Assembly (NCBI RefSeq): GCF_023336905.1
Contig: NZ_JAMBLS010000002.1
Span: 62,001-126,000 of the forward strand
DNA length: 64,000 nt
Origin: Bacteroides sp. ET71
Lineage (GTDB): Bacteria > Bacteroidota > Bacteroidia > Bacteroidales > Bacteroidaceae
Reading direction: 5' to 3'
This document shows positions 1 through 64,000 of the stretch, one piece after another (the first letter of the stretch is position 1; each line of letters begins with the position of its first letter). Position numbers and translations under genes: made by a program. The notes beneath the pieces were generated by a model that ran no database searches, was not told the DNA's origin, and was given only the letters and a program-made list of their open reading frames with translations.

Positions 1-1337
1 CCATCGTATGGGACGATATATCCCCATACTGAACTTTTAGTAAAGTCGTATGTACCTAATGCACCACTTAAATCATTCCAACCTTCACTATACCCAGATG
101 GAACGCTGCCTGCCACGTAATAGGCATAAGGCTTGGCTGCTGACAATTCTCCTACAAGTGCCCAAGATGGAGAAGATTGGCTGGGAAGACTGCCTGAATT
201 TGCGAAAAATCCGACAAAAGGATTGTCTATTCCCGACAATGCAGATACTTGACTTTGTATCGTGTTAAAGTTGTCCTTAACTATTTTACTTGAAGGTGGA
301 TTTGTGGTAGAATCAGTAAGGGTTTGTTCTACTGTTGTTTTGTTTGCCCCTTCTTCAATGCTGTCAAATTTATCTTGTTCATCAATGGTCAACCCCTTAT
401 CTTCTACAAACAACTTACCCGAAGATTGGTCAATCTTGGCTTCAAGAGTTTCTTTACTTGTTCTGTTTGATGCTTTTACTCCACCAAGTTCTGTTTCGTT
501 GGCTTGGGGAATAGAAGTTATACCGCCACTGCCACCTCCTGCTGGAACATATAGTTTTCCCGTCGATGGGTCAATTTTGACCTCTACGGTTTCACTACTG
601 GTCTTGCTTGCAGCTTTTATACCGCCCAACTTCGTTTCTGTGGCCACAGACAACGACCCTCCTCCGGGTTTCACATACAAGCGACCGGTTTCCGGATCCA
701 CCTTGACCTCTTCCGTTTCGTCATCTGTCTTAGTGACTGCAGTGATGCCACCCAGCTTGTGCTCTTGAGCAACTTCCAGCTTAAACTTCAGCGAATCCAG
801 ATATTCGCCCTCAGTCCCATTGAAATCGCCGCGCAACACCGCTATTTCGTAGGCAGAAAGACCGTCATAGCCATACGTGGCCACAGCACTCCGGATCTTA
901 ATGTCCGCATCTCCGCTGTCCTTGTAGAAAGTGGATTCGCTGTCATACTCCGTCAGGGCAAACACATAATCCTTGCGCGAACGCATGATGCAGCGGTCGT
1001 TGAAACGATGGTCGTGCGGGTGCTTGAAGGGCCAGCGCAGAGGTTGGTTGCGACAGCCGGAGTCCACGCTTGGCGTAAGGGTGTCTGAGCTGGGGAGGAG
1101 ATTGTTATAGTTCTTCACCCAGATGGCTTCCAGCGAATAAGCGCCTTCCGGCAATCCCTGGGGAATGTCGAACACGAGGTTCCCGCCTTCGGCCACGGCT
1201 TCAAGCAGGTATTTCTCATAGTTACCGATAAGGAACACTTTGACCAACGCGCGAGAAAAGTCTTCGTGAACATCGCTGGTGCCACGGAAGATGCTCCATA
1301 CGACATGTATCTGACGGTCTTTGCTGATGTATATCAT
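1..1337 (-). CDS. Phage tail-fibre/receptor-binding-like protein, 3' end cut by window edge
   Basis: Reading the minus strand from ATG at 1335-1337 gives an open frame of 445 codons with no stop before the window edge, so the C-terminus is missing. Residues 156-183 hold a GYDGLSAYEIAVLRG...GTEGEYLDSL segment of the kind seen in phage fibre and baseplate N-terminal regions. It is followed by three imperfect repeats of about 29 residues (194-222, 236-264, 283-311), each built on LGGxxA...ExxxxKxDxxxGxLxV and joined by Gly-rich linkers; this is typical of elongated trimeric fibre shafts. The region after residue 315 is Ser/Asn/Thr-rich. It starts 6 bases after the stop of the upstream 222-residue gene, so it is the last visible gene of the minus-strand structural operon. 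Role in host attachment is inferred from this architecture and position; no catalytic motif is visible. Confidence 0.75.
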   Translation of the reverse strand, partial: MIYISKDRQIHVVWSIFRGTSDVHEDFSRALVKVFLIGNYEKYLLEAVAEGGNLVFDIPQGLPEGAYSLEAIWVKNYNNLLPSSDTLTPSVDSGCRNQPLRWPFKHPHDHRFNDRCIMRSRKDYVFALTEYDSESTFYKDSGDADIKIRSAVATYGYDGLSAYEIAVLRGDFNGTEGEYLDSLKFKLEVAQEHKLGGITAVTKTDDETEEVKVDPETGRLYVKPGGGSLSVATETKLGGIKAASKTSSETVEVKIDPSTGKLYVPAGGGSGGITSIPQANETELGGVKASNRTSKETLEAKIDQSSGKLFVEDKGLTIDEQDKFDSIEEGANKTTVEQTLTDSTTNPPSSKIVKDNFNTIQSQVSALSGIDNPFVGFFANSGSLPSQSSPSWALVGELSAAKPYAYYVAGSVPSGYSEGWNDLSGALGTYDFTKSSVWGYIVPYD

Positions 1338-1343
1338 AATGAG

Positions 1344-2012
1344 TTAGGATGGATTAAAATTTGACGTTGCCAGTTTAAGGAACAGGTCTCCCTGCTCCGA
1401 ATTGCCGCGGCTGATTTCAACCAGGCCGGCGCAATAGTATACTATAGATGAGCGCAACAGGGCGGGAATGCCAATGGTATCGCCTGAATCTCCCGAACGT
1501 ACTATAGGAATGGGAATATACAAGGCGCGTTCAATGCTATGGTCTGCCTTGCCGTCTTCACCTTTGCCTGCCGTGAAGTATTCCATGGTGCGTTGCCCTT
1601 CCGCATGGTGCGAAAATACGCAGACCGGTTTCAGAGGTGTGCCTCTGGTGAAAGAATTACGTTGCATCAAGTCCGTGCTGCTCCCCTCTTCGGCTACGGA
1701 GGTCACGGCGCGGTTCCACGACTTCAGTTTGAAACTGACCAGCCGGAGAAAGTCGTCCGGCAACAGTATATAGCCGCAACCGTTGCCTGCGTCAACAGGC
1801 TTGACGGATACAAGATCCAGGCTTTCCGCATCCAACAGCTGTGAGGGGCACATTTCGATAACTGATCGGACTGCCACCGCCAGTTTGGCGCGGATAAGTT
1901 CGTCCAGCTCCATGTTGTCTGTTCCTGTGGCCAGGTATTCACTTTCCACTTGGTTCTCGTCAAGAGTGACGCGGACGGCTTCCACCAATTCCTCTACCGG
2001 TACTTGCTTCAT
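1344..2012 (-). CDS. Probable head-tail adaptor/connector-type virion protein
   Basis: A 222-residue soluble protein without membrane segments, placed between the capsid gene and the tail-fibre-like gene. The N-terminal half is helical and acidic; the middle has LLPDDFLRLVSFKLKSWNRAV followed by a basic and aromatic stretch, and the C-terminal part (SSIVYYCAGLVEISRGN) looks like a helical cap. This overall pattern resembles connector or head-completion proteins of short-tailed phages. I base the role mostly on gene order (scaffold, capsid, small protein, this gene, fibre), so the exact function is uncertain. It could equally be another minor structural protein. Confidence 0.45.
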   Translation of the reverse strand: MKQVPVEELVEAVRVTLDENQVESEYLATGTDNMELDELIRAKLAVAVRSVIEMCPSQLLDAESLDLVSVKPVDAGNGCGYILLPDDFLRLVSFKLKSWNRAVTSVAEEGSSTDLMQRNSFTRGTPLKPVCVFSHHAEGQRTMEYFTAGKGEDGKADHSIERALYIPIPIVRSGDSGDTIGIPALLRSSIVYYCAGLVEISRGNSEQGDLFLKLATSNFNPS

Positions 2013-2017
2013 GGGAC

Positions 2018-2416
2018 TTACTGGGTACTGATGTTCGGGAAGCGTATGCTTATTTTCGCAGCCTCGGCCAGAATCTCATCCGGCGTGGTCAATGCATAGC
2101 GGTCACTCCCGTGATTGTTCACTAAGTATTCTATGGCCTCCTGCCACGTCTCTACGCCCTTCACGTCCTGCACCTTCGAGGAGGATTTGGACTTGCGACC
2201 GGCTTTCTTCGACGCATTAGACGTTATTTCGGATTGTCCCTCCATGCGTCTATAGATGCGTCCGTACATGTCGCTGGCCTCCAAAGCCTTGATTTCATCG
2301 TCATTCTTGGCGATGTACATGCTTCCGCCTTTGGTGCATGGGGTGAAACAAAAACGCTTGTCCACCCCATTCACCAACAACGAAAAAGATATGTTCAGAT
2401 TAGAAATGTATCGCAT
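2018..2416 (-). CDS. Small conserved-looking phage virion-module protein
   Basis: A 132-residue protein in the structural operon, 5 bases upstream of the next gene. The N-terminus has a beta-rich pattern (ISFSLLVNGVDKRFCFTPC, GGSMYIAKNDDEIKALE) that reads as a continuous domain, which supports the first ATG at 2416 over the internal ATG at 2320. A Lys/Ser-rich linker at roughly residues 70-82 is followed by a short helical C-terminal region (TWQEAIEYLVNNHG). I do not recognise the family with certainty. Position between the capsid and connector-like genes suggests a minor head or decoration protein, which is inference only. Confidence 0.45.
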   Translation of the reverse strand: MRYISNLNISFSLLVNGVDKRFCFTPCTKGGSMYIAKNDDEIKALEASDMYGRIYRRMEGQSEITSNASKKAGRKSKSSSKVQDVKGVETWQEAIEYLVNNHGSDRYALTTPDEILAEAAKISIRFPNISTQ

Positions 2417-2525
2417 TTCAATGAAGAATTAATTTAATGAAGAACTAAGAATGAAGAATTTTCAAGGATGCTCCGCACTCAATTCTTCATTTTGCACGGA
2501 GCGCGATTCTTCATCCTTCCTTTTT
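2417..2525. repeat. Intergenic gap with repeated TGAAGAAT motifs and an inverted repeat
   Basis: Between the capsid stop and the next minus-strand gene the 8-mer ATGAAGAA occurs three times in direct orientation (near 2421, 2438 and 2451) and its complement twice (near 2485 and 2507). The pair AATGAAGAATT (2450-2460) and AATTCTTCATT (2481-2491) is a perfect 11-bp inverted repeat with a 20-base loop. It could form a stem-loop in the mRNA just downstream of the capsid gene, modulating readthrough or mRNA stability. There is no clear uridine run, so I do not call it an intrinsic terminator. Confidence 0.5.
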
Positions 2526-3941
2526 TTAGAGGCTTGCCAGCTTCACCCGAGCATGTGCCTTCGGATAGACCAGGTAGCAGCAGCTTGCCTCCTTCATCAC
2601 GACAGCCTGCGTGTCGCGCTTTGCCAGCTTGGCCATGTCGTACTCTTTGCGGCTCCAGGGGAGGAACGTCTTCTTGCGGAGGTATTCCGGATCAATAACA
2701 AACATCTCGTCGCTCTTCTCGTTCATGTCCATCAGTTCATGGTGCATCACGAGCAGCTTGCCGAAATTGCTGTCGAACGAGGTGAACTTCAGTCCCCAAC
2801 GCTCAAATTCCTTCACCACCTTGAAGCGTTCGCTCTGCATCTTGGCCAGCGTGGCAAGCATCGTACTGCCTGCAAAGCCAACCTTCGTGCCGTTACCAGA
2901 ATCATTGCCGGTAAAGAGGTCTTTCAGGAAATCCACCATCTGATCATCGGTGATAGTTACCGAACCCGATGCAGCCGTACCGATGGACATGTCTTTGCCG
3001 GCCATCCAGTAGATGCCGCCGGTGAAATAGACGTCCGCGCCGCTTTTCTTCGGGTCTTTACTCTTTCCCTTGATGCCGAACAGATAGCTGTTCTCCATAC
3101 CCAGGCGCATGTCATAGATGCCGTCCTCCTCCATGTCGGAGAAATTCCAGTCGACTTTCTTGTCCCACATCTTGTCGAAGGTGGACTGCTCTACCTGCAT
3201 CATGAACTTCTGGCAATACTGCTCTTCCGGCGTGGGCAGGTTATAGAAGTTGCCGGTCTCCACGTCGATTTCCGAAGCGGCACGGCCCATACGGATAAGG
3301 ACAGTATCAACATTAATCTGAGGTACCAGGCTGTTCGTACCGTCACTGTTCTTCTTACCGTTGACGGCAATCACCACCGGATAGCCAGTTTCGTCGTTCT
3401 TACCCACGACATACAGCATCAGGTCTTTCGTGTCCTGCGTGGCACCGTCGGCCTGGAATCCCTTCACACCCACCACGCGGATAGTGTCCGTCAGCGAGAA
3501 GATGGAACCATCGTCCACCTGCACCGTCGTAGATGCCTGGCCGCTCGTCATGGCCGTAACAGCAGTCTTGACTGCCGTCTTAATGGGACGGGTAGCCACG
3601 CTGTAATACTGTACAATCATGCTACCGCTTCTTGAAATCGTACTGGCACTTCGCGTTATCTGGTCAATAGGCGTGCGCATAGGACGCATCTTGGTGATAC
3701 GCTTATCCACTTCCTTGGCATAATAATCCGGATCATCATCCCCGGTCTGTTCAATACCAGTCGTTGCCGTGGCACCACCCAGCGAGTTGGTAATGTTCTT
3801 ACCCCCATCTGCCATATCCGTTGCCTCACCGCCCATGGCAGTGGCAGCCGCCATACATACACCCGTCACCGAGCTGACCACGATGGCCAGCAACATCAAC
3901 AATGCCTGGCCAAACCATTGATAGATTTTCTTCCCTTTCAT
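2526..3941 (-). CDS. Probable major capsid protein with signal-like N-terminus
   Basis: A 471-residue protein encoded directly after the scaffold-like gene, the usual place for the major capsid protein. The body (about residues 75-471) contains features consistent with an HK97-type shell protein: a long alternating central region, a DKMWDKKVDWNFSDMEEDGIYDMRLG segment, and a C-terminal stretch with MFVIDPEYL and RDTQAVVMKEASCCYLVYPKAHARV, resembling the P-domain end of phage capsid proteins. Unusually, residues 1-36 look like a signal or transmembrane segment (MKGKKIYQWF, then a hydrophobic run to about residue 30, then small residues). An A/G-rich leader sits before the ATG at 3941, whereas the internal ATG at residue 30 has no obvious ribosome site, so I keep the long form. 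Capsid identity is inferred from position and size rather than a diagnostic motif. Confidence 0.65.
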   Translation of the reverse strand: MKGKKIYQWFGQALLMLLAIVVSSVTGVCMAAATAMGGEATDMADGGKNITNSLGGATATTGIEQTGDDDPDYYAKEVDKRITKMRPMRTPIDQITRSASTISRSGSMIVQYYSVATRPIKTAVKTAVTAMTSGQASTTVQVDDGSIFSLTDTIRVVGVKGFQADGATQDTKDLMLYVVGKNDETGYPVVIAVNGKKNSDGTNSLVPQINVDTVLIRMGRAASEIDVETGNFYNLPTPEEQYCQKFMMQVEQSTFDKMWDKKVDWNFSDMEEDGIYDMRLGMENSYLFGIKGKSKDPKKSGADVYFTGGIYWMAGKDMSIGTAASGSVTITDDQMVDFLKDLFTGNDSGNGTKVGFAGSTMLATLAKMQSERFKVVKEFERWGLKFTSFDSNFGKLLVMHHELMDMNEKSDEMFVIDPEYLRKKTFLPWSRKEYDMAKLAKRDTQAVVMKEASCCYLVYPKAHARVKLASL

Positions 3942-3978
3942 CTTTCTACTTCGTTTTTAATTGTTATGAATCGTTTTA

Positions 3979-4785
3979 TTAATCGTCCCACACGCTCTTG
4001 CGGCGGCCTACAATCTTGTCCAGCCTGGAGAGCAGCGGGTCTTCACGTCTGCCGCTTTCACCACCGCGCCCGCTTTGCGAAATGTCGCTGGGCATATCAG
4101 AGGCCTTCGTATGTTTACGCTTGTTCAGGTCGATGTTGGCATTGCGTCCGGCCACCTCGCCCTCTTGCCGTGCCTCGGCCACCCGGGCGTTGGCATCCTG
4201 TTGCATCAGGTCATAGTTGGCTGCCTTCATCAGCATCATCCAGTCGTCCTTGGTGATGTCGTTGGTGATGATGCGATCCAGCAGACCGCCGTCGCCATAC
4301 AGATAGGAATAAGCCTTATCGGCATCTTCGTCGGTAAACTTGCCTTCGGCCTTGGCTGCGTCCAGGTCGTCCAGCATCCGCTTCATGTTGGCTTCGGCCT
4401 GCGCTTGCAGTTCCTTGTTCTTGGCCTGCTTCTCGGTATATTTCGAGAAGGCTTCGGCAAATTCCTTGGCCTTGGACTCATCGTTCAGGGCTTCGCGGAA
4501 ATCGTCGCCGTATTGCTCGATGAGGTACTCCATCGGGTTGCCTCCCTTGCGCATCACCATCAGGAATCCGGCACTGCGCGGGTCGCTGGCCAGCAATTCG
4601 CCCAGTTCCCGCTGGGCGGCATCGCTCCGGTCCATCCGGTCCCATTCATCAGCCAGAACACCATAAAAGCCCTCTTCATCCCCCACATCCACATTGGGGT
4701 GCCGCTGGGCGAAGCGTTCCATAAACGCCTCCCTCCTACTCTTTTCTTGCTGGCTTTCAACCTGTTGTGTTTCCTTGTTCTCTTC
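3979..4785 (-). CDS. Probable capsid scaffolding protein
   Basis: Highly charged, Glu/Lys/Gln/Ala-rich helical protein of about 268 residues, immediately upstream of the capsid gene on the same strand. Such composition, coiled-coil potential (especially residues 110-165 and 200-235), lack of Cys and a basic C-terminus (RLDKIVGRRKSVWDD) fit an assembly scaffold whose C-terminus contacts the shell. An in-frame ATG 42 bases further upstream (4827) exists, but a TAnnTTTG box lies at 4805-4812 between the two, and the sequence before the 4785 ATG is the A/G-rich leader typical of Bacteroidota, so I place the start at 4785. No protease domain is visible, so it is a plain scaffold rather than a scaffold-protease fusion. 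Confidence 0.6.
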   Translation of the reverse strand, partial: EENKETQQVESQQEKSRREAFMERFAQRHPNVDVGDEEGFYGVLADEWDRMDRSDAAQRELGELLASDPRSAGFLMVMRKGGNPMEYLIEQYGDDFREALNDESKAKEFAEAFSKYTEKQAKNKELQAQAEANMKRMLDDLDAAKAEGKFTDEDADKAYSYLYGDGGLLDRIITNDITKDDWMMLMKAANYDLMQQDANARVAEARQEGEVAGRNANIDLNKRKHTKASDMPSDISQSGRGGESGRREDPLLSRLDKIVGRRKSVWDD

Positions 4786-4804
4786 CATCTCTTTTTCTTT
4801 TTCA

Positions 4805-4812
4805 CAAATGTA
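4805..4812 (-). promoter_or_regulatory. Candidate -7 box for the phage structural operon
   Basis: Minus-strand TACATTTG fits the Bacteroidota -7 consensus TAnnTTTG and lies 20 bases before the preferred scaffold start. No good TTTG -33 element is seen at the expected distance, so this may be a phage-specific or activated promoter. Confidence 0.35.
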
Positions 4813-4827
4813 ACGGGCTAATTTCAC

Positions 4828-5015
4828 GGCCTGACGATAAAAAATGCCACTTGCGGAATATTTCGTAAATTTGATGCAAGGATAACAGACGAGTTTTTAA
4901 GTTCTTGAGTCCAGACACAAGGGGACGAGTTAACGAGACAACAAGCCACTCGTAGCCTCATTAACTTATAAACTTATAAACTTAAAAACTCAAAAACTTA
5001 AAACCCCATACTGGC
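4828..5015. promoter_or_regulatory. Divergent phage intergenic region with inverted and short tandem repeats
   Basis: This gap separates the minus-strand structural operon from the plus-strand packaging operon. A plus-strand TAAATTTG at 4866-4873 fits the -7 consensus. GAGTTTTTAAGTT at 4891-4903 pairs perfectly with AACTTAAAAACTC at 4979-4991 (13 bp). The region 4963-5003 is a string of degenerate AACTTA(T/A)AA units. Together they suggest an operator or a leader structure controlling the divergent operons; no protein-coding frame is convincing here. Confidence 0.4.
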
Positions 5016-5462
5016 ATGAGAAAAAAAGGAAGCGTTTTCATCCTATCGGACAGCAGGAACCGGGATTTGCTTCGTGCCTACAACGAGCAAGTGAAAAAAC
5101 AGTTGCGCCTCTACGGACGGGTCACCAAGACGGGACTTATCGAACGTACCGTAAGTTCCCCGGCCTCCCGATTCTGGGTGTCGTCCGAAAGGGCTTGCGT
5201 CATTATCTACCGGCTGGAGAAAGGGGAATCCATCGGATATATGAAGCGGAACAAACTGCGGTTCTACATGGAGCTGTACAAGGCGTTCTGCCTGTACCGT
5301 GAGCAGCATCCGGAAATCACCTGCGTCAAGCACCTGGTGGAAATCGTAGTCATGCAGCCAGCTCCCTGTTTTCCCATAACGCCACGTGTGGCACGTAATA
5401 TCATCGAAAAAATGCGTCGGAAATGTCAACAGGAAAAAATAAACAGACTAAACGGAAAGTAA
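5016..5462 (+). CDS. Small basic phage protein, first gene of packaging operon
   Basis: A 148-residue basic protein. Its centre (RTVSSPASRFWVSSERACVIIYRLEKGES) is compact and looks conserved in character, followed by a helical region and a C-terminal PITPRVARNIIEKMRRKCQ helix that could bind nucleic acid. It is the first gene of the plus-strand operon; its last 40 bases overlap the rhomboid gene, so the two are probably translationally coupled. Because it precedes the large terminase, a DNA-recognition role (small terminase or regulator) is possible, but no helix-turn-helix can be assigned with confidence. I do not recognise the family. Confidence 0.5.
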   Translation: MRKKGSVFILSDSRNRDLLRAYNEQVKKQLRLYGRVTKTGLIERTVSSPASRFWVSSERACVIIYRLEKGESIGYMKRNKLRFYMELYKAFCLYREQHPEITCVKHLVEIVVMQPAPCFPITPRVARNIIEKMRRKCQQEKINRLNGK

Positions 5463-5923
5463 TCGCGTCGCTTTTACTGCTTAATGTCTATTTATGGATG
5501 CCGATGGAATATATTCCGGATTTCGCGGCATCCTTCAATGCTGCCTGGTACACTCATTTATGCAGCCAGTGGGCACATGCCGGATTGTTCCACCTGATAC
5601 TCAACCTGTATGTGCTTTGGTTCTTGCAGTTTACATGGAAGGAATTAGGGATAGCTTACCTTATCTCCATACCGGCCACCTTTGCCTCTCTTTCCGGCTC
5701 GGTGGGATTCAGTTCGGTCATTTATGCGTTAATGGGCATGAAGCTGTCGCAAATACGAATACCTGTCCGGGAATGGATATTGTTCTTATCCGTAAACGTA
5801 GCCACGGCGTTTGTGCCGGCTATTGCTTTTGGCGTACATGCCACAGCGTTTATCATAGGATTCTTTTACAATAAAATCAGAAGACTGTCCGATGAGTATA
5901 GAGGAGCTTGTAAGCGAGGATGA
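5423..5923 (+). CDS. Compact phage-encoded rhomboid-family intramembrane serine protease
   Basis: A 166-residue, six-helix membrane protein (approximate helices 12-28, 54-70, 75-90, 95-107, 117-133, 135-150) with all rhomboid signatures in order. In helix 2, AHAGLFHLILN gives H52, H57 and N61, matching the HxxxN pair that forms the oxyanion site of GlpG. Helix 4 has GFSSVIYALMG, matching GlpG GLSGVVYALMG, with S97 as the nucleophile. Helix 6 has GVHATAFIIGF with H139 as the catalytic base. The GxxxG-like and small-residue packing in helix 4 and 6 is also present. It is shorter than most bacterial rhomboids and lacks extra domains. It overlaps the upstream gene by 40 bases and the terminase gene by 32 bases, so it belongs to the same transcript. 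The substrate is unknown; family identity rests on the motifs I can see, the function as a phage protease is inference. Confidence 0.85.
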   Translation: MSTGKNKQTKRKVIASLLLLNVYLWMPMEYIPDFAASFNAAWYTHLCSQWAHAGLFHLILNLYVLWFLQFTWKELGIAYLISIPATFASLSGSVGFSSVIYALMGMKLSQIRIPVREWILFLSVNVATAFVPAIAFGVHATAFIIGFFYNKIRRLSDEYRGACKRG

Positions 5924-7970
5924 CCGGAGAACGGCGGAGATACGTGCACCGTTCAATCCCATCACGGGCGAAGGTTCGGTGGGAAATAGGAAGAAGGTAC
6001 AAATTGAGGACATGTATCCTTATGATATCTTGCTGCCTGTCCCCATACTCCAGAACAAGTTGGTGAAACTCATCCTAAAAGTAGGAAGCATCAGGCAATT
6101 CTGTTTGGACCGCTACGGCGAATGTAGCCGTGAGACACGCGAAAAGGTGGTGCGCAAATTCATTCAGGTGCGTTGCAAACATGATTTTCCTTTCTACGCC
6201 TATGCCTACAACTTTATCAAGAACAAGGAAGGTGGCCGGATGATTCATTTCAAGCTGAGCTACCCGCAACGCTACCTGCTTTCCATTCTCGAAGATATGC
6301 GCCTGGCCGGGATACCTATCCGCATTATCCTGCTAAAAGCCCGCCAATGGGGAGGTTCCACGTTGGTGCAACTCTACATTGCCTGGATACAGTTGTTCCA
6401 CAAAGAAAGCTGGTATTCGGACATCGTGGCGCAAGACGCCTCCACATCGCGCAAAATCAAGGCCATGTACAGCAAGATGCTGGAAAAACTTCCGCCTTGG
6501 CTCATAGACTGTCCGGACAATGCGCAACTGACTTTTACGCCTTACGAGGGATCACAATTGGACAGCATCATCACCTATGGTAAAGGCACAAACATCACCA
6601 AGGCCAGAGATACTGTCATCACCATAGGCACTTATAACAATCCGAACTCCGGACGCGGTGGAGACATTTCGTGCGTACACTATTCCGAAGTGGGACTGTG
6701 GGAAGACACCGATGGGAAAAAGCCCGAGGACATCATCCGTTCCATATCGTCTTCCTTGCTCATGGCTCCGCTCACCGTGGAGGTCATAGAGTCCACGGCC
6801 AACGGCATGGGCAACTTCTTCTATCGGGCCTACCAGGCTGCCAAGCAGGGGAAAAGCAACCGCCGGGCTGTCTTCGTACCGTGGTTCAAGATTGAAAAAT
6901 ATACCCGTCCGGTGGAAGACAAAGCAACCTTCGCACAATGGCTGCTGGACAATAAGGATAACGATAATCCGCCAGACGGGTGCCTTGACTCCGGTAAATA
7001 CTATTGGCACTTGTGGATATTGGGAGCGACATTCGAAGCCATCAACTGGTACATTCTAAAAAGAAAAGACTACATCGACCATCAGGACATGATGGCCGAG
7101 TTTCCCAGCGACGACGTGGAAGCTTTCCGCAACAGTGGCAAGAATGTGTTCAGTGCTTATCACCTGGACAAACTGAAAGAAACGTGCCGCGAACCTCTGT
7201 ATGTCGGAGAGGTGCAGGGAGATAGTGTACAAGGTAAACTTGCCTTGCGTAACCTGCACTTCGTCCACGACCGGAGTGGACTGCTGAAAGTATGGATGCT
7301 TCCGCAAAAGTTGAAGCATAGGATTGCCCGCCGCTACCTGGTCACGGTGGATGTGGGTGGACGAGGCCGGGATGCGGACTGGTCGGACATTCTTGTCATA
7401 GACCGCTACTGGATGATGTTCGGCGGAAACCCGGAAGTGGTGGCCGAATGGCACGGACACATCGACCACGACCTGCTGGCCTGGAAGGCGGCGCAGATAG
7501 CCGCGTTCTACGACAACGCGAAGTTGGTCATCGAGAGTAACACCATTGAGACGAAGGACAACGACACGGACGGCGACCAGTCGGAACTGATCTTCAACCG
7601 TATCGCAGGAGTTTACGACAATCTCTACATCCGCCGGGCTTCGGAAGCTAAGATAGCACAGGGAATCACTACGGAATACGGCTATCACACCAATCGAAAG
7701 ACAAAGCCGATGATTATCTCCAACCTCGTGGCCTGCGTCCGCGACCAATCCTACATCGAGCGTAATATTGATGCTATCGGTGAATATGCTGTCTACGAAA
7801 AGAAAGAAAACCATTGTTCCTTTGGTGCCGCCGACGGTTATCACGACGATATGGTTATGACACGTGCTATCGGTCTGCATATCTGTTTCAACGAGATGGA
7901 ACTGCCCGCCGTAATCAAACCGAAGCCAAAGCATCAACAGGAAAAAGTAATCACAGAAGCAACCATTTAA
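5892..7970 (+). CDS. terL: Phage terminase large subunit (packaging ATPase and nuclease)
   Basis: The 692-residue protein has the two-domain layout of TerL, the motor that translocates genome into the prohead and cuts concatemers. N-terminal ATPase: a Walker A variant KARQWGGST at residues 149-157 (the Gly-Lys-Thr loop is degenerate, as in many terminases) and a Walker B/catalytic-Glu-like strand CVHYSEVGLW at 261-270. C-terminal RNase H-like nuclease: acidic residues D487 in YLVTVDVGGRGRDADWSD, E548 in KLVIESNT and the D648/D652/D653 cluster in AADGYHDD. The long N-terminal extension (about 140 residues) before Walker A is larger than in many TerL proteins. The start overlaps the rhomboid stop by 32 bases, indicating coupled translation. 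Confidence 0.93.
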   Translation: MSIEELVSEDDRRTAEIRAPFNPITGEGSVGNRKKVQIEDMYPYDILLPVPILQNKLVKLILKVGSIRQFCLDRYGECSRETREKVVRKFIQVRCKHDFPFYAYAYNFIKNKEGGRMIHFKLSYPQRYLLSILEDMRLAGIPIRIILLKARQWGGSTLVQLYIAWIQLFHKESWYSDIVAQDASTSRKIKAMYSKMLEKLPPWLIDCPDNAQLTFTPYEGSQLDSIITYGKGTNITKARDTVITIGTYNNPNSGRGGDISCVHYSEVGLWEDTDGKKPEDIIRSISSSLLMAPLTVEVIESTANGMGNFFYRAYQAAKQGKSNRRAVFVPWFKIEKYTRPVEDKATFAQWLLDNKDNDNPPDGCLDSGKYYWHLWILGATFEAINWYILKRKDYIDHQDMMAEFPSDDVEAFRNSGKNVFSAYHLDKLKETCREPLYVGEVQGDSVQGKLALRNLHFVHDRSGLLKVWMLPQKLKHRIARRYLVTVDVGGRGRDADWSDILVIDRYWMMFGGNPEVVAEWHGHIDHDLLAWKAAQIAAFYDNAKLVIESNTIETKDNDTDGDQSELIFNRIAGVYDNLYIRRASEAKIAQGITTEYGYHTNRKTKPMIISNLVACVRDQSYIERNIDAIGEYAVYEKKENHCSFGAADGYHDDMVMTRAIGLHICFNEMELPAVIKPKPKHQQEKVITEATI

Positions 7971-7982
7971 TCCGATTGAATT

Positions 7983-8327
7983 ATGAAGATAGTAAAAAGA
8001 ATCCAAGCTTTCTTCCTTCTGATGAAAGCCGACAGAGAACTGAAACAAGCCATCAGACAGGCTGACCGCATGCACCTTCGCACGGGCCACCGCTATTACG
8101 TACTTCCCAACACCCGCCACAAATTGCATGTCTATTGCTGGGCGGACATCAAGCGAATGCGCCGTGCCGGGATGTTTTCCAACCGAGCCACACAGAAGGA
8201 TTTTCTCTTTGAATCCTTCTACCACACGCCCGGACAGTTCGGAGAGGGTGCATTGTCGCCCCAACGACGCAAACAGAAACGCCGCGCCTGGCTAAATTAT
8301 GTAGCACAAGTGCGGCGTCTTTGGTAA
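7983..8327 (+). CDS. Small basic phage protein downstream of terminase
   Basis: A 114-residue, strongly basic protein (many Arg/Lys, RKQKRRAWLNYVAQVRRLW at the C-terminus) with an aromatic-rich middle (HRYYVLPNTRHKLHVYCWADIKRMRR). It begins 12 bases after the terminase stop and ends 11 bases before the convergent portal gene. The pattern 'RTGHRYYVLPN...LHVYCWADIKRMRRAGMF' looks like a conserved phage accessory protein, but I do not recognise a characterised family. Nucleic-acid contact is plausible from charge alone. Confidence 0.5.
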   Translation: MKIVKRIQAFFLLMKADRELKQAIRQADRMHLRTGHRYYVLPNTRHKLHVYCWADIKRMRRAGMFSNRATQKDFLFESFYHTPGQFGEGALSPQRRKQKRRAWLNYVAQVRRLW

Positions 8328-8338
8328 TAATAATACTA

Positions 8339-10309
8339 TTATGAAGCTGGAGTAGTAGAAGCTTGCGCAGGCAACGCCCCCTGCTGCGCCAGCATCTGCT
8401 GTTGCCGCTCCAGCTCTTGCTTCTGCGTCTGGATGAGTTGGAGCAACTGGTCGCCGAAGGGGAACGCCCCCACCTGGAGCATCTGCTCAATGGTAATCTG
8501 CTTGGCGTTGAGCAGTTGCAACAACAGTTCGTTGTTCAACGCACGGTACACCGGCGTATCGTAGCTCTCCGTGATGGCCAGGTCGAAATCAATGCCTCCC
8601 ATCGTCTGCGGGTCATACCGCACCACCGCCGACCGTCCGGCCACCTTCACCGTCATAGGCTCGTCATAGAATTGCTGGATGTTCTTCAGCTTCTTCTTGG
8701 CATCCGCCGTCAGGAAACTGGAATACGTCTCCAGCAGGTCGATGATGGACGTGGAAGCGTTGTTGGCCTGCTGCTGGTAGAGCACGCCACTGGTACCGGA
8801 CGCTGCCTGTTTCCCCTGCAAAGCCCCGTGCACGCCGCTCACGTCGTCCATCAGTTGCATTTGTAGGGTAATCATGTCCTGCAATCCCTGCACCTTGCTG
8901 CTGTTCACCATCTGCTGTGGTGGCTTGGCACCTTCTTTCAACTTCAACTTGATTACCCCGTTGAAACGTGTCCACTCCTCAGCAATATCCTCGATGTTCA
9001 TATCTTCCGGGATGCTGCTTTCATCCACCACCAACACACCCTTGGCCGAGGCTTTCACGATAAAATCATTAAGAATGATATAATGATTGATATACCTTTG
9101 CTGATCGATAATGTCCGCCACGAACGGATGAATCTCGCCGTCTATGAAAGGATAAGCTTTCACCGTATAGGGATGCTCGCCGTGGGCGTATGGTGATTCG
9201 CCTTCCTCCAGCACATCCCCGAAAGGAGACAGAAAGCGATAATACCAATAGTTTTCGATGATGTACTCATATTCTATCAGCGGCACCCGGTCTTCCGGCA
9301 TGTAGAGACGAATGTTCCCGTTCTCGTCCAACAGATAGTTCCCCGCCGCGTCCTTCATGCGGTTCTCCTCCATGCGGGTGGCATTCTCCTGCCGGATGGT
9401 TTTCAGGTTGTCGTAAGAATCAATGTAGGCATCGCCCTCCAGCCAGTCGTGGCACCACAAAGCCTTCCGTTGTTCCTGCGTCCATACCTCTATGACGCGG
9501 CACAACGTCAGGTCGTAAGGTTGCAGGAAAGATACATAATCATTGGCATTTCGATGGAAGGTGTCGATATAATTTGCCAGCACGTCCCGGTTTCGTGCTT
9601 TCTTATAAATGTCATCCAAGCGTTGCAGGTCGGCATCACTCTTGGCAAAGGCCGAAGCCAACTGCCCGAAAGTGATGTCGTGCAGCTCGCCGATGATACT
9701 CACGTCGTCCATGCGGATGTCGTTCATCTGTCCGTCCATGAAGAAGAAGTTCGGGTTCACATTGTCCGTCCAGCAGTCCTGACGACCGCCGCGCATAGAA
9801 TACACCTCTTTCTGCAAGGCCAGCCCTCCGATGAGGAACTCCTCGAACATACGGGCATCCAATTCTTTTTTGTCGTTCAGCTTGTTGTTATACTCCAGGA
9901 TGGTGCTCATCGTCTCGCCAAGTTTCTGCTCCTCCCTGTCCCGTGCAATGCAGACGGGAGTTTTCTGCTGATTCCGATACACGCCTATCACTATCCTTGC
10001 CAAGCGCCGGATAAGGTTGTTCTTCAGCGGGATGTTCCCCTGCATCCGGATGTATTCCTCCTCAGTGATGGTACGTCCGCAATACTCCACCGGGTCGCCC
10101 CACTGGTCGCCGTACATATACCGTTTGTTCCGTTCACGTTCCTTGCGGTAATGGTCCATGCAGTCCCAGGCACGGGCGGCACGAAACAGAATGTCCATGT
10201 ATCGCTTGTTGCTCCGCTGCTTCTTGTCGTATGCCACGGTGTCCGCCTGCGGCAACGGCTGTTTGGGTATCAGTCTTCTTCTTGCCATTTCTTCTGCTTT
10301 TTGCTGCAA
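8339..10309 (-). CDS. Phage portal protein
   Basis: A 656-residue protein of the size of podovirus portals. The N-terminus holds RYMYGDQWGDPVEYCGRTITEEEYIRMQGNIPLKNNLIRRLARIVIGVYRNQQ, the pattern found at the start of P22-like and related portals (a positively charged helix and the N-terminal wing), then a beta-rich wing domain with FFMDGQMNDIRMDDVSIIGELHD. The C-terminal third has the stem and crown helices and ends with a Gln-rich coiled coil (LIQTQKQELERQQQMLAQQGALP) compatible with a barrel extension. It lies on the opposite strand to the terminase gene and converges with it. Portal identity rests on this layout and length, with moderate to good certainty. Confidence 0.8.
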   Translation of the reverse strand: MQQKAEEMARRRLIPKQPLPQADTVAYDKKQRSNKRYMDILFRAARAWDCMDHYRKERERNKRYMYGDQWGDPVEYCGRTITEEEYIRMQGNIPLKNNLIRRLARIVIGVYRNQQKTPVCIARDREEQKLGETMSTILEYNNKLNDKKELDARMFEEFLIGGLALQKEVYSMRGGRQDCWTDNVNPNFFFMDGQMNDIRMDDVSIIGELHDITFGQLASAFAKSDADLQRLDDIYKKARNRDVLANYIDTFHRNANDYVSFLQPYDLTLCRVIEVWTQEQRKALWCHDWLEGDAYIDSYDNLKTIRQENATRMEENRMKDAAGNYLLDENGNIRLYMPEDRVPLIEYEYIIENYWYYRFLSPFGDVLEEGESPYAHGEHPYTVKAYPFIDGEIHPFVADIIDQQRYINHYIILNDFIVKASAKGVLVVDESSIPEDMNIEDIAEEWTRFNGVIKLKLKEGAKPPQQMVNSSKVQGLQDMITLQMQLMDDVSGVHGALQGKQAASGTSGVLYQQQANNASTSIIDLLETYSSFLTADAKKKLKNIQQFYDEPMTVKVAGRSAVVRYDPQTMGGIDFDLAITESYDTPVYRALNNELLLQLLNAKQITIEQMLQVGAFPFGDQLLQLIQTQKQELERQQQMLAQQGALPAQASTTPAS

Positions 10310-10398
10310 AAGAAAGGGTTACACGGAAGAAGGCGGCTATATAAAGTGCTTGTACATAAATAACTCTCTTTTTCCTTGCAGTTGTAATACAAATAGCA

Positions 10399-10406
10399 TA
10401 CCTTTG
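10399..10406 (+). promoter_or_regulatory. -7 box of the toxin-antitoxin operon
   Basis: TACCTTTG is a perfect TAnnTTTG box; a CTTG at 10375-10378 lies 20 bases upstream as a weak -33 element. The start of transcription would fall about 10412-10415, which is downstream of the first in-frame ATG of the antitoxin (10408) and so decides for the second ATG at 10435. Confidence 0.6.
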
Positions 10407-10434
10407 TATGACAAATCAGAAAGACAATCGTTTT

Positions 10435-10689
10435 ATGGAAACAACAAAAGACCGCAAAATCACCTCGTTCCGCCTGAACACCTCCTTGGTGGAACGTCTC
10501 AAACAAGATGCCAAACGTCAGAACCGCAGCCTGAACAACTATGTGGAGACCCTGTTGATGGATGCCACCTATCATCGCAAACCGAACGCTGAAACGATGG
10601 CTGCCATTGAGGAGGCACGTCGTGGCGAATATGCAGGTACAGTGGATACAAGCAATCTTGAAGCATTCATTAAATCTATTGAAGGATGA
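10435..10689 (+). CDS. RelB/DinJ-type antitoxin (ribbon-helix-helix)
   Basis: An 84-residue protein from ATG 10435 (METTKDRKITSFRLNTSLVERLKQDAKRQ). The ITSFRLNTSLVERLKQDAKRQNRSLNNYVETLL segment is a ribbon-helix-helix DNA-binding domain: a short basic beta-strand followed by two helices. The C-terminal 40 residues are acidic and flexible, as expected for a toxin-neutralising tail, ending NLEAFIKSIEG. Its stop overlaps the toxin ATG (ATGA), giving coupled translation. Expected to repress its own promoter together with the toxin. It sits on the plus strand between two minus-strand virion genes, so it is an independent accessory insertion in the prophage. Confidence 0.8.
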   Translation: METTKDRKITSFRLNTSLVERLKQDAKRQNRSLNNYVETLLMDATYHRKPNAETMAAIEEARRGEYAGTVDTSNLEAFIKSIEG

Positions 10690-10955
10690 AAACCGTACGA
10701 TTCAGTTCCCAGTTCAAAAAAGACTTCAAAAGGTTTCGTAACCAACCTCGCAAAGTAGAAAGGTTGCTTCAAGTAGTCCGTATGCTTGAGAACGAGGAAC
10801 CAATTCCGCAAGAAATGAAACCCCACATGCTCACCGGGAATTATTCCGGCTGCATGGAGTGCCACATCGAAAGCGACTACCTCCTCATCTGGATGGACGA
10901 GGCGGAACAGGTCATAAAGCTGCTCCGCCTCGGCAGTCATTCGGAATTGTTCTGA
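10686..10955 (+). CDS. YafQ-family mRNA interferase toxin
   Basis: An 89-residue RelE-superfamily toxin that would cut mRNA on the ribosome. The YafQ active-site set is present in the right order and spacing: H47 (KPHMLTG), H60 and D64 (CHIESDYLLIW) and H85 (LGSHSELF); these correspond to H50, H63, D67 and H87 of the E. coli enzyme. The acidic residue before H60 is Glu rather than Asp. The N-terminal QFKKDFKRF helix and basic surface match the family. Encoded directly after the antitoxin with an ATGA overlap. The catalytic residues are intact, so the toxin is probably active when unneutralised. Confidence 0.88.
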   Translation: MKTVRFSSQFKKDFKRFRNQPRKVERLLQVVRMLENEEPIPQEMKPHMLTGNYSGCMECHIESDYLLIWMDEAEQVIKLLRLGSHSELF

Positions 10956-11002
10956 ATGCCGTTCTTACTTTAAGCTATCTATCTGCTCCAGCAGCGAGCG
11001 TT

Positions 11003-14000
11003 TCATCTATTCAATTCTTCAATTCCTTCTTTTTTAAGACCTATCACCATATCTTGCATCATTTCATCATTAGGAGTTTCATTCAACCATTCTTCATACG
11101 ATTTCACCCCTTTTTCTATGGCCTTTAGTTTGACATACTTTTGGCACCTTTCGCTGTTGAACAACTGATTAAGTTCATCCTGATATTTGGCCACCTCCAA
11201 CATATTCCCGTCTTTTCCGGCTTCCCTAATGGCATTTTCCAGGCTTTTGCGGTCGTACTCAAACTCATTGATAAAGTCTTTTACCTTGTAGAAGGAAGAG
11301 TTCACACTACGCAATTGCATATCCTTATTGCCACTGATTACAAAACGGCTGACAAGCGGGACTTGGCTCATGGCTACGGAAGTTTCTTCTCCTTTCAATG
11401 TATTCAACATCAAGTCGGCAATAGACAACATCGTATTGCCCCAACCACCCGTATAACCACTTATCATGTTTTGCAGGACTGCCGGGTTCCAATCCGCCCC
11501 GCCGGAAGTCTTTATATCGCTTCCTCCCGTCACAAGGTTGCTGACTCTTGACAACTCGATAAGAGTAGGACTCGTACTCCTATACACCATTTTATACTCC
11601 GGAATAAATCCCTGGCGGGCATTGAACGGCGTCTTATAAATGGGATTCCCCATAAAGTTGATATTCATCATATTCTGGAGATAGGGCTGCGCAACCGATG
11701 GTACAAAATTCAATCCGAAGTGCTTGTTTCCGTATGACCAGTTGATGGAAATCGGGGATGCCACATCTACCAAAGACTTTGCAAAATCCGAATAAGTCAA
11801 TTCACGTTTGCCCGCCAAAGAACCGCCAATAGCATCTCCCATAGAAAGCCAAGGGGACATATCGGGTGCCATGGGTATTTTCAACCAATACCCGTGAGGA
11901 AGTCTAAGACATAGATTTTTAGTGCGTTCCCAATCCGTCAACGCATCGTAATAATCCTCATCGTCATCACCACTGCTCCATCCAACAAGGTCATAGAGAG
12001 CAGGCATCACCACATTGTTCAAGAAAGGAAGGACAACAGCCCCAAGCACGAGGTTGTTTGCCACCAAAGTTATAGTTGTTTTTACGGGATGCTCTTTGAA
12101 ATTAAGGTAAGTTCGCCGTTTCCCCTGCATGTTCGCGTTCCAAAAGATAATATGGCTTCTTCCAAGCTGAGACAGACAAGCTACAAAGTCAATAGGCCTG
12201 AATCCTGCGATAAGCCCCTTTCCTTCTGTACTACGGTTTACCTTGGCCGTTTTCATGCCTGCCCCTTTTCGGTTAAAATTCACGGTTATTTCTTTAGCAT
12301 CCCGTATGCTTCGACTAATAGGTCTACCCATCTCTCGACTTGTCTTATAAGCAGCGAAACGATTAACCAGTTCAGCCGACTGCCCGGCAAACTCTATGCC
12401 GTCAAACATAAGTTTCAAAGCCCCTTGTGGGGTAATATAAGAGGGAATTTTCCCGGATAGCTTTTTCATTTGTTTGGCTATTTCACGCGCATATTCATCT
12501 TGGTCATTGATGAACGTATATCCGGTAGCTCCTCCGTTTTCCATAAACTCCTTGAAGAATCTTTCTGTCTTATTATTCATGTCAAGCTGGTTGTGACGGT
12601 ATTTATACAACCTTCTCATCATCTGTGGATAATCGCCAAACCCCAAACGCTGATTCTTGGTGAACTCTTTCCAATAGCGGAAATTCTCACGGATGAAAGC
12701 CTGATTGTTGGCATAAATGGTGTCTCTTGATAAATTGGCGACAGCAAACGAAGCGTTCTGTGCCGTAAAAGCCCCCGCCATGAAACGTTGTATCTTTTTG
12801 CCGATGACACTGACCGGATCATTGTTGACATCCGGATTCAGCAAACCGTTCATGGCTTGTGCCAACCTCGGGTTTCCGGTTACCGTTATGACATACTTGT
12901 CACCGGCAATGAACAAAGGTATATCGTGCTGGTCGCGTTCTTTATACAAAGTACGGTAGGGTATTTTGACTCTTTTTCCAATAGGTTTCACATCACCTTT
13001 TTTCTGATACACTTTCATAGCTTCCTCAAAATGGTTCATAACACGGGTGATTTCTTCTGAGGTAGCTTTCTCCGGGAATTGAGGTACTGCCTCTACCCAT
13101 TCAGGAGTTTCTTCCCCATTGGATATTTCCGGAGATACAAGCAGGGCTGACAATTCTTTATTATTCTTCAGTTCATCATACTTCACCATCCACGCACGTC
13201 CCGGAATGGCTAAACCTCCGGTATCATGGTTTACCACCAATGAATACAAAGCCAACTTAGCCATGTTTTTATTACCCACTGACATGGAAGAATAAGCAAT
13301 GTTTAGTATACTGCCAAAAGGATTCCCGGCTTCACTTGTACGTCCGCCTGCTTTCTTTACAGGATTCCCGCCTGCATAAAATTCATTCCCTATGTAGTTA
13401 TACACATCACCGGCTATCTCGTCGGCAAAGCCACGGAGCGGTACATAATTTTCAAACCTTTCTTTCTGGCGTTCTACATATTCCTTGCTGACAAGCCCTG
13501 ATTCATATTGCTTCTTCAAAGCATAATCCGTAGCCAGCTCAATGGATTTCCAAAACTCGTCAATATCTTCTTGGGGATGCGATTTCTCATATTCTTCCAC
13601 ATATTTCAGGGCTGCTGTATTCCAGCCATCCTTATATTTTTCCTTGTCCTTGAATAGAGAAGACAAACCGCTGTAATCTTTAGACAAGTCTGCACCTAAT
13701 TTCCCGGCTTCTTCATCCAGCATCTGTTGTTTCTTAATCCAAGAAAGATCCTGTTGGCCATTGATGCGTTTCTTGGCCTCAAACCAATCTGCCATTACTT
13801 TTTCACGATATTGTTCAGCTAATTGTTCCCTTGCAGACGTCCTGAATTTCTCAGACGCATTATCCTCTGCACGTTCTTTGGCTTTCCGAGCCAACCCTTT
13901 CGCCTTCTCATCAGCCTCTTTTTCCTCATAACCTTCATCAACCAACCGTTGTAGATTCTTGTCATACGAGGCGGCATAAGCTTGGTCTCCGGCCTTCTTC

Positions 14001-17000
14001 TTTGCTTCCTTCAAGTCTGATTTATATTTCTCCCGGTCAAAATCCAATCCGGCATCTTCAAAGAATTTCAAACTCTCGTTATTAAAGCCTTTAACATACG
14101 CTTCCACCGCCATCTGCCTGTTTCGTTCAATGCCATGCTTTGCTTCCACATACACTGCCAAGTCACGCAGAGGACCTTTATCCCAATTCCAGCGTTTCAG
14201 CACAGGCTTTTCGCCTACCAACTTAAGTATGGCCTTGTTCATGGGAGTGAGGATAAATGAATCAAACATCTCCATTTCGTTCTTTGTCTTCGATGACAAA
14301 GCAATCATCTGGTCATATACATTCTCGAAAGACTTTATTTCTTTGCCTGAATGTTTCTCAACCAATTTCTGAAACTCCTCAACTGCGGCAAGGTGATCAA
14401 AACTTGCCTCACTGAATTGGAACCCGAAGCTGTTTATCATCTTATCCCATGCCTGAACTGTCGGCGTTGATATGGGGGAAGAACTTTCAGCATCCATGTT
14501 ATCAGTGACGTTCTGCCCTTGATCTTCTTCCGTATTTTCGCGGAAAAGTAGATTATCTTCGTCGTTTGTTTGCAGGATTGAGAGCAAAATCTTATCTTTG
14601 TAATTAGAAAACATTTCGGTAGTAGGCTTCGTGCCGGGCGTTGTGCCAAAACCGTTATCATAAGCTGCTTGGCTATTAATTAAGTCAAGCAGCTTTCCTT
14701 TTTCTATATGCGTTAACTTGTGGTCATAGTAACGATTGCCATTCTTATCTACCGCTACAGTAGAACGTACAGTATAATCCACATTACCAATCTTCAGCCC
14801 ACAAACATAATATTGGTATTCCTTGACATCTGGATTTTTGTCTGTATCCATATTTTCACGGGAATCAATATAGATACTATTTTCTATAATCTGTGGTATG
14901 GCTGCTATGCTTTGAAGATGTTCCACATCCTTATAGTCGTGTTGCAACACTTCGTTTATTCCACCATTTCTGCGACCACGTTGTAGCTGTATGGTAATTC
15001 CAGTGTCTTTATTCGTATAACTACCTTGCAAATTCTTCCCATACTCCAGTGCATTCTTCTTATACTGTTTCAGGTCATCGCTCGGCTCTATTTCATTACC
15101 CGTAATCTCCACCGGCTTGCTTTCCCTCAGTTTGCGGATGCGCTCAGCCTTGACATTTCCTTTACTTTCGGCCACCTGTCCGATGCTTGCATCATTCTCG
15201 GCATAATTGCCCACCTTCAGTTCATTCTGCTTCACCACGTCGGCGGCTTCGCCCAGGATGCTGCGGTAACGCCCCGGTTCTGCCAGGTTCTCATAACTAC
15301 GCCACAAGATATAGCGCAGCTCGTTGTCCGACAGCGTGACCCCATTGAAGTCGTTGAATCCAATCTTATGAAGCATTTGTAGGAAGAGTTCCTTGATTTT
15401 CTGCCACCAGCTTGCGTTGAGATCCTCGAAGTTCGTATTCTCCGCCAACGAAGCAAGATATTCTTCCGTGGCAAGCCTGGGGTTCCAACCATTCTTCTTC
15501 GCCAGTTCCACAATCTTTCTGCGTACCTCCACGTCGGCATTATTAAACACATTATCCAAAAAGGTGTCGAAGTGCTCGCCGAACAACCGACGCAGTCCGT
15601 AGTGTGCCACGGCTTCATGAAGTAACGTCTGTTCGGCATCAAAAGTATTCACATTGTTTGGAACGACGACAGTTATTTTCCCAGTACGGGGATTGTAGAA
15701 GCCTTTCGGATGATGTGTTTTGCCTTGCCTATCTGTAATGGTCATTGGCTCGGTCACTATCTCCACATTATCCAGATGCAGCTTCTCGGCCAACTCCTGC
15801 ACCCGTTTGGCCATGTTGCGGCGTTCGCGTTCGGAAAAGGCTTGGCGTTGGTGGGCTGTACGGGTGGATTTACCCAGCATTTTGGCAATTGGATCGTTGG
15901 CTGTGCTTAAAGCATCGTCAGACAAATTCACACTACCATTGCGAGTTATTTCACTGTCAATGATTGGATTCTCGAAATTTTCCACTATCTTTGTGGCATC
16001 AGAAAGTTCGGAGTTTGCTGCTGTTGCCGCGATTAGTGCGGATTGATGGGACAGAAACTCTTGCACTTTCTCCTCTCGATTATCTGAGGTTACCGCTTTG
16101 AGGGCGGAGTGATGCAGATAGTCGAGAGTTTTTTGTTTATCAATGTAGGTTGCATAGCCTTTGTTTATCCAAGTTATTATATTGTTATCACCTTTACCAA
16201 ATACAGATGTTACGATATTAAAATCTACATCTGCATCCTTCCCCAAATCAATTGTGACCAAGAAATTTCCATTGGCGGTTTCTAATTCTGTCAATATTGA
16301 GCGATTGCCATCCTTTTGGTAATTGTTGAACACAGCTATCGGTTCGGCCACAGCTTCCGGTAGGTTACGAAGTTCATCCAACTTGAATCCATGCTTCTTC
16401 ATTTTCTTGATGACCTTGTTACCGTACAGCTTCATCGGTTTATCTTCCACTCCGGCAGCAAGAAGTACAGGCGAAGGATTGCCCAAGTCAAGTGTCACCT
16501 TGTCCGCGTTATCCTCTGTCAGATTGGATAATTCCTCATTGAACTGCTCGTTTACCAAACTAATATCTTCCGCAGAAGGCGCATAAGAAGCAGATTCACC
16601 CAACGCGCTGTTGATGAACAACTGGTCTCTTCGGGCTACATCCTCTGTTTCCGATGCCAACATATTGCGACGTTGTTCGAGTGACAGTCCTAAACGACGT
16701 GCGACATTGCGGGCTTCTGTTTCGCCGGCGTTGTGTATGTAAATGAATTCCGCTGATTGTTTGGTCGGATATCCTGAATTAAACAGAGTTCCATTGCTAT
16801 GCGCTTTTTCATAGGCTCTTTCATAAGCTAACTTAAGATTCTTCGCCGTGTAACTGACCGCAAGATTTTCTATGGGGCCATATTCTTCATACATGCCATT
16901 TCGACCTTGCAATCGTCCCATTGCAGCTCTGACAGCCCAACGCATATATTTATATTCTCCTTTCCTTATCAGCTTCTCAGCTCTCTTGCGTATAAAGGCA

Positions 17001-20000
17001 GCAGTATTCAAGGTGGCCACATCTGCAGTTGATAAATCAGATTGCAAAGCTACATACCTATCTATGACACCTTCCGGACTATCTCCTTTTTCAAAACCTT
17101 CTTCCGCTTGGATCGCATGTTGTATTTCATGAGCAATCGTTTGCTCATAATGCCAAGGACTATTATGTGCCGTATTGATAACAATCTCATTTTTCCGTTT
17201 GTCAAACCAACCACCACCGTATTCATCCGGCTGATGCTCCAATCGAAATTTCAATCCTTTCAGTTTGGGATAAGCCTTGAACAATTCATCATCTTTGATG
17301 ATGTCACTCAGATTGTAAATCTTGCCCTCCTCAAAATCTTCTGGCGGAGTATATTCAAAGTCCGGTGTCTCATACCGCCATTTGCGGTCTGCTCCACGCT
17401 CCCAACCTGTAGCCAATTTGATAGCCCACTCATTCTTCCCTTCTTCTTCCATTTGTCGAGCAACAGAAAGATTGTCCAAACGAGTTGTTGCTTCTTCTGC
17501 TTTATCAAGCCGTGCCGCCCCTTGTTCGCCAATGAAACGGAAACGCAGGTTCATCTCATCCGTGGCTTCTTCCACGATTTGCCTGCGCTGCGCTTCATTG
17601 CCTTTCTCGTAGGTTCTCACGGGGATGCCACGCTGTTCCAACTTTTGCACAAGCTCCTTGTCCATATCAGAAGGCACTACGGCAAGGCGCACTTCATCGA
17701 ATCCCACTGCACGATAGGGCTTGGCTTCAAAATAGCGTGCGCTCATCCGCTGGATGTCCTTTACAATGTCCGCTATCTCATTGGCAGTCTCCATCGTTAC
17801 CTTCGGATAAAACCCTTTCAGGTATTTGTGTATGCCTTTAGCCGTATGGGAACGGGCAACAGCATCCTGTATGTTTCCTGCCATGTCCATCGCATCGGAA
17901 AAACCATCGCCGACACCCGGTATCTTTATATTCGAAAGTCGGTCGGTAATATTATCCCGCTGGGCTTTGTACTCCTCATCGTTCAGGGTACGGATACGCT
18001 CTCTCGCCTCCTTACGGATTTCGTCAATGGATTTGTACTCTTCTTGTGCGGCGCCAAAGATGCTTCCGTTAAACAATCCCTGACCGCCACGTGCAGCTTG
18101 CCTCTGCATAGCATTGACAACAGAATCAAGAGTTATGTCATCATACAATTGCTCCCACTTACGACTACTGCCCGATGGAGTGAACATGTCTTTATCATTC
18201 CGGATTCCCTTCTTCTCCACCACGCCAGAGAACAAGTTTTCCAGCCATGCTTCGAATTTCTCCGGGTCTATCCTTTCGTCAATTTTCTTCTTCGTTGCCT
18301 CAATGTCCGTCTCTGTCTTCCTGTTCCCATGCTCGGCATAGTCGACGGCATGATGTATCGTATTGCTGATACGAGCCTTGGCTCGAAATGGCTTCATGCC
18401 ATCCAAATCAATGTTATAATGCTCTTCTATGAGTCGCTTCACTTCATTCTCCAGCGCATCACTTCTTTCATTCTTAATCCGCTCAATGCCGATTTCTTTC
18501 AGCATCTTTTCATAAAGAGCTATTTGGTCAGGCAAGTACTTGTCAACCTCGTGCTGCTCATACTTTTCCACCGCACTGCCGGTTTCTGAAAGATACAGTT
18601 GTTTCGCGCCATAGTCATCCTTGAAGTGGTTCACAAGGCCTTCCGAACCAACGCTGCTTATGTAACTTTCGTAATTGTCAGGATGAAAAATCACCGGATT
18701 AAACAACGGCAGACTTCCCGTCTTGTTTGCCCGGCGATAGATGTCGCTCGTCTTGGCATCGTTCAGCTTATAGCCCACAGTTGGGAACGTGGGTGTCCAT
18801 GCGTCTTCCCCATAGACTTTGTTCCGTCTGTCAGTAGGGTTGATGCTTTCCTTGTCAAAGACGAGGGATATTTCCCCAAATTCCGTATGCCCCACGTCAG
18901 CCTTGGTGATGGCAATGCTCGGCATCGGGAAACCACCAAGGTCAAATGCCTGCTTCAGCTTATCAGCAGAAAGATTATGCACAGCCACAAGTTCTTTCCT
19001 CTCCTCCACATCAACTTCGCGGAAACGTAGTTCATCGCCATTTTCAGACTGACGTCTGGCAAGTTCCTGCTGTGCCTCATAATCCAGCCCGTTGTTAGAA
19101 AATGCTGTCGTAAAATGTTTCAAAGTAGATTCAGAAGTATTGGGATTATGTACGATGGCGCGAAGCACATTGAATGACGTATCTGCCGACATGATATCCA
19201 ATACACGCGGGTCAGTCGTGCTTCCGGCAAACTCTGTACGCGCCCGCTCCGACTGCATGGCTTTGGCGGGCAGGCCTACTTTCTTCAGCACATCCTTGCA
19301 GGTTTCTGCAATGAAGTGTTGTGTCTTATCGCTCGGGCTTCCTTTTTCCATAGCCCTTTCCAAATCTTTACTTCGCAGATAAGTAGAATACACGCTCCTC
19401 ATGTCAGTTGCACCGTTCACAAATTCGCGCATCTCTTGTTCCACGGAAGCTATTAAGGCTGTATCCCCGCTCTCATATGCTTTCATCAACCTTCCTGGCA
19501 AAGCATTAGGTTGATGCGTTTTTATTGCTTCACTCTGTACTCCTTCTACCTTCACACTCTTATACTCCGAGAACGGTTTGGTCTTTCGATGACTGCTTTC
19601 CACCCATTTTTTAAACTCATCCTTGCTGACTTCACTGATGGTTCCGAGACCTTTCCAACCCGGCGAATAATTAGCCAGATAAGCACGCTTGGCGGCCAAG
19701 GCGGACTTGAATCCGTACATCACCTTATGTTCATCAAATGAGCCATCGGCATTTACCTGGTCAATAACATACACCTTACCCGTAGTCGGGTCGTCGGACA
19801 GGAACACGTCGATATGGTCACCGTCCACGCCTTCCGTGCCACGGATATAGCCGTAGTCGTTGTTCATCGTCACGCTCCAAGACTGGCCATTGGCATCCAC
19901 GCCGCTGCGGGTGCTGCCTTTCGGGTTCTCGATGGTGATGTCATAGCCGTCCAGCGTGATATGGCCTTTTCTGTAGTTTCCAGCTTCTTTCTGAGCATCG

Positions 20001-23000
20001 GTAGGATTAGCCGACACTCCTTTGCGGGCATCGTCTATTTCCTTGGTTTTGACCACACGCTCGGCATAGTCCAGAAGGCTTTCATCTTCTTGGCGTTCGG
20101 GAGCAACAAAAGCATTACGAGTTGGAGGAATAACGAGCATCTTCCCCGGTTTCCTGCTATCGTATGGTAGCACATCTATGAAATGAAGATTTCCATCTGC
20201 ATCCACCAATACATTGTTAGGCTTTGTGTCGGCAATGTCAAACGTGCCGTCCGTCCAGTTTCCGGACATATCCGTATAGAAGTCCATACCTTCAAGGAAA
20301 TTGTCTATCTCCTCTTGCGTAGCTTCACGGGCATTGCCGATGTAGGGTTGTGACAGGACAACAGCAATCTTCCCTTCACTATTCCGGGTAAAGCCCAAAA
20401 CAGTAATGGAATCATTGGGGAACAGCTCGTTGTGAGCGTCCACCCGGTTCATAAAGCTATCGAAATTTGTAGAATTGTCCGGTAGATATGAGAAATCGTT
20501 TACCTTGATGGCAAACCTCCCGTCCCTGGACAGATAGGTTTCATTTTCTCCGCCCTTGCCTATAGGCGAAGAAGTAATAGACGTTATGTCATCTATCCAT
20601 TGATTACTTCCGGATGCTCTTTCAGCCAGTTCTCCAAGAAGGGATTCTTTCGACTGGCTGCCTTGTCCATCCTGCGTTGTTGAGCTATGGCCTGTTGTAC
20701 GGAGAATGGCTGCTGCCTCATTTTCTCCATCGATGCTGCTACTTTCTCCTGATATGCCTGCCACTTCTCCTTGTTCATTTTCTGTATTATTTTGATTACT
20801 CTGCGAAGATACGACATTTATTTCGTTATTCTCATCATTTATCTGATTTTCTATTCCTTCGCCTCCGGATGTGCCTTCAGATACAGCTCCTTCCTCAGCA
20901 CGCACTCCATCATCAGCCGTGCCGGATTGGCTTTCAGTTCCTTCAGCTCGTCCTTGTACTTGCCCCGGAAGAACAGGTTGTGCTTCAGGCAGAACTGATA
21001 CGCCTGCTTCCCTTCCTTCAGCCGCTCCTGCTGGCTCATCGCGTTCAGACGGTCCACTATCCGGGCTGCTTCCATTTTCGCTTGTTCCTTGTTGTCCATT
21101 GTCTTGTTGATTTAAATAGGTTTGAATTTCTTCTTCGGCTTCCGCAAAGATACGGTCTAATTCCGCAACAGGCACACCTTCATACGGATTATTTGCAGCC
21201 ACATATTCCTGATAGGCCTCGTATTCCTCCGGCGTCATGTGCATTTCGCGGTCGCACCAATCGGCATAGGCATCATACTCGGCCTGCCGTTCGCGTTCGG
21301 CCATTGCTTCGCGGTTTCGTCGGATATAGTTCGTCAGGTCGCCTCGGGTGCGCACTTCGGAAAGCACGTCGAGAATGGCATTGCGCCCGGCGTTCGGGTC
21401 GGATTGGTCGAAGAAGTTGGTGCCGGCTTCCTGGTCGGCAAGCATCAGTTGTTCCCCAGCACGCTCTATCGTCATGCCACCATTGGCCTCGCTGGCAAAG
21501 AGGCCGAACAACGCACGGGCTTCATCCCCCTTATACCCTGTCTCGCGTTTGAAATCGGACTGCAAAAGGGGCAGTTTGCCTGTTGCCAGCATCTGTGCCG
21601 CAAGCTCGTAGCCATTCATAGGTTCGCCCATCGAAAGGATTTCTTCCGCTGTGGTATCACCCACTTGTGTCCGTTGCGCGGCAATGGCATCGGCCACTTG
21701 GTCCCAGTAGTCCACCTGTGCCTGCGCATCATCCACTCGTGCCTGCCATTCCTGCTTAGCCTTCTTGTATTGAGCAATGTTTGTACCCATCTTGGGGGCT
21801 TTTCCCTCTATGTTCCTCAGCAACTTGGCCGATGCAGCCTTGTTGGCCTGGACAAACGCATCCACTTCGTCCGGCTCCAGTCCTTCACTATTGATGGAGG
21901 AGACAGTACGATCCACAGGGGCGCGGTGATAAAGCAGGTTTCCTTTCTCGTCGGTAGGGATTACGGTTTCACTCGCTCCCGGCGAGGTTTCGCCTTGCAG
22001 GCTCGAAGGCGCGGTCTCCGAGCCGGATTGGCCGTTACTTTGAGCCTGATTGGTAGATGATACAGGTTGTTGTTCCTGCCGTGATGCCGCCTCCTCTGCA
22101 TCAATCTGCGCCTGCATGGCGTTGTAGTATTGTTCATCTGTGATTTCAACGACTTCCTCCTTTGGTTTGCCTTTTTCGTCCACGGTGGTGCGAGTGGCCA
22201 GCCAGCCGCCATTGGGATTATCAGGATTCTGCTGGATTATCTTGTACTGTGCCGCTCCATCGGTGAAGGTGGTTCCGATGGACGGAGGAACGATGTCCGT
22301 ACTATACGTGCTCTCCCGCTGTGCCTGTGCCGCAGCATCCTCACGGATAGCCTGTGCTGTCTCGTCGATGACTTCTTGTGTAGGCATGGACTTTACCGTA
22401 GTTGCGTCCCATTCGCCTGGTCTTAGCAACCTCGTATTCTCTGGTGTGAACTCTGCCCCTTCAGGTATCCAATAGGGGAATCTTTCTTTCTCCGGGTCTT
22501 GCCATCCGACGATATAGCCGGGTTCTTTCACCCATTCGCCCACATCGTTCATATAGATGCGTTCAGCCTCCGTGTACGTATTGGTACTTGGGTCAGAATG
22601 TCCGGCAATGTCCTCCGTCTCCGTATCTATCCGGTCTTGCGTTTCCGCTTCTTGAATCTCATCCATGGCATTCTGCTTGGCGATAGCAAACGCATAATCT
22701 ATTTCATCGCGTTTCTGTTCTTGTGTTAGTTCCGGGTCGGCCATCGTAATCTTAATGAAATTCTTGATGTCCTCGTTGCCGTTTATCTTTGACATTCGTT
22801 GCAACTCCTCGAACTTCTTACGCTGCTCATCGGTCATTTTTCCGAAGATCCGCTCCATATGTTTACGGTTCTGATAGCGTTCTGTAGCCATGCTTCCGAC
22901 ACCTATCATACCAAATGCCAAGAAGGTAGGTGTTAAACCGAGTATGATGTCGAGATTGTTATCAAAGTCGGTGGCTTCTTCCAGCGTCATATCGCCCAAC

Positions 23001-24973
23001 GGGATATTGGAAAAATTGTTGTACACTTCTTCCAGATATTCCTGTGGAAACCCTTGGAACTGTGTGCGCTGCACTAGTTCGCGAAGTGTGGGATTGTTCT
23101 TCACTTCCCTGTACAATTGGCCGGGGCGTGATTCCTTGACCATCTGCATGAAGCTGTTCACCCCGCCTGGTAGTGCTTTCTCCAACTGACGCAGGTAAGG
23201 GCGGAACACTCGGAAGGCGTTCAGCACCATTTCCGACTGGTTTTCCAAAGCGGTAGAGGCGATTGATTTTCCCATGGCTTCCAGCGTCCCCACATTACCC
23301 GTCTTCTGCACTTGCAAATCTCCGTTCCCATCGAGGTAGTAATCGTAGTTCTGATTCAGTCGCTCCATGGTTCCCGATACCACGCGGGGTACTCCGGTTG
23401 TTCCAGTCATGCCAAGTGCTGCTCCGGTGCTTCCGGCCACGCGGGCTCCAAAGCTCCCAGCACGACCAAAACGACGGAGGCCGAACTTTAGCAGGCTCTT
23501 GGCAATGGCATTGCTGCTGCCCGAGATAGGATTAGCGATGAACTCCAGCATGAAAGGCAGACTCTCGGCTGTGACACGCCCGGCATTATAGCCACGCCCC
23601 AAGTCGGAGGAATAAAAACCTTGTATGGCCATGTTGACGGCGGATGCCTCCAGCAGTTTTTGCTCGGCTTCACTCAACGTATTGCCAGCCTCATATTTTT
23701 CGAGGGCGTTGTTCAAATATAGTGCATCGGCCATATCCGCCAGTCCGAAAGTGAAGTTTTCCCAATCCATGTTATCGCGCAGTCCGCGTCCCAATCCGGC
23801 CACGAAGTTAGTACCTCCTTTCTTCCCGGCTTCAGCCACGATTTCTTGCGACTGCTCTATCAACCGTTTAGCGGCATTAAGCATACCGGCTTGACGGCGT
23901 TCTTCTTCGGATGATTGGGTATAATTTCGGCTTCCCATCAACGCATTCATGGCGTTTCCGCTGCTTGGAGCACGACGTTGTAAGTTCTTATGCGCTTGTT
24001 TGGACAATTCGTCAACTTCTCCGGCCAATGCTTTCAGTTGATCAGTCGAACGTTGTTTTTGAAGTTGAGTAAACTCTTCCTGTATACGCCCTCTATAGCG
24101 GCTTGCCATTTCTTGAAAAATCGCGTTCTCGTATGGTCGTAACTCTACATTGATGGCATCTCCATACTGTTGATAGAACTTCTCATTTATTTCTTCTGCT
24201 GATGCGCCACGTCGCAGCAAGTCTTGATATTCAGGAGATTGAGTGAATATCTGGAGATATTTTGCTTCTACTTCCCCACGTTTTTCAGCCAGTTCACTGT
24301 CCAACTTGCCACCACGAATAGATAAAACAAAGCGATTACGGTAGTTTTCCAGTACATCGGATTCGTTTTCTACTTTCTTGGGATGATAAAGCTCATCAAT
24401 ACGACGTTCTTCCTCTTGTTCGAATGTATTCTTCTTTCTCCCGATTGGTTCCGCAATTGATGGACGATAACCATAATCTTCACTGCGCATTGCTTGTTCT
24501 TTACGCATTCGGTTAGCTACACGCAAAGCATTTTCGTATATGGGAGTTTGAAAGGTGTCCCTATCGTTTACTGATTCTGGTTTATCCTGACTGTTCTTCT
24601 TGACCAGTTCATTAAGTGATGGCTTATTTCTTTCCATCAGTTCGTATAATCTACCAACGGCATCGTAACCAGGTATCTTTGGAGAACCGGCAGGGTTGTC
24701 GAGAACTACCGGCGGGGTAGTCCTCAAGGACCGATTGGAACGGTCGTACTCGTCAATCACCTGCTGCGCTACTGACGTTGCAGGCGCAGACATCCCTTTG
24801 GTGAAATCCTCGTAACTGTCCAGATAGCCGGTCTGGTTCTTCAGCACATCATATACCCGCCTGCGGTTATCTTCGCTGGCATCGAACGCCTTGTTAAAGT
24901 CTTCGTAACTGTCCAGGTAACCAGTCTGTTCTTTCAGGACATCATAAACTCTTTTGCGATTATCTTCATTCAT
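11003..24973 (-). CDS. Giant phage polyvalent protein (4,656 residues) with multiple effector domains
   Basis: By far the largest gene in the window, last in a minus-strand operon with two virion-type proteins. Regions recognised by motif (approximate residues): two tandem repeats of NRxRVYDVLKxQTGYLDSYEDF at 1-60; hydrophobic, Gly-rich segments about 480-520 and 672-695; low-complexity linker about 1292-1460; a kinase-like domain about 1461-1610 (Gly loop SPIGKGGENETY, AIKV lysine, ADTKPNNVLV and FIDV); a pyrophosphatase-like domain about 1670-1800 (GDHIDVFLSDDP, VIDQVNADGSFDEHKVM); a MuF-associated block about 1995-2130 (AVHNLSADKL, GGFPMPSIAI); a zincin-like HEIQHAIQ near 2614; a MuF-C-like domain about 2828-2950; a second zincin-like HEAVAHYGLRRL near 3118; a BECR-nuclease-like domain about 3296-3430; and an LPD38-like C-terminal region about 4190-4340 with a hydrophobic segment. 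Such proteins are thought to enter the cell with phage DNA. Enzymatic activities are inference. Confidence 0.85.
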   Translation of the reverse strand: MNEDNRKRVYDVLKEQTGYLDSYEDFNKAFDASEDNRRRVYDVLKNQTGYLDSYEDFTKGMSAPATSVAQQVIDEYDRSNRSLRTTPPVVLDNPAGSPKIPGYDAVGRLYELMERNKPSLNELVKKNSQDKPESVNDRDTFQTPIYENALRVANRMRKEQAMRSEDYGYRPSIAEPIGRKKNTFEQEEERRIDELYHPKKVENESDVLENYRNRFVLSIRGGKLDSELAEKRGEVEAKYLQIFTQSPEYQDLLRRGASAEEINEKFYQQYGDAINVELRPYENAIFQEMASRYRGRIQEEFTQLQKQRSTDQLKALAGEVDELSKQAHKNLQRRAPSSGNAMNALMGSRNYTQSSEEERRQAGMLNAAKRLIEQSQEIVAEAGKKGGTNFVAGLGRGLRDNMDWENFTFGLADMADALYLNNALEKYEAGNTLSEAEQKLLEASAVNMAIQGFYSSDLGRGYNAGRVTAESLPFMLEFIANPISGSSNAIAKSLLKFGLRRFGRAGSFGARVAGSTGAALGMTGTTGVPRVVSGTMERLNQNYDYYLDGNGDLQVQKTGNVGTLEAMGKSIASTALENQSEMVLNAFRVFRPYLRQLEKALPGGVNSFMQMVKESRPGQLYREVKNNPTLRELVQRTQFQGFPQEYLEEVYNNFSNIPLGDMTLEEATDFDNNLDIILGLTPTFLAFGMIGVGSMATERYQNRKHMERIFGKMTDEQRKKFEELQRMSKINGNEDIKNFIKITMADPELTQEQKRDEIDYAFAIAKQNAMDEIQEAETQDRIDTETEDIAGHSDPSTNTYTEAERIYMNDVGEWVKEPGYIVGWQDPEKERFPYWIPEGAEFTPENTRLLRPGEWDATTVKSMPTQEVIDETAQAIREDAAAQAQRESTYSTDIVPPSIGTTFTDGAAQYKIIQQNPDNPNGGWLATRTTVDEKGKPKEEVVEITDEQYYNAMQAQIDAEEAASRQEQQPVSSTNQAQSNGQSGSETAPSSLQGETSPGASETVIPTDEKGNLLYHRAPVDRTVSSINSEGLEPDEVDAFVQANKAASAKLLRNIEGKAPKMGTNIAQYKKAKQEWQARVDDAQAQVDYWDQVADAIAAQRTQVGDTTAEEILSMGEPMNGYELAAQMLATGKLPLLQSDFKRETGYKGDEARALFGLFASEANGGMTIERAGEQLMLADQEAGTNFFDQSDPNAGRNAILDVLSEVRTRGDLTNYIRRNREAMAERERQAEYDAYADWCDREMHMTPEEYEAYQEYVAANNPYEGVPVAELDRIFAEAEEEIQTYLNQQDNGQQGTSENGSSPDSGPSERDEPAGAAEGREAGVSVLPEAQPVLPGQVQGRAEGTESQSGTADDGVRAEEGAVSEGTSGGEGIENQINDENNEINVVSSQSNQNNTENEQGEVAGISGESSSIDGENEAAAILRTTGHSSTTQDGQGSQSKESLLGELAERASGSNQWIDDITSITSSPIGKGGENETYLSRDGRFAIKVNDFSYLPDNSTNFDSFMNRVDAHNELFPNDSITVLGFTRNSEGKIAVVLSQPYIGNAREATQEEIDNFLEGMDFYTDMSGNWTDGTFDIADTKPNNVLVDADGNLHFIDVLPYDSRKPGKMLVIPPTRNAFVAPERQEDESLLDYAERVVKTKEIDDARKGVSANPTDAQKEAGNYRKGHITLDGYDITIENPKGSTRSGVDANGQSWSVTMNNDYGYIRGTEGVDGDHIDVFLSDDPTTGKVYVIDQVNADGSFDEHKVMYGFKSALAAKRAYLANYSPGWKGLGTISEVSKDEFKKWVESSHRKTKPFSEYKSVKVEGVQSEAIKTHQPNALPGRLMKAYESGDTALIASVEQEMREFVNGATDMRSVYSTYLRSKDLERAMEKGSPSDKTQHFIAETCKDVLKKVGLPAKAMQSERARTEFAGSTTDPRVLDIMSADTSFNVLRAIVHNPNTSESTLKHFTTAFSNNGLDYEAQQELARRQSENGDELRFREVDVEERKELVAVHNLSADKLKQAFDLGGFPMPSIAITKADVGHTEFGEISLVFDKESINPTDRRNKVYGEDAWTPTFPTVGYKLNDAKTSDIYRRANKTGSLPLFNPVIFHPDNYESYISSVGSEGLVNHFKDDYGAKQLYLSETGSAVEKYEQHEVDKYLPDQIALYEKMLKEIGIERIKNERSDALENEVKRLIEEHYNIDLDGMKPFRAKARISNTIHHAVDYAEHGNRKTETDIEATKKKIDERIDPEKFEAWLENLFSGVVEKKGIRNDKDMFTPSGSSRKWEQLYDDITLDSVVNAMQRQAARGGQGLFNGSIFGAAQEEYKSIDEIRKEARERIRTLNDEEYKAQRDNITDRLSNIKIPGVGDGFSDAMDMAGNIQDAVARSHTAKGIHKYLKGFYPKVTMETANEIADIVKDIQRMSARYFEAKPYRAVGFDEVRLAVVPSDMDKELVQKLEQRGIPVRTYEKGNEAQRRQIVEEATDEMNLRFRFIGEQGAARLDKAEEATTRLDNLSVARQMEEEGKNEWAIKLATGWERGADRKWRYETPDFEYTPPEDFEEGKIYNLSDIIKDDELFKAYPKLKGLKFRLEHQPDEYGGGWFDKRKNEIVINTAHNSPWHYEQTIAHEIQHAIQAEEGFEKGDSPEGVIDRYVALQSDLSTADVATLNTAAFIRKRAEKLIRKGEYKYMRWAVRAAMGRLQGRNGMYEEYGPIENLAVSYTAKNLKLAYERAYEKAHSNGTLFNSGYPTKQSAEFIYIHNAGETEARNVARRLGLSLEQRRNMLASETEDVARRDQLFINSALGESASYAPSAEDISLVNEQFNEELSNLTEDNADKVTLDLGNPSPVLLAAGVEDKPMKLYGNKVIKKMKKHGFKLDELRNLPEAVAEPIAVFNNYQKDGNRSILTELETANGNFLVTIDLGKDADVDFNIVTSVFGKGDNNIITWINKGYATYIDKQKTLDYLHHSALKAVTSDNREEKVQEFLSHQSALIAATAANSELSDATKIVENFENPIIDSEITRNGSVNLSDDALSTANDPIAKMLGKSTRTAHQRQAFSERERRNMAKRVQELAEKLHLDNVEIVTEPMTITDRQGKTHHPKGFYNPRTGKITVVVPNNVNTFDAEQTLLHEAVAHYGLRRLFGEHFDTFLDNVFNNADVEVRRKIVELAKKNGWNPRLATEEYLASLAENTNFEDLNASWWQKIKELFLQMLHKIGFNDFNGVTLSDNELRYILWRSYENLAEPGRYRSILGEAADVVKQNELKVGNYAENDASIGQVAESKGNVKAERIRKLRESKPVEITGNEIEPSDDLKQYKKNALEYGKNLQGSYTNKDTGITIQLQRGRRNGGINEVLQHDYKDVEHLQSIAAIPQIIENSIYIDSRENMDTDKNPDVKEYQYYVCGLKIGNVDYTVRSTVAVDKNGNRYYDHKLTHIEKGKLLDLINSQAAYDNGFGTTPGTKPTTEMFSNYKDKILLSILQTNDEDNLLFRENTEEDQGQNVTDNMDAESSSPISTPTVQAWDKMINSFGFQFSEASFDHLAAVEEFQKLVEKHSGKEIKSFENVYDQMIALSSKTKNEMEMFDSFILTPMNKAILKLVGEKPVLKRWNWDKGPLRDLAVYVEAKHGIERNRQMAVEAYVKGFNNESLKFFEDAGLDFDREKYKSDLKEAKKKAGDQAYAASYDKNLQRLVDEGYEEKEADEKAKGLARKAKERAEDNASEKFRTSAREQLAEQYREKVMADWFEAKKRINGQQDLSWIKKQQMLDEEAGKLGADLSKDYSGLSSLFKDKEKYKDGWNTAALKYVEEYEKSHPQEDIDEFWKSIELATDYALKKQYESGLVSKEYVERQKERFENYVPLRGFADEIAGDVYNYIGNEFYAGGNPVKKAGGRTSEAGNPFGSILNIAYSSMSVGNKNMAKLALYSLVVNHDTGGLAIPGRAWMVKYDELKNNKELSALLVSPEISNGEETPEWVEAVPQFPEKATSEEITRVMNHFEEAMKVYQKKGDVKPIGKRVKIPYRTLYKERDQHDIPLFIAGDKYVITVTGNPRLAQAMNGLLNPDVNNDPVSVIGKKIQRFMAGAFTAQNASFAVANLSRDTIYANNQAFIRENFRYWKEFTKNQRLGFGDYPQMMRRLYKYRHNQLDMNNKTERFFKEFMENGGATGYTFINDQDEYAREIAKQMKKLSGKIPSYITPQGALKLMFDGIEFAGQSAELVNRFAAYKTSREMGRPISRSIRDAKEITVNFNRKGAGMKTAKVNRSTEGKGLIAGFRPIDFVACLSQLGRSHIIFWNANMQGKRRTYLNFKEHPVKTTITLVANNLVLGAVVLPFLNNVVMPALYDLVGWSSGDDDEDYYDALTDWERTKNLCLRLPHGYWLKIPMAPDMSPWLSMGDAIGGSLAGKRELTYSDFAKSLVDVASPISINWSYGNKHFGLNFVPSVAQPYLQNMMNINFMGNPIYKTPFNARQGFIPEYKMVYRSTSPTLIELSRVSNLVTGGSDIKTSGGADWNPAVLQNMISGYTGGWGNTMLSIADLMLNTLKGEETSVAMSQVPLVSRFVISGNKDMQLRSVNSSFYKVKDFINEFEYDRKSLENAIREAGKDGNMLEVAKYQDELNQLFNSERCQKYVKLKAIEKGVKSYEEWLNETPNDEMMQDMVIGLKKEGIEELNR
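20593..20778 (-). CDS. Candidate overprinted small gene inside the giant gene (second of two)
   Basis: A 61-residue frame on the same strand as the giant gene but in another reading frame. The preferred ATG (20778) follows an A-rich leader (CAAAATAATACAGAAA), as usual in Bacteroidota; an ATG at 20817 is also in frame. The product (MNKEKWQAYQEKVAASMEK..., ending FLENWLKEHPEVING) has a normal mix of charged, aliphatic and aromatic residues and predicted amphipathic helices, while the giant protein at the same place is a Gly/Ser/Glu/Asn/Gln linker. Start (NKE) and end (LKxHPE) resemble the neighbouring candidate at 20851. Expression is unproven; function unknown. Confidence 0.45.
   Translation of the reverse strand: MNKEKWQAYQEKVAASMEKMRQQPFSVQQAIAQQRRMDKAASRKNPFLENWLKEHPEVING
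20851..21099 (-). CDS. Candidate overprinted small gene inside the giant gene (first of two)
   Basis: An 82-residue frame on the same strand as the giant gene, in the same alternative frame as the candidate at 20593. ATG 21099 is preceded by AT-rich TTTAAATCAACAAGACA, a typical start context here. The product (MDNKEQAKMEAARIVDRLN..., ending YLKAHPEAKE) is a balanced, helical, charged protein, whereas the giant protein's own frame over this stretch is low-complexity and rich in Gly, Ser, Glu, Gln and Pro. Shared start (NKE) and end (LKxHPE) patterns with the next candidate suggest the two are related. Either both are translated from the giant mRNA, or they are remnants of older genes captured in another frame. 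Confidence 0.5.
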   Translation of the reverse strand: MDNKEQAKMEAARIVDRLNAMSQQERLKEGKQAYQFCLKHNLFFRGKYKDELKELKANPARLMMECVLRKELYLKAHPEAKE

Positions 24974-24987
24974 AAATGTACATCAGA

Positions 24988-26235
24988 TTAATTGTTTAAC
25001 GACCAACCGTTTTTTGACGACGCGGAAGAGCTTCCTCCACTGGGAGCGGACAACGACCAGGGGCTTCCAAACACCTGCCCCCTAAGTCCTTTCGTATCAT
25101 ACCCCCATCCGTTAAGCGGCCTTTCACCGGCTTTCCCGGAACGTATGAAACCGCGTGCCGCCAGTTCGTCCGCCGGAACCCGTCCGCTTTGCAGGATATA
25201 GGCCGCAGCGGCATCCCAATCCGTTTCTTCTTTCCCCGTTAGCTTGTCCCCTGTTTGGAACTGCGCCAATTCGTCGTCTTTCAAATACCTTTTCACGAAC
25301 TGTATCGTCTCGTTGGCGGACAGCTTGGTATTGCGTGTATAGACATATCCGTCAGAGCCTATTCCACTATCCAATACCTTGCCTTGCGCTTGCGAAGCAT
25401 TGGCCTCCATCGCCCGGTTGTGCCGTTCGGTTTCCTTTCGGTTGGCATCGTCCTTATCCTTGTCCACCTTCAACTTTATGCCGAACTTGGCCATATCCAA
25501 ATCACGCTCCTTCTGCTTCTCTGCCGCATCAGCAGCAGCCTTTTCCCGTGCCAGACGAATGTTGTACGCATTGCGGATGTCGTTACCTTTGGCTTCTGCA
25601 AGGATGGCATCCTGCCGGGCCTGCAAAGCATCCCGCTTTTCCTTGATGCGCCGCATCCGTTCATTTTCCGCAAATGCACCCGCATTCAAATCAGCAGGAA
25701 CCGCACCTTTGGCCGTGTAATAGAGCTGCGCCGCATTGCCGATCAGGTTGCCCAAATTGGCAAACACCTGGCCAAGATGCTCACGACGTTCACGTTTCCG
25801 GCGTTCATCCGGTGTCTCTTCGCTGGCAAAATAGTTCTGAAGATTAGCATACGTGTTTAGCGGATTCAATCGTGCCTGCTCACTCCAATACTCCTTATCC
25901 GAGGCGTTCATATCATCCTGCGCCCTGCGGAACTGCTCTTCATCCATGTTCTGCAACGCACCCTGTCGATATTCCCTATTACTGGTCATCGTCGGCGTAA
26001 TCCCTGAATTGGCATAAGCAATCTTTTCGGGTGCCGTATCAACGCGGCTTCCGGCGACTTGTACAGGTGTCTGTGCTTGGTTGGGCATAGGCCCGTACGC
26101 AGGACTAACCATTTGTCTGGAAGGGACATCAGGCGTAACTTTGGGGGAACTATCCGGAAGCGGAGACGGAACTTGCGCCTGCTGTGTCTGACGCCTTGCC
26201 CTGCGCTCGTTGATGCTGTCAATTCTCGTTGTCAT
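24988..26235 (-). CDS. Phage internal virion/ejection-type coiled-coil protein
   Basis: A 415-residue protein upstream of the giant gene (14-base gap) and 2 bases downstream of the next protein. Residues 1-75 are Pro/Gln/Ser-rich and disordered; 90-290 are strongly helical with long Ala/Glu/Lys/Arg coiled coils (ENERMRRIKEKRDALQARQDAI, AREKAAADAAEKQKERD); the C-terminus is a small domain (GSDGYVYTRNTKLSANETIQFVKRYLKDDELAQF) and a Ser/Gly tail. Composition and location next to a Gly-rich internal protein and a giant polyvalent protein suggest a protein packaged in the head and ejected with the DNA. No enzymatic motif is seen; assignment is by context. Confidence 0.55.
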   Translation of the reverse strand: MTTRIDSINERRARRQTQQAQVPSPLPDSSPKVTPDVPSRQMVSPAYGPMPNQAQTPVQVAGSRVDTAPEKIAYANSGITPTMTSNREYRQGALQNMDEEQFRRAQDDMNASDKEYWSEQARLNPLNTYANLQNYFASEETPDERRKRERREHLGQVFANLGNLIGNAAQLYYTAKGAVPADLNAGAFAENERMRRIKEKRDALQARQDAILAEAKGNDIRNAYNIRLAREKAAADAAEKQKERDLDMAKFGIKLKVDKDKDDANRKETERHNRAMEANASQAQGKVLDSGIGSDGYVYTRNTKLSANETIQFVKRYLKDDELAQFQTGDKLTGKEETDWDAAAAYILQSGRVPADELAARGFIRSGKAGERPLNGWGYDTKGLRGQVFGSPWSLSAPSGGSSSASSKNGWSLNN

Positions 26236-26237
26236 AC

Positions 26238-26783
26238 TTATACCCCCAATTTCTTTCCAATGCGTGTTCCGCTCAGAATCTTATCACTAATACCTCCACC
26301 AAGTGCTTGACCGGCCGATGCCAATCCTCCCGCAGCCGTTGCTACATTCTGTGCCCGCTGGTCATTGATACCCATCCGAGCTTGGTCAATGGCAGCCATC
26401 TGGTTTTCATAATCGGAGCGCACCTGTTCCTTGTACGCATCTGCACGCTCGGCAATGTTGCTCGTCACGTCAGCAATCACTTGGTTGTTGGCCGCCTTCT
26501 GTTGAGCTACGCTCTCATCCGTCGCTCCCGTCACCGCCGCTGAACCAGCCGAACGCTTATACCTTTCATCCAATATTTGCCGAGCCTGGTTCAGAGCCGC
26601 CTGCGCATCGCTACGTTGCGTGAAGTCACTGTAATACTCCTGGTCATACCAATTCTGCGCCCTCTTTTCGGCATTGTCCAAGATACGCGCATTTCTCCGC
26701 GCAGCACGCCGCCCCGCAATACCGCTGCCTATACCTCCCACAGCAGAAGCTACTCCGCCTATTATTCCGCCTAAAAGTCCCAT
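26238..26783 (-). CDS. Phage internal virion/DNA-ejection-type protein with Gly-rich hydrophobic N-terminus
   Basis: A 181-residue protein starting MGLLGGIIGGVASAVGGIGSGIAG, a glycine-rich hydrophobic segment (about residues 1-25) followed by basic RRAARRNAR and a long Ala/Gln/Asp/Arg-rich helical region to residue 150, then a second small-residue stretch. Short proteins with such N-termini are common internal or ejection proteins of short-tailed phages and may form a channel across the membrane. It is the first gene of the minus-strand operon that ends with the giant gene. A TATTTTTG box at 26810-26817 lies 27 bases upstream. Confidence 0.6.
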   Translation of the reverse strand: MGLLGGIIGGVASAVGGIGSGIAGRRAARRNARILDNAEKRAQNWYDQEYYSDFTQRSDAQAALNQARQILDERYKRSAGSAAVTGATDESVAQQKAANNQVIADVTSNIAERADAYKEQVRSDYENQMAAIDQARMGINDQRAQNVATAAGGLASAGQALGGGISDKILSGTRIGKKLGV

Positions 26784-26809
26784 ATTTTTACCTTTTTATC
26801 GTTATGGGA

Positions 26810-26831
26810 CAAAAATAGACCGATACCTTTG
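26810..26831. promoter_or_regulatory. Two divergent, nearly touching -7 boxes
   Basis: Minus strand TATTTTTG (26810-26817) points to the internal-virion operon; plus strand TACCTTTG (26824-26831) points to the 95-residue gene at 26872. Only six bases separate the boxes, making a near palindrome (CAAAAATA...TACCTTTG). Clear -33 elements are lacking on both sides, so an activator may be needed. The arrangement would make the two transcripts compete for polymerase. Confidence 0.5.
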
Positions 26832-26871
26832 CAGGGTAAGTATATAAACTGTCAATTGATTAGATAGAAAT

Positions 26872-27159
26872 ATGCCGTTTCAGAAAGGACATAAAAAGAT
26901 AGGAGGACGCAAGGCTGAAACACCCAACAAGGTGAAAAAGGACTTGCGTACCCGAATCAGCATGTTCTTGGAGGACAACTTCGACGAAGCCATCAACACC
27001 TGGAAAGGCATCAAAGAGCCGAAAGAGAAAGTAAAACTCTATGTAGATTTAATGAAATTTGGCATCCCCACGCTACAAGCCGTCTCACTCGACGCTACCA
27101 TTACCCAAGAGAACAGCGTGGAAGATGACCTCAAAGAATTGTCAAAAGACAATGAATAA
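26872..27159 (+). CDS. Small phage protein, DUF5681-like / possible small terminase
   Basis: A 95-residue protein starting MPFQKGHKKIGGRKAETPNKVKKDLR. The xFxKGHxxxGGRKxxTPNKV start is the hallmark of a widespread phage-associated family often found next to terminase genes and sometimes called small terminase or DUF5681-like. A helical middle (RTRISMFLEDNFDEAINTWKGIKEPKEKVKLYVDLMKFGIPTLQAVS) follows. Here it is far from the large terminase (19 kb) and at the attachment-site end of the prophage, so its role is uncertain. It has its own TACCTTTG promoter box about 40 bases upstream. Confidence 0.6.
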   Translation: MPFQKGHKKIGGRKAETPNKVKKDLRTRISMFLEDNFDEAINTWKGIKEPKEKVKLYVDLMKFGIPTLQAVSLDATITQENSVEDDLKELSKDNE

Positions 27160-27298
27160 TTATACTACTTTTATACTACTTTTTTAAAGCACGTGACAAA
27201 GCAGAAGATATTTCATAAATAGGGTCAAAATAAGGGTCAAATTATTATCATTATAACATTTCAAACTGTTTATCAATAAATTAATTAAAACAAAAACA
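27160..27298. other. AT-rich prophage end with no gene
   Basis: About 140 bases between the last phage gene and the tRNA fragment. It is AT-rich with no open frame that looks real and no strong hairpin; it may hold integrase arm-binding sites, but no clear repeats are visible to support this. Confidence 0.4.
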
Positions 27299-27346
27299 AG
27301 CTTCCCAAGCTGAGGGTCACGAGTTCGAACCTCGCTTGCCGCTCCA
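27299..27346 (+). repeat. Prophage attachment site scar: 3' fragment of a tRNA-Gly(CCC) gene
   Basis: The sequence reads as the end of a tRNA: anticodon loop TTCCCAA (anticodon CCC), then variable region, T-loop TTCGAAC with a T-stem, an acceptor 3' strand TTGCCGC, discriminator T and encoded CCA at 27344-27346. The 5' half of the tRNA is missing; upstream bases do not complete the anticodon stem, so identity with a full tRNA starts near 27299. The acceptor 3' strand equals that of the three tRNA-Gly(GCC) genes at 35.8-36.4 kb, supporting glycine identity. This is the expected right-hand att site of a phage integrated in the 3' end of a tRNA gene, with the intact tRNA restored at the other prophage end outside this window. 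Confidence 0.8.
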
Positions 27347-27352
27347 ATATTG

Positions 27353-27390
27353 AAAAAAGCAACCGGATGCGTATCCGGTTGCTTTTTTTC
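27353..27390. terminator. Bidirectional intrinsic terminator
   Basis: GCAACCGGAT and ATCCGGTTGC form a 10-bp stem flanked by A-run on one side and T-run on the other, so it can terminate the tRNA transcript (plus) and lipB (minus), whose stop codon lies within it at 27389-27391. Confidence 0.85.
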
Positions 27391-28066
27391 ATTCACGCCT
27401 CAACAATTGCAAAAGTTCTTGCCACAAATGAGATTTTACATCCTCAATATCTATTTCCCTCCCAAGCTCTTTTTGCATCGAAGTAACTCCTTTATCCACA
27501 AAACCGCAAGGATTAATATAACTAAAATACCGCAAATCTGTATTTACGTTCAAAGCCAACCCATGCATGGTCACAAAATGACTGGCATGTACACCTATGG
27601 CACAAATCTTACGAGCCTGAAGCTTATACGCATCCAGCCAAACTCCCGTAGCATTTTCCAAACGAATCGCTTTAATCCCGTAGACCGCACAAGTACGGAT
27701 AACAGCTTCCTCTAATACATATATATAATTACGAAGACTCAATGAGAAATCCTCCAAATTAAGAATAGGATAGCAAACCACTTGACCCGGGCCATGAAAA
27801 GTTATATCTCCCCCCCGGTCAATATGGTAAAGCTTTGCCCCGATACGCTGCAACTGTTCTTCTCCCAACAACATATTGCTCGCTTTTCCGCTACGTCCTA
27901 ACGTATAAACAGGAGGATGCTGACACAAAACAATGCTGTTCACATAATCTTTTCCTGTCAATTGAGCATCGACCAAAACATCGAAATATTCCTTCTGCCT
28001 TTTCCAAGCTTTATCATATTCGATAACTCCCCAGTCTGATATTTCAGTTTTCACATTTCTCATCAC
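27389..28066 (-). CDS. lipB: Octanoyltransferase LipB
   Basis: Transfers octanoate from acyl carrier protein to lipoyl domains of 2-oxoacid dehydrogenases and the glycine cleavage H protein, the first step of lipoate synthesis. The signature RGGDITFHGPGQ is at residues 84-95, the conserved lysine K153 in ARKICAIGV, and the nucleophilic cysteine C187 in NPCGF. Length (225) is normal. The first two codons are both Met; either could be used. It is the first chromosomal gene after the prophage and converges on the tRNA scar. Lipoate synthesis links functionally to gcvP at 31.5 kb, though they are not in one operon. Confidence 0.95.
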   Translation of the reverse strand: MMRNVKTEISDWGVIEYDKAWKRQKEYFDVLVDAQLTGKDYVNSIVLCQHPPVYTLGRSGKASNMLLGEEQLQRIGAKLYHIDRGGDITFHGPGQVVCYPILNLEDFSLSLRNYIYVLEEAVIRTCAVYGIKAIRLENATGVWLDAYKLQARKICAIGVHASHFVTMHGLALNVNTDLRYFSYINPCGFVDKGVTSMQKELGREIDIEDVKSHLWQELLQLLRRE

Positions 28067-28125
28067 ATTCTTTATTTAGGCTTAAATGATTCATGCAAAA
28101 ATAGGAACAATTCTCCGAAAAGTCC

Positions 28126-28133
28126 TATCTTTG
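28126..28133 (+). promoter_or_regulatory. -7 box of the AraC-family gene
   Basis: TATCTTTG fits TAnnTTTG and lies 28 bases before ATG 28161. It excludes the upstream in-frame ATG at 28086 as the start. Confidence 0.55.
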
Positions 28134-28160
28134 CTCACCATAAATAAAAGAAATATCGAC

Positions 28161-29000
28161 ATGCGTACGGATTTTCCACAAGTAGATTTACCGGTAGATA
28201 TCATTGCTTGGTCAGAAGTCACAGAAGAAATTCTGAATATCTACAAACAAGCATGCCGTCTGAAAGCGTGCATCTTTGCTCTTTGTCGGGAAGGTACTAT
28301 CACAGTATCCATCAATTTAATGGAAACAGAAGTGAAGCAAGGAGATTTTATCATTCTATTGCCGGGATCTATCATCCAGTTTTACGGACAAAAAGAAAAG
28401 TTCAAACTCTCTTTCGTTGGTTTTTCCTCACATTGCTTGACTGGCGTCAACCTGATTCAATCTGCCCCCAGTTCCTTTACAACCATACTTGAATATCCTG
28501 TCCTGAACCTCAATGATACATTATCTTCTTACGTGAAAGATTATTTTGCACTACTGGACAGAGTCACAACCGGACCTTATCCACCAGACACACGCATGGC
28601 TCAACAGATACTGACAAACCTGTTGTATGTAGTAGAGAAATTATACGGCACTTGCCCAAAGACCGAGAAACGGCCTCAAAACCGGAAAGAAGAAATCTAC
28701 CGCAAGTTCATTCAACTGGTCATTGAAAACTATATGCATGAGCGACATGCCCAATTCTATGCTAACTGCATGGGCATCTCGTTACAGCATTTAAGCACCA
28801 CCGTCAAACAAGTGACGGGCAAGAATGTGCTTGACATCATAGCCAATGTTGTATTAATAGACGCCAAAGCCAAGCTAAAATCAACAGACATGACGGTACA
28901 AGAGATTGCTTATTCGCTCAATTTTCCCAGTGCTTCATTCTTCGGCAAATATTTCAAACGCTACATGGGCATAAAACCGCTGGATTACAGGCACGCTTAA
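28161..29000 (+). CDS. AraC-family transcriptional regulator
   Basis: A 279-residue protein from ATG 28161. The N-terminal half is a cupin-like sensor domain (GTITVSINLMETEVKQGDFIILLPGSIIQFYG). The C-terminal hundred residues carry two helix-turn-helix motifs: YANCMGISLQHLSTTVKQVTGKNVLDIIANVVLIDAKAKL and the more conserved second one MTVQEIAYSLNFPSASFFGKYFKRYMGIKPLDYR. This order is typical of AraC/XylS activators. The effector is not predictable. It is divergent from lipB and followed by a lipoprotein gene with its own promoter, so targets cannot be inferred from context. Confidence 0.9.
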   Translation: MRTDFPQVDLPVDIIAWSEVTEEILNIYKQACRLKACIFALCREGTITVSINLMETEVKQGDFIILLPGSIIQFYGQKEKFKLSFVGFSSHCLTGVNLIQSAPSSFTTILEYPVLNLNDTLSSYVKDYFALLDRVTTGPYPPDTRMAQQILTNLLYVVEKLYGTCPKTEKRPQNRKEEIYRKFIQLVIENYMHERHAQFYANCMGISLQHLSTTVKQVTGKNVLDIIANVVLIDAKAKLKSTDMTVQEIAYSLNFPSASFFGKYFKRYMGIKPLDYRHA

Positions 29001-29066
29001 AGCCGCCTTGCAACAAAAACAAAGATTTTTTCTGCCAACAATAAAGCAGGTTCGGCAAATATATCC

Positions 29067-29074
29067 TATATTTG
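29067..29074 (+). promoter_or_regulatory. -7 box of the DUF3298 lipoprotein gene
   Basis: TATATTTG fits the TAnnTTTG consensus 49 bases upstream of the ATG at 29123. Confidence 0.5.
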
Positions 29075-29122
29075 TCGATAACGATTAAATAACCAGATGT
29101 TGTATTATAAACAAAATTCGAT

Positions 29123-29971
29123 ATGAAGAAACAATTTGTCAGTTTACTTGTCCTTTCGCTTGCGACAAGCTTTTTTTTATTTTCCTGCGATAACAAAGCG
29201 AAACAAAATACAGGAGCCCTTGAATTTGACAGTATCCAAGTAAACACTACGGAACATCTTTTTGGCGACACTGCTAAACCGGCATGCAACCTGGTAATAA
29301 ATTTTGCCTGTGTCACGCGAGCAAACGACAATGTAATGAAGGACAGTTTAAACCAGTATTTCCAAAGACTGTGCTTCGGAGACTCAAGCCTCACGGTACC
29401 TCCTCAGCAGGCTGTAGAAAACTACCGGAAACGATATGTCAGCAATTACCGTAACGATTTGGAAGAGCTCTACCAAAAGGAGGAGAAAGAATTTGGAGAT
29501 GCCGACCAGAAAGCTTGGTATTCTTACTATAAGTATATACAAAGCCACGTGCAATTCTACCAAAAGGACTTGCTGGTCTATCGCACACGCTACGAAGAGT
29601 ATACAGGCGGAGCTCATGGCATCTACATGACTTCGTTCTTGAACCTTGACTTGCGCACACTAACCCCCATTCACCTGAACGACCTCTTTGCCGAAGGATA
29701 TGAAGAGGCACTGACTGACCTGCTATGGAATCAGTTGATGGCGGACAACCGGGTAGCCACGCGAAAAGAGCTGGAAGACTTAGGGTATGGAAGCACCGGA
29801 GACCTGACTCCGACTGAGAATTTCTGTATTACCCCCCAAGGAATCACATTCTTTTATAACGTTTACGAAATCGCGCCTTATGTGATGGGAGCTATTGAAA
29901 TCACGCTGCCTTATGACATCATGTCACACTTGCTCGACGACAGATATAAGATACTGGACTCGGTGAAATAG
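29123..29971 (+). CDS. DUF3298-domain lipoprotein (RsiV/PdaC-like fold)
   Basis: A 282-residue exported protein with a lipoprotein signal: positively charged start, hydrophobic core and lipobox LFSC at about residues 19-22, so it is anchored in a membrane facing the periplasm or outside. The body matches the DUF4163/DUF3298 pattern: YEEYTGGAHGIYMTSFLNLDLRTLTPIHLNDLF and ENFCITPQGITFFYNVYEIAPYVMGAIEITLPYDIM. Members include RsiV-like anti-sigma domains and the lysozyme-binding family; here no transmembrane or sigma-binding part is seen, so the role is unknown. Twelve bases upstream of rsmG. Confidence 0.85.
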   Translation: MKKQFVSLLVLSLATSFFLFSCDNKAKQNTGALEFDSIQVNTTEHLFGDTAKPACNLVINFACVTRANDNVMKDSLNQYFQRLCFGDSSLTVPPQQAVENYRKRYVSNYRNDLEELYQKEEKEFGDADQKAWYSYYKYIQSHVQFYQKDLLVYRTRYEEYTGGAHGIYMTSFLNLDLRTLTPIHLNDLFAEGYEEALTDLLWNQLMADNRVATRKELEDLGYGSTGDLTPTENFCITPQGITFFYNVYEIAPYVMGAIEITLPYDIMSHLLDDRYKILDSVK

Positions 29972-29982
29972 GAAAAAGACTT

Positions 29983-30621
29983 ATGGAACTGATACAAAAA
30001 TACTTTCCCGAATTGACTGAGAAACAAGCCGGTCAATTTGCGGCGCTGCAAGAGCTGTATACCGACTGGAACGCTAAAATCAATGTGATTTCCCGCAAGG
30101 ACATCGGCAACCTGTACGAACGGCACGTGCTCCATTCGCTGGGAATTGCCTGCGCCATCCGTTTCCGCGAGGGTACGAAGGTGATGGATTTTGGCACGGG
30201 CGGCGGATTTCCGGGCATACCATTGGCCATACTGTTCCCCGGCGTGCAATTCAAATTGGTGGACAGCATTGGCAAGAAGGTGCGTGTGGCGCGCGAGGTG
30301 TCCGAAGCCATCGGCCTGGAAAACACGACTTTCGCACACGAACGGGTCGAAGACGAAAAGGGGCTGTTCGAGTTTGTCGTAAGCCGAGCCGTCATGCCAC
30401 TACCGGACTTGGTGAAGATTTGCCGGAAAAACATCGCCCGTGAACAGCACAACGCACTGCCCAACGGGCTTATCTGCCTGAAAGGCGGGGAAGTGGAAAA
30501 CGAAATCCGGCCTTTCCGCCACGAGGCCCTGACGTGGGAGTTGAAAGACTTTTTCGAGGAAGAGTTCTTCGAGACCAAAAAGGTCGTGTTCGTCGCCATC
30601 AACAAAGGAAAGAAATCCTAA
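29983..30621 (+). CDS. rsmG: 16S rRNA (guanine-527-N7) methyltransferase RsmG
   Basis: Methylates the 530 loop of 16S rRNA using S-adenosylmethionine; loss gives low-level streptomycin resistance in other bacteria. The SAM-binding loop DFGTGGGFPGIPLAILFP is at residues 69-86 and the characteristic NVISRKDIGNLYERHVLHSL at 34-53. Length 212 is normal. It lies 11 bases before a metallo-beta-lactamase-fold gene and the two are probably cotranscribed. Confidence 0.95.
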   Translation: MELIQKYFPELTEKQAGQFAALQELYTDWNAKINVISRKDIGNLYERHVLHSLGIACAIRFREGTKVMDFGTGGGFPGIPLAILFPGVQFKLVDSIGKKVRVAREVSEAIGLENTTFAHERVEDEKGLFEFVVSRAVMPLPDLVKICRKNIAREQHNALPNGLICLKGGEVENEIRPFRHEALTWELKDFFEEEFFETKKVVFVAINKGKKS

Positions 30622-30632
30622 TATAACAAGCC

Positions 30633-31274
30633 ATGAAGATTAAACGATTTGAGTTCAATATGTTCCCCGAGAACTGTTACGTGCTTTGGGACGAGACCAA
30701 CGAAGCGGTCATCATCGACCCGGGCTGTTTTTACGAAGAAGAAAAAATAGCTCTGAAAGACTTCATCCAGAAAGAAAAGCTGGACGTGAAACATCTGCTG
30801 AACACACACCTGCACGCGGACCACATCTTCGGCAACCCCTTCCTGCTGCGCGAGTTCGGGCTGAAGGCCGAGGCCAACCAGGCCGACGAGTTCCTGCTGG
30901 ACGAGGCGCCCAAGCAGAGCCGCATGTTCGGCTTCCAGTTACAAGAGAAGCCCGTGCCACTGGGTGGGTATCTGCACGACGGCGACATCATCACCTTCGG
31001 GCGCACGCGCCTGGAGGCCATCCACGTGCCCGGCCACTCGCCCGGAAGCCTGGTCTACTACTGCGCGGCCGACCGCTGCATGTTCTCGGGCGACGTGCTC
31101 TTCCAAGGCAGCATCGGCCGGGCCGACTTGGCAGGGGGCAACTTCGACCAATTGATAGAAAACATCTGCAGCCGGCTGTTCGTCCTGCCCAACGACACTG
31201 TGGTCTACCCCGGTCACGGGGCGCCCACCACCATCGGCATCGAGAAGGCAGAAAACCCGTTCTTCCGCATATAA
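30633..31274 (+). CDS. Metallo-beta-lactamase-fold hydrolase, glyoxalase II-like
   Basis: A 213-residue protein with the complete metal-binding set: THLHADH at residues 58-64, GHSPGS (third site), the bridging Asp in MFSGDVLFQGSIGRADL, and the final His in VYPGHGAPT. The pattern GRxDLxGG and GHGxPTTIGxExxxNPFF is that of the single-domain hydroxyacylglutathione-hydrolase-like group, probably hydrolysing a thioester. Glutathione is usually lacking in Bacteroidales, so the physiological thiol is uncertain. Codon third positions are strongly G/C, as in the following gcvP. Confidence 0.9.
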   Translation: MKIKRFEFNMFPENCYVLWDETNEAVIIDPGCFYEEEKIALKDFIQKEKLDVKHLLNTHLHADHIFGNPFLLREFGLKAEANQADEFLLDEAPKQSRMFGFQLQEKPVPLGGYLHDGDIITFGRTRLEAIHVPGHSPGSLVYYCAADRCMFSGDVLFQGSIGRADLAGGNFDQLIENICSRLFVLPNDTVVYPGHGAPTTIGIEKAENPFFRI

Positions 31275-31294
31275 AGGCAGACGCCCGTCCCTGT

Positions 31295-31470
31295 TCGGAC
31301 ACTCCGAATGCCTATACTCGGACATCCCGAATGCCTATACTCGGGCATCCCGAATGCCTATACTCGGGCACCCCGAATGCCTATACTCGGACACCCCGAA
31401 TGCCTATACTCGGACACCCCGAATGCCTATACTCGGGCATCCCGAATGCCTATACTCGGACACCCCGAAC
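31295..31470. repeat. Tandem array of a 23-bp hairpin unit upstream of gcvP
   Basis: Seven full 23-bp units begin at 31295, 31318, 31341, 31364, 31387, 31410 and 31433, with a partial eighth to 31470. Each contains the core CCCGAATGCCTATACTCGG. Units differ only at a few positions (GGACAC, GGACAT, GGGCAT, GGGCAC). Where GGCAT occurs, GGCAT-CCCGA-ATGCC forms a 5-bp stem with a 5-base loop. The array ends 38 bases before gcvP and begins 20 bases after the upstream stop, so it fills the whole intergenic region. No spacer sequences are present. Confidence 0.95.
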
Positions 31471-31508
31471 AACAGCAAACAACTGTCAACACATTTACCT
31501 AACTATTA

Positions 31509-34364
31509 ATGAATATGAAACACCCCTTCTACACCCGCCACATCGGCATCAATGCCGAAGACGAAACCCGCATGCTGCAAAAGATAGGCGTGGAGAGCCT
31601 GGACGAACTGATAGACAAGACCTTGCCCGCCGACATCCGCCTGCAGTCGCCCCTCGACCTGCCCGAAGCCATGGACGAGCACGAGTTTGCCCGCCACATC
31701 GCCGCGCTGGCCGCCAAGAACAAAGTGTACACCTCCTACATCGGCCACGGCTGGTATGACACCGTCACGCCCGCCGTCATCCAGCGCAACGTGTTCGAAA
31801 ACCCCGTGTGGTACACCTCCTATACCCCCTACCAGGCCGAAGTGTCGCAAGGCCGCCTGGAAGCACTGATGAACTTCCAGACCGCCGTGTGCGACCTCAC
31901 CGGCATGCCCCTGGCCAACTGCTCGTTGCTGGACGAAGGCACCGCCGCAGCCGAAGCCGTCACCATGATGCACGCCCTGCGCCCCCGCGACCAGCAGAAA
32001 GCCGGCGCCAACACCGTCTTCGTCGACGAACGCATCTTCCCGCAGACGCTGGCCGTGATGCGCACCCGCGCCGTGCCACAAGGCATCACCCTGCGCGTGG
32101 GCCGCTACGAAGAGCTGGAGTTCACGCCCGACCTCTTCGCCTGCGTCCTCCAATACCCCGATGCCGACGGCTCCGTCCGCGACTACCGCACCTTCGTCTC
32201 CCAAGCCCACGAAGCCCACTGCAAGGTGGCCGTCGCCGCCGACATCCTCAGCCTGGCCCTGCTGACGCCTCCGGGCGAATGGGGCGCAGACATCGTCTTC
32301 GGCAGCACCCAGCGCCTGGGCACGCCACTGTTCTACGGAGGGCCGTCGGCTGCCTACTTCGCCACACGCGACGAATACAAGCGCAACATGCCGGGACGCA
32401 TCATCGGCTGGAGCAAAGACAAGTACGGACACCTCTGCTACCGCATGGCGCTCCAGACGCGCGAACAACACATCAAGCGCGAAAAAGCCACCTCGAACAT
32501 CTGTACCGCCCAAGCCCTGCTGGCCACGATGGCCGGCATGTACGCCGTATGGCACGGCCCCGAAGGCATCCGCGACATCGCCCTGCGCATCCACCAGACG
32601 GCTGCCCTCGTGTCCGACACGCTCGAAGCCTGGGGATGCCGCCAACTGAATCCGTACTTCTTCGACACCCTGCACATCGGCCTGCCCCACGGCACCGACA
32701 CCGAACGGGTGCGCACCGTAGCCCTGGCACACGACACCAACCTGCTCTACCTGCCCGACGGCACCATCAGTCTGAGCATCGACGAGACCACCGACCGGGT
32801 CGCCCTCAGCACCCTGCTGGGCATCTTCGCCGAAGCCCTGGGCCAAACACAAGCACCCACGCCCGGCGAACTGCCCGCCGCCTGCCGCCTGCCCGAAACA
32901 CTGAAGCGCACCTCCGCCTACCTGACGCACGACATCTTCCGCCTCTACCACACCGAGACAGAAATGATGCGCTACATCAAACGCTTGGAGCGCAAAGACA
33001 TCTCGCTGGCCCACTCGATGATTTCCCTCGGCTCGTGCACCATGAAGCTGAACGCCGCCGCCGAAATGCTCCCGCTCAGCCTCGCCGCCTTCAGCGGCAT
33101 CCACCCGCTCGCCCCGCTGGACCAGGCCGAAGGCTGGCAAGAACTGATACACAACCTGTCGGAAGAACTGAAGACCATCACCGGCTTCTCCGGCATCAGC
33201 CTCCAGCCCAACTCGGGCGCCGCCGGCGAATACACCGGCCTGCGCGTCATCCGCTCCTACCTCGAAAGCATCGGGCAAGGACACCGCCACAAGGTGCTCA
33301 TCCCCGCCAGCGCCCACGGCACCAACCCGGCCAGCGCCGTACAGGCAGGCTTCACGCCCGTCACCTGCGCTTGCGACGACCACGGCAACGTCGACATGGA
33401 CGACCTGCGCCGCAAAGCTGAGGAGAACCGCGACGACCTGGCCGCCCTGATGATTACCTATCCGTCGACGCACGGCATCTTCGAGACCGACATCGTAGAG
33501 ATATGCCGCATCATCCACGCCTGCGGCGCACAAGTCTATATGGACGGTGCCAACATGAACGCCCAGGTGGGCCTGACCAACCCCGGCACCATCGGCGCCG
33601 ACGTCTGCCACCTGAACCTCCACAAAACCTTTGCCTCGCCCCACGGCGGCGGAGGCCCCGGAGTAGGCCCCATCTGCGTGGCTTCTCATCTCGTCCCCTT
33701 CCTGCCCGGCCACGCCCTCTTCGGCAACGACACGAACGAAGTCGCCTCAGCCCCCTGGGGCAGTGCAGGCATCCTGCCCATCACCTACGGCTACATCCGC
33801 ATGATGGGAACTGAAGGACTGACCCGCGCCACAAAGATTGCCATCCTCAACGCCAACTACCTGGCCGCCTGCCTGAAGGACACCTACGGCGTAGTCTACC
33901 GCGGCGCCAACGGCTTCGTGGGACACGAGATGATTCTGGAATGTCGCAACGTCCACACCGAAACAGGCATCAGCGAGAACGACATCGCCAAACGACTGAT
34001 GGACTACGGCTACCATGCCCCCACCCTCTCGTTCCCCGTGCACGGCACGCTGATGATTGAACCGACCGAAAGCGAAAGCCTGGCCGAACTGGACAACTTC
34101 GTCGATGCCATGCTGACCATCTGGCAAGAAATACAAGAGGTAAAGGACGGTCGCGCCGACCGCACGGACAACGTGCTGCTGAACGCACCCCATCCCGAAT
34201 ACGAAGCCGTGGCCGACACGTGGGAACACTGCTACACACGGCAGAAGGCCGTATATCCTACGCCGGCCGTGCGCGACAACAAGTTCTGGATCAACGTGGC
34301 CCGCGTGGATAACACGCTGGGCGACCGCAAGCTGCTGGCCACCCGCTACGGTTCGTTCGACTGA
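31509..34364 (+). CDS. gcvP: Glycine dehydrogenase (decarboxylating), P protein of the glycine cleavage system
   Basis: A 951-residue fused P protein (both halves in one chain), the pyridoxal-phosphate enzyme that decarboxylates glycine and loads aminomethyl onto the lipoylated H protein. The N-terminal half begins FYTRHIGINAEDE...ML and contains YTPYQAEVSQGRLEALMNFQT and GSTQRLGTPLFYGGPSA; the C-terminal half has the PLP lysine in NLHKTFASPHGGGGPG near residue 706. Two ATGs lie two codons apart at the start. Codon third positions are almost all G or C, giving a very GC-rich gene against the AT-rich surroundings and long fortuitous frames on the other strand. Other gcv genes are not adjacent. 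Confidence 0.97.
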   Translation: MNMKHPFYTRHIGINAEDETRMLQKIGVESLDELIDKTLPADIRLQSPLDLPEAMDEHEFARHIAALAAKNKVYTSYIGHGWYDTVTPAVIQRNVFENPVWYTSYTPYQAEVSQGRLEALMNFQTAVCDLTGMPLANCSLLDEGTAAAEAVTMMHALRPRDQQKAGANTVFVDERIFPQTLAVMRTRAVPQGITLRVGRYEELEFTPDLFACVLQYPDADGSVRDYRTFVSQAHEAHCKVAVAADILSLALLTPPGEWGADIVFGSTQRLGTPLFYGGPSAAYFATRDEYKRNMPGRIIGWSKDKYGHLCYRMALQTREQHIKREKATSNICTAQALLATMAGMYAVWHGPEGIRDIALRIHQTAALVSDTLEAWGCRQLNPYFFDTLHIGLPHGTDTERVRTVALAHDTNLLYLPDGTISLSIDETTDRVALSTLLGIFAEALGQTQAPTPGELPAACRLPETLKRTSAYLTHDIFRLYHTETEMMRYIKRLERKDISLAHSMISLGSCTMKLNAAAEMLPLSLAAFSGIHPLAPLDQAEGWQELIHNLSEELKTITGFSGISLQPNSGAAGEYTGLRVIRSYLESIGQGHRHKVLIPASAHGTNPASAVQAGFTPVTCACDDHGNVDMDDLRRKAEENRDDLAALMITYPSTHGIFETDIVEICRIIHACGAQVYMDGANMNAQVGLTNPGTIGADVCHLNLHKTFASPHGGGGPGVGPICVASHLVPFLPGHALFGNDTNEVASAPWGSAGILPITYGYIRMMGTEGLTRATKIAILNANYLAACLKDTYGVVYRGANGFVGHEMILECRNVHTETGISENDIAKRLMDYGYHAPTLSFPVHGTLMIEPTESESLAELDNFVDAMLTIWQEIQEVKDGRADRTDNVLLNAPHPEYEAVADTWEHCYTRQKAVYPTPAVRDNKFWINVARVDNTLGDRKLLATRYGSFD

Positions 34365-34377
34365 GCGCCACCAACCC

Positions 34378-34443
34378 GGACTAACGGTTAGCCTACCCTG
34401 GACTAACCGTTAGTCTACCCTAGACTAAACGTTAGTCTAAGAG
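34378..34443. repeat. Tandem array of three 22-bp palindromic units between gcvP and engB
   Basis: Units start at 34378, 34400 and 34422. The middle unit carries GACTAACCGTTAGTC, a 7-bp stem around a single central base; the other units are one or two substitutions away. Joined by CTACCCT spacers. Starts 14 bases after the gcvP stop; may serve as a weak processing or terminator-like structure. Confidence 0.9.
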
Positions 34444-34512
34444 CAAACAGATGTTAACAGGAAAGCTGAATTGTATAAAAACATTAATAACATCCCTTAA
34501 AACGCACCGAAA

Positions 34513-35118
34513 ATGGAAATAACATCCGCCGAGTTTGTCATCAGCAACACCGACGTGCGGAAATGCCCGCCGACGACCTGCCCGGAATACGCCTTCATCG
34601 GACGCTCCAACGTGGGCAAATCCAGCCTCATCAACATGTTGACAGGGCGCAAAGGCCTCGCCATGACCTCCGCAACTCCTGGCAAGACCCTGCTCATCAA
34701 TCACTTCCTTATCAACAAAAGCTGGTACTTGGTGGACCTGCCGGGGTATGGCTATGCCCAACGGGGCAAAAAGGTGCAGGAACAAATCAAACGCATCATA
34801 GAAAGCTATATCCTCCACCGGGAACAAATGACATGCCTTTTCCTGCTTATCGACAGCCGCCTACCTCCCCAAGCCATCGACTTGGCGTTCATCGAATGGC
34901 TGGGTGAAAACTGGATTCCTTTTGCCATCGTGTTTACCAAAGCTGATAAAGTGAGCAATGAGAAGCTGGGTAACAACATAAAAACATATCTGAATAAATT
35001 AAAGGAACAGTGGGAGGAACTTCCCCCTTACTTCATTACTTCTTCGGAGAAACGCATGGGACGTAAAGAAATATTAGATTACATAGAAAGCATCAACAAA
35101 GAACTAAATTTACAATAA
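34513..35118 (+). CDS. engB: Ribosome-biogenesis GTPase EngB (YsxC/YihA)
   Basis: A 201-residue TRAFAC GTPase needed for assembly of the 50S subunit. G1 loop GRSNVGKSS at residues 30-38, the G2 region TSATPGKT at 52-59, G3 DLPGYGYA from residue 75, and G4 TKADK later in [10 protein letters not shown]. Length and motifs are standard. It is 5 bases upstream of a DUF4923 gene. Confidence 0.96.
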
Positions 35119-35122
35119 AGCA

Positions 35123-35728
35123 ATGAGAAAGACGATTTACTTCAAACAAATGCTTGCCGTGGCTATCTTCTTGTTTGCCACAAGCGTTCAAGCACAAGGA
35201 CTTAAAGACTTATTAAACAAAGAGAACATCGAAAAAGCTGTTAACAGCTTGACAGGCAAGAACACGGCCAGCATGACCGGTACATGGGAATTTTCAGGAG
35301 CCGCACTGGAGTTTGAATCAGACAACCTGCTTCAGAAAGCGGGAGGCAGCCTGGCTGCCACGGCCGTAGAAAAGAAGCTGGACGGCTTTTTGGAAAAGGT
35401 AGGGATAGAGCCAGGCCAAATGAGCTTCACGTTCAACGAAGACAGCACTTTCCAGACTACCGTGAAAGGTAAAAACCTGAAAGGAAATTACAGTTACAAC
35501 GAAGCGACCCAGAAAATCAACCTGAAGTTTGCCAAGCTGATAGGCATCAACACGAAGGTGAATTGCACCTCTCAACAGATGGAGCTTTTGTTTCCTTCTG
35601 ACAAGTTGTTGGACTTGATTAGTTTCCTAGCCAGCAAAAGCAACAACAGCACTTTACAATCTATCAGTTCGCTAGCCGACAGTTACGACGGAATGATGCT
35701 GGGATTTACCCTGCAAAAACAGCCTTAA
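35123..35728 (+). CDS. DUF4923-family exported protein
   Basis: A 201-residue protein with an N-terminal signal peptide (about residues 1-25, ending SVQAQG) and no lipobox, so probably periplasmic or outer-membrane associated. The mature part (GLKDLLNKENIEKAVNSLTGKNTASMTGTWEFSGAALEFESDNLLQKAGG...AVEKKLDGFLEKVGIEPGQMSFTFNEDSTF) matches the DUF4923/lipocalin-like family of Bacteroidales; it would form a beta-barrel or sheet. Ligand unknown. Probably cotranscribed with engB; followed by a strong terminator. Confidence 0.88.
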   Translation: MRKTIYFKQMLAVAIFLFATSVQAQGLKDLLNKENIEKAVNSLTGKNTASMTGTWEFSGAALEFESDNLLQKAGGSLAATAVEKKLDGFLEKVGIEPGQMSFTFNEDSTFQTTVKGKNLKGNYSYNEATQKINLKFAKLIGINTKVNCTSQQMELLFPSDKLLDLISFLASKSNNSTLQSISSLADSYDGMMLGFTLQKQP

Positions 35729-35748
35729 ATCATCCGCCGGTTACCAAA

Positions 35749-35783
35749 AGAAAAGTCCCGCAAGAAATTCTTGCGGGACTTTT
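35749..35783. terminator. Bidirectional intrinsic terminator between DUF4923 gene and tRNA operon
   Basis: AGTCCCGCAAGAA and TTCTTGCGGGACT pair over 13 bp around a 2-4-base loop and are flanked by A and T runs. Serves the plus-strand protein gene and the minus-strand tRNA operon. Confidence 0.9.
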
Positions 35784-35807
35784 CTGCTTACAAAACCAAT
35801 AAAACAG

Positions 35808-35880
<73 letters not shown>

Positions 35881-35903
35881 ATAAGATGGTGACTCTGATA
35901 CAG

Positions 35904-35985
35904 TGCCCAAAACAGGACTCGAACCTGCACGCCTCGCGGCACACGCACCTGAAACGTGCGCGTCTACCAATTCCGCCACTTGGGC
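35904..35985 (-). tRNA. tRNA-Leu(CAG), copy 2 of operon
   Basis: 82-base class II tRNA with a long variable arm. Anticodon loop TTCAGGT (anticodon CAG), T-loop TTCGAGT, acceptor GCCCAAG/TTTGGGC. Differs from the other Leu(CAG) copy only at the acceptor pair 6-67 (A-T here). Confidence 0.96.
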
Positions 35986-36018
35986 CTCACCATCTCAATA
36001 TTTCAAATATCACTAAAG

Positions 36019-36091
<73 letters not shown>

Positions 36092-36104
36092 ATGCTTCCC
36101 GAGG

Positions 36105-36188
36105 TGAAGAGAAGGAGACTCGAACTCCCACGACATAATTGTCACTACCCCCTCAAAGTAGCGCGTCTACCAATTCCGCCATCTCTCC
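36105..36188 (-). tRNA. tRNA-Leu(GAG)
   Basis: 84-base class II tRNA. Anticodon loop TTGAGGG (anticodon GAG), long variable arm, T-loop TTCGAGT, acceptor GGAGAGA/TCTCTTC with one G-T pair, discriminator A. Confidence 0.96.
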
Positions 36189-36232
36189 AACATTCAAGAA
36201 ATCAAAGAGCCGCTTCGGCTTTTTGTGTTTAG

Positions 36233-36314
36233 TGCCCAGAACAGGACTCGAACCTGCACGCCTCGCGGCACACGCACCTGAAACGTGCGCGTCTACCAAT
36301 TCCGCCACCTGGGC
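36233..36314 (-). tRNA. tRNA-Leu(CAG), copy 1 of operon
   Basis: As the other Leu(CAG) copy but with G-C at acceptor pair 6-67 instead of A-T; all other positions are the same. Confidence 0.96.
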
Positions 36315-36362
36315 ATTTCCTCTGTCAAACCTGACACAGACACAAAAAGTCAAAGAGCTGTG

Positions 36363-36435
<73 letters not shown>

Positions 36436-36446
36436 TTTTGCGGTTG

Positions 36447-36476
36447 CAAAGGTAGACATTTTCCCGGAACTGACAA
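36447..36476 (-). promoter_or_regulatory. Strong promoter of the tRNA operon
   Basis: On the minus strand TTG (36474-36476), exactly 19 bases, then TACCTTTG (36447-36454): a full match to the Bacteroidota -33/-7 consensus. Transcription would start a few bases before the first tRNA. Confidence 0.85.
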
Positions 36477-36545
36477 GCATTCCAGTTGTTTTTTTTCGTA
36501 ACAAAATCTGTTTCCCTTCGCTAACTATAAACAAGCATCTCACAA

Positions 36546-37682
36546 TCAGTCCATTCTATCCCGATAATCTTCATAAGAAAAACGGCGGTATATCTCGGCC
36601 CGACCGTCTTTTGTCCACAAAGCAATGGCCGGGTGATGGATGCCGTTGAACATAGTGGTCTTGACCGTTGTATAATGTATCATGTCTTCGAAAACGATGC
36701 GCTCTCCCACTTGCAGTTCGTGGTCAAAGCTCCAAGAGCCTATATAGTCACCACTCAAACAAGAATTGCCTCCCAGACGATAGACATAAGGTCCTTCGGC
36801 TCCGATACGGGCACCTCGTACGGCCGGCTGATAGGGCATCTCCAAACAGTCTGGCATATGACACGTAAAGCTGACATTGAGAATGGCGGTACGTATCCCA
36901 CGGTTCTCCACCACATCTACCACCTCGGAAGCCAAGACACCTGTCTGCCAGGCAAAAGCCGAACCTGGCTCCAAGATAATCTGAAGATGCGGATAACGTG
37001 TCCGCAAGCCTTGCAACAACTTAATCAGGTGCTCCACGTCATAATCCTTGCGCGTCATCAGATGGCCGCCGCCCAGGTTCAGCCACTTCAGTTGGGGGAA
37101 CCAGCGCGAAAATTTCTCTTCGATATGCACCAAGGTACGCTCCAGCTCGTAGGAAGAAGACTCACAATGGCAATGGCAATGAAAGCCTTCGATGCCTTCG
37201 GGCAAGAGCGACGGAAGTTGTTCGGCCATCACTCCGAAACGAGTGCCTGGTGCACAGGGATTGTATAGTTCTGTCCCTACCTCCGAATACTCCGGATTGA
37301 TGCGGATACCGCAAGATATACCTCCATGTGCCTGCACGGCCGGGTAGAAACGGCGATATTGCGACAGGGAGTTGAAGGTGATGTGGCTGCTGCATTGCAT
37401 GATGCCGGGAAAGTCTTCGTCCGTGTAAGCCGGCGAATAGGTATGCGCCTTGTTTCCAAATTCTTCCAAAGCCAGCCGGGCCTCGTAGAGCGAACTGGCC
37501 GTGGAAGCCTGAACGTATTCCCGGAATATCGGAAAGGAACGCCACAGGGCAAATGACTTGAAGGCCAGTATGATTTCGACGCCAGCCCGGTCGGCCACGC
37601 TTTTTATCAGCGAAAGATTCTTCCGCAACAAGTTTTCCTCCATGATGTAGCAAGGAGAGGGAAAAAGAGAAAAGTCTATCAT
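36546..37682 (-). CDS. nspC: Carboxynorspermidine/carboxyspermidine decarboxylase
   Basis: A 378-residue alanine-racemase-fold, PLP-dependent decarboxylase that makes norspermidine or spermidine through the carboxy-polyamine route used by Bacteroidota. PLP lysine K42 in LAFKSFALW; the glycine-rich phosphate site in NLGGGHLMTR; EPGSAFAW; and the second-subunit active-site loop VSFTCHMPDCLEMPYQP with catalytic Cys. The partner dehydrogenase gene is not adjacent. It begins 27 bases after the helicase gene on the same strand and is probably cotranscribed. Confidence 0.93.
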   Translation of the reverse strand: MIDFSLFPSPCYIMEENLLRKNLSLIKSVADRAGVEIILAFKSFALWRSFPIFREYVQASTASSLYEARLALEEFGNKAHTYSPAYTDEDFPGIMQCSSHITFNSLSQYRRFYPAVQAHGGISCGIRINPEYSEVGTELYNPCAPGTRFGVMAEQLPSLLPEGIEGFHCHCHCESSSYELERTLVHIEEKFSRWFPQLKWLNLGGGHLMTRKDYDVEHLIKLLQGLRTRYPHLQIILEPGSAFAWQTGVLASEVVDVVENRGIRTAILNVSFTCHMPDCLEMPYQPAVRGARIGAEGPYVYRLGGNSCLSGDYIGSWSFDHELQVGERIVFEDMIHYTTVKTTMFNGIHHPAIALWTKDGRAEIYRRFSYEDYRDRMD

Positions 37683-37709
37683 TGTCTATCAAACTATTGG
37701 ATTGGTTAT

Positions 37710-39980
37710 TCATTCTACCACTTTGAAGCGGGCAAAGCGCAATAAGAGTTGCTTCTCGCCCACGTTCTCAAAACGGATGGTGGCTTTGACATTCTCGCCG
37801 GTTCCTTCCACACGCAGCACGGTGCCCATGCCGAAACGTTCGTGTTCGATGGTCTGTCCTGCGTGCAAGGACGCGTTTCCTGCGGCAGCAGCTACGGAAG
37901 GGGAAGAAGAGGCGGGTACCCGTTTCAGATGCCGGGGCAACTCTGAAGAGGCAACCAAAGGTCGTGAAGAAAAGAGGGGGCTTTTCCCTTCGGTCAACCG
38001 ACGCGGCTTTTCGCTATTGGGCAGGTCAAGATAGCAAGCATCAATATCACGCAAGAAACGGCTGGGGGCACCGAACTCCATCTTGCCGTAGCGCATACGG
38101 GTTTTGGCATACGACAAGTAACAGCGCTCTTCAGCCCGGGTGATGGCGACATAAAACAGGCGGCGCTCTTCTTCTTGAGCGCGGGGAGAATCATTGGCCA
38201 TCGAGCTCGGGAAGAGGTTTTCCTCCAAACCTACTACAAAGACATTGCGGAACTCCAAGCCTTTGGCGGCATGCACAGTCATCAGCGTGACTTTGTCGTC
38301 GCCGTCTTCACCGTCTGAATCCTGGTCTGTCAACAACGATACTTCAGACAAGAAGTCGATGAGCGAAACGTGCGTATTGCCTTCTTCCAGGCGTTGGGCA
38401 CAGAAGTCACTGATGCCGTTGGCCAGCTCTTCGATGTTCTCCTTCCGGCTGAGGTTTTCGGGAGAATTGTCTTGGCAGATGTCGGCCATGATGCCCGACG
38501 CACGGATGATTTCCGTCCCTGCCTCATAGGCGTTGCGTTCGGCTGTAAAATCCATGAGTCCTGCCACCAAATCGCGGAATCCTTGCAGTTTGCCTGCCGT
38601 TCCTTTGTTGAAGTTCAGCCCGTAGGTCAGAGGCTCACAAAGAATGTTCCACAGGCTGACGGCATGTTCGTTGGCGGCATCGATGATTTTGCCTAACGTC
38701 GTGGCTCCGATGCCTCGCGCCGGATAGTTGATGATGCGTTTGAAGGCTTCTTCGTCGTTCGGATTGGCAACCAGACGGAAATAAGCTATAACGTCCTTAA
38801 TCTCTTTGCGTTGGTAGAAAGACTGCCCCCCATAGATGCGATAGGGTATCATCCGTTTGCGCAACGCCTCTTCGAAAATGCGGCTTTGGGCATTGGTACG
38901 GTAAAGGATGGCGAAGTCCGACCAGGAACCCTGTCCGCGGCGGTGCAGCTCATTGATTTTGTTGGTCACAATCTCCCCCTCTTCCACATCGCTGTAAGCC
39001 CGAAAGACGCCCAATGCGTCGCCTCGTTCTTTTTCAGAAAAGACTTCTTTCCGAATCTGATACTGGTTCTTGGCTATCAGGCTATTGGCCGCCTTGACAA
39101 TGGTCTGCGTAGAACGGTAGTTCTGTTCCAACTTAAAGATGCGCGTGCCGGGAAAAGCTTTGGTGAAGGTCAGGATGTTGTCAATATCTGCCCCACGGAA
39201 CGAGTAGATGCTCTGCGCGTCGTCGCCCACCACGCAGACGTGCCTGTGCTCGGCAGCCAACTGAAGCACGATGCTGTGCTGGGCAAAGTTGGTGTCTTGG
39301 TACTCGTCCACAAGGATGTATTTGAAATGCTCGCGGTACTTGGCCAACACCTCCGGATGGTCGCGGAAAAGCAGGAAAGTATAGAGCAGCAAGTCGTCGA
39401 AGTCCATCGCATCCGCCTTGCGGCAACGCTGCCAATAGCGCTCGTAGACATCGCGCACGGCCGGCATCCGAGCCGCCTGGTCAGCCTGGAAAGCCTCGCG
39501 GCTGTTTGCGTAGAGAGCGGGCGTGACCAGATGGTTTTTCGCGTTCGAGATGCGTGCCTGCACCACGCCCGGCTTGTACACCTTATCGTCCAATTTCATC
39601 TCTTTCAGGATGTCGCGTATCAGGCTCTTGGAATCGGCCGTGTCGTAGATGGTAAAAGCCGGCGTGAAACCCAGCTTGTCAGCCTCGGCATGCAGGATGC
39701 GCAAGAACATGGAATGGAACGTGCCCATCCACAGCCGCCGGGCACTTTCGATGCCTACCTGGCGGGCAATGCGTTCCTTCATCTCACGAGCGGCCTTGTT
39801 GGTGAATGTCAGCGCCAGGATGTCCCAAGGCTGATAACCATTCTCCAACAGATAGGCAATCTTGTAAGTCAACACCCGCGTCTTCCCCGAACCCGCCCCG
39901 GCTATCACCAGCAGAGGTCCGTCGTTGTAGAGCACAGCGGCACGCTGGCTGTCGTTCAACTCATTGATGTAATCGGACAT
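37710..39980 (-). CDS. UvrD/PcrA-type superfamily 1A DNA helicase
   Basis: A 756-residue 3'-5' helicase for repair and fork maintenance. Q motif LNDSQRAAV at residues 8-16, Walker A AGAGSGKT at 27-34, motif II LVDEYQDTN, motif III GDDAQSIYSFRGAD, motif IV EQNYRSTQ, motif V VTLMTVHAAKGLEF and motif VI YVAITRAEERCYLSYA. The C-terminal tail ends in a small beta domain (HERFGMGTVLRVEGTGENVKATIRFENVGEKQLLLRFARF), as in PcrA, which binds RNA polymerase. Length fits PcrA/UvrD better than Rep. Upstream of nspC. Confidence 0.94.
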   Translation of the reverse strand: MSDYINELNDSQRAAVLYNDGPLLVIAGAGSGKTRVLTYKIAYLLENGYQPWDILALTFTNKAAREMKERIARQVGIESARRLWMGTFHSMFLRILHAEADKLGFTPAFTIYDTADSKSLIRDILKEMKLDDKVYKPGVVQARISNAKNHLVTPALYANSREAFQADQAARMPAVRDVYERYWQRCRKADAMDFDDLLLYTFLLFRDHPEVLAKYREHFKYILVDEYQDTNFAQHSIVLQLAAEHRHVCVVGDDAQSIYSFRGADIDNILTFTKAFPGTRIFKLEQNYRSTQTIVKAANSLIAKNQYQIRKEVFSEKERGDALGVFRAYSDVEEGEIVTNKINELHRRGQGSWSDFAILYRTNAQSRIFEEALRKRMIPYRIYGGQSFYQRKEIKDVIAYFRLVANPNDEEAFKRIINYPARGIGATTLGKIIDAANEHAVSLWNILCEPLTYGLNFNKGTAGKLQGFRDLVAGLMDFTAERNAYEAGTEIIRASGIMADICQDNSPENLSRKENIEELANGISDFCAQRLEEGNTHVSLIDFLSEVSLLTDQDSDGEDGDDKVTLMTVHAAKGLEFRNVFVVGLEENLFPSSMANDSPRAQEEERRLFYVAITRAEERCYLSYAKTRMRYGKMEFGAPSRFLRDIDACYLDLPNSEKPRRLTEGKSPLFSSRPLVASSELPRHLKRVPASSSPSVAAAAGNASLHAGQTIEHERFGMGTVLRVEGTGENVKATIRFENVGEKQLLLRFARFKVVE

Positions 39981-40225
39981 ATTCTTGTATGGGTTTAGTC
40001 GTGAAAATCCGGGCGAAGTTACGCATATATCCCCTGCCTACCAAACAAGAAAGGAAATAAATACACTGGCATGTGTCCACAGCCCGCGTCGGCCGCGGCT
40101 GGTACGAACCGGAAGCAAGGCCACCACGCACCGGAAGCGAGGCTATGACGAAGCATGGCCGACGACTGACGGCAGTAGACAGAAAATCCGGACGGACATC
40201 TACTGGATTTTTAGCTGAAAACACG
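39981..40225. other. Intergenic region between helicase and acetyltransferase genes
   Basis: About 245 bases between divergent genes. A direct repeat ACCGGAAGC(A/G)AGGC occurs at about 40108 and 40131. No open frame looks real and no consensus promoter box for the helicase is obvious. Confidence 0.5.
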
Positions 40226-40233
40226 TACTTTTG
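40226..40233 (+). promoter_or_regulatory. -7 box of the acetyltransferase gene
   Basis: TACTTTTG fits TAnnTTTG and lies 40 bases before ATG 40273, excluding the in-frame ATG at 40231, which overlaps the box. Confidence 0.55.
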
Positions 40234-40272
40234 TACCCGGACTTACATTTACCTCATCTAAACGACAATCGC

Positions 40273-40770
40273 ATGTTTACCCTACGCAAAGCAACGACCG
40301 ACGACTGCGCCCTGATTCGGAAGCTGGCGCAACAGGTTTTCCCCGAGACATACAAGGAGATATTGACTTCCGAACAAATCGACTACATGATGGAATGGAT
40401 GTACTCCGAACAGAGCATCCGCAGACAGATGGAAGAAGAAGGGCACGTCTACCTGCTGGCCTACGAAGAATGTGAAGCGGCAGGCTACGTCAGCGTCCGC
40501 CCCGACGGCCGCGACGTGTTCCACCTGGAAAAGATATACGTGTTGCCCTATTTCCAGGGGGCGCACTGCGGCAGCTTCCTGTTCCGACAGGCCATCCGCT
40601 ACATCAAAAAGGCGCACCCTGCCCCCTGCCGTATGGAACTGAACGTGAACCGCCATAACAAAGCCCTCCACTTCTACGAGCACATGGGCATGAAGAAGGT
40701 GCGCGAAGGCGATTTCCCCATCGGCAACGGCTTCTACATGAACGACTACATCATGGGGATGGATATTTGA
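40273..40770 (+). CDS. GNAT-family N-acetyltransferase
   Basis: A 165-residue protein from ATG 40273. The acetyl-CoA site is the strand-loop-helix LEKIYVLPYFQGAHCGSFLFRQAIRYIKK (GNAT motif A; the usual Q/RxxGxG/A is here QGAHCG) followed by LNVNRHNKALHFYEHMGMKKVREGDFPIGNGFYMNDYIMGM (motif B). The start MFTLRKATTDDCALIRKLAQQVFPETY is characteristic of the family. Substrate unknown. It stands alone, followed by a long hairpin and a convergent transporter gene. Confidence 0.92.
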   Translation: MFTLRKATTDDCALIRKLAQQVFPETYKEILTSEQIDYMMEWMYSEQSIRRQMEEEGHVYLLAYEECEAAGYVSVRPDGRDVFHLEKIYVLPYFQGAHCGSFLFRQAIRYIKKAHPAPCRMELNVNRHNKALHFYEHMGMKKVREGDFPIGNGFYMNDYIMGMDI

Positions 40771-40806
40771 CGAGCCACAAGCCACGAGTGACAGCAGATA
40801 CAAGAA

Positions 40807-40856
40807 GCGGGAGATGCAAGAGGCAGCAACTTATTGCCCGGCCTCGCATCTCCCGC
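40807..40856. terminator. Large intergenic hairpin between convergent genes
   Basis: GCGGGAGATGC (40807-40817) pairs with GCATCTCCCGC (40846-40856) and GAGGC with GCCTC inside, separated by a two-base bulge; 16 paired positions in all. No T-run follows, so it may be a processing or barrier structure rather than a classical terminator. Flanking bases (CCACAAGCCAC on the left, GCTTGTGG on the right) extend partial symmetry. Confidence 0.65.
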
Positions 40857-40916
40857 CATTCATTCTATCAACAACTCAGTCACCCACAGCTTGTGGCCCG
40901 TGGGGACAGCCTGCGG

Positions 40917-42488
40917 CTACTTGGTAACACGCTCCAGCCACTTCACCATGCCCAGCATGACACCCATCGAAACCAGGCAGACAATGAAGAATACAGACCA
41001 GCATTGCCAGATAGGAATCTTGTTATACATCAACGGGCCGACCCAGAGGAAGAGGTTTCCGATGGCCGTAGCCCCCAGCCATAGACCTTGGCAGAGGCCT
41101 TGCAGGTGCTTGGGCGCAACCTTGGAAACGAAGGACAATCCCAGAGGCGAGATAAACAGCTCGGCCACGGTCAGGAAGAAGTAGACCACAATCAACACCC
41201 AGGGACCGGCCTTCAGTCCGGCTTTGGCCGAGTCGGCCATGGCCTTGAAGTCTGTGCCCGAGGGATAGCCTTGGATGGCGGAATAGAGCAGCAGGAACAA
41301 GAATGCCATGCCTGCGATGCCCATGCCGATGGCTATCTTCTTGGGGGTTGAAATCTGCTTGCCACGACGGGCCAGCGCACCGAAGTACATCATAATCAGC
41401 GGAGTGAGCACGATGACGAAGAAGGGGTTGACGGCTTGCCAGATTTCGGGGGCGATGCTGTCGGTCACCACGAAGTCGCGGGCGAAGAGCGAGAGTGACT
41501 GTCCGTTCTGGTGGAAGGAGAACCAGAAGAATATCACGATGCCCAACACGGCGAACAGGGCATAGAGGCGTTGCTTGATTTCGGTGGCCATGGCGATGCG
41601 TTCTTCGGCAGTGTAGCCCACGGTTTCTTGCTTTTCCTTCTTGCCCGGAGTGGGGAATATCTTCTTGTACATCAGGAATATGAGCAGTGAGATGAGCATG
41701 GCCGCCACGGAGGCGATGAAGGAGTAGTGGATACCTTCGTTGAATATCTTCAGGTACTGGGTGCAGAAGGGGACGAGGTTTTCGGTGACCGTGCCGCCTA
41801 CTTTGCCGACCAGCTCGGTCAGGTTGGCCATGGTGTCGGCCGACACTTGGGTGCCGGCATTGGCATGGTCGATGTATTGGTGGCACAGGGCGGGCAGGTC
41901 GGCATTATAGACCAGTTGATGGGCCTTCAGCCACCATTCGCGCAACAGAGGTGCCACGAAGGGGGCTACCAGTCCGCCGATGTTGATGAAGACGTAGAAT
42001 ATCTGGAATCCCGAGTCGCGGCGGCTTTTGGCCAGGCGGAGGGCTTCGGGGCCGTCTTTCTCAGCTTCTTTCTCGTAGTTGTCATACATCTGCCCGACGA
42101 TGGCCTGGAGGTTGCCTTTGAAGAGGCCGTTGCCGAAGGCGATGAAGAACAGGGCGACGCAGGTCAGGGGCAGGAGCCAGCCGATATTGCCGGCCTGGGC
42201 GAAGACGGGGATGGAGAGGATGATGTAGCCCAGCGACATGACTATCAGTCCGGAGACGATGGTGCCTTTATAGTTTTGCGTCTTGTCGGCAATGATGCCG
42301 CCCACGAGGCTGAGCACGTAGATGCCGCAGTAGAATACGGAGTAGATGATGGAGCTGGTCTCGTCGCTCAGGCCGAACTTCGAGCAGAGGAACAAGACCA
42401 GGACGGCGTTCATGATGTAGTATCCGAAGCGCTCGCCCATGTTGGAGATGGCGGCCGCCACCAGTCCTTTAGGATGATTCTTGAACAT
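40917..42488 (-). CDS. POT-family proton-dependent di/tripeptide transporter
   Basis: A 523-residue inner-membrane transporter with about 12-14 helices of the PTR2/POT branch of the major facilitator superfamily. The diagnostic ExxERFxYY motif is NMGERFGYYIMNAVLVLFL (E19-Y24), and the second POT signature is in FFIAFGNGLFKGNLQAIVGQMYD; the later motif in NPFFVIVLTPLIMMYFG is also seen. An unusually long hydrophilic insert (about residues 190-245) between helices suggests a periplasmic or cytoplasmic loop typical of Bacteroidota members. Imports peptides with protons. Confidence 0.93.
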   Translation of the reverse strand: MFKNHPKGLVAAAISNMGERFGYYIMNAVLVLFLCSKFGLSDETSSIIYSVFYCGIYVLSLVGGIIADKTQNYKGTIVSGLIVMSLGYIILSIPVFAQAGNIGWLLPLTCVALFFIAFGNGLFKGNLQAIVGQMYDNYEKEAEKDGPEALRLAKSRRDSGFQIFYVFINIGGLVAPFVAPLLREWWLKAHQLVYNADLPALCHQYIDHANAGTQVSADTMANLTELVGKVGGTVTENLVPFCTQYLKIFNEGIHYSFIASVAAMLISLLIFLMYKKIFPTPGKKEKQETVGYTAEERIAMATEIKQRLYALFAVLGIVIFFWFSFHQNGQSLSLFARDFVVTDSIAPEIWQAVNPFFVIVLTPLIMMYFGALARRGKQISTPKKIAIGMGIAGMAFLFLLLYSAIQGYPSGTDFKAMADSAKAGLKAGPWVLIVVYFFLTVAELFISPLGLSFVSKVAPKHLQGLCQGLWLGATAIGNLFLWVGPLMYNKIPIWQCWSVFFIVCLVSMGVMLGMVKWLERVTK

Positions 42489-42561
42489 AAGGTAAAGTTG
42501 ATTTTAGTTAGTAATTAATATCTGTCTGTTAATGGGATGCAAATATAACCATTTTGCCGGA

Positions 42562-43047
42562 TTATCCTACAAACAAGTCGCAAACTTCTGCATGGGCCAC
42601 GCGAATTAAGTCTTGCGGGGCCAGGCGGAGCTGGAGGCCGCGCACGCCGGCGCTGACGTAGATGTGGTCGAAGTCGAGGCACGTGCGGTGGATGTAGGTG
42701 GGCAGGGGCTTCTTCATGCCGATGGGCGAGCAGCCGCCGCGGATGTAGCCTGTGAGGGGGAGCAGTTCCTTGACGGGGATGAGGTCGCACTTCTTGTTGC
42801 CGCTGACGCGTGCGGCCAGCTTGAGGTCGACCTCGTGCTCGCCGGGGATGACGCAGACGAAGTGACCCGTGCGGTCGCCGTGTAGGACGAGTGTCTTGAA
42901 CACCCGGTCGATGTCCTCGCCCAACTGTGCCGCCACGTGGACGGCGCTCAGGTCCGACTCGTCCACCTCGTAGGGGATGAGTTCGTAGGCCACCCGGTCC
43001 CTGTCTAAGAGGCGGGCGGCGTTGGTCTTGTTGATTCTTTCTTTCAT
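42562..43047 (-). CDS. ybaK: Cys-tRNA(Pro)/Cys-tRNA(Cys) deacylase YbaK
   Basis: A 161-residue trans-editing protein that removes cysteine mischarged on tRNA-Pro. The fold signature includes VFKTLVLHGD, FVCVIPGEHEVDLKLAARVSGNKKCDLIPVKEL and GGCSPIGMKKPLPTYI, the conserved lysine and GxxSP loop region of the YbaK/EbsC family. Length is standard. GC-rich like its neighbours gcvP and uvrA. Followed by the POT gene on the same strand. Confidence 0.93.
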   Translation of the reverse strand: MKERINKTNAARLLDRDRVAYELIPYEVDESDLSAVHVAAQLGEDIDRVFKTLVLHGDRTGHFVCVIPGEHEVDLKLAARVSGNKKCDLIPVKELLPLTGYIRGGCSPIGMKKPLPTYIHRTCLDFDHIYVSAGVRGLQLRLAPQDLIRVAHAEVCDLFVG

Positions 43048-43087
43048 CTTCTTATATAATATAAATAGGTATAGTCTTTCTTTGTTG

Positions 43088-43266
43088 GCTATGGGTATGT
43101 AGCACGAGGCTACTATGGGTGCGTAGTTGCAGGCTACTATGGGTATGTAGTTGCAGGCTACTATGGGTATGTAGTTGCAGGCTGCTATGGGTAGCTATAC
43201 TTACCGGTATAGGGGTAGCTATACAGTAGCGTATAGGGGTGGCTATACAACGGCGTATAGGGGTGG

Positions 43267-43272
<6 letters not shown>
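43088..43272. repeat. Two abutting tandem arrays of 24-bp units between uvrA and ybaK
   Basis: Array one (43088-43186) repeats a 24-bp unit with the core GGCTACTATGGGTATGTAG, about four copies. Array two (43207-43272) repeats a different unit starting at 43207, 43231 and 43255; GTATAG-GGGTAG-CTATAC is a 6-bp stem with a 6-base loop. The uvrA stop codon (43267-43269) lies inside the last unit of the second array, so the array supplies the end of the gene. Confidence 0.92.
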
Positions 43273-46095
<2,823 letters not shown>

Positions 46096-46165
46096 AATAC
46101 TTTCTTGCAATGTTGATAAGCATAGCAAAAACAGCAATATCACATACTGTTTCGGCAAATGCGTA

Positions 46166-46173
46166 CAAAAATA
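46166..46173 (-). promoter_or_regulatory. -7 box of uvrA
   Basis: Minus-strand TATTTTTG fits TAnnTTTG, 71 bases upstream of the chosen uvrA start. Confidence 0.5.
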
Positions 46174-46277
46174 GAGGTTTCTACCCGAAAATTCGTCCCA
46201 TCGCCTCATTTTTCAGCCGTAAAAGCCGCAATATTATTTCTTAACGCAATCCGTTGGCAGAAATAACACAATATTCT

Positions 46278-46285
46278 TACCTTTG
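46278..46285 (+). promoter_or_regulatory. -7 box of the LysM gene
   Basis: TACCTTTG, a perfect TAnnTTTG, lies 40 bases before the ATG at 46325; a TTG at 46254-46256 is 21 bases upstream. Confidence 0.6.
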
Positions 46286-46324
46286 CAGCTACTTTGGACA
46301 ATTGTAAACATATAAAGATAACCA

Positions 46325-48103
46325 ATGAGAAAAATTAAACGTATCCTCTGCTGCCTGCTGTTGCTTAGTGCCTATGGACTGACGACGACGGCGCAAGAAA
46401 ACCAATCTTATATCCTGCACACCATTGAAAAAGGACAGAGCCTTTATTCCATAGCCAGCATGTACGGCGTCAGCCAGTCAGACATTATACGGTTGAATCC
46501 CGGCAGCGACGACAAAATCTACATAGGACACACACTGCGCATCCCCAATACAGGAGGAGCCACTTTCCATACCATAGCACCCGGAGAAACCCTCTACCGC
46601 CTGACAGTGAAGTACAACACCACGGCAGAAGCCATCTGTAATGCCAATCCCGGACTAAGTGCAGACAATTTTCGTATTGGTCAAGTTATCTTGATTCCAT
46701 CCGCAGGAAAGAAAGAAGAGGAAAAAGAAGAAAAAAGCAGCAGTACCGATGAACTTCAAACATCCATCCCCGGACCAGTAGAATCACAGTGCCGCGAGAT
46801 GCACAAAGTAAAGCGGCGCGAAACAGTGTTCAGCATCAGCCGGAAATACAATATTACCGAAGAAGAACTGATTGCAGCAAACCCCGAGCTGAAAGACAAA
46901 GATAAGCTGAAACGGGGCACTATGCTGTGCATCCCTTATCCTGTTGCAGACCAGAAACAAGAAAAGACAAAACAACCCGACCGCATCCCCACCGACAATG
47001 AATTGTTCCAAGCCAACGAAAAAAAAGCCGAACGATTCAAAACGATTAAAGCAGCCATTATATTACCATTCTACAACGTGGCCAAAAACGAATCTGCCCG
47101 CATGATAGAATATTACGAAGGATTCCTGATGGCAGTAGACAGCTTGAAGCGGACAGGTACTTCTGTCGACCTCTACGTGTATAACTCCGGAGGGGAAAAC
47201 GTGTCTTTGAATCCTCTGCTTGCCCAGCCGGAAATGAAGCAAATGGACATCATCTTCGGCCCTCTCTACCAGCAGCACATCAAGCCCTTGGCAGACTTCG
47301 CCCAAAAGAATGAAATACGATTGGTTATCCCCTTTACGTCGAAAGACAATACCGTATTCCGCAATCCAAGCGTTTATCAAATCAATACTCCACAATCTTA
47401 TCTCTACTCCGAGGTATACGACCATTTTATCCGCCAATTCTCGCAAGCTAACATCATATTCATAGAAGCAACGGACGGTGCCAAAGAAAAGGCTGAGTTC
47501 ATCAAAGGATTGAAAGACGAACTCAGAGGGAAAGGCATTACAACCAAAAGCATTAGTGAAGATGCTACTACCACCTCCATGGGAGCTGTATTGGCAGCAG
47601 GACGGGAGAACGTATTTATCCCGACCTCAGGCAGCAATCTGACACTGATAAAAATCCTGCCACAACTCACCCTGTTGGTACGCGAACATCCGGAAGCAAA
47701 CGTACATCTCTTCGGGTATCCAGAATGGCAAACCTATACGAAAGATCATTTAGATGCTTTCTTTGAACTGGACACTTACTTTTACAGCTCTTTTTATACC
47801 AATAACTTGCTGCCCACAGCCATTAACTTTACCAAACGTTACCAACAATGGTACGGGAAAGATATGGACGAACGCTACCCCAAATTCGGTATGCTTGGAT
47901 TCGATACCGGTTACTTTTTCCTAAAAGGCTTGTCCAGCTACGGCTCAGAGTTCGAAAAAGACATACAGCAACTCAGCTTGATACCTATACAAACAGGATT
48001 CAAGTTCCAACGCGTAAACAACTGGGGAGGTTTCATTAACCGCAAGGTTTTCTTCGTGCATTTTACAAAGAACTTTGAACTGATGAAGCTGGATTTTGAT
48101 TGA
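46325..48103 (+). CDS. Three-LysM protein with periplasmic-binding-protein-like domain
   Basis: A 592-residue exported protein. Signal peptide about residues 1-23 (ending TTAQE). Three LysM domains bind peptidoglycan: about 28-76 (HTIEKGQSLYSIASMYGVSQSDIIRLNP), 80-125 (HTIAPGETLYRLTVKYNTTAEAICNANP) and 160-205 (HKVKRRETVFSISRKYNITEEELIAANP). From about residue 240 a type 1 periplasmic-binding/ABC-substrate fold follows (IKAAIILPFYN, MIEYYEGFLMAVDSLKRTG, IIFGPLY, VIPFTSKDN, FIPTSGSNLTL). This LysM plus receptor-fold combination is common in Bacteroidota; it may sense or anchor cell wall. Precedes a PorT-like barrel gene with an 8-base overlap of frames or short gap. Confidence 0.9.
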   Translation: MRKIKRILCCLLLLSAYGLTTTAQENQSYILHTIEKGQSLYSIASMYGVSQSDIIRLNPGSDDKIYIGHTLRIPNTGGATFHTIAPGETLYRLTVKYNTTAEAICNANPGLSADNFRIGQVILIPSAGKKEEEKEEKSSSTDELQTSIPGPVESQCREMHKVKRRETVFSISRKYNITEEELIAANPELKDKDKLKRGTMLCIPYPVADQKQEKTKQPDRIPTDNELFQANEKKAERFKTIKAAIILPFYNVAKNESARMIEYYEGFLMAVDSLKRTGTSVDLYVYNSGGENVSLNPLLAQPEMKQMDIIFGPLYQQHIKPLADFAQKNEIRLVIPFTSKDNTVFRNPSVYQINTPQSYLYSEVYDHFIRQFSQANIIFIEATDGAKEKAEFIKGLKDELRGKGITTKSISEDATTTSMGAVLAAGRENVFIPTSGSNLTLIKILPQLTLLVREHPEANVHLFGYPEWQTYTKDHLDAFFELDTYFYSSFYTNNLLPTAINFTKRYQQWYGKDMDERYPKFGMLGFDTGYFFLKGLSSYGSEFEKDIQQLSLIPIQTGFKFQRVNNWGGFINRKVFFVHFTKNFELMKLDFD

Positions 48104-48134
48104 TTCAAGTCCCTTAACCCATAAGCACAGACAG

Positions 48135-48839
48135 ATGACAATGAAAAAAAACGTAAGAACCATCTTATTCCTGGTATTTTGTAGCGTGACCCTTCCTTTT
48201 TATGCTCAAGTGGGTGAACAACGATACAACTTTGCCATCGGCATTAACGGAGGCGTCAACCTGACCAAAGTCAGTTTCATGCCCACTGTCAACCAGAACA
48301 ACCTGATGGGCATGAATGCGGGCATTACGGCACGCTATATTTCAGAGAAATTCTTTAAGATGATATGTGGAGTACAACTTGAGGTGAATTTTTCTCAAAA
48401 AGGCTGGGACGAATATTACGAGAATTATCCGGATGTGCACTATACTCGCAAGATGAATTACGTAGAGATTCCTTTCTTGGCCCACTTGGCATTTGGCAAA
48501 GACAAAGGGATGCAATTTTTCATCAACTTAGGGCCGCAAATCGGATTCTTGATAAACGACAGTTCTGAACAATCTGGAGATATGGAAGGGATGATAGACT
48601 CCAATCCATACGTTGAAGTAGAACAACACGAAAAAGCTATCGACAACAAGTTCGATTATGGAATAGCAGGAGGAGGAGGCCTTGAATTGCGGACGAAAAT
48701 CGGCAACTTTTTAGTGGAAGGGCGTTATTACTTCGGGCTAAGTGACTTCTATAACAGCACGAAAAAAGATTACTTCTCACGCTCGGCTCATGGCACTATT
48801 ACGGCAAAGATTACCTACTTGTTTGACATTTCCAAATAA
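48135..48839 (+). CDS. PorT-like outer-membrane beta-barrel protein
   Basis: Starts at ATG 48135 or 48141 (MTMKKNVRTILFLVFCSVTLPFYAQ), giving a signal peptide cleaved after FYAQ. The mature part of about 210 residues has alternating beta-strands with the family pattern RYNFAIGINGGVNLTKVSF, GMNAGITARYI, MICGVQLEVNFSQKGW, MNYVEIPFLAHLAFG, FFINLGPQIGFLI, FDYGIAGGGGLELR, GNFLVEGRYYFGLSDFYNS and a C-terminal strand ending LFDIS. This is the PorT/outer membrane protein beta-barrel group; PorT in relatives assists type IX secretion, but this short form is not proof of that role. Cotranscription with the LysM gene is likely; a terminator follows. Confidence 0.85.
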   Translation: MTMKKNVRTILFLVFCSVTLPFYAQVGEQRYNFAIGINGGVNLTKVSFMPTVNQNNLMGMNAGITARYISEKFFKMICGVQLEVNFSQKGWDEYYENYPDVHYTRKMNYVEIPFLAHLAFGKDKGMQFFINLGPQIGFLINDSSEQSGDMEGMIDSNPYVEVEQHEKAIDNKFDYGIAGGGGLELRTKIGNFLVEGRYYFGLSDFYNSTKKDYFSRSAHGTITAKITYLFDISK

Positions 48840-48860
48840 AAAGGCAACAGTATATTTCAA

Positions 48861-48899
48861 CCAAAAGGCGCTGCACGTTTCCAATGCAGCGCCTTTTGG
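48861..48899. terminator. Intrinsic terminator
   Basis: CCAAAAGGCGCTGCA and TGCAGCGCCTTTTGG form a perfect 15-bp stem around a 9-base loop, with T-run in the 3' arm. Ends the LysM/PorT-like operon. Confidence 0.88.
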
Positions 48900-48975
48900 C
48901 ATGGTTACTCAACCACCAATAATTCCCTTTTGCAGATAACAGCTTTGGGCCGAAGACTATCAAAAAGCTTCTACC

Positions 48976-49401
48976 TCAATAGCGATGATTAGCATCCACA
49001 AAAGTGAGCGAAAGCCCATCGACCTCAGCAGAAAGGTAATGGTCGCGCACCCAAACGTTTTCAAGATATTGTGCGCTACCGTCGTTATAGATAAGCTGGA
49101 TACATTCTTTGCTATCATCGGTCCAACGCCATGAAATCTGCCGGTCAATAATATTAGTGCCTGTGCCTATGGCCCAAGAAGTAAGTTCCTGACCAGTGCC
49201 GTCGGTATTAAAGCGAAGTTGGTAGGTTGCCTCCTGCCCATCCGAAGTAACATAATGGTCTTCAATCCAAAGCTTATTGCAGAGAGCCTCATCGGTGTTG
49301 TCAATCGTGTAGTAAATGTCATCGCCACAAGAAGCAAAAGTACAGGCCAGTACAAGAGCAACAAGGGCAAAGAAATGATTCTGAAGTTTCAGTCTTTTCA
49401 T
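48976..49401 (-). CDS. DUF4847-like small lipoprotein
   Basis: A 141-residue lipoprotein with signal and lipobox FASC at about residues 22-25. The mature part (YYTIDNTDEALCNKLWIEDHYVTSDGQEATYQLRFNTDGTGQE, ISWRWTDDSKECIQLIYNDG, LSAEVDGLSLTFVDA) reads as a small beta-barrel like the lipocalin-type DUF4847 family of Bacteroidales. Function unknown; probably in the periplasm or on the surface. Monocistronic. Confidence 0.82.
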   Translation of the reverse strand: MKRLKLQNHFFALVALVLACTFASCGDDIYYTIDNTDEALCNKLWIEDHYVTSDGQEATYQLRFNTDGTGQELTSWAIGTGTNIIDRQISWRWTDDSKECIQLIYNDGSAQYLENVWVRDHYLSAEVDGLSLTFVDANHRY

Positions 49402-49512
49402 AACGTTTTGTATTATAACGGTTTGTAATAAACTGGTGATAACTATCCTTCCCTTTCACAAGGAGAAAAGGAAAGATAAGTCCGACAAACTTACGCAAAA
49501 ATCCTGAAAGTA

Positions 49513-50655
49513 TCAGTATTCGGGCTGATATTTCTTATAAAAGACATAGCACAACACAAAACCGCAGAGGGCAAAGGGAACGCCAAGAAGGGCAGTATAT
49601 TGATAGCCGGCTCCCACCGCCAGACCTCCGGCGTAAGCCCCCACGGCATTGCCAAGGTTGAAAGCCATCTGCACGGCCGCACCTCCCAACATCTCACCAC
49701 CAGGAGCGACCCGGATAATAAGCACCTGCTCCGGACTGGAAACGGCGAAAAGGCCGGCCGTGCAGAGGGTCATGAGAAGTGCCGAACACCAAGGGTTGGA
49801 GGAGAGCAAGAATATAAGGAGGAGTATCGCACACAAAGCACCCTGCACGGTCATGGCGACCCGGCCCGGTGTATAGCGGTCGGAAAGCCGGCCACTGATG
49901 AGATTGCCGGCCACCATGCCAAAACCTGCCAGCACCATAAGCGACGTGATGCTTTCGGAACTGAAGCCAGACACATCGGTCAGCAAAGGGTTGATATAGC
50001 TGTACCAACAAAAGACACCGCCGTTGCCCAGAGCAGTCGCCCCTAGCACGAGCCACGGCGCCGGCCGTCGCAGGAAACGGAACTGGCCCTTGAACCCGGT
50101 GTCCTGCAGCCCCTGTACATGGGGCACCCACCGCCAGATGTAGTAGAGAACTATCACACTCCATAACCCGACCAAGAGGAAGGTGACACGCCAGGATAAG
50201 AGATGACTGAGAGAAGTGCCCAGCGGCACGCCAAACAGATTGGCCACGGTCATCCCTGCCACCATAATAGAAACGGCTTCCGCCCCACGTCCTTCGTCGG
50301 CAAGCCGCGAGGCCACAATAGAAGCTACCCCGAAGTAAGCGCCATGCGGCAAACCAGAAATGAAACGGGCTGCAAGCAGCATCCAATAAGACGTAGAGAC
50401 GGAGGCGCAGAGGTTGCCGACCATCATCAACGCCATCAATCCCAACAGAATGTGTTTGAGCGGATAGCGACGTGCCCAAAGGAGAATGGGGGCGCCAAAA
50501 CAAACCCCGAGGGCGTAGGCAGAGATGAAATGCCCGGCCGTAGGTATGCTGATATCCAAATCGGCGGCTACATAAGGCAAGATGCCCATCATGGTAAATT
50601 CAGCAATGCCCAGCCCCAAAGTGCCGAAAGCCAATGCAATAAGACTTTTTTTCAT
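49513..50655 (-). CDS. MFS transporter, AraJ/DHA1-type exporter
   Basis: A 380-residue, 12-helix inner-membrane protein of the drug:H+ antiporter 1 family. Characteristic start MKKSLIALAFGTLGLGIAEFTMMGILPYVAADLDIS, motif with FGAPILLWARRYPLKHILLG, and RFISGLPHGAYFGVASIVASRLADEGRGAEAVSIMVAGMTVANLFGVPLGTSLS, all as in AraJ. Exports sugar or drug-like molecules in relatives; substrate not predictable. A MITE-like element lies between it and the nearest upstream -7 box. Confidence 0.9.
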   Translation of the reverse strand: MKKSLIALAFGTLGLGIAEFTMMGILPYVAADLDISIPTAGHFISAYALGVCFGAPILLWARRYPLKHILLGLMALMMVGNLCASVSTSYWMLLAARFISGLPHGAYFGVASIVASRLADEGRGAEAVSIMVAGMTVANLFGVPLGTSLSHLLSWRVTFLLVGLWSVIVLYYIWRWVPHVQGLQDTGFKGQFRFLRRPAPWLVLGATALGNGGVFCWYSYINPLLTDVSGFSSESITSLMVLAGFGMVAGNLISGRLSDRYTPGRVAMTVQGALCAILLLIFLLSSNPWCSALLMTLCTAGLFAVSSPEQVLIIRVAPGGEMLGGAAVQMAFNLGNAVGAYAGGLAVGAGYQYTALLGVPFALCGFVLCYVFYKKYQPEY

Positions 50656-50682
50656 CGGTTGTACGTATTTTTGTTACAATAA

Positions 50683-50809
50683 GAGTCCGTTAAAATCTCC
50701 CCCTCTGTCATCCCGAGCCGGTCGAGGAATCCCACTATGCGCACAAAAAGTATCAGGAGATGTTTCGACTCTGCCCAACATGACAGAAAGAACGTCTTTT
50801 AAACAGGCT
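50683..50809. mobile_element. MITE-like repeat element, copy A
   Basis: About 127 bases with terminal inverted repeats (left GTCCGTTAAAAT...CTCTGTCAT, right ATGACAG...AAACAGGCT). The interior shares long stretches with copy B at 54.2 kb: CTCTGTCATCCC, a CCACTAYGCGCA core, AAAAAGTAT and CAACATGACA. No coding capacity. Lies between the ppx terminator and the MFS gene. Confidence 0.75.
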
Positions 50810-50833
50810 GATGCCGATACTGAAAACGGCGTG

Positions 50834-50841
50834 CAAAAGTA
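50834..50841 (-). promoter_or_regulatory. -7-like box upstream of MITE copy A
   Basis: Minus-strand TACTTTTG fits TAnnTTTG, 179 bases from the MFS start with MITE copy A in between. It overlaps the T-rich tail of the ppx terminator, so it is only a candidate promoter. Confidence 0.3.
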
Positions 50842-50896
50842 CAAAAAGAAAGCGCGGACGGTGATTGACATTGGTCAATTTCTACTCCGTCCGCGC
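50842..50896 (-). terminator. Intrinsic terminator of ppx
   Basis: GCGCGGACGG (50852-50861) and CCGTCCGCGC (50887-50896) form a 10-bp stem with an inner ATTGAC/GTCAAT stem; on the minus strand TTTCTTTTTG follows. It lies 27 bases after the ppx stop. Confidence 0.82.
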
Positions 50897-50923
50897 CTTC
50901 CTATGCCGATTCAACCGGCTGCG

Positions 50924-51868
50924 TCACCGTTGTTTCTTCTCCTGGTCGCGCAGATATAACGCATCGATAATGCCGTCGGCCAAGCCTATGACCGGCACAT
51001 GTATGTATTCTGCCTGTATGATACGTGCAATGAAGAGGAATATCTCCGCGGCAGGCACGATGACATCGGCACGGTCTTCCTTCAGCGAGAAGTCTTTCAT
51101 CCGCTGCTCGGGAGTCAACGGCTTCAAGCGGTCATAAAGCTGCTGCAAGGAAGCGATGGGCAGACGCTGTGTCTTCTTGTCCTTGTCCGTTGCCATGCGG
51201 TAGAGTTTATTGATATTGCCGCCCGAGCCGATGATGTTGATGTCTGGGAATCCCGACGTAAGCCGCCGCAAATCGTCTTCCATCGTAACCCAGGTTTCCT
51301 GTTTCACGGCTCCGCTGAGGATGCGCACGGTACCGATGTTATAGGACAATGACTGCACGAGTTCGCCGTTTATCATCAGATTCAGCTCGGTGCTTCCGCC
51401 CCCCACATCGACGTAGAGGAAATTGCCCGTGCGGTCTTCCAGGCACTCCACGTGGTTGTTGTATATCATGCGGGCCTCTTCCTGGCCGTCGATGATTTCG
51501 ATGTGTATGCCCGTATCTTTCAGAATCTTGTTAATGACAGCCTTGCCGTTCTTGGCGTCGCGCATGGCCGAGGTGGCACAAGCGCGGAAGTCGGTCACTT
51601 CGTAAATCTTCATCAATTGCCGGTAGGCTTTCATAAGGCGGCGCATCTTGACAATGCGTTCGTCGGAGAGCTTGCCCAGCGCAAAGACGTCGAACCCCAG
51701 GCGCAGGGGCACGCGCAACAGTAAGACTTTGGCCAGTCGACGGCTGACCAGATTTTCGTTCTCTTCTTCTCGTTTAATCAGTAGCCGCGCGGCATTGGAG
51801 CCGATGTCGATGGCGGCATAACATTTTTTACCCATTGCTTCTTTTATCTGTTTAAAGGATTCATTCAT
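50924..51868 (-). CDS. ppx: Exopolyphosphatase/pppGpp phosphohydrolase family protein
   Basis: A 314-residue ASKHA-fold phosphatase removing terminal phosphate from polyphosphate or pppGpp. Phosphate 1 loop AAIDIGSNAARLL near residues 17-29, catalytic Glu region IDGQEEARMIYN, and phosphate 2 loop YVDVGGGSTELNLM. The C-terminal part with VIVPAAEIFLFIARIIQAEYIHVPVIGLADGI is standard. An ATG at residue 12 (51835, MGKKCYAAIDIG) is a plausible alternative start. It follows ppk on the same strand, separated by a hairpin repeat array; the pair controls polyphosphate level. Confidence 0.92.
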   Translation of the reverse strand: MNESFKQIKEAMGKKCYAAIDIGSNAARLLIKREEENENLVSRRLAKVLLLRVPLRLGFDVFALGKLSDERIVKMRRLMKAYRQLMKIYEVTDFRACATSAMRDAKNGKAVINKILKDTGIHIEIIDGQEEARMIYNNHVECLEDRTGNFLYVDVGGGSTELNLMINGELVQSLSYNIGTVRILSGAVKQETWVTMEDDLRRLTSGFPDINIIGSGGNINKLYRMATDKDKKTQRLPIASLQQLYDRLKPLTPEQRMKDFSLKEDRADVIVPAAEIFLFIARIIQAEYIHVPVIGLADGIIDALYLRDQEKKQR

Positions 51869-51872
51869 TTCA

Positions 51873-51960
51873 AATAGTACCCACTATTTGCTACCTAATA
51901 GTACCGCTATTTGCTAGCTAATAGTACCGCTATTTGCTGCCTAATAGTACCCGCCATTAA
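51873..51960. repeat. Tandem array of 23-bp hairpin units between ppk and ppx
   Basis: Units start at 51873 (24 bp), 51897, 51920 and a partial at 51943. Core AATAG-TACCG-CTATT forms a 5-bp stem with a 5-base loop, followed by TGCTAGCT or TGCTGCCT. Fills nearly the whole gap between the ppk stop and ppx start. Confidence 0.93.
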
Positions 51961-51977
51961 GCGTTGACTGATACCCG

Positions 51978-54077
51978 TCAATCTTGGTGGACGTCACGCT
52001 CCCTCTCTTCGAGGGCCAGGTAATGGCGATACAGTTCTTCTTGCGAACGGAACCGGGCACCGTCTTCCGTCGTCCAAGGCAAGTTCTCGCCGCGTCCGTC
52101 GACAATGCGTCCCTGGCAGGTATCGCGCAGGCCGAAGTCGACCACCGTGCGCAAGTCGGCCTTGATGTCGGGGTCGTAGACGGGGGTGACTACCTCAATA
52201 CGGTTGTCCAGGTTGCGCGGCATCCAATCGGCCGAACCAATGAAGCATTTCTCCTCTCCGCCGGCAGCGAAGATGAAGATGCGCGAATGTTCCAGGTAGC
52301 GGTCTATGATACCATTTATACGGATAGTCTCGCTGACACCAGGCACCCCCGTGACAAGGGAACAATTGCCACGCAGCACAATGTCGACAGGCACTCCCGC
52401 AGCAGATGCCTCATAAAGCTTCTTCACCATCACCGGGTCCGTAATGTGGTTGACCTTCATCCGGATATATGCCGGCTTACCCACCTGCTTGTTGCGTATT
52501 TCCTCATCAATCAGGCGAAGGAACTTCTTCTTCATTTCATTGGGCGACACCAGAAGTTCACGGAACTTTATGGGCGAATAAGGTTTTTCTATGAAATTGA
52601 ACACATTGGCCACGTCCGAAACAATGCCTCTTGCAGCCGTCATCAGCATATAATCCGTATAAATGCGGGCGTTACCCTCGTGGAAATTTCCCGTACTGAT
52701 ACAAGCCACGTCCGGTCCCTGCTTCATGCCGATGTGCGTCACTTTGGAATGTACCTTCAGCCCCTCGACACCAAAAATGACATGCACACCCGCATCCTGC
52801 ATCAGTTTCGACCAACTGATGTTGGAAGCCTCGTCAAAACGAGCCAACAACTCTATCACGACCGTCACCTTCTTCCCGTTACGGGCAGCATTAATCAGCG
52901 CATTCACCACCTTCGAAGTCTTTGCAAGCCTGTACAACGTGGTTTTTATGCTCTTGACATTCTTGCTGATAGCCGCCTCCTGCAACACCCTTATATAATA
53001 ATCGAAACTATGATACGGCACGTGAATGTACCGGTCCCTCTGTTGTATCAAATTCAGTAGGCTTACATTCTCATCCAATTCCTTTCTAATAATAGGAGAC
53101 CATTCCGGATACTTCAAATCCTTCCGGCCGCAATCGGGAAAGGACATCAAATCCTTATGATTGTGATAACGCCCGCCGGCCAATACCGTATCCAGCTTAT
53201 CCAGGTTCAGCTTGTTCATCACCCGCTTCAGCATATCCTTGGGCATAGCGGCATCGTATATCACACGCAGGGCATCCCCTTTCCTACGGCTTTTGACCCC
53301 TTTGGAAATCTTCTGTAGCATGCCATTCCGCAAATCATTATCTATCTCCATTTCCGCATCTTTAGTAAACTTAAAAGCATATGCTTCATAATGCGTAAAC
53401 CCCATACCACCGAAAATCATCGGCAGACAGAAACGAATGACATCATCCAAATACATCAAATAGCTTCGCCCCTCCTTGTCAGGCAAGTGAATGAACCTGC
53501 CACACACAGCCACCGGCAACTCGATAAGCGCATACTCAGGCGTCTTGCGCCCCTCCGTATGCAGCTTGACTGCCAAGAATATATTATCATCCGTAGCCTC
53601 AGTCAGTTCCTTTACAGCCGACAACCAAACAGGGTTCGTAAATCCGCTCAGCTTTTGGCGGAAGAACTGCCTGACGAACTGCTGCTGGTCCTCGCTCAAT
53701 TCATTATCTTTTAACAGGAATATGTTTTCGTTCCTCAACGCGGCCGTCACTTCATGAATGGCCTCTTCATACTCCTTGGCATAACGATTGTTCAGCTTGG
53801 TAATCTGCTTAATCAGTTGCGACGCATGTTCACTTTCTTTCTTGATGCTTTTGTCCTCACACTCCGCAATGCGACTAAGCGTAGCTATACGCACACGGAA
53901 AAATTCATCCAGATTATTCGAATAAATTCCTAAAAAGCTCAATCTCTCCAACAAAGGTATAGGGCGAGTAGCCTCTTGCAAAATACGACGATTGAAGTAC
54001 ATCCAACTTAAATCCCGGTCGACATACGTACCAGAACTGCTTTTCTTATTGACACTCTTAGCCATATTATAATACAT
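51978..54077 (-). CDS. ppk1: Polyphosphate kinase 1
   Basis: A 699-residue kinase forming polyphosphate from ATP. N-terminal domain YVDRDLSWMYFNRRILQEA...ERLSFLGIYSNNLDEFFRVR; the head domain follows; catalytic phospholipase-D-like half contains PYHSFDYYIRVLQEAA, VVIELLARFDEASNISWSKLMQDAGVHVIFG with LKVHSKVTHIGMK (phosphorylated His in VHSK), NFHEGNARIYTDYMLMTA, and second half LRGNCSLVTGVPG, IFIFAAGGEEKCFIGSADWMPRNLDNRIEV. All key regions are present. An ATG four codons downstream (MAKSVNKKSS) may be the true start. First gene of the ppk-ppx pair. Confidence 0.96.
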   Translation of the reverse strand: MYYNMAKSVNKKSSSGTYVDRDLSWMYFNRRILQEATRPIPLLERLSFLGIYSNNLDEFFRVRIATLSRIAECEDKSIKKESEHASQLIKQITKLNNRYAKEYEEAIHEVTAALRNENIFLLKDNELSEDQQQFVRQFFRQKLSGFTNPVWLSAVKELTEATDDNIFLAVKLHTEGRKTPEYALIELPVAVCGRFIHLPDKEGRSYLMYLDDVIRFCLPMIFGGMGFTHYEAYAFKFTKDAEMEIDNDLRNGMLQKISKGVKSRRKGDALRVIYDAAMPKDMLKRVMNKLNLDKLDTVLAGGRYHNHKDLMSFPDCGRKDLKYPEWSPIIRKELDENVSLLNLIQQRDRYIHVPYHSFDYYIRVLQEAAISKNVKSIKTTLYRLAKTSKVVNALINAARNGKKVTVVIELLARFDEASNISWSKLMQDAGVHVIFGVEGLKVHSKVTHIGMKQGPDVACISTGNFHEGNARIYTDYMLMTAARGIVSDVANVFNFIEKPYSPIKFRELLVSPNEMKKKFLRLIDEEIRNKQVGKPAYIRMKVNHITDPVMVKKLYEASAAGVPVDIVLRGNCSLVTGVPGVSETIRINGIIDRYLEHSRIFIFAAGGEEKCFIGSADWMPRNLDNRIEVVTPVYDPDIKADLRTVVDFGLRDTCQGRIVDGRGENLPWTTEDGARFRSQEELYRHYLALEERERDVHQD

Positions 54078-54198
54078 TAATAATTCAATTCACATAGGAT
54101 TTGCGAAAATACGATTAATAATCCAATTATAAGCATCCTACAATATCTAATCTTATAATTATATACAATTAATCCCTTACACACCGTACCATCTGCTT

Positions 54199-54336
54199 AG
54201 AACCTGTTTGAAGTTTATTTTCTCTGTCATCCCTAGCTCAGTCAAGGGGTTCCACTACGCGCATAAAAAGTATTGGAGAGAGGTTTTCAGCTCTGCTCAA
54301 CATGACAAAGAGAACGATTTCTAAACGACAGGCTCT
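54199..54336. mobile_element. MITE-like repeat element, copy B
   Basis: About 138 bases with terminal inverted repeats of roughly 35 positions (left AGAACCTGTTTGAAG...TCTCTGTCAT, right ATGACAAAGAGA...ACAGGCTCT). Aligns with copy A through most of its length. Lies between ppk and the HicB-like gene in a 380-base gap that otherwise shows no gene. Confidence 0.78.
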
Positions 54337-54459
54337 TATACAACATAAACAAGGAAGATTGTCAACAAAACATACCGTACCTGCATCACGCGGGTACGGC
54401 ACCGATGAGAATTTATGGAATAAATCGTAAGAAGTTTAATGCTTTTCTGTCTAACACAG

Positions 54460-54642
54460 TCAGACGTATTCTTCTACCATATACATGTCGCTGACAAAAT
54501 CGTCCAGCACTCGTTCCAGGTTTTCATATGCCTCATCTGGCGTCTCTCCATAGGCACTGCACAACAAATTATCCCTATAATAAGCAAAAAATCCACCACC
54601 TGTGGCAGCTTCTACTGTATACTCATTTTTGTTCAGTTTCAT
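54460..54642 (-). CDS. Orphan HicB-like small protein
   Basis: A 60-residue protein from ATG 54642 (MKLNKNEYTVEAATGGGFFAYYRDNLLCSAYGETPDEAYENLERVLDDFV). The pattern of strand, Gly/aromatic turn, GETPDEAYENLERVLDDF helix is that of the HicB partial RNase H-fold. No HicA partner is present on either side and there is no DNA-binding extension, so it is probably a stand-alone member (DUF1902-like) or a remnant of a toxin-antitoxin system. It has a strong Shine-Dalgarno, unlike its neighbours, which may mark acquisition. Confidence 0.7.
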   Translation of the reverse strand: MKLNKNEYTVEAATGGGFFAYYRDNLLCSAYGETPDEAYENLERVLDDFVSDMYMVEEYV

Positions 54643-54648
54643 ACGCAT

Positions 54649-54655
54649 CCTCCTT
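54649..54655 (-). promoter_or_regulatory. Unusually strong Shine-Dalgarno site
   Basis: Minus-strand AAGGAGG lies 6 bases before the ATG at 54642 and directly abuts an ATG two codons earlier, so it decides for the 54642 start. Such sites are rare in this organism's genes. Confidence 0.75.
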
Positions 54656-54935
54656 GATTAATTATTGCACTACAAAGATGCACTATTCATGTTGCAACCG
54701 TATGACACCCACATTACAAATTCAAGAAAAACCACTATGCTCCATCTTTATTGCTTTGCTCAAGTAGCTTAAGCAATAGAAATACACATCACTTCCATAT
54801 AATAAGCTCAGTCACAATAATAATATACCATTCAATATACAAAAAACATTCTTGTCCACTTTCTTCGTTCAGAAACAAAAAAAGGAGAACATGCTTTTTG
54901 TCATATTCTCCTTTAACAATTCATACATTCTGTTA
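54656..54935. other. AT-rich intergenic region without recognised features
   Basis: About 280 AT-rich bases between the HicB-like and DUF5606 genes. AAAAAAGGAGAA and its complement TTCTCCTTT (near 54878 and 54907) can form a hairpin that may terminate the DUF5606 transcript. No convincing gene is seen. Confidence 0.45.
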
Positions 54936-55364
54936 TTACTTTTCCTCTTCAGCGTTTTCTTCGGCTACAGTTTCTTCCTCAAAATCTGTCATTCCACTGT
55001 TCACCAACAGATTATACCAAGAAATCAATTTCTTTACATCCGATGCATGCACACGGTCTCTATCAAACCCCGGCAAAACTTCAGCTAAATAAGCAAACAA
55101 TTCATCGCTCGATGCCTTTTTTAAATCCAATGCTACAACAGCCCCATCCTCTTTCTTTTTCATGGCAGTAAGCACTTCGCTTAGCGGGACATCGTCCTCT
55201 TCTGTATAGATAGCAATATCGCCCAATGAAACTATTTTTTCATTACCATAAGCAGGGAAACGTTTCTTATCTGCCAATGCTTCCACGATCAACATATTTT
55301 TTCCACGGGATACAAGCTTATACAGCCCCGGTTTACCAGAGATAGACAAAATAGTCTTCAACAT
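54936..55364 (-). CDS. DUF5606-family protein
   Basis: A 142-residue protein from ATG 55364 (MLKTILSISGKPGLYKLVSRGKNMLIVEALADKKRFPAYGNEKIVSLGDIAIYTEEDDVPLSEVL). This N-terminal small beta domain followed by a helical part (PGFDRDRVHASDVKKLISWYNLLVNSGM) and acidic tail is a conserved Bacteroidota family of unknown role. An in-frame ATG at 55412 overlaps a TACCTTTG promoter box and is rejected. Last gene after coaE in the nusB cluster, a common neighbourhood. Confidence 0.88.
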   Translation of the reverse strand: MLKTILSISGKPGLYKLVSRGKNMLIVEALADKKRFPAYGNEKIVSLGDIAIYTEEDDVPLSEVLTAMKKKEDGAVVALDLKKASSDELFAYLAEVLPGFDRDRVHASDVKKLISWYNLLVNSGMTDFEEETVAEENAEEEK

Positions 55365-55409
55365 AATATATTCTGTTTGATAATTATTAAATAGATATTT
55401 CTCAGGCAA

Positions 55410-55417
55410 CAAAGGTA
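55410..55417 (-). promoter_or_regulatory. -7 box of the DUF5606 gene
   Basis: Minus-strand TACCTTTG, perfect TAnnTTTG, 46 bases before the chosen start; lies at the coaE stop, giving the last gene of the cluster its own promoter. Confidence 0.6.
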
Positions 55418-55418
55418 A

Positions 55419-56009
55419 TTAATGATTTTGGGATAAGGAAGAAATCAGTGCCAAAACCTGCGGAATTAAAGGACTTTTGCCATCATTGACCAATATATAA
55501 TCAGCCAAGTGAATTTTATCTTCATCATTCATCTGACTACGTACACGTTCTTCAACTCGTTTATGAGAAATAGCATCACGCCTAACCGCACGTTCAATAC
55601 GCATTTCAGTAGGAGCATATACCATAACGACATAATCCACCTCATTTTCAAAACCCGCTTCATACAAAATGGCAGATTCTATCCCCACAAAGCCAATAGG
55701 TTCATGAGCTTTCACCCAAATCCTAAAATCGTCGCGTACTCGCGGATGGACAATAGCATTTACTTTCTGCGCATTCTCTGGAGCAGCAAAAAGATAAGAA
55801 GTCAAAAGCATTTTATTCAACTGTCCTTCCCGATAAACGTCCTTACCCAACAAGCAACACAAGCTAGTCTGTATATTCTCATCTGTAAGCATCAGACGCT
55901 TCGCCTCTACATCAGATATATAAACAGGAATCCCCATTAGTGTCAACAAATGAGAGACTACACTCTTACCACTTCCTATTCCGCCCGTAATTCCTATCTT
56001 AATAGCCAT
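55419..56009 (-). CDS. coaE: Dephospho-CoA kinase
   Basis: A 196-residue P-loop kinase for the last step of coenzyme A synthesis. Walker [12 protein letters not shown] at residues 6-16, the substrate region [11 protein letters not shown], and the [37 protein letters not shown]. Standard length. Its start overlaps the end of the YbbR-like gene by 11 bases, so translation is coupled. Confidence 0.95.
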
Positions 56010-57024
56010 TCGTAGACAATTGTTCTATTAAAAAATCAACCTGTTCTGGATTAATACGTACGTGGCTTACCCCTTGAGGAATACTCTGTAACCTTACCGT
56101 ATATTTATTAGTTCCTAGACGCTGCAACTCTTCATACGAAACATCAATATGAAAATCATCTGCCGTTATCTCACGAAAACGACTAACCCCCACTTGAAAT
56201 GTAATCTGAACTTTGGAAGGAAACGCTCGCAATGTTTTGCCAATAGGAAAATCTACACCTTGCAAAGGAACTTCAACCGTTTTTTCAGTATAAATGTCCA
56301 CGGGCAATACCATCTGAATAGAAGAAGGAACCAATTTCACTCCATGTTGAGACTGCAACAATAATTGTTGATGTACTGTATCCGAAACGTTCTTTAAGGT
56401 AATATATTGAGTATAAGCTGCATCAATAGTATCTAACATAAATGCAGGAGCATAAGCAATTACAGAATCTGGCTTAAAGAGAGTATCTGAAAAAAAATAC
56501 TGACGATCTGTTTTCAGACTTCCATTCAAACGTACTGGTATCCGTTTAGATACTCCTGTTGAGTATATATATTCTAATGTATCCGGATCAATTGATAACA
56601 ATTGTGTAGAAGCTTTCATTTGCCCCATCACTTCATTCATAAATCGAGACGAAGGAACTTTCACATGGCTATCTTCATTTAGATATTCAGTAAAATCTAT
56701 TGTAACAGGATAAAAACTTTTCCCTAACATATAATTAAGCAATACCGTTCCTTTGTCCTTTACTCTAATATGCAACTTTGAAGAAGGTTCCGAAGTCAAG
56801 ATAATATTATCTGGGACTTTACGCAACCTAACTGGTACGGAAAACTCAGTTTCATAATCATTATTCAATGTCTGTAATAACCAAAATCCACCGGCTACCA
56901 AGAAAAAAAATAAAAAAATAAAGAACTCCCTGCTCTTTTCGCTTAACAAGAAGTCCTTTATTTGTTTACTAATTTTCAAATAAACTTGCTCTATGTTCTC
57001 TACATCGAACATATACTTACCCAA
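55999..57024 (-). CDS. YbbR-like (CdaR-type) domain membrane protein
   Basis: A 341-residue protein with one N-terminal transmembrane helix (about residues 34-52, [22 protein letters not shown]) and an extracytoplasmic part made of YbbR-like beta domains ([80 protein letters not shown]). In Firmicutes such proteins regulate the diadenylate cyclase CdaA; here the neighbouring genes are yajC and coaE, so function is unknown. Overlaps coaE. Confidence 0.87.
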
Positions 57025-57029
57025 TTCTG

Positions 57030-57365
57030 TTATTTACCAGCCTGAGAACTATTAGCATCCGCAGCCGCGGCAAAAATAGAATTTTTATCAATACGAATCT
57101 TCACATTCGAAGCTATCTCCAAAACAACATCAGTATCATTAATTTCTTTTATAATACCATGTATGCCGCCAGCAGTAATAACCTTCTGATTCACTTGAAG
57201 TGATTTACGGAAATTTGCTATTTCCTTTTGTTTCTTGTTTTGAGGACGAATCATAAAAAAATACATGATGACAAACATGGCTATCAAAAAAATCCACATT
57301 AAACCACCACCCGTTGCTCCGCCAGCAGGAGCTGCCTGCATAAAATAAGCTGTCATAAGATTCAT
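57030..57365 (-). CDS. yajC: Preprotein translocase subunit YajC
   Basis: A 111-residue inner-membrane protein with a single helix (about residues 20-40, GGLMWIFLIAMFVIMYFFMIRPQ) and the family signature RPQNKKQKEIANFRKSLQVNQKVITAGGIHGIIKEINDTDVVLEIASNVKIRIDKNSI. Accessory of the SecDF-YajC complex. Lies between nusB and the YbbR-like gene in the same cluster. Confidence 0.95.
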   Translation of the reverse strand: MNLMTAYFMQAAPAGGATGGGLMWIFLIAMFVIMYFFMIRPQNKKQKEIANFRKSLQVNQKVITAGGIHGIIKEINDTDVVLEIASNVKIRIDKNSIFAAAADANSSQAGK

Positions 57366-57403
57366 AAAAATTCAGGTTTTAATGTTTATACTTGGCAAAA
57401 GTA

Positions 57404-58330
57404 TCAGTTTTTCGTCAACTTACCTTCTTTTTTTAATTGATTAACAATTCCATCCAAAGTTCCATTCACAAAACTACCACTTTTAGGAGTACTATAAATC
57501 TTTGCAATATCTACATACTCATTCAATGATACACTAACTGGAATATTGGGAAAACTTAATATCTCCGCCAAAGCACACTGCATTATCACTACATCCATGA
57601 AAGCCACACGATCTAAATCCCAATTACGTGTATTTTCACTGATAAGATGACGATAATAATCACTATTCAGAATAGTACGACGGAAAAGACGACGTGCGAA
57701 CTCCTGATCCTCATCATCTTTAAATTCTGGCAACAATTGTTGATTAGCTCCATTTCTTTCATCAAAACGTTTAATAGTTTTCATGACAAATGTATCAATA
57801 ATGTATTTGTCATCATTCCAATATAAACTTTGATCCTCCAACAGAACATCTAAATCTTCATTATTGTAGATAAATGTTTTATAAAGTTTTCTCCACAATT
57901 CACGGTCATTTTCGTATGAAGAAACCGTAGATGACATATATTCCTTATATATATCTGATACTATAATTTGTTCATATAATCCTTTAACAAAATCTTCGTC
58001 ATTATTCCACGAACGTTTCTGGTTTGTAGAAAAATTAGCCAATTGCTTATTCACCTCCAATTGAGCAACGAATTTATTTTCCACAAATTTCATATTAGGA
58101 GACAGTTCTTCTGGAGTTGGTGCTAATTTTGATTTTGCAGCATCAATTCTTTTTTGTGCATAATTAGTCACAGCCACTATCAACAGCAACAAATAGTTAT
58201 AAAGATCGTATGCTTTGGATAAACTAAAAAACAATTCTTTTTCTGAAGCATCTATATTTTTACCACCATTCTGATAATACGCATATACAATCTGTATTAT
58301 CTTAAGACGAATAAGAACTCTGTTTATCAT
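57404..58330 (-). CDS. nusB: Transcription antitermination factor NusB, long Bacteroidota form
   Basis: A 308-residue protein; the C-terminal 130 residues are the all-helical NusB fold (EFARRLFRRTILNSDYYRHLISENTRNWDLDRVAFMDVVIMQCALAEILSFPNIPVSVSLNEYVDIAKIYSTPKSGSFVNGTLDGIV), binding boxA RNA in rRNA antitermination. The N-terminal half is the lineage-specific helical extension with VLIRLKIIQIVYAYYQN. This makes it twice as long as the E. coli protein but normal for the phylum. First gene of the cluster. Confidence 0.93.
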   Translation of the reverse strand: MINRVLIRLKIIQIVYAYYQNGGKNIDASEKELFFSLSKAYDLYNYLLLLIVAVTNYAQKRIDAAKSKLAPTPEELSPNMKFVENKFVAQLEVNKQLANFSTNQKRSWNNDEDFVKGLYEQIIVSDIYKEYMSSTVSSYENDRELWRKLYKTFIYNNEDLDVLLEDQSLYWNDDKYIIDTFVMKTIKRFDERNGANQQLLPEFKDDEDQEFARRLFRRTILNSDYYRHLISENTRNWDLDRVAFMDVVIMQCALAEILSFPNIPVSVSLNEYVDIAKIYSTPKSGSFVNGTLDGIVNQLKKEGKLTKN

Positions 58331-58370
58331 AACTTAAATCAAAAAGGTAATACTATTTCTAATCGGGGTG

Positions 58371-58378
58371 CAAAAGTA
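58371..58378 (-). promoter_or_regulatory. -7 box of the nusB cluster
   Basis: Minus-strand TACTTTTG fits TAnnTTTG, 41 bases before the nusB start. Confidence 0.55.
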
Positions 58379-58508
58379 GCTATTTTTAATGAGTCTGCAT
58401 AAACAAATCATATTTTTTTCAAGGAACGAAGCATTATCCTCCACTTTTCTTTTGACAGTTAAAAAAAAATCATCAAATTTGAAGCCAATTTTTAAATTAA
58501 ACACAAAT

Positions 58509-58892
58509 ATGGAAGATTCAAAAAAGAGGAACAGTGATGCTAGCGGCAAAGATATCATATTCTCGCAATCGGTAAAAGCCGGTAAACGTATCTATTACTT
58601 TGACGTCAAAAAGAACAGAAAAGATGAAATGTTTCTCGCTATCACCGAAAGTAAGAAAATTGTAACAGAAGAAGGAGAAAATTCACAAATCAGCTTTGAA
58701 AAACATAAGATTTTTCTATACCAAGAAGATTTCGATAAATTTTTAAGCAGCTTACATAACAGCATCGAATTTATTACAACAAAAAAATGCATCCCAAATG
58801 CTAAAGATGAAAATGATGCTACAACAGATAAAGAAGAAGCAGAAGGAGTCCCCTTACTTGCCCATACAATAAACGTAGATCTTGATTTTTAA
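58509..58892 (+). CDS. PUR-family (DUF3276) nucleic-acid-binding protein
   Basis: A 127-residue protein from ATG 58509 (MEDSKKRNSDASGKDIIFSQSVKAGKRIYYFDVKKNRKDEMFLAITESKK). The IIFSQSVKAGKRIYYFDVKKNRKDEMFLAITESKKI and KHKIFLYQEDFDKFLSSLHNSIEFI segments form the PUR repeat fold, related to Pur-alpha, which binds single-stranded purine-rich DNA or RNA. An in-frame ATG 120 bases upstream is too far from usual family starts and is rejected. Divergent from nusB. Confidence 0.9.
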   Translation: MEDSKKRNSDASGKDIIFSQSVKAGKRIYYFDVKKNRKDEMFLAITESKKIVTEEGENSQISFEKHKIFLYQEDFDKFLSSLHNSIEFITTKKCIPNAKDENDATTDKEEAEGVPLLAHTINVDLDF

Positions 58893-58901
58893 CCACAACT
58901 A

Positions 58902-58933
58902 TTTGGATATTCCAAAAAGAAGGCGTAATTTTG
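58902..58933 (+). promoter_or_regulatory. Promoter of the L25 gene
   Basis: TTTG (58902-58905) and TAATTTTG (58926-58933) are spaced 20 bases, close to the consensus -33/-7 layout. It implies a leader of about 90 bases before rplY, with room for autoregulation. Confidence 0.7.
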
Positions 58934-59033
58934 CCCCGCTTTTTACAGCATCAGACAGTAGATAACTGGTATCGTGTGATGGTGAATTAAGCAAAGAATC
59001 ACTTAATTTAGAGTAACACAAAAAAAGTAGAAA

Positions 59034-59630
59034 ATGAAATCAATTGAAATTAAAGGAACTGCAAGAACCATTGCAACACGTTCTTCTGAACAAGCAAAAG
59101 CATTAAAGACTATTCGTAAAAACAATGGTGTACCCTGTGTATTATACGGAGGTGGAGAGAATATTCACTTCACAGTGCCCGTTGAAGGTCTACGCAACTT
59201 AGTTTACACGCCACATATTTATGTAGTGGATCTGATTATAGATGGAAAGAAATACAACGCCATCATGAAAGATATCCAATTCCATCCTGTAAAAGACAAT
59301 ATACTACATGTAGACTTCTACCAGATTGATGAAAGTAAGCCTATCATTATGGAAGTCCCTGTTCAAATGGAAGGTTTAGCAGAAGGTGTAAAAGCAGGTG
59401 GTAAATTGGCACTACAAATACGTAAACTAAAAGTTAAAGCTTTATATAATGTCATCCCCGAAAGGTTGGTAATTAATGTATCACACCTAGGCTTAGGTAA
59501 AACTATAAAAGTAGGTGAATTACACTACGAAGGCCTAGAATTGATGAATGCTAAAGAAGCAGTTGTATGTGCAGTGAAGTTGACTCGTGCAGCAAGAGGT
59601 GCTGCAGCGGCTGCTGCTTCAAACAATTAA
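59034..59630 (+). CDS. rplY: 50S ribosomal protein L25/general stress protein Ctc
   Basis: A 198-residue L25 of the long TL5/Ctc type that binds 5S rRNA. N-terminal L25 domain (KSIEIKGTARTIATRSSEQAKALKTIRKNNGVPCVLYGGGENIHFTVP...KDIQFHPVKDNILHVDFYQID) followed by the beta C-terminal domain (KPIIMEVPVQMEGLAEGVKAGGKLALQIRKLKVKAL) and an Ala-rich tail. Followed by a strong terminator. Confidence 0.96.
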   Translation: MKSIEIKGTARTIATRSSEQAKALKTIRKNNGVPCVLYGGGENIHFTVPVEGLRNLVYTPHIYVVDLIIDGKKYNAIMKDIQFHPVKDNILHVDFYQIDESKPIIMEVPVQMEGLAEGVKAGGKLALQIRKLKVKALYNVIPERLVINVSHLGLGKTIKVGELHYEGLELMNAKEAVVCAVKLTRAARGAAAAAASNN

Positions 59631-59664
59631 TCTAAACAAAATTAGACTAAGAACATAAAATCTG

Positions 59665-59706
59665 TACGCGGATTATCGCATCTCTGCGCTAATCCGCGTA
59701 TTTTTT
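59665..59706 (+). terminator. Intrinsic terminator after L25 gene
   Basis: TACGCGGATTA and TAATCCGCGTA form an 11-bp stem with an inner CGCA/TGCG stem, followed by six T. Confidence 0.9.
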
Positions 59707-59722
59707 AACAATCTTCCTATCT

Positions 59723-60289
59723 ATGAAATATCTGATTACAGGTTTGGGCAATATCGGACCCGAATATCATGAAACGCGTCATAACATTGGATTTATGGCT
59801 GTTGATGCTTTAGCGCAAGCTCAAGGAGTAGATTTTGTTGATGGAAGATACGGATTCACATCTCGTTTTACCCTGAAAGGACGTCAAATAATATTATTGA
59901 AGCCATCAACTTACATGAATTTAAGTGGGAATGCAGTACGCTATTGGATACAAAAAGAAAACATTCCCTTGGAAAACTTATTAGTGATAGTAGATGACAT
60001 TGCACTGCCTTTCGGTACACTTCGCCTCAAAGGAAAAGGAAGTGATGCTGGACATAATGGCTTAAAACACATAGCTACTACATTGAACACTCAAGAATAT
60101 GCCCGATTGCGCTTCGGTATAGGAAATGATTTTCCACGAGGAGGACAAATAGATTATGTATTGGGACATTTCACAGAAGATGAATATAAACAAATTCCTG
60201 AAAGGTTAGAAAAGGTCGGAGAAATTATCAAAAGCTTCTGCCTGGCAGGATTAGATTTTACAATGAATCAATTCAATCATAAAAAGTAA
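59723..60289 (+). CDS. pth: Peptidyl-tRNA hydrolase
   Basis: A 188-residue enzyme that releases tRNA from peptidyl-tRNA. Start [31 protein letters not shown] contains the catalytic His (RHNIGF) and Asn; [13 protein letters not shown] and [30 protein letters not shown] carry the catalytic Asp and the tRNA-binding loop. Length is normal. Thirteen bases before the S4-domain gene. Confidence 0.96.
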
Positions 60290-60302
60290 CACTCTCATAG
60301 CA

Positions 60303-60722
60303 ATGAGTGAAGCAAGGATAGACAAATGGATGTGGGCTGCCCGCATCTTCAAGACACGAAGCATCGCAGCCGAAGCTTGCAAAAAAGGACGTATCAGCAT
60401 CAATGGAGCACAAGCCAAAGCAGCCCGTACAGTAAAATCAGGAGACATCATACAAGTTCGCAAACCTCCTATTACTTATTCTTTTAAAGTCCTACAACCC
60501 ATAGAAAAACGTGTAGGTGCCAAATTATTACCGGAAGTAATGGAAAATGTCACTACACCAGATCAATACGAACTATTGGAGATAAGTCGTGTCACTGGAT
60601 TTATCAATCGAGCTAAAGGAACTGGCAGGCCGACAAAAAAAGACCGACGTGAATTGGATGAATTTACTACACCAGAATATTGGGATTTCGATTTTGACAT
60701 GGAAGATGACGATGAAGAGTAG
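60303..60722 (+). CDS. S4-domain RNA-binding protein (Hsp15/HslR-like)
   Basis: A 139-residue protein with an N-terminal S4 domain (RIDKWMWAARIFKTRSIAAEACKKGRISINGAQAKAARTVKSGDIIQVRK) like Hsp15, which recycles stalled 50S subunits carrying nascent chains. The C-terminus is a Bacteroidota-type extension ending in an acidic run. Cotranscribed with pth; both act on peptidyl-tRNA or stalled 50S particles, a sensible pairing. Confidence 0.93.
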   Translation: MSEARIDKWMWAARIFKTRSIAAEACKKGRISINGAQAKAARTVKSGDIIQVRKPPITYSFKVLQPIEKRVGAKLLPEVMENVTTPDQYELLEISRVTGFINRAKGTGRPTKKDRRELDEFTTPEYWDFDFDMEDDDEE

Positions 60723-60817
60723 AACTTTTTATCCATTGAAAGAGAAGAATAGCGAGCTATCATAATTCAATTGTAGCATAAATATAAACGCCAATCGACA
60801 ACATTGCTATCCAGATC

Positions 60818-61804
60818 ATGAGTAAGAAAATTATCAAATGGGGCTTTATCGGCTGCGGCGAAGTAACCAAATACAAAAGTGGCCCAGCTTTTCAAAAGAT
60901 AGAAAATTCAGAAGTGGTAGCCGTAATGAGCAGAAATGGTGAAAAAGCTCAAAAATATGCGCAAGAACGTGGAATACCTCATTGGTACGACGATGCACAA
61001 GAGCTGATAGACGACCCAGAAGTCAACGCTATCTATATCGCCACTCCACCTTCATCACATGCCACGTATGCCATCATGTCCATGAAAGCAGGTAAACCGG
61101 TATATATTGAAAAACCAATGGCCGTCACTTATGAAGAATGCTGTCGTATCAATCGAATTTCGCACGAGACCGGAGTTCCTTGTTTTGTAGCTTACTATCG
61201 CCGCTACTTGCCTTATTTCAAGAAAGTAAAAGATTTAATAGCCGAAGGGGCCATAGGTAATGTCATTAACATTCAAATACGTTTTGCACAACCGCCACGT
61301 AACCTAGACTATAACCGCGAAAATCTACCATGGCGTGTGCAGCCTGATATAGCCGGCGGAGGTTATTTTTACGACTTAGCTCCACATCAATTAGATTTAT
61401 TGCAAGAAATCTTTGGTTGTATTCTTGAAGCAAGTGGCTATAAAAGCAATCGCGGAGGACTATATGCGGCAGAGGATACATTGAGTGCGTGCTTCCAATT
61501 TGAGAATGGGCTTGTTGGCAGTGGCTCCTGGTGTTTTGTGGCACACGATTCTGCCCGAGAGGATCGCATCGAGGTCATTGGTGACAAAGGAATGCTTTGC
61601 TTCTCAGTCTTCACTTATGAACCAATTGCCCTGCATACGGAGAAAGGTCGGGAAGAAATTTGTGTAGAAAATCCAACTTATGTACAACAGCCTCTCATAC
61701 AAACCGTCGTAGATCATTTGTTAGGTAAATCAATCTGCACCTGTAACGGAGAAAGCGCCACATTAACGAACTGGGTTATGGATAAAATTCTGGGAAAAAT
61801 TTAA
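60818..61804 (+). CDS. Gfo/Idh/MocA-family oxidoreductase
   Basis: A 328-residue NAD(P)-dependent dehydrogenase. N-terminal Rossmann fold with WGFIGCGEVTKYKSGPAF (residues 8-25), VVAVMSRNGEKAQKYAQERGIPHWYDDAQELIDDPEVNAIYIATPPSSHATYA, and the catalytic EKP motif in GKPVYIEKPMAVTYEECCRI. The C-terminal domain has GGGYFYDLAPHQLDLLQEIFG with the expected Asp/His pair. Substrate probably a sugar or polyol; not predictable from context. Confidence 0.94.
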   Translation: MSKKIIKWGFIGCGEVTKYKSGPAFQKIENSEVVAVMSRNGEKAQKYAQERGIPHWYDDAQELIDDPEVNAIYIATPPSSHATYAIMSMKAGKPVYIEKPMAVTYEECCRINRISHETGVPCFVAYYRRYLPYFKKVKDLIAEGAIGNVINIQIRFAQPPRNLDYNRENLPWRVQPDIAGGGYFYDLAPHQLDLLQEIFGCILEASGYKSNRGGLYAAEDTLSACFQFENGLVGSGSWCFVAHDSAREDRIEVIGDKGMLCFSVFTYEPIALHTEKGREEICVENPTYVQQPLIQTVVDHLLGKSICTCNGESATLTNWVMDKILGKI

Positions 61805-61822
61805 TTTAGAAACATTGCCCTA

Positions 61823-64000
61823 TCAATCCTCTTCATACTCCGATTGCCCAGCTAAACGATATACATCTTTACTTTCTCCTACAATCCAGACAATGTCACC
61901 TTCCAAGAATGGTTCCTTGGGATCGGGAGCACGCAACACATTCTCTTCACGTTCCACGCCTACCACCAGGCAATGAAACTTGTCACGTATACCAGCATCT
62001 CTGATTGTTTTTCCCAGGAAAGGAGAATCCTCATCGATACGGAACTGACGCAGGATTGTTTCACTTTTTTCCACTACATCATTATCCATTACACTAGCCT
62101 GATCCATAGCCTTCCCAAAGACATTTAATTCAGCATCTGTAGCTATTACCTGAATTTTATCTTCCGGGAAAAGACGAACAGAAGCCCCCGGAATATTAAT
62201 ACGCTTCTTGCCTCGCAATATAGACACCACATGAACACCATATTGCTTGCCGAGATTCAAATCGGCCAATGTCTTACCAGCCCACAAAGACTCGCCAGGA
62301 ATCACATAATCAGCCAAATGCAGATCTTTTGACAATAAGCGACCTGCATATTGAGGTTTCTTCTCTCCCAAATATTCTGCCTGAATATCACGAGAACGCA
62401 AGTTCTGGAAAAAACGACGTTCGATAAGGATAGATTGCCTCTTCAACTGGCGAGATAGTATCATCAGCACAACCAACAAAAAAGCGATGCCCAAAACCAG
62501 ACCGACCGAGACCTGGAAAAGCCCGGAGATGACAAACATCAGGAAGCCAACGGCCAGCAGTACACGCAGCACGATGGTGGCCACCAGCGGCGCGCGGTTA
62601 CTCCGATCTGCTTTCCACAGCGTGGCAAATTCCACCGAGTGGTTCTTCTTAATCATAATGGCCCGCAAGAATGGTGACAAGCACAAGATGATTAGCACAG
62701 CAGCAAGCAGCGAACCCCAAATGCCCGGCAAACTCTCACGGCACAAAGGCACCAGAAAGCGGAAAGCCAAAGCTACCACAGCCACACACACAATGGAGTA
62801 AACAAGCGTGATGCGTAGTAATGCCACAATCAGTTTTTTCCACAAACTCTCATGATTAACCGTATGTGAACCTGAAGCGTAACGTGACAAAAAATTCCTC
62901 CAACGTTCTGGCAAATGAGCATCAACATAATTAGAAGCAGGTTCGGCAAAACGAATCATATAAGGGGTCAAAAAAGTAGTAATCACGGATACAGCTACCA
63001 CGATTGGATAGAGGAACTGCCCAGTTACGTGCAAGGACACGCCTAAAGAGGCAATGATAAAAGCAAATTCACCAATCTGAGTCAAGCTGAAACCACACTG
63101 CATGGCTGTTTTCAATGGCTGACCGGCTAACAGGACACCCAACGTGCCAAACAATGCCTGCCCCATGATGACTGCCAACGTTATGACCAAGATAGGCACG
63201 GCATAATCCGCAATCATTGACGGGTCTACCATCATACCTACGGAAACAAAGAAAATGGCACCAAACAAATCTTTGACCGGCATTACCAAACGTTCAATAC
63301 GTTCCGCATCAATCGTTTCGGCCAGAATAGACCCCATGATAAAAGCACCAAAGGCTGCCGAGAAACCTGTTTTTGCTGCCAATACGACCATGCCAAAACA
63401 TAAAGCCAATGCTACGATAAGCAAGGTTTCGTCGCTCATCAGTTTACGGCATTTTCTCAAGAAAAGAGGGATAACATAAATTCCTACTACGAACCACAAT
63501 ATAAGGAAGAACAACAGTTTAGCTACGCTTTCCAACATTTGCGTTCCTTCGAAGTTATGACGCACAGCCATGGTAGACAACATCACCATGAGGACGATGG
63601 CCAAAATATCTTCCAGAATCAATATGCTAAGCACCAAACTGGTAAATTGCTTTTTGCGTAAGCCCAAGTCGTCGAACGCTTTATAAATAATGGTTGTGGA
63701 CGACATGGCTATCATGCCACCCAAAAACAAGCTGTCCATCTGGCTCCATCCGAAAGCAGAGCCGACCCCTATTCCCAACATTATCATGCAAAAGATAACG
63801 GTACATGCAGCTATCACTGCCGGACCGCCGACCTTGACTATTTTTTTAAAGCTGAACTCCAGTCCAAGGGCAAACAAAAGGAAGATGACGCCGATGTCTG
63901 CCCAGACCTTCACGCTGGCCTGTTCCATCACCGAGGGAGTGAAAGGCATGTGCGGGCTGGCCAGAAAACCGGCTACAACGTAGCCCAATACTAACGGTTG
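61823..64000 (-). CDS. CPA2-family cation:proton antiporter with RCK C-terminal domains, 5' end cut by window edge
   Basis: The frame is open through the right edge (…PLVLGYVVAGFLASPHM), so the N-terminus lies outside. The membrane part is a Kef/CPA2-type antiporter (IGVIFLLFALGLEFSFKKI, GGMIAMSSTTIIYKAFDDLGL, LILEDILAIVLMVML with the conserved Asp pair, FGAIFFVSVGMMVDPSMIADYAVPIL, CGFSLTQIGEFAFIIASLGV). A second hydrophobic block (about residues 390-520) follows. The C-terminal 170 residues contain two TrkA-C/RCK_C-like domains (ESLWAGKTLADLNLGKQYGVHVVSILRGKKRINIP...EDKIQVIAT and SPFLGKTIRDAGIRDKFHCLVVGVEREENVLRAP...GDIVWIVG); no nucleotide-binding RCK_N is seen. Likely exchanges K+ or Na+ for protons. 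Confidence 0.92.
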   Translation of the reverse strand, partial: QPLVLGYVVAGFLASPHMPFTPSVMEQASVKVWADIGVIFLLFALGLEFSFKKIVKVGGPAVIAACTVIFCMIMLGIGVGSAFGWSQMDSLFLGGMIAMSSTTIIYKAFDDLGLRKKQFTSLVLSILILEDILAIVLMVMLSTMAVRHNFEGTQMLESVAKLLFFLILWFVVGIYVIPLFLRKCRKLMSDETLLIVALALCFGMVVLAAKTGFSAAFGAFIMGSILAETIDAERIERLVMPVKDLFGAIFFVSVGMMVDPSMIADYAVPILVITLAVIMGQALFGTLGVLLAGQPLKTAMQCGFSLTQIGEFAFIIASLGVSLHVTGQFLYPIVVAVSVITTFLTPYMIRFAEPASNYVDAHLPERWRNFLSRYASGSHTVNHESLWKKLIVALLRITLVYSIVCVAVVALAFRFLVPLCRESLPGIWGSLLAAVLIILCLSPFLRAIMIKKNHSVEFATLWKADRSNRAPLVATIVLRVLLAVGFLMFVISGLFQVSVGLVLGIAFLLVVLMILSRQLKRQSILIERRFFQNLRSRDIQAEYLGEKKPQYAGRLLSKDLHLADYVIPGESLWAGKTLADLNLGKQYGVHVVSILRGKKRINIPGASVRLFPEDKIQVIATDAELNVFGKAMDQASVMDNDVVEKSETILRQFRIDEDSPFLGKTIRDAGIRDKFHCLVVGVEREENVLRAPDPKEPFLEGDIVWIVGESKDVYRLAGQSEYEED

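Follow-up and report, generated by a model that had tools for sequence, protein, structure and literature searches.

Prohead proteases, which are soluble and work inside the prohead, trim the N-terminus of the capsid protein. We know of no rhomboid described in phage assembly, and to our knowledge the natural substrates of most bacterial rhomboids are unknown. Our literature searches, in a library with few subscription journals and without preprints, yielded no work on phage rhomboids, and none on membrane-anchored or signal-peptide-bearing capsid proteins in tailed phages. In the main text of a 2025 review of rhomboids, the words phage, virus, viral and capsid are absent. Two described systems come close to the one reported here. 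According to PMC3237569, the rhombosortases are a rhomboid subfamily whose distribution matches almost perfectly that of a membrane-anchoring tail (GlyGly-CTERM) on the proposed targets, which led to its discovery. PMC2941825 describes how the bacterial rhomboid AarA removes an N-terminal piece of its target TatA, and gives for TatA and other substrates a motif with a small residue at P1, a large and hydrophobic residue at P4 and a hydrophobic residue at P2'.

Here, we analysed a stretch of 64,000 nucleotides from Bacteroides sp. ET71 (the window), which carries a predicted rhomboid gene among phage head and packaging genes (Table 1). As in the rhombosortase system, a rhomboid is co-distributed with a membrane anchor on its proposed target; the rhombosortase anchor is C-terminal and found on many exported proteins, whereas the phage one is N-terminal and found on one capsid protein. 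The rhombosortase profile (TIGR03902, cut-off 84 bits) gave only 27.1 bits for the protein of phage BS-TP4 (L012) and 13.6 bits for that of a second locus (L014), and did not match the window protein at E ≤ 0.1. The resemblance to AarA and TatA lies in the removal of an N-terminal piece and in the same P4, P1 and P2' motif. Yet TatA retains its membrane segment after the cut, whereas the phage protein would lose the whole hydrophobic segment to leave a soluble shell protein. Like the prohead proteases, the phage rhomboid is proposed to trim a capsid N-terminus; the known enzymes are soluble and inside the prohead, whereas this one would be intramembrane.

Table 1. Features of the window, with positions on the 64,000-nucleotide stretch.
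Feature	Position	Strand	Remarks
Major capsid protein (MCP) gene, SU10-type fold, 471 aa	2526..3941	-	PF17236 4.2e-34, phrog_26635 3.2e-146; proposed substrate
MCP hydrophobic presequence, codons 1-31	3849..3941	-	ends ...TGVCMA; predicted cut after A31
Putative scaffold protein, 282 aa	3979..4827	-	phrog_22323 (function unknown); name by position only
Small upstream ORF, 148 aa	5016..5462	+	phrog_27246; adjoins terL in rhomboid-free loci
Predicted phage rhomboid protease gene, 166 aa	5423..5923	+	active-site residues H52, H57, N61, G95, S97, H139
Ser97 codon (predicted catalytic)	5711..5713	+	G-x-S segment, residues 95-97; aligns with GlpG G-x-S-G
His139 codon (predicted catalytic)	5837..5839	+	invariant in 68/68 distinct sequences
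Large terminase subunit gene (terL), 692 aa	5892..7970	+	phrog_2 1.1e-16; relatives found
Portal protein gene	8339..10309	-	PF16510 2.1e-38, phrog_156 1.5e-69
Small ORF between portal and giant gene	10408..10689	+	overlaps the next ORF
Small ORF between portal and giant gene	10686..10955	+	overlaps the previous ORF
Single giant ORF behind the portal gene, 4656 aa	11003..24973	-	

The sequence-only reading of this DNA had taken the gene for a rhomboid from the placement of H52, H57, N61, S97 and H139, and we confirmed all five at these positions in the translation. The hydropathy plot is compatible with the six segments that it counted, without resolving them cleanly. Against PF01694 the window protein scored 21.1 bits (E-value 3.8e-4), just under the gathering cut-off of 22.6 for a single sequence. 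The profile check that had been proposed thus fails for this protein alone and succeeds for its family, as 16 of 17 members matched PF01694 at E ≤ 0.01 (best 7e-12). A profile built from the 17 members matched GlpG chains (best E-value 1.1e-11) with the H-x4-H-x3-N motif, the G-x-S segment and the second histidine all lined up in the same order, and the alignment of the phage family with ten host rhomboids by hhalign gave a probability of 95.7 (E-value 1.1e-8). Unlike GlpG and other members of PF01694, the phage proteins are compact, at about 155-175 aa among those read, and are encoded by phages in a head and packaging operon. Used as a single query, the window protein gave nothing above noise in the PHROG scan, no match in the PDB sequence search (best 0.45, an interleukin receptor), and no relatives in the viral and genome collections; these were reached only through the family alignment and through terL. 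The matches of the family to PF01694 and of its profile to GlpG support the proposed identity, and the product is almost certainly a rhomboid. The window's own genome also carries two canonical rhomboid genes in tandem (G000:C4:145796-147008), and several further Bacteroidales genomes have similar close pairs.

The active site is conserved throughout the family. Ten relatives with 22-77% identity to the window protein share the invariant columns H52, H57, N61, Y79, G95, S97, G105, P132, H139 and G146. Among 68 distinct aligned relatives, H57, N61, G95, S97 and H139 were each present in all 68, and H52 in 67. The earlier reading had staked its claim on the presence of the dyad in close homologues; it is retained in these and in distant ones. 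The invariant columns rule out a chance ORF, and the invariant Ser-His dyad rules out an inactive pseudoprotease. To judge from these alignments, the phage rhomboids are an active-site family under strong constraint.

The named carriers in the phage collection are three Bacteroides phages, BF1-TP2, BS-TP4 and BKO1-TP3, in which the rhomboid always lies between the small ORF and terL. The label already exists, as two of the three records say rhomboid; the third has the product name "glycoside hydrolase" with a rhomboid note (gp50 of BKO1-TP3). Similarly, relatives of terL in PQ571263, PQ571269 and PQ571277 were deposited as "tail spike protein". In the genus of the window, 6 of 148 other genomes carry the rhomboid. 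We then took 160 loci with relatives of terL, i.e., the best 80 of 575 on viral contigs and the best 80 of 565 on genome contigs. The rhomboid ended at most 120 nt from the start of terL in 68 of these loci, was elsewhere in the stretch in six and absent from it in 75; the remaining 11 had too little upstream sequence. Its position directly upstream of terL, as had been described, is therefore recurrent (68/160). The further claim that the gene is part of the packaging transcript, and not a stray insertion, holds in part. In the window, the rhomboid ORF shares 40 nt with the small ORF and 32 nt with terL, which starts with the ATG at 5892. However, in most loci lacking the rhomboid the small ORF ends at or near the start of terL, and the presence of the rhomboid follows the type of capsid protein, not terL or the small ORF. 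By its position, the small ORF is a candidate small terminase subunit. Beyond the portal gene, the giant ORF possibly encodes a multi-domain injected protein, and the two small ORFs before it look like a toxin-antitoxin pair.

The capsid protein of the window has a basic start followed by a hydrophobic stretch that leads into TGVCMAAATA. We sought the capsid gene in 168 loci (the 160 above, the window, the three named phages and four seed contigs) and located it in 120; the 48 without one were dropped before counting. A hydrophobic N-terminus was present in all 60 loci whose rhomboid adjoins terL and in all eight seed and named loci (68/68), and in none of the 52 rhomboid-negative loci. The best mean hydropathy over 17 residues ranged from 1.65 to 2.75 in the former, against at most 1.49 in the latter. 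We searched the records or genomes of 50 of the 52 negatives for a rhomboid elsewhere, the near-duplicates L049 and L073 being left out. The best match to the family profile anywhere was 35.4 bits, and the same search gave 94-218 bits in 29 of 29 rhomboid-positive controls. Of these 50, 22 were whole genomes and 28 were viral records, where "no rhomboid" means absent from a record that may be a fragment. The pairing suggests a link that is new, in which the rhomboid gene tracks the major capsid protein and not the terminase.

Gene trees point the same way. They were made by quick searches and have many weak branches, which inflates the counts of changes; near-identical rows were removed beforehand (from 128 to 97 for terL, from 115 to 85 for the capsid protein). 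On the terL tree the presence of the rhomboid and that of the presequence each change 12 times, and the two traits agree in each of six independent pairs, taken from supported branches (p 0.031). The rhomboid changes 10 times on the scaffold tree and 12 times on the small-ORF tree, which has few columns; at least four changes are forced by supported branches in each. On the capsid tree, from which the first 70 residues of the protein were excluded, the rhomboid and the presequence change only twice each; the split separates the presequence-bearing types from the presequence-free type B, plus L024. The scaffold and small-ORF genes separate the capsid gene from the rhomboid, so it is the capsid protein that the rhomboid follows, rather than the genes closest to it. 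The contrast of the terL, small-ORF and scaffold trees with the capsid tree rules out simple block transfer along with adjacent genes as the sole explanation. Since both traits change only twice on the capsid tree, their joint pattern largely reflects the exchange of one capsid type for another, and only L024, a single metagenomic contig, is an independent case in which both were lost inside one type. Inheritance of a capsid module may therefore lie behind the pairing.

Such a module would also accommodate a rhomboid directed at the host or at rival phages, in superinfection exclusion, on membrane proteins of the host or in the timing of lysis, its link to the capsid being inherited module structure. 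Rhomboids are general membrane proteases, and BF1-TP2 has other proteins with hydrophobic segments, e.g., gp40, gp45, gp48 and gp67. A strongly hydrophobic stretch of 17 residues occurs in eight of the 67 proteins scanned (the record has 83); within the head and packaging block, such a stretch is confined, apart from a transposase, to the rhomboid and the capsid protein. Three members of the family matched none of the PADLOC defence models at E ≤ 0.1, a late head and packaging operon would be an odd home for a lysogenic exclusion gene, and the link to the capsid type is stronger than that to the neighbours. We consider this explanation quite improbable. Among the three roles that the sequence-only reading had put forward, our results favour the processing of a virion protein, for which the capsid protein is the candidate, and lend no support to superinfection exclusion or host targets.

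Several natural cases bear on the pairing. The contig L024 encodes a type-A capsid protein lacking the presequence, has the small ORF directly before terL, and gave no match to the rhomboid family across its whole 16.7-kb record; its sister L040 has both presequence and rhomboid. In a scan of 80 loci with type-A capsid proteins, 75 had both traits. Among the other five, L191 is the L024 contig again, with neither trait, and L196, L237 and L240 fell outside judgement. At the end of contig L196 (positions 1-680) what looks like the start of a rhomboid ORF continues into one resembling an HNH endonuclease, possibly an interrupted gene. The fifth, L247, is a rearranged contig that kept the presequence, with cellular genes and a transposase in the expected place of the rhomboid, and is a true exception. 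In six Prevotella genomes the rhomboid lies away from terL, and inspection by eye revealed a presequence-bearing capsid gene in all six. We therefore rejected the idea that these loci are capsid-less remnants, the capsid genes being present elsewhere in the genomes. In five of them the rhomboid and the capsid gene are 13.7-16.5 kb apart on the same contig. In the rumen Prevotella (L305-L309) the small ORF and the rhomboid are on one side and the capsid gene at that distance on the other; L305 and L306 have apparently cellular genes in between, and the capsid gene of L306 is broken by stops. Two very divergent phages (L298 and L378) have the same pairing.

The ends of 89 distinct presequences follow the consensus A-x-x-x-G-A-S-S-G-V-x-M-A-x-A. 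When the cut is placed after V-x-M-A, P4 is large and hydrophobic in 87 of 89 presequences, P1 is small in 87 and P2' is hydrophobic in 74 (in the window V28, A31 and A33, respectively). All three positions fit the rhomboid motif, which is loose, in 72 of 89, and a signal-peptidase-like A-x-A pattern fits about as well (78/89). The net charge is positive before the presequence and negative after it in 51 of 51 sequences, which predicts an N-in/C-out topology with the capsid body facing the periplasm. The pairing thereby raises a topology puzzle: the body might be kept from crossing, the presequence might insert in an atypical way, or a share of the copies might be given up. The methionine before the site is encoded by ATG in 46 of 51 distinct capsid genes and could be an internal start. 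There might then be two forms of the capsid protein, a long anchored one and a short one beginning at the conserved methionine, with the rhomboid removing the long form or regulating the ratio. Most rhomboid-negative capsid proteins do start with methionine and a short polar N-terminus. Yet three of the 51 genes have TTT, CTT or CTG at this codon, none of them usual starts, and a short start by itself requires no protease, which leaves this explanation very unlikely.

Host enzymes might also process the presequence, and a distant setting of the capsid gene is relevant here. Beyond the phages, 33 of 393 sampled Bacteroidales genomes encode a relative of the capsid protein. Among the chromosomal phage islands in other genera of Bacteroidales, 24 of the 30 loci read have the presequence; of the other six, three clearly lack it (L334, L335 and L338), one is borderline (L339) and two have doubtful starts (L312 and L313). 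Only one of eight presequence-bearing island genomes (G213) has a rhomboid of the family at E ≤ 1e-3, so the presequence can exist without this phage rhomboid. Given these islands and L247, we rejected a strict one-to-one pairing. These genomes do carry canonical host rhomboids, and host rhomboids or signal peptidase may act on the presequence there. The scaffold and capsid genes of the islands lie among housekeeping genes, with terL at 31, 31, 45 and 13 kb (G411, G444, G182 and G241, respectively) or on another contig. The islands (L370-L377 and L379, i.e., G411, G175, G444, G221, G182, G241, G529, G288 and G213) have scaffold, capsid and sometimes endolysin- or holin-like genes, and frequently recur in all the species sampled from a genus. 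They look like a domesticated element resembling gene transfer agents, for which our literature search found nothing pertinent.

More generally, the presequence could be a signal peptide or anchor for the host signal peptidase or a host rhomboid, with the phage rhomboid otherwise employed and merely part of the same capsid module. The signal-peptidase-like pattern and the seven island genomes without a family rhomboid speak for this explanation. It leaves unexplained that the rhomboid tracks the capsid type over the scaffold, the small ORF and terL, that both traits are absent together in L024, and that both are retained when their genes are 13.7-16.5 kb apart. We regard it as unlikely.

The best-supported reading is that the phage rhomboid is an active protease with the presequence of the phage's own major capsid protein as main substrate, and we hold this to be probable on the strength of the sequence comparisons. 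The capsid protein would be made with its N-terminal hydrophobic presequence (residues 1-31 in the window) and taken to the inner membrane. The rhomboid would be produced late, from the overlapping transcript of small ORF, rhomboid and terL, and would cut the presequence at or near V-x-M-A | x-A. Assembly would then proceed with the capsid protein, or the nascent heads, released by the cut. We infer the cutting, its location, the side of the membrane and the need of assembly for it.

There is perhaps an even chance that a lineage of tailed phages of Bacteroidales has a membrane-anchored major capsid precursor with a dedicated intramembrane protease to release it, its head maturation depending on rhomboid proteolysis at the inner membrane. 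If the proposed reading is true, this rhomboid would be assigned an abundant and specific substrate whose site is conserved, and the shell protein of a tailed phage would pass through the membrane. The loci with and without the pair would then be a natural presence and absence series for rhomboid specificity.
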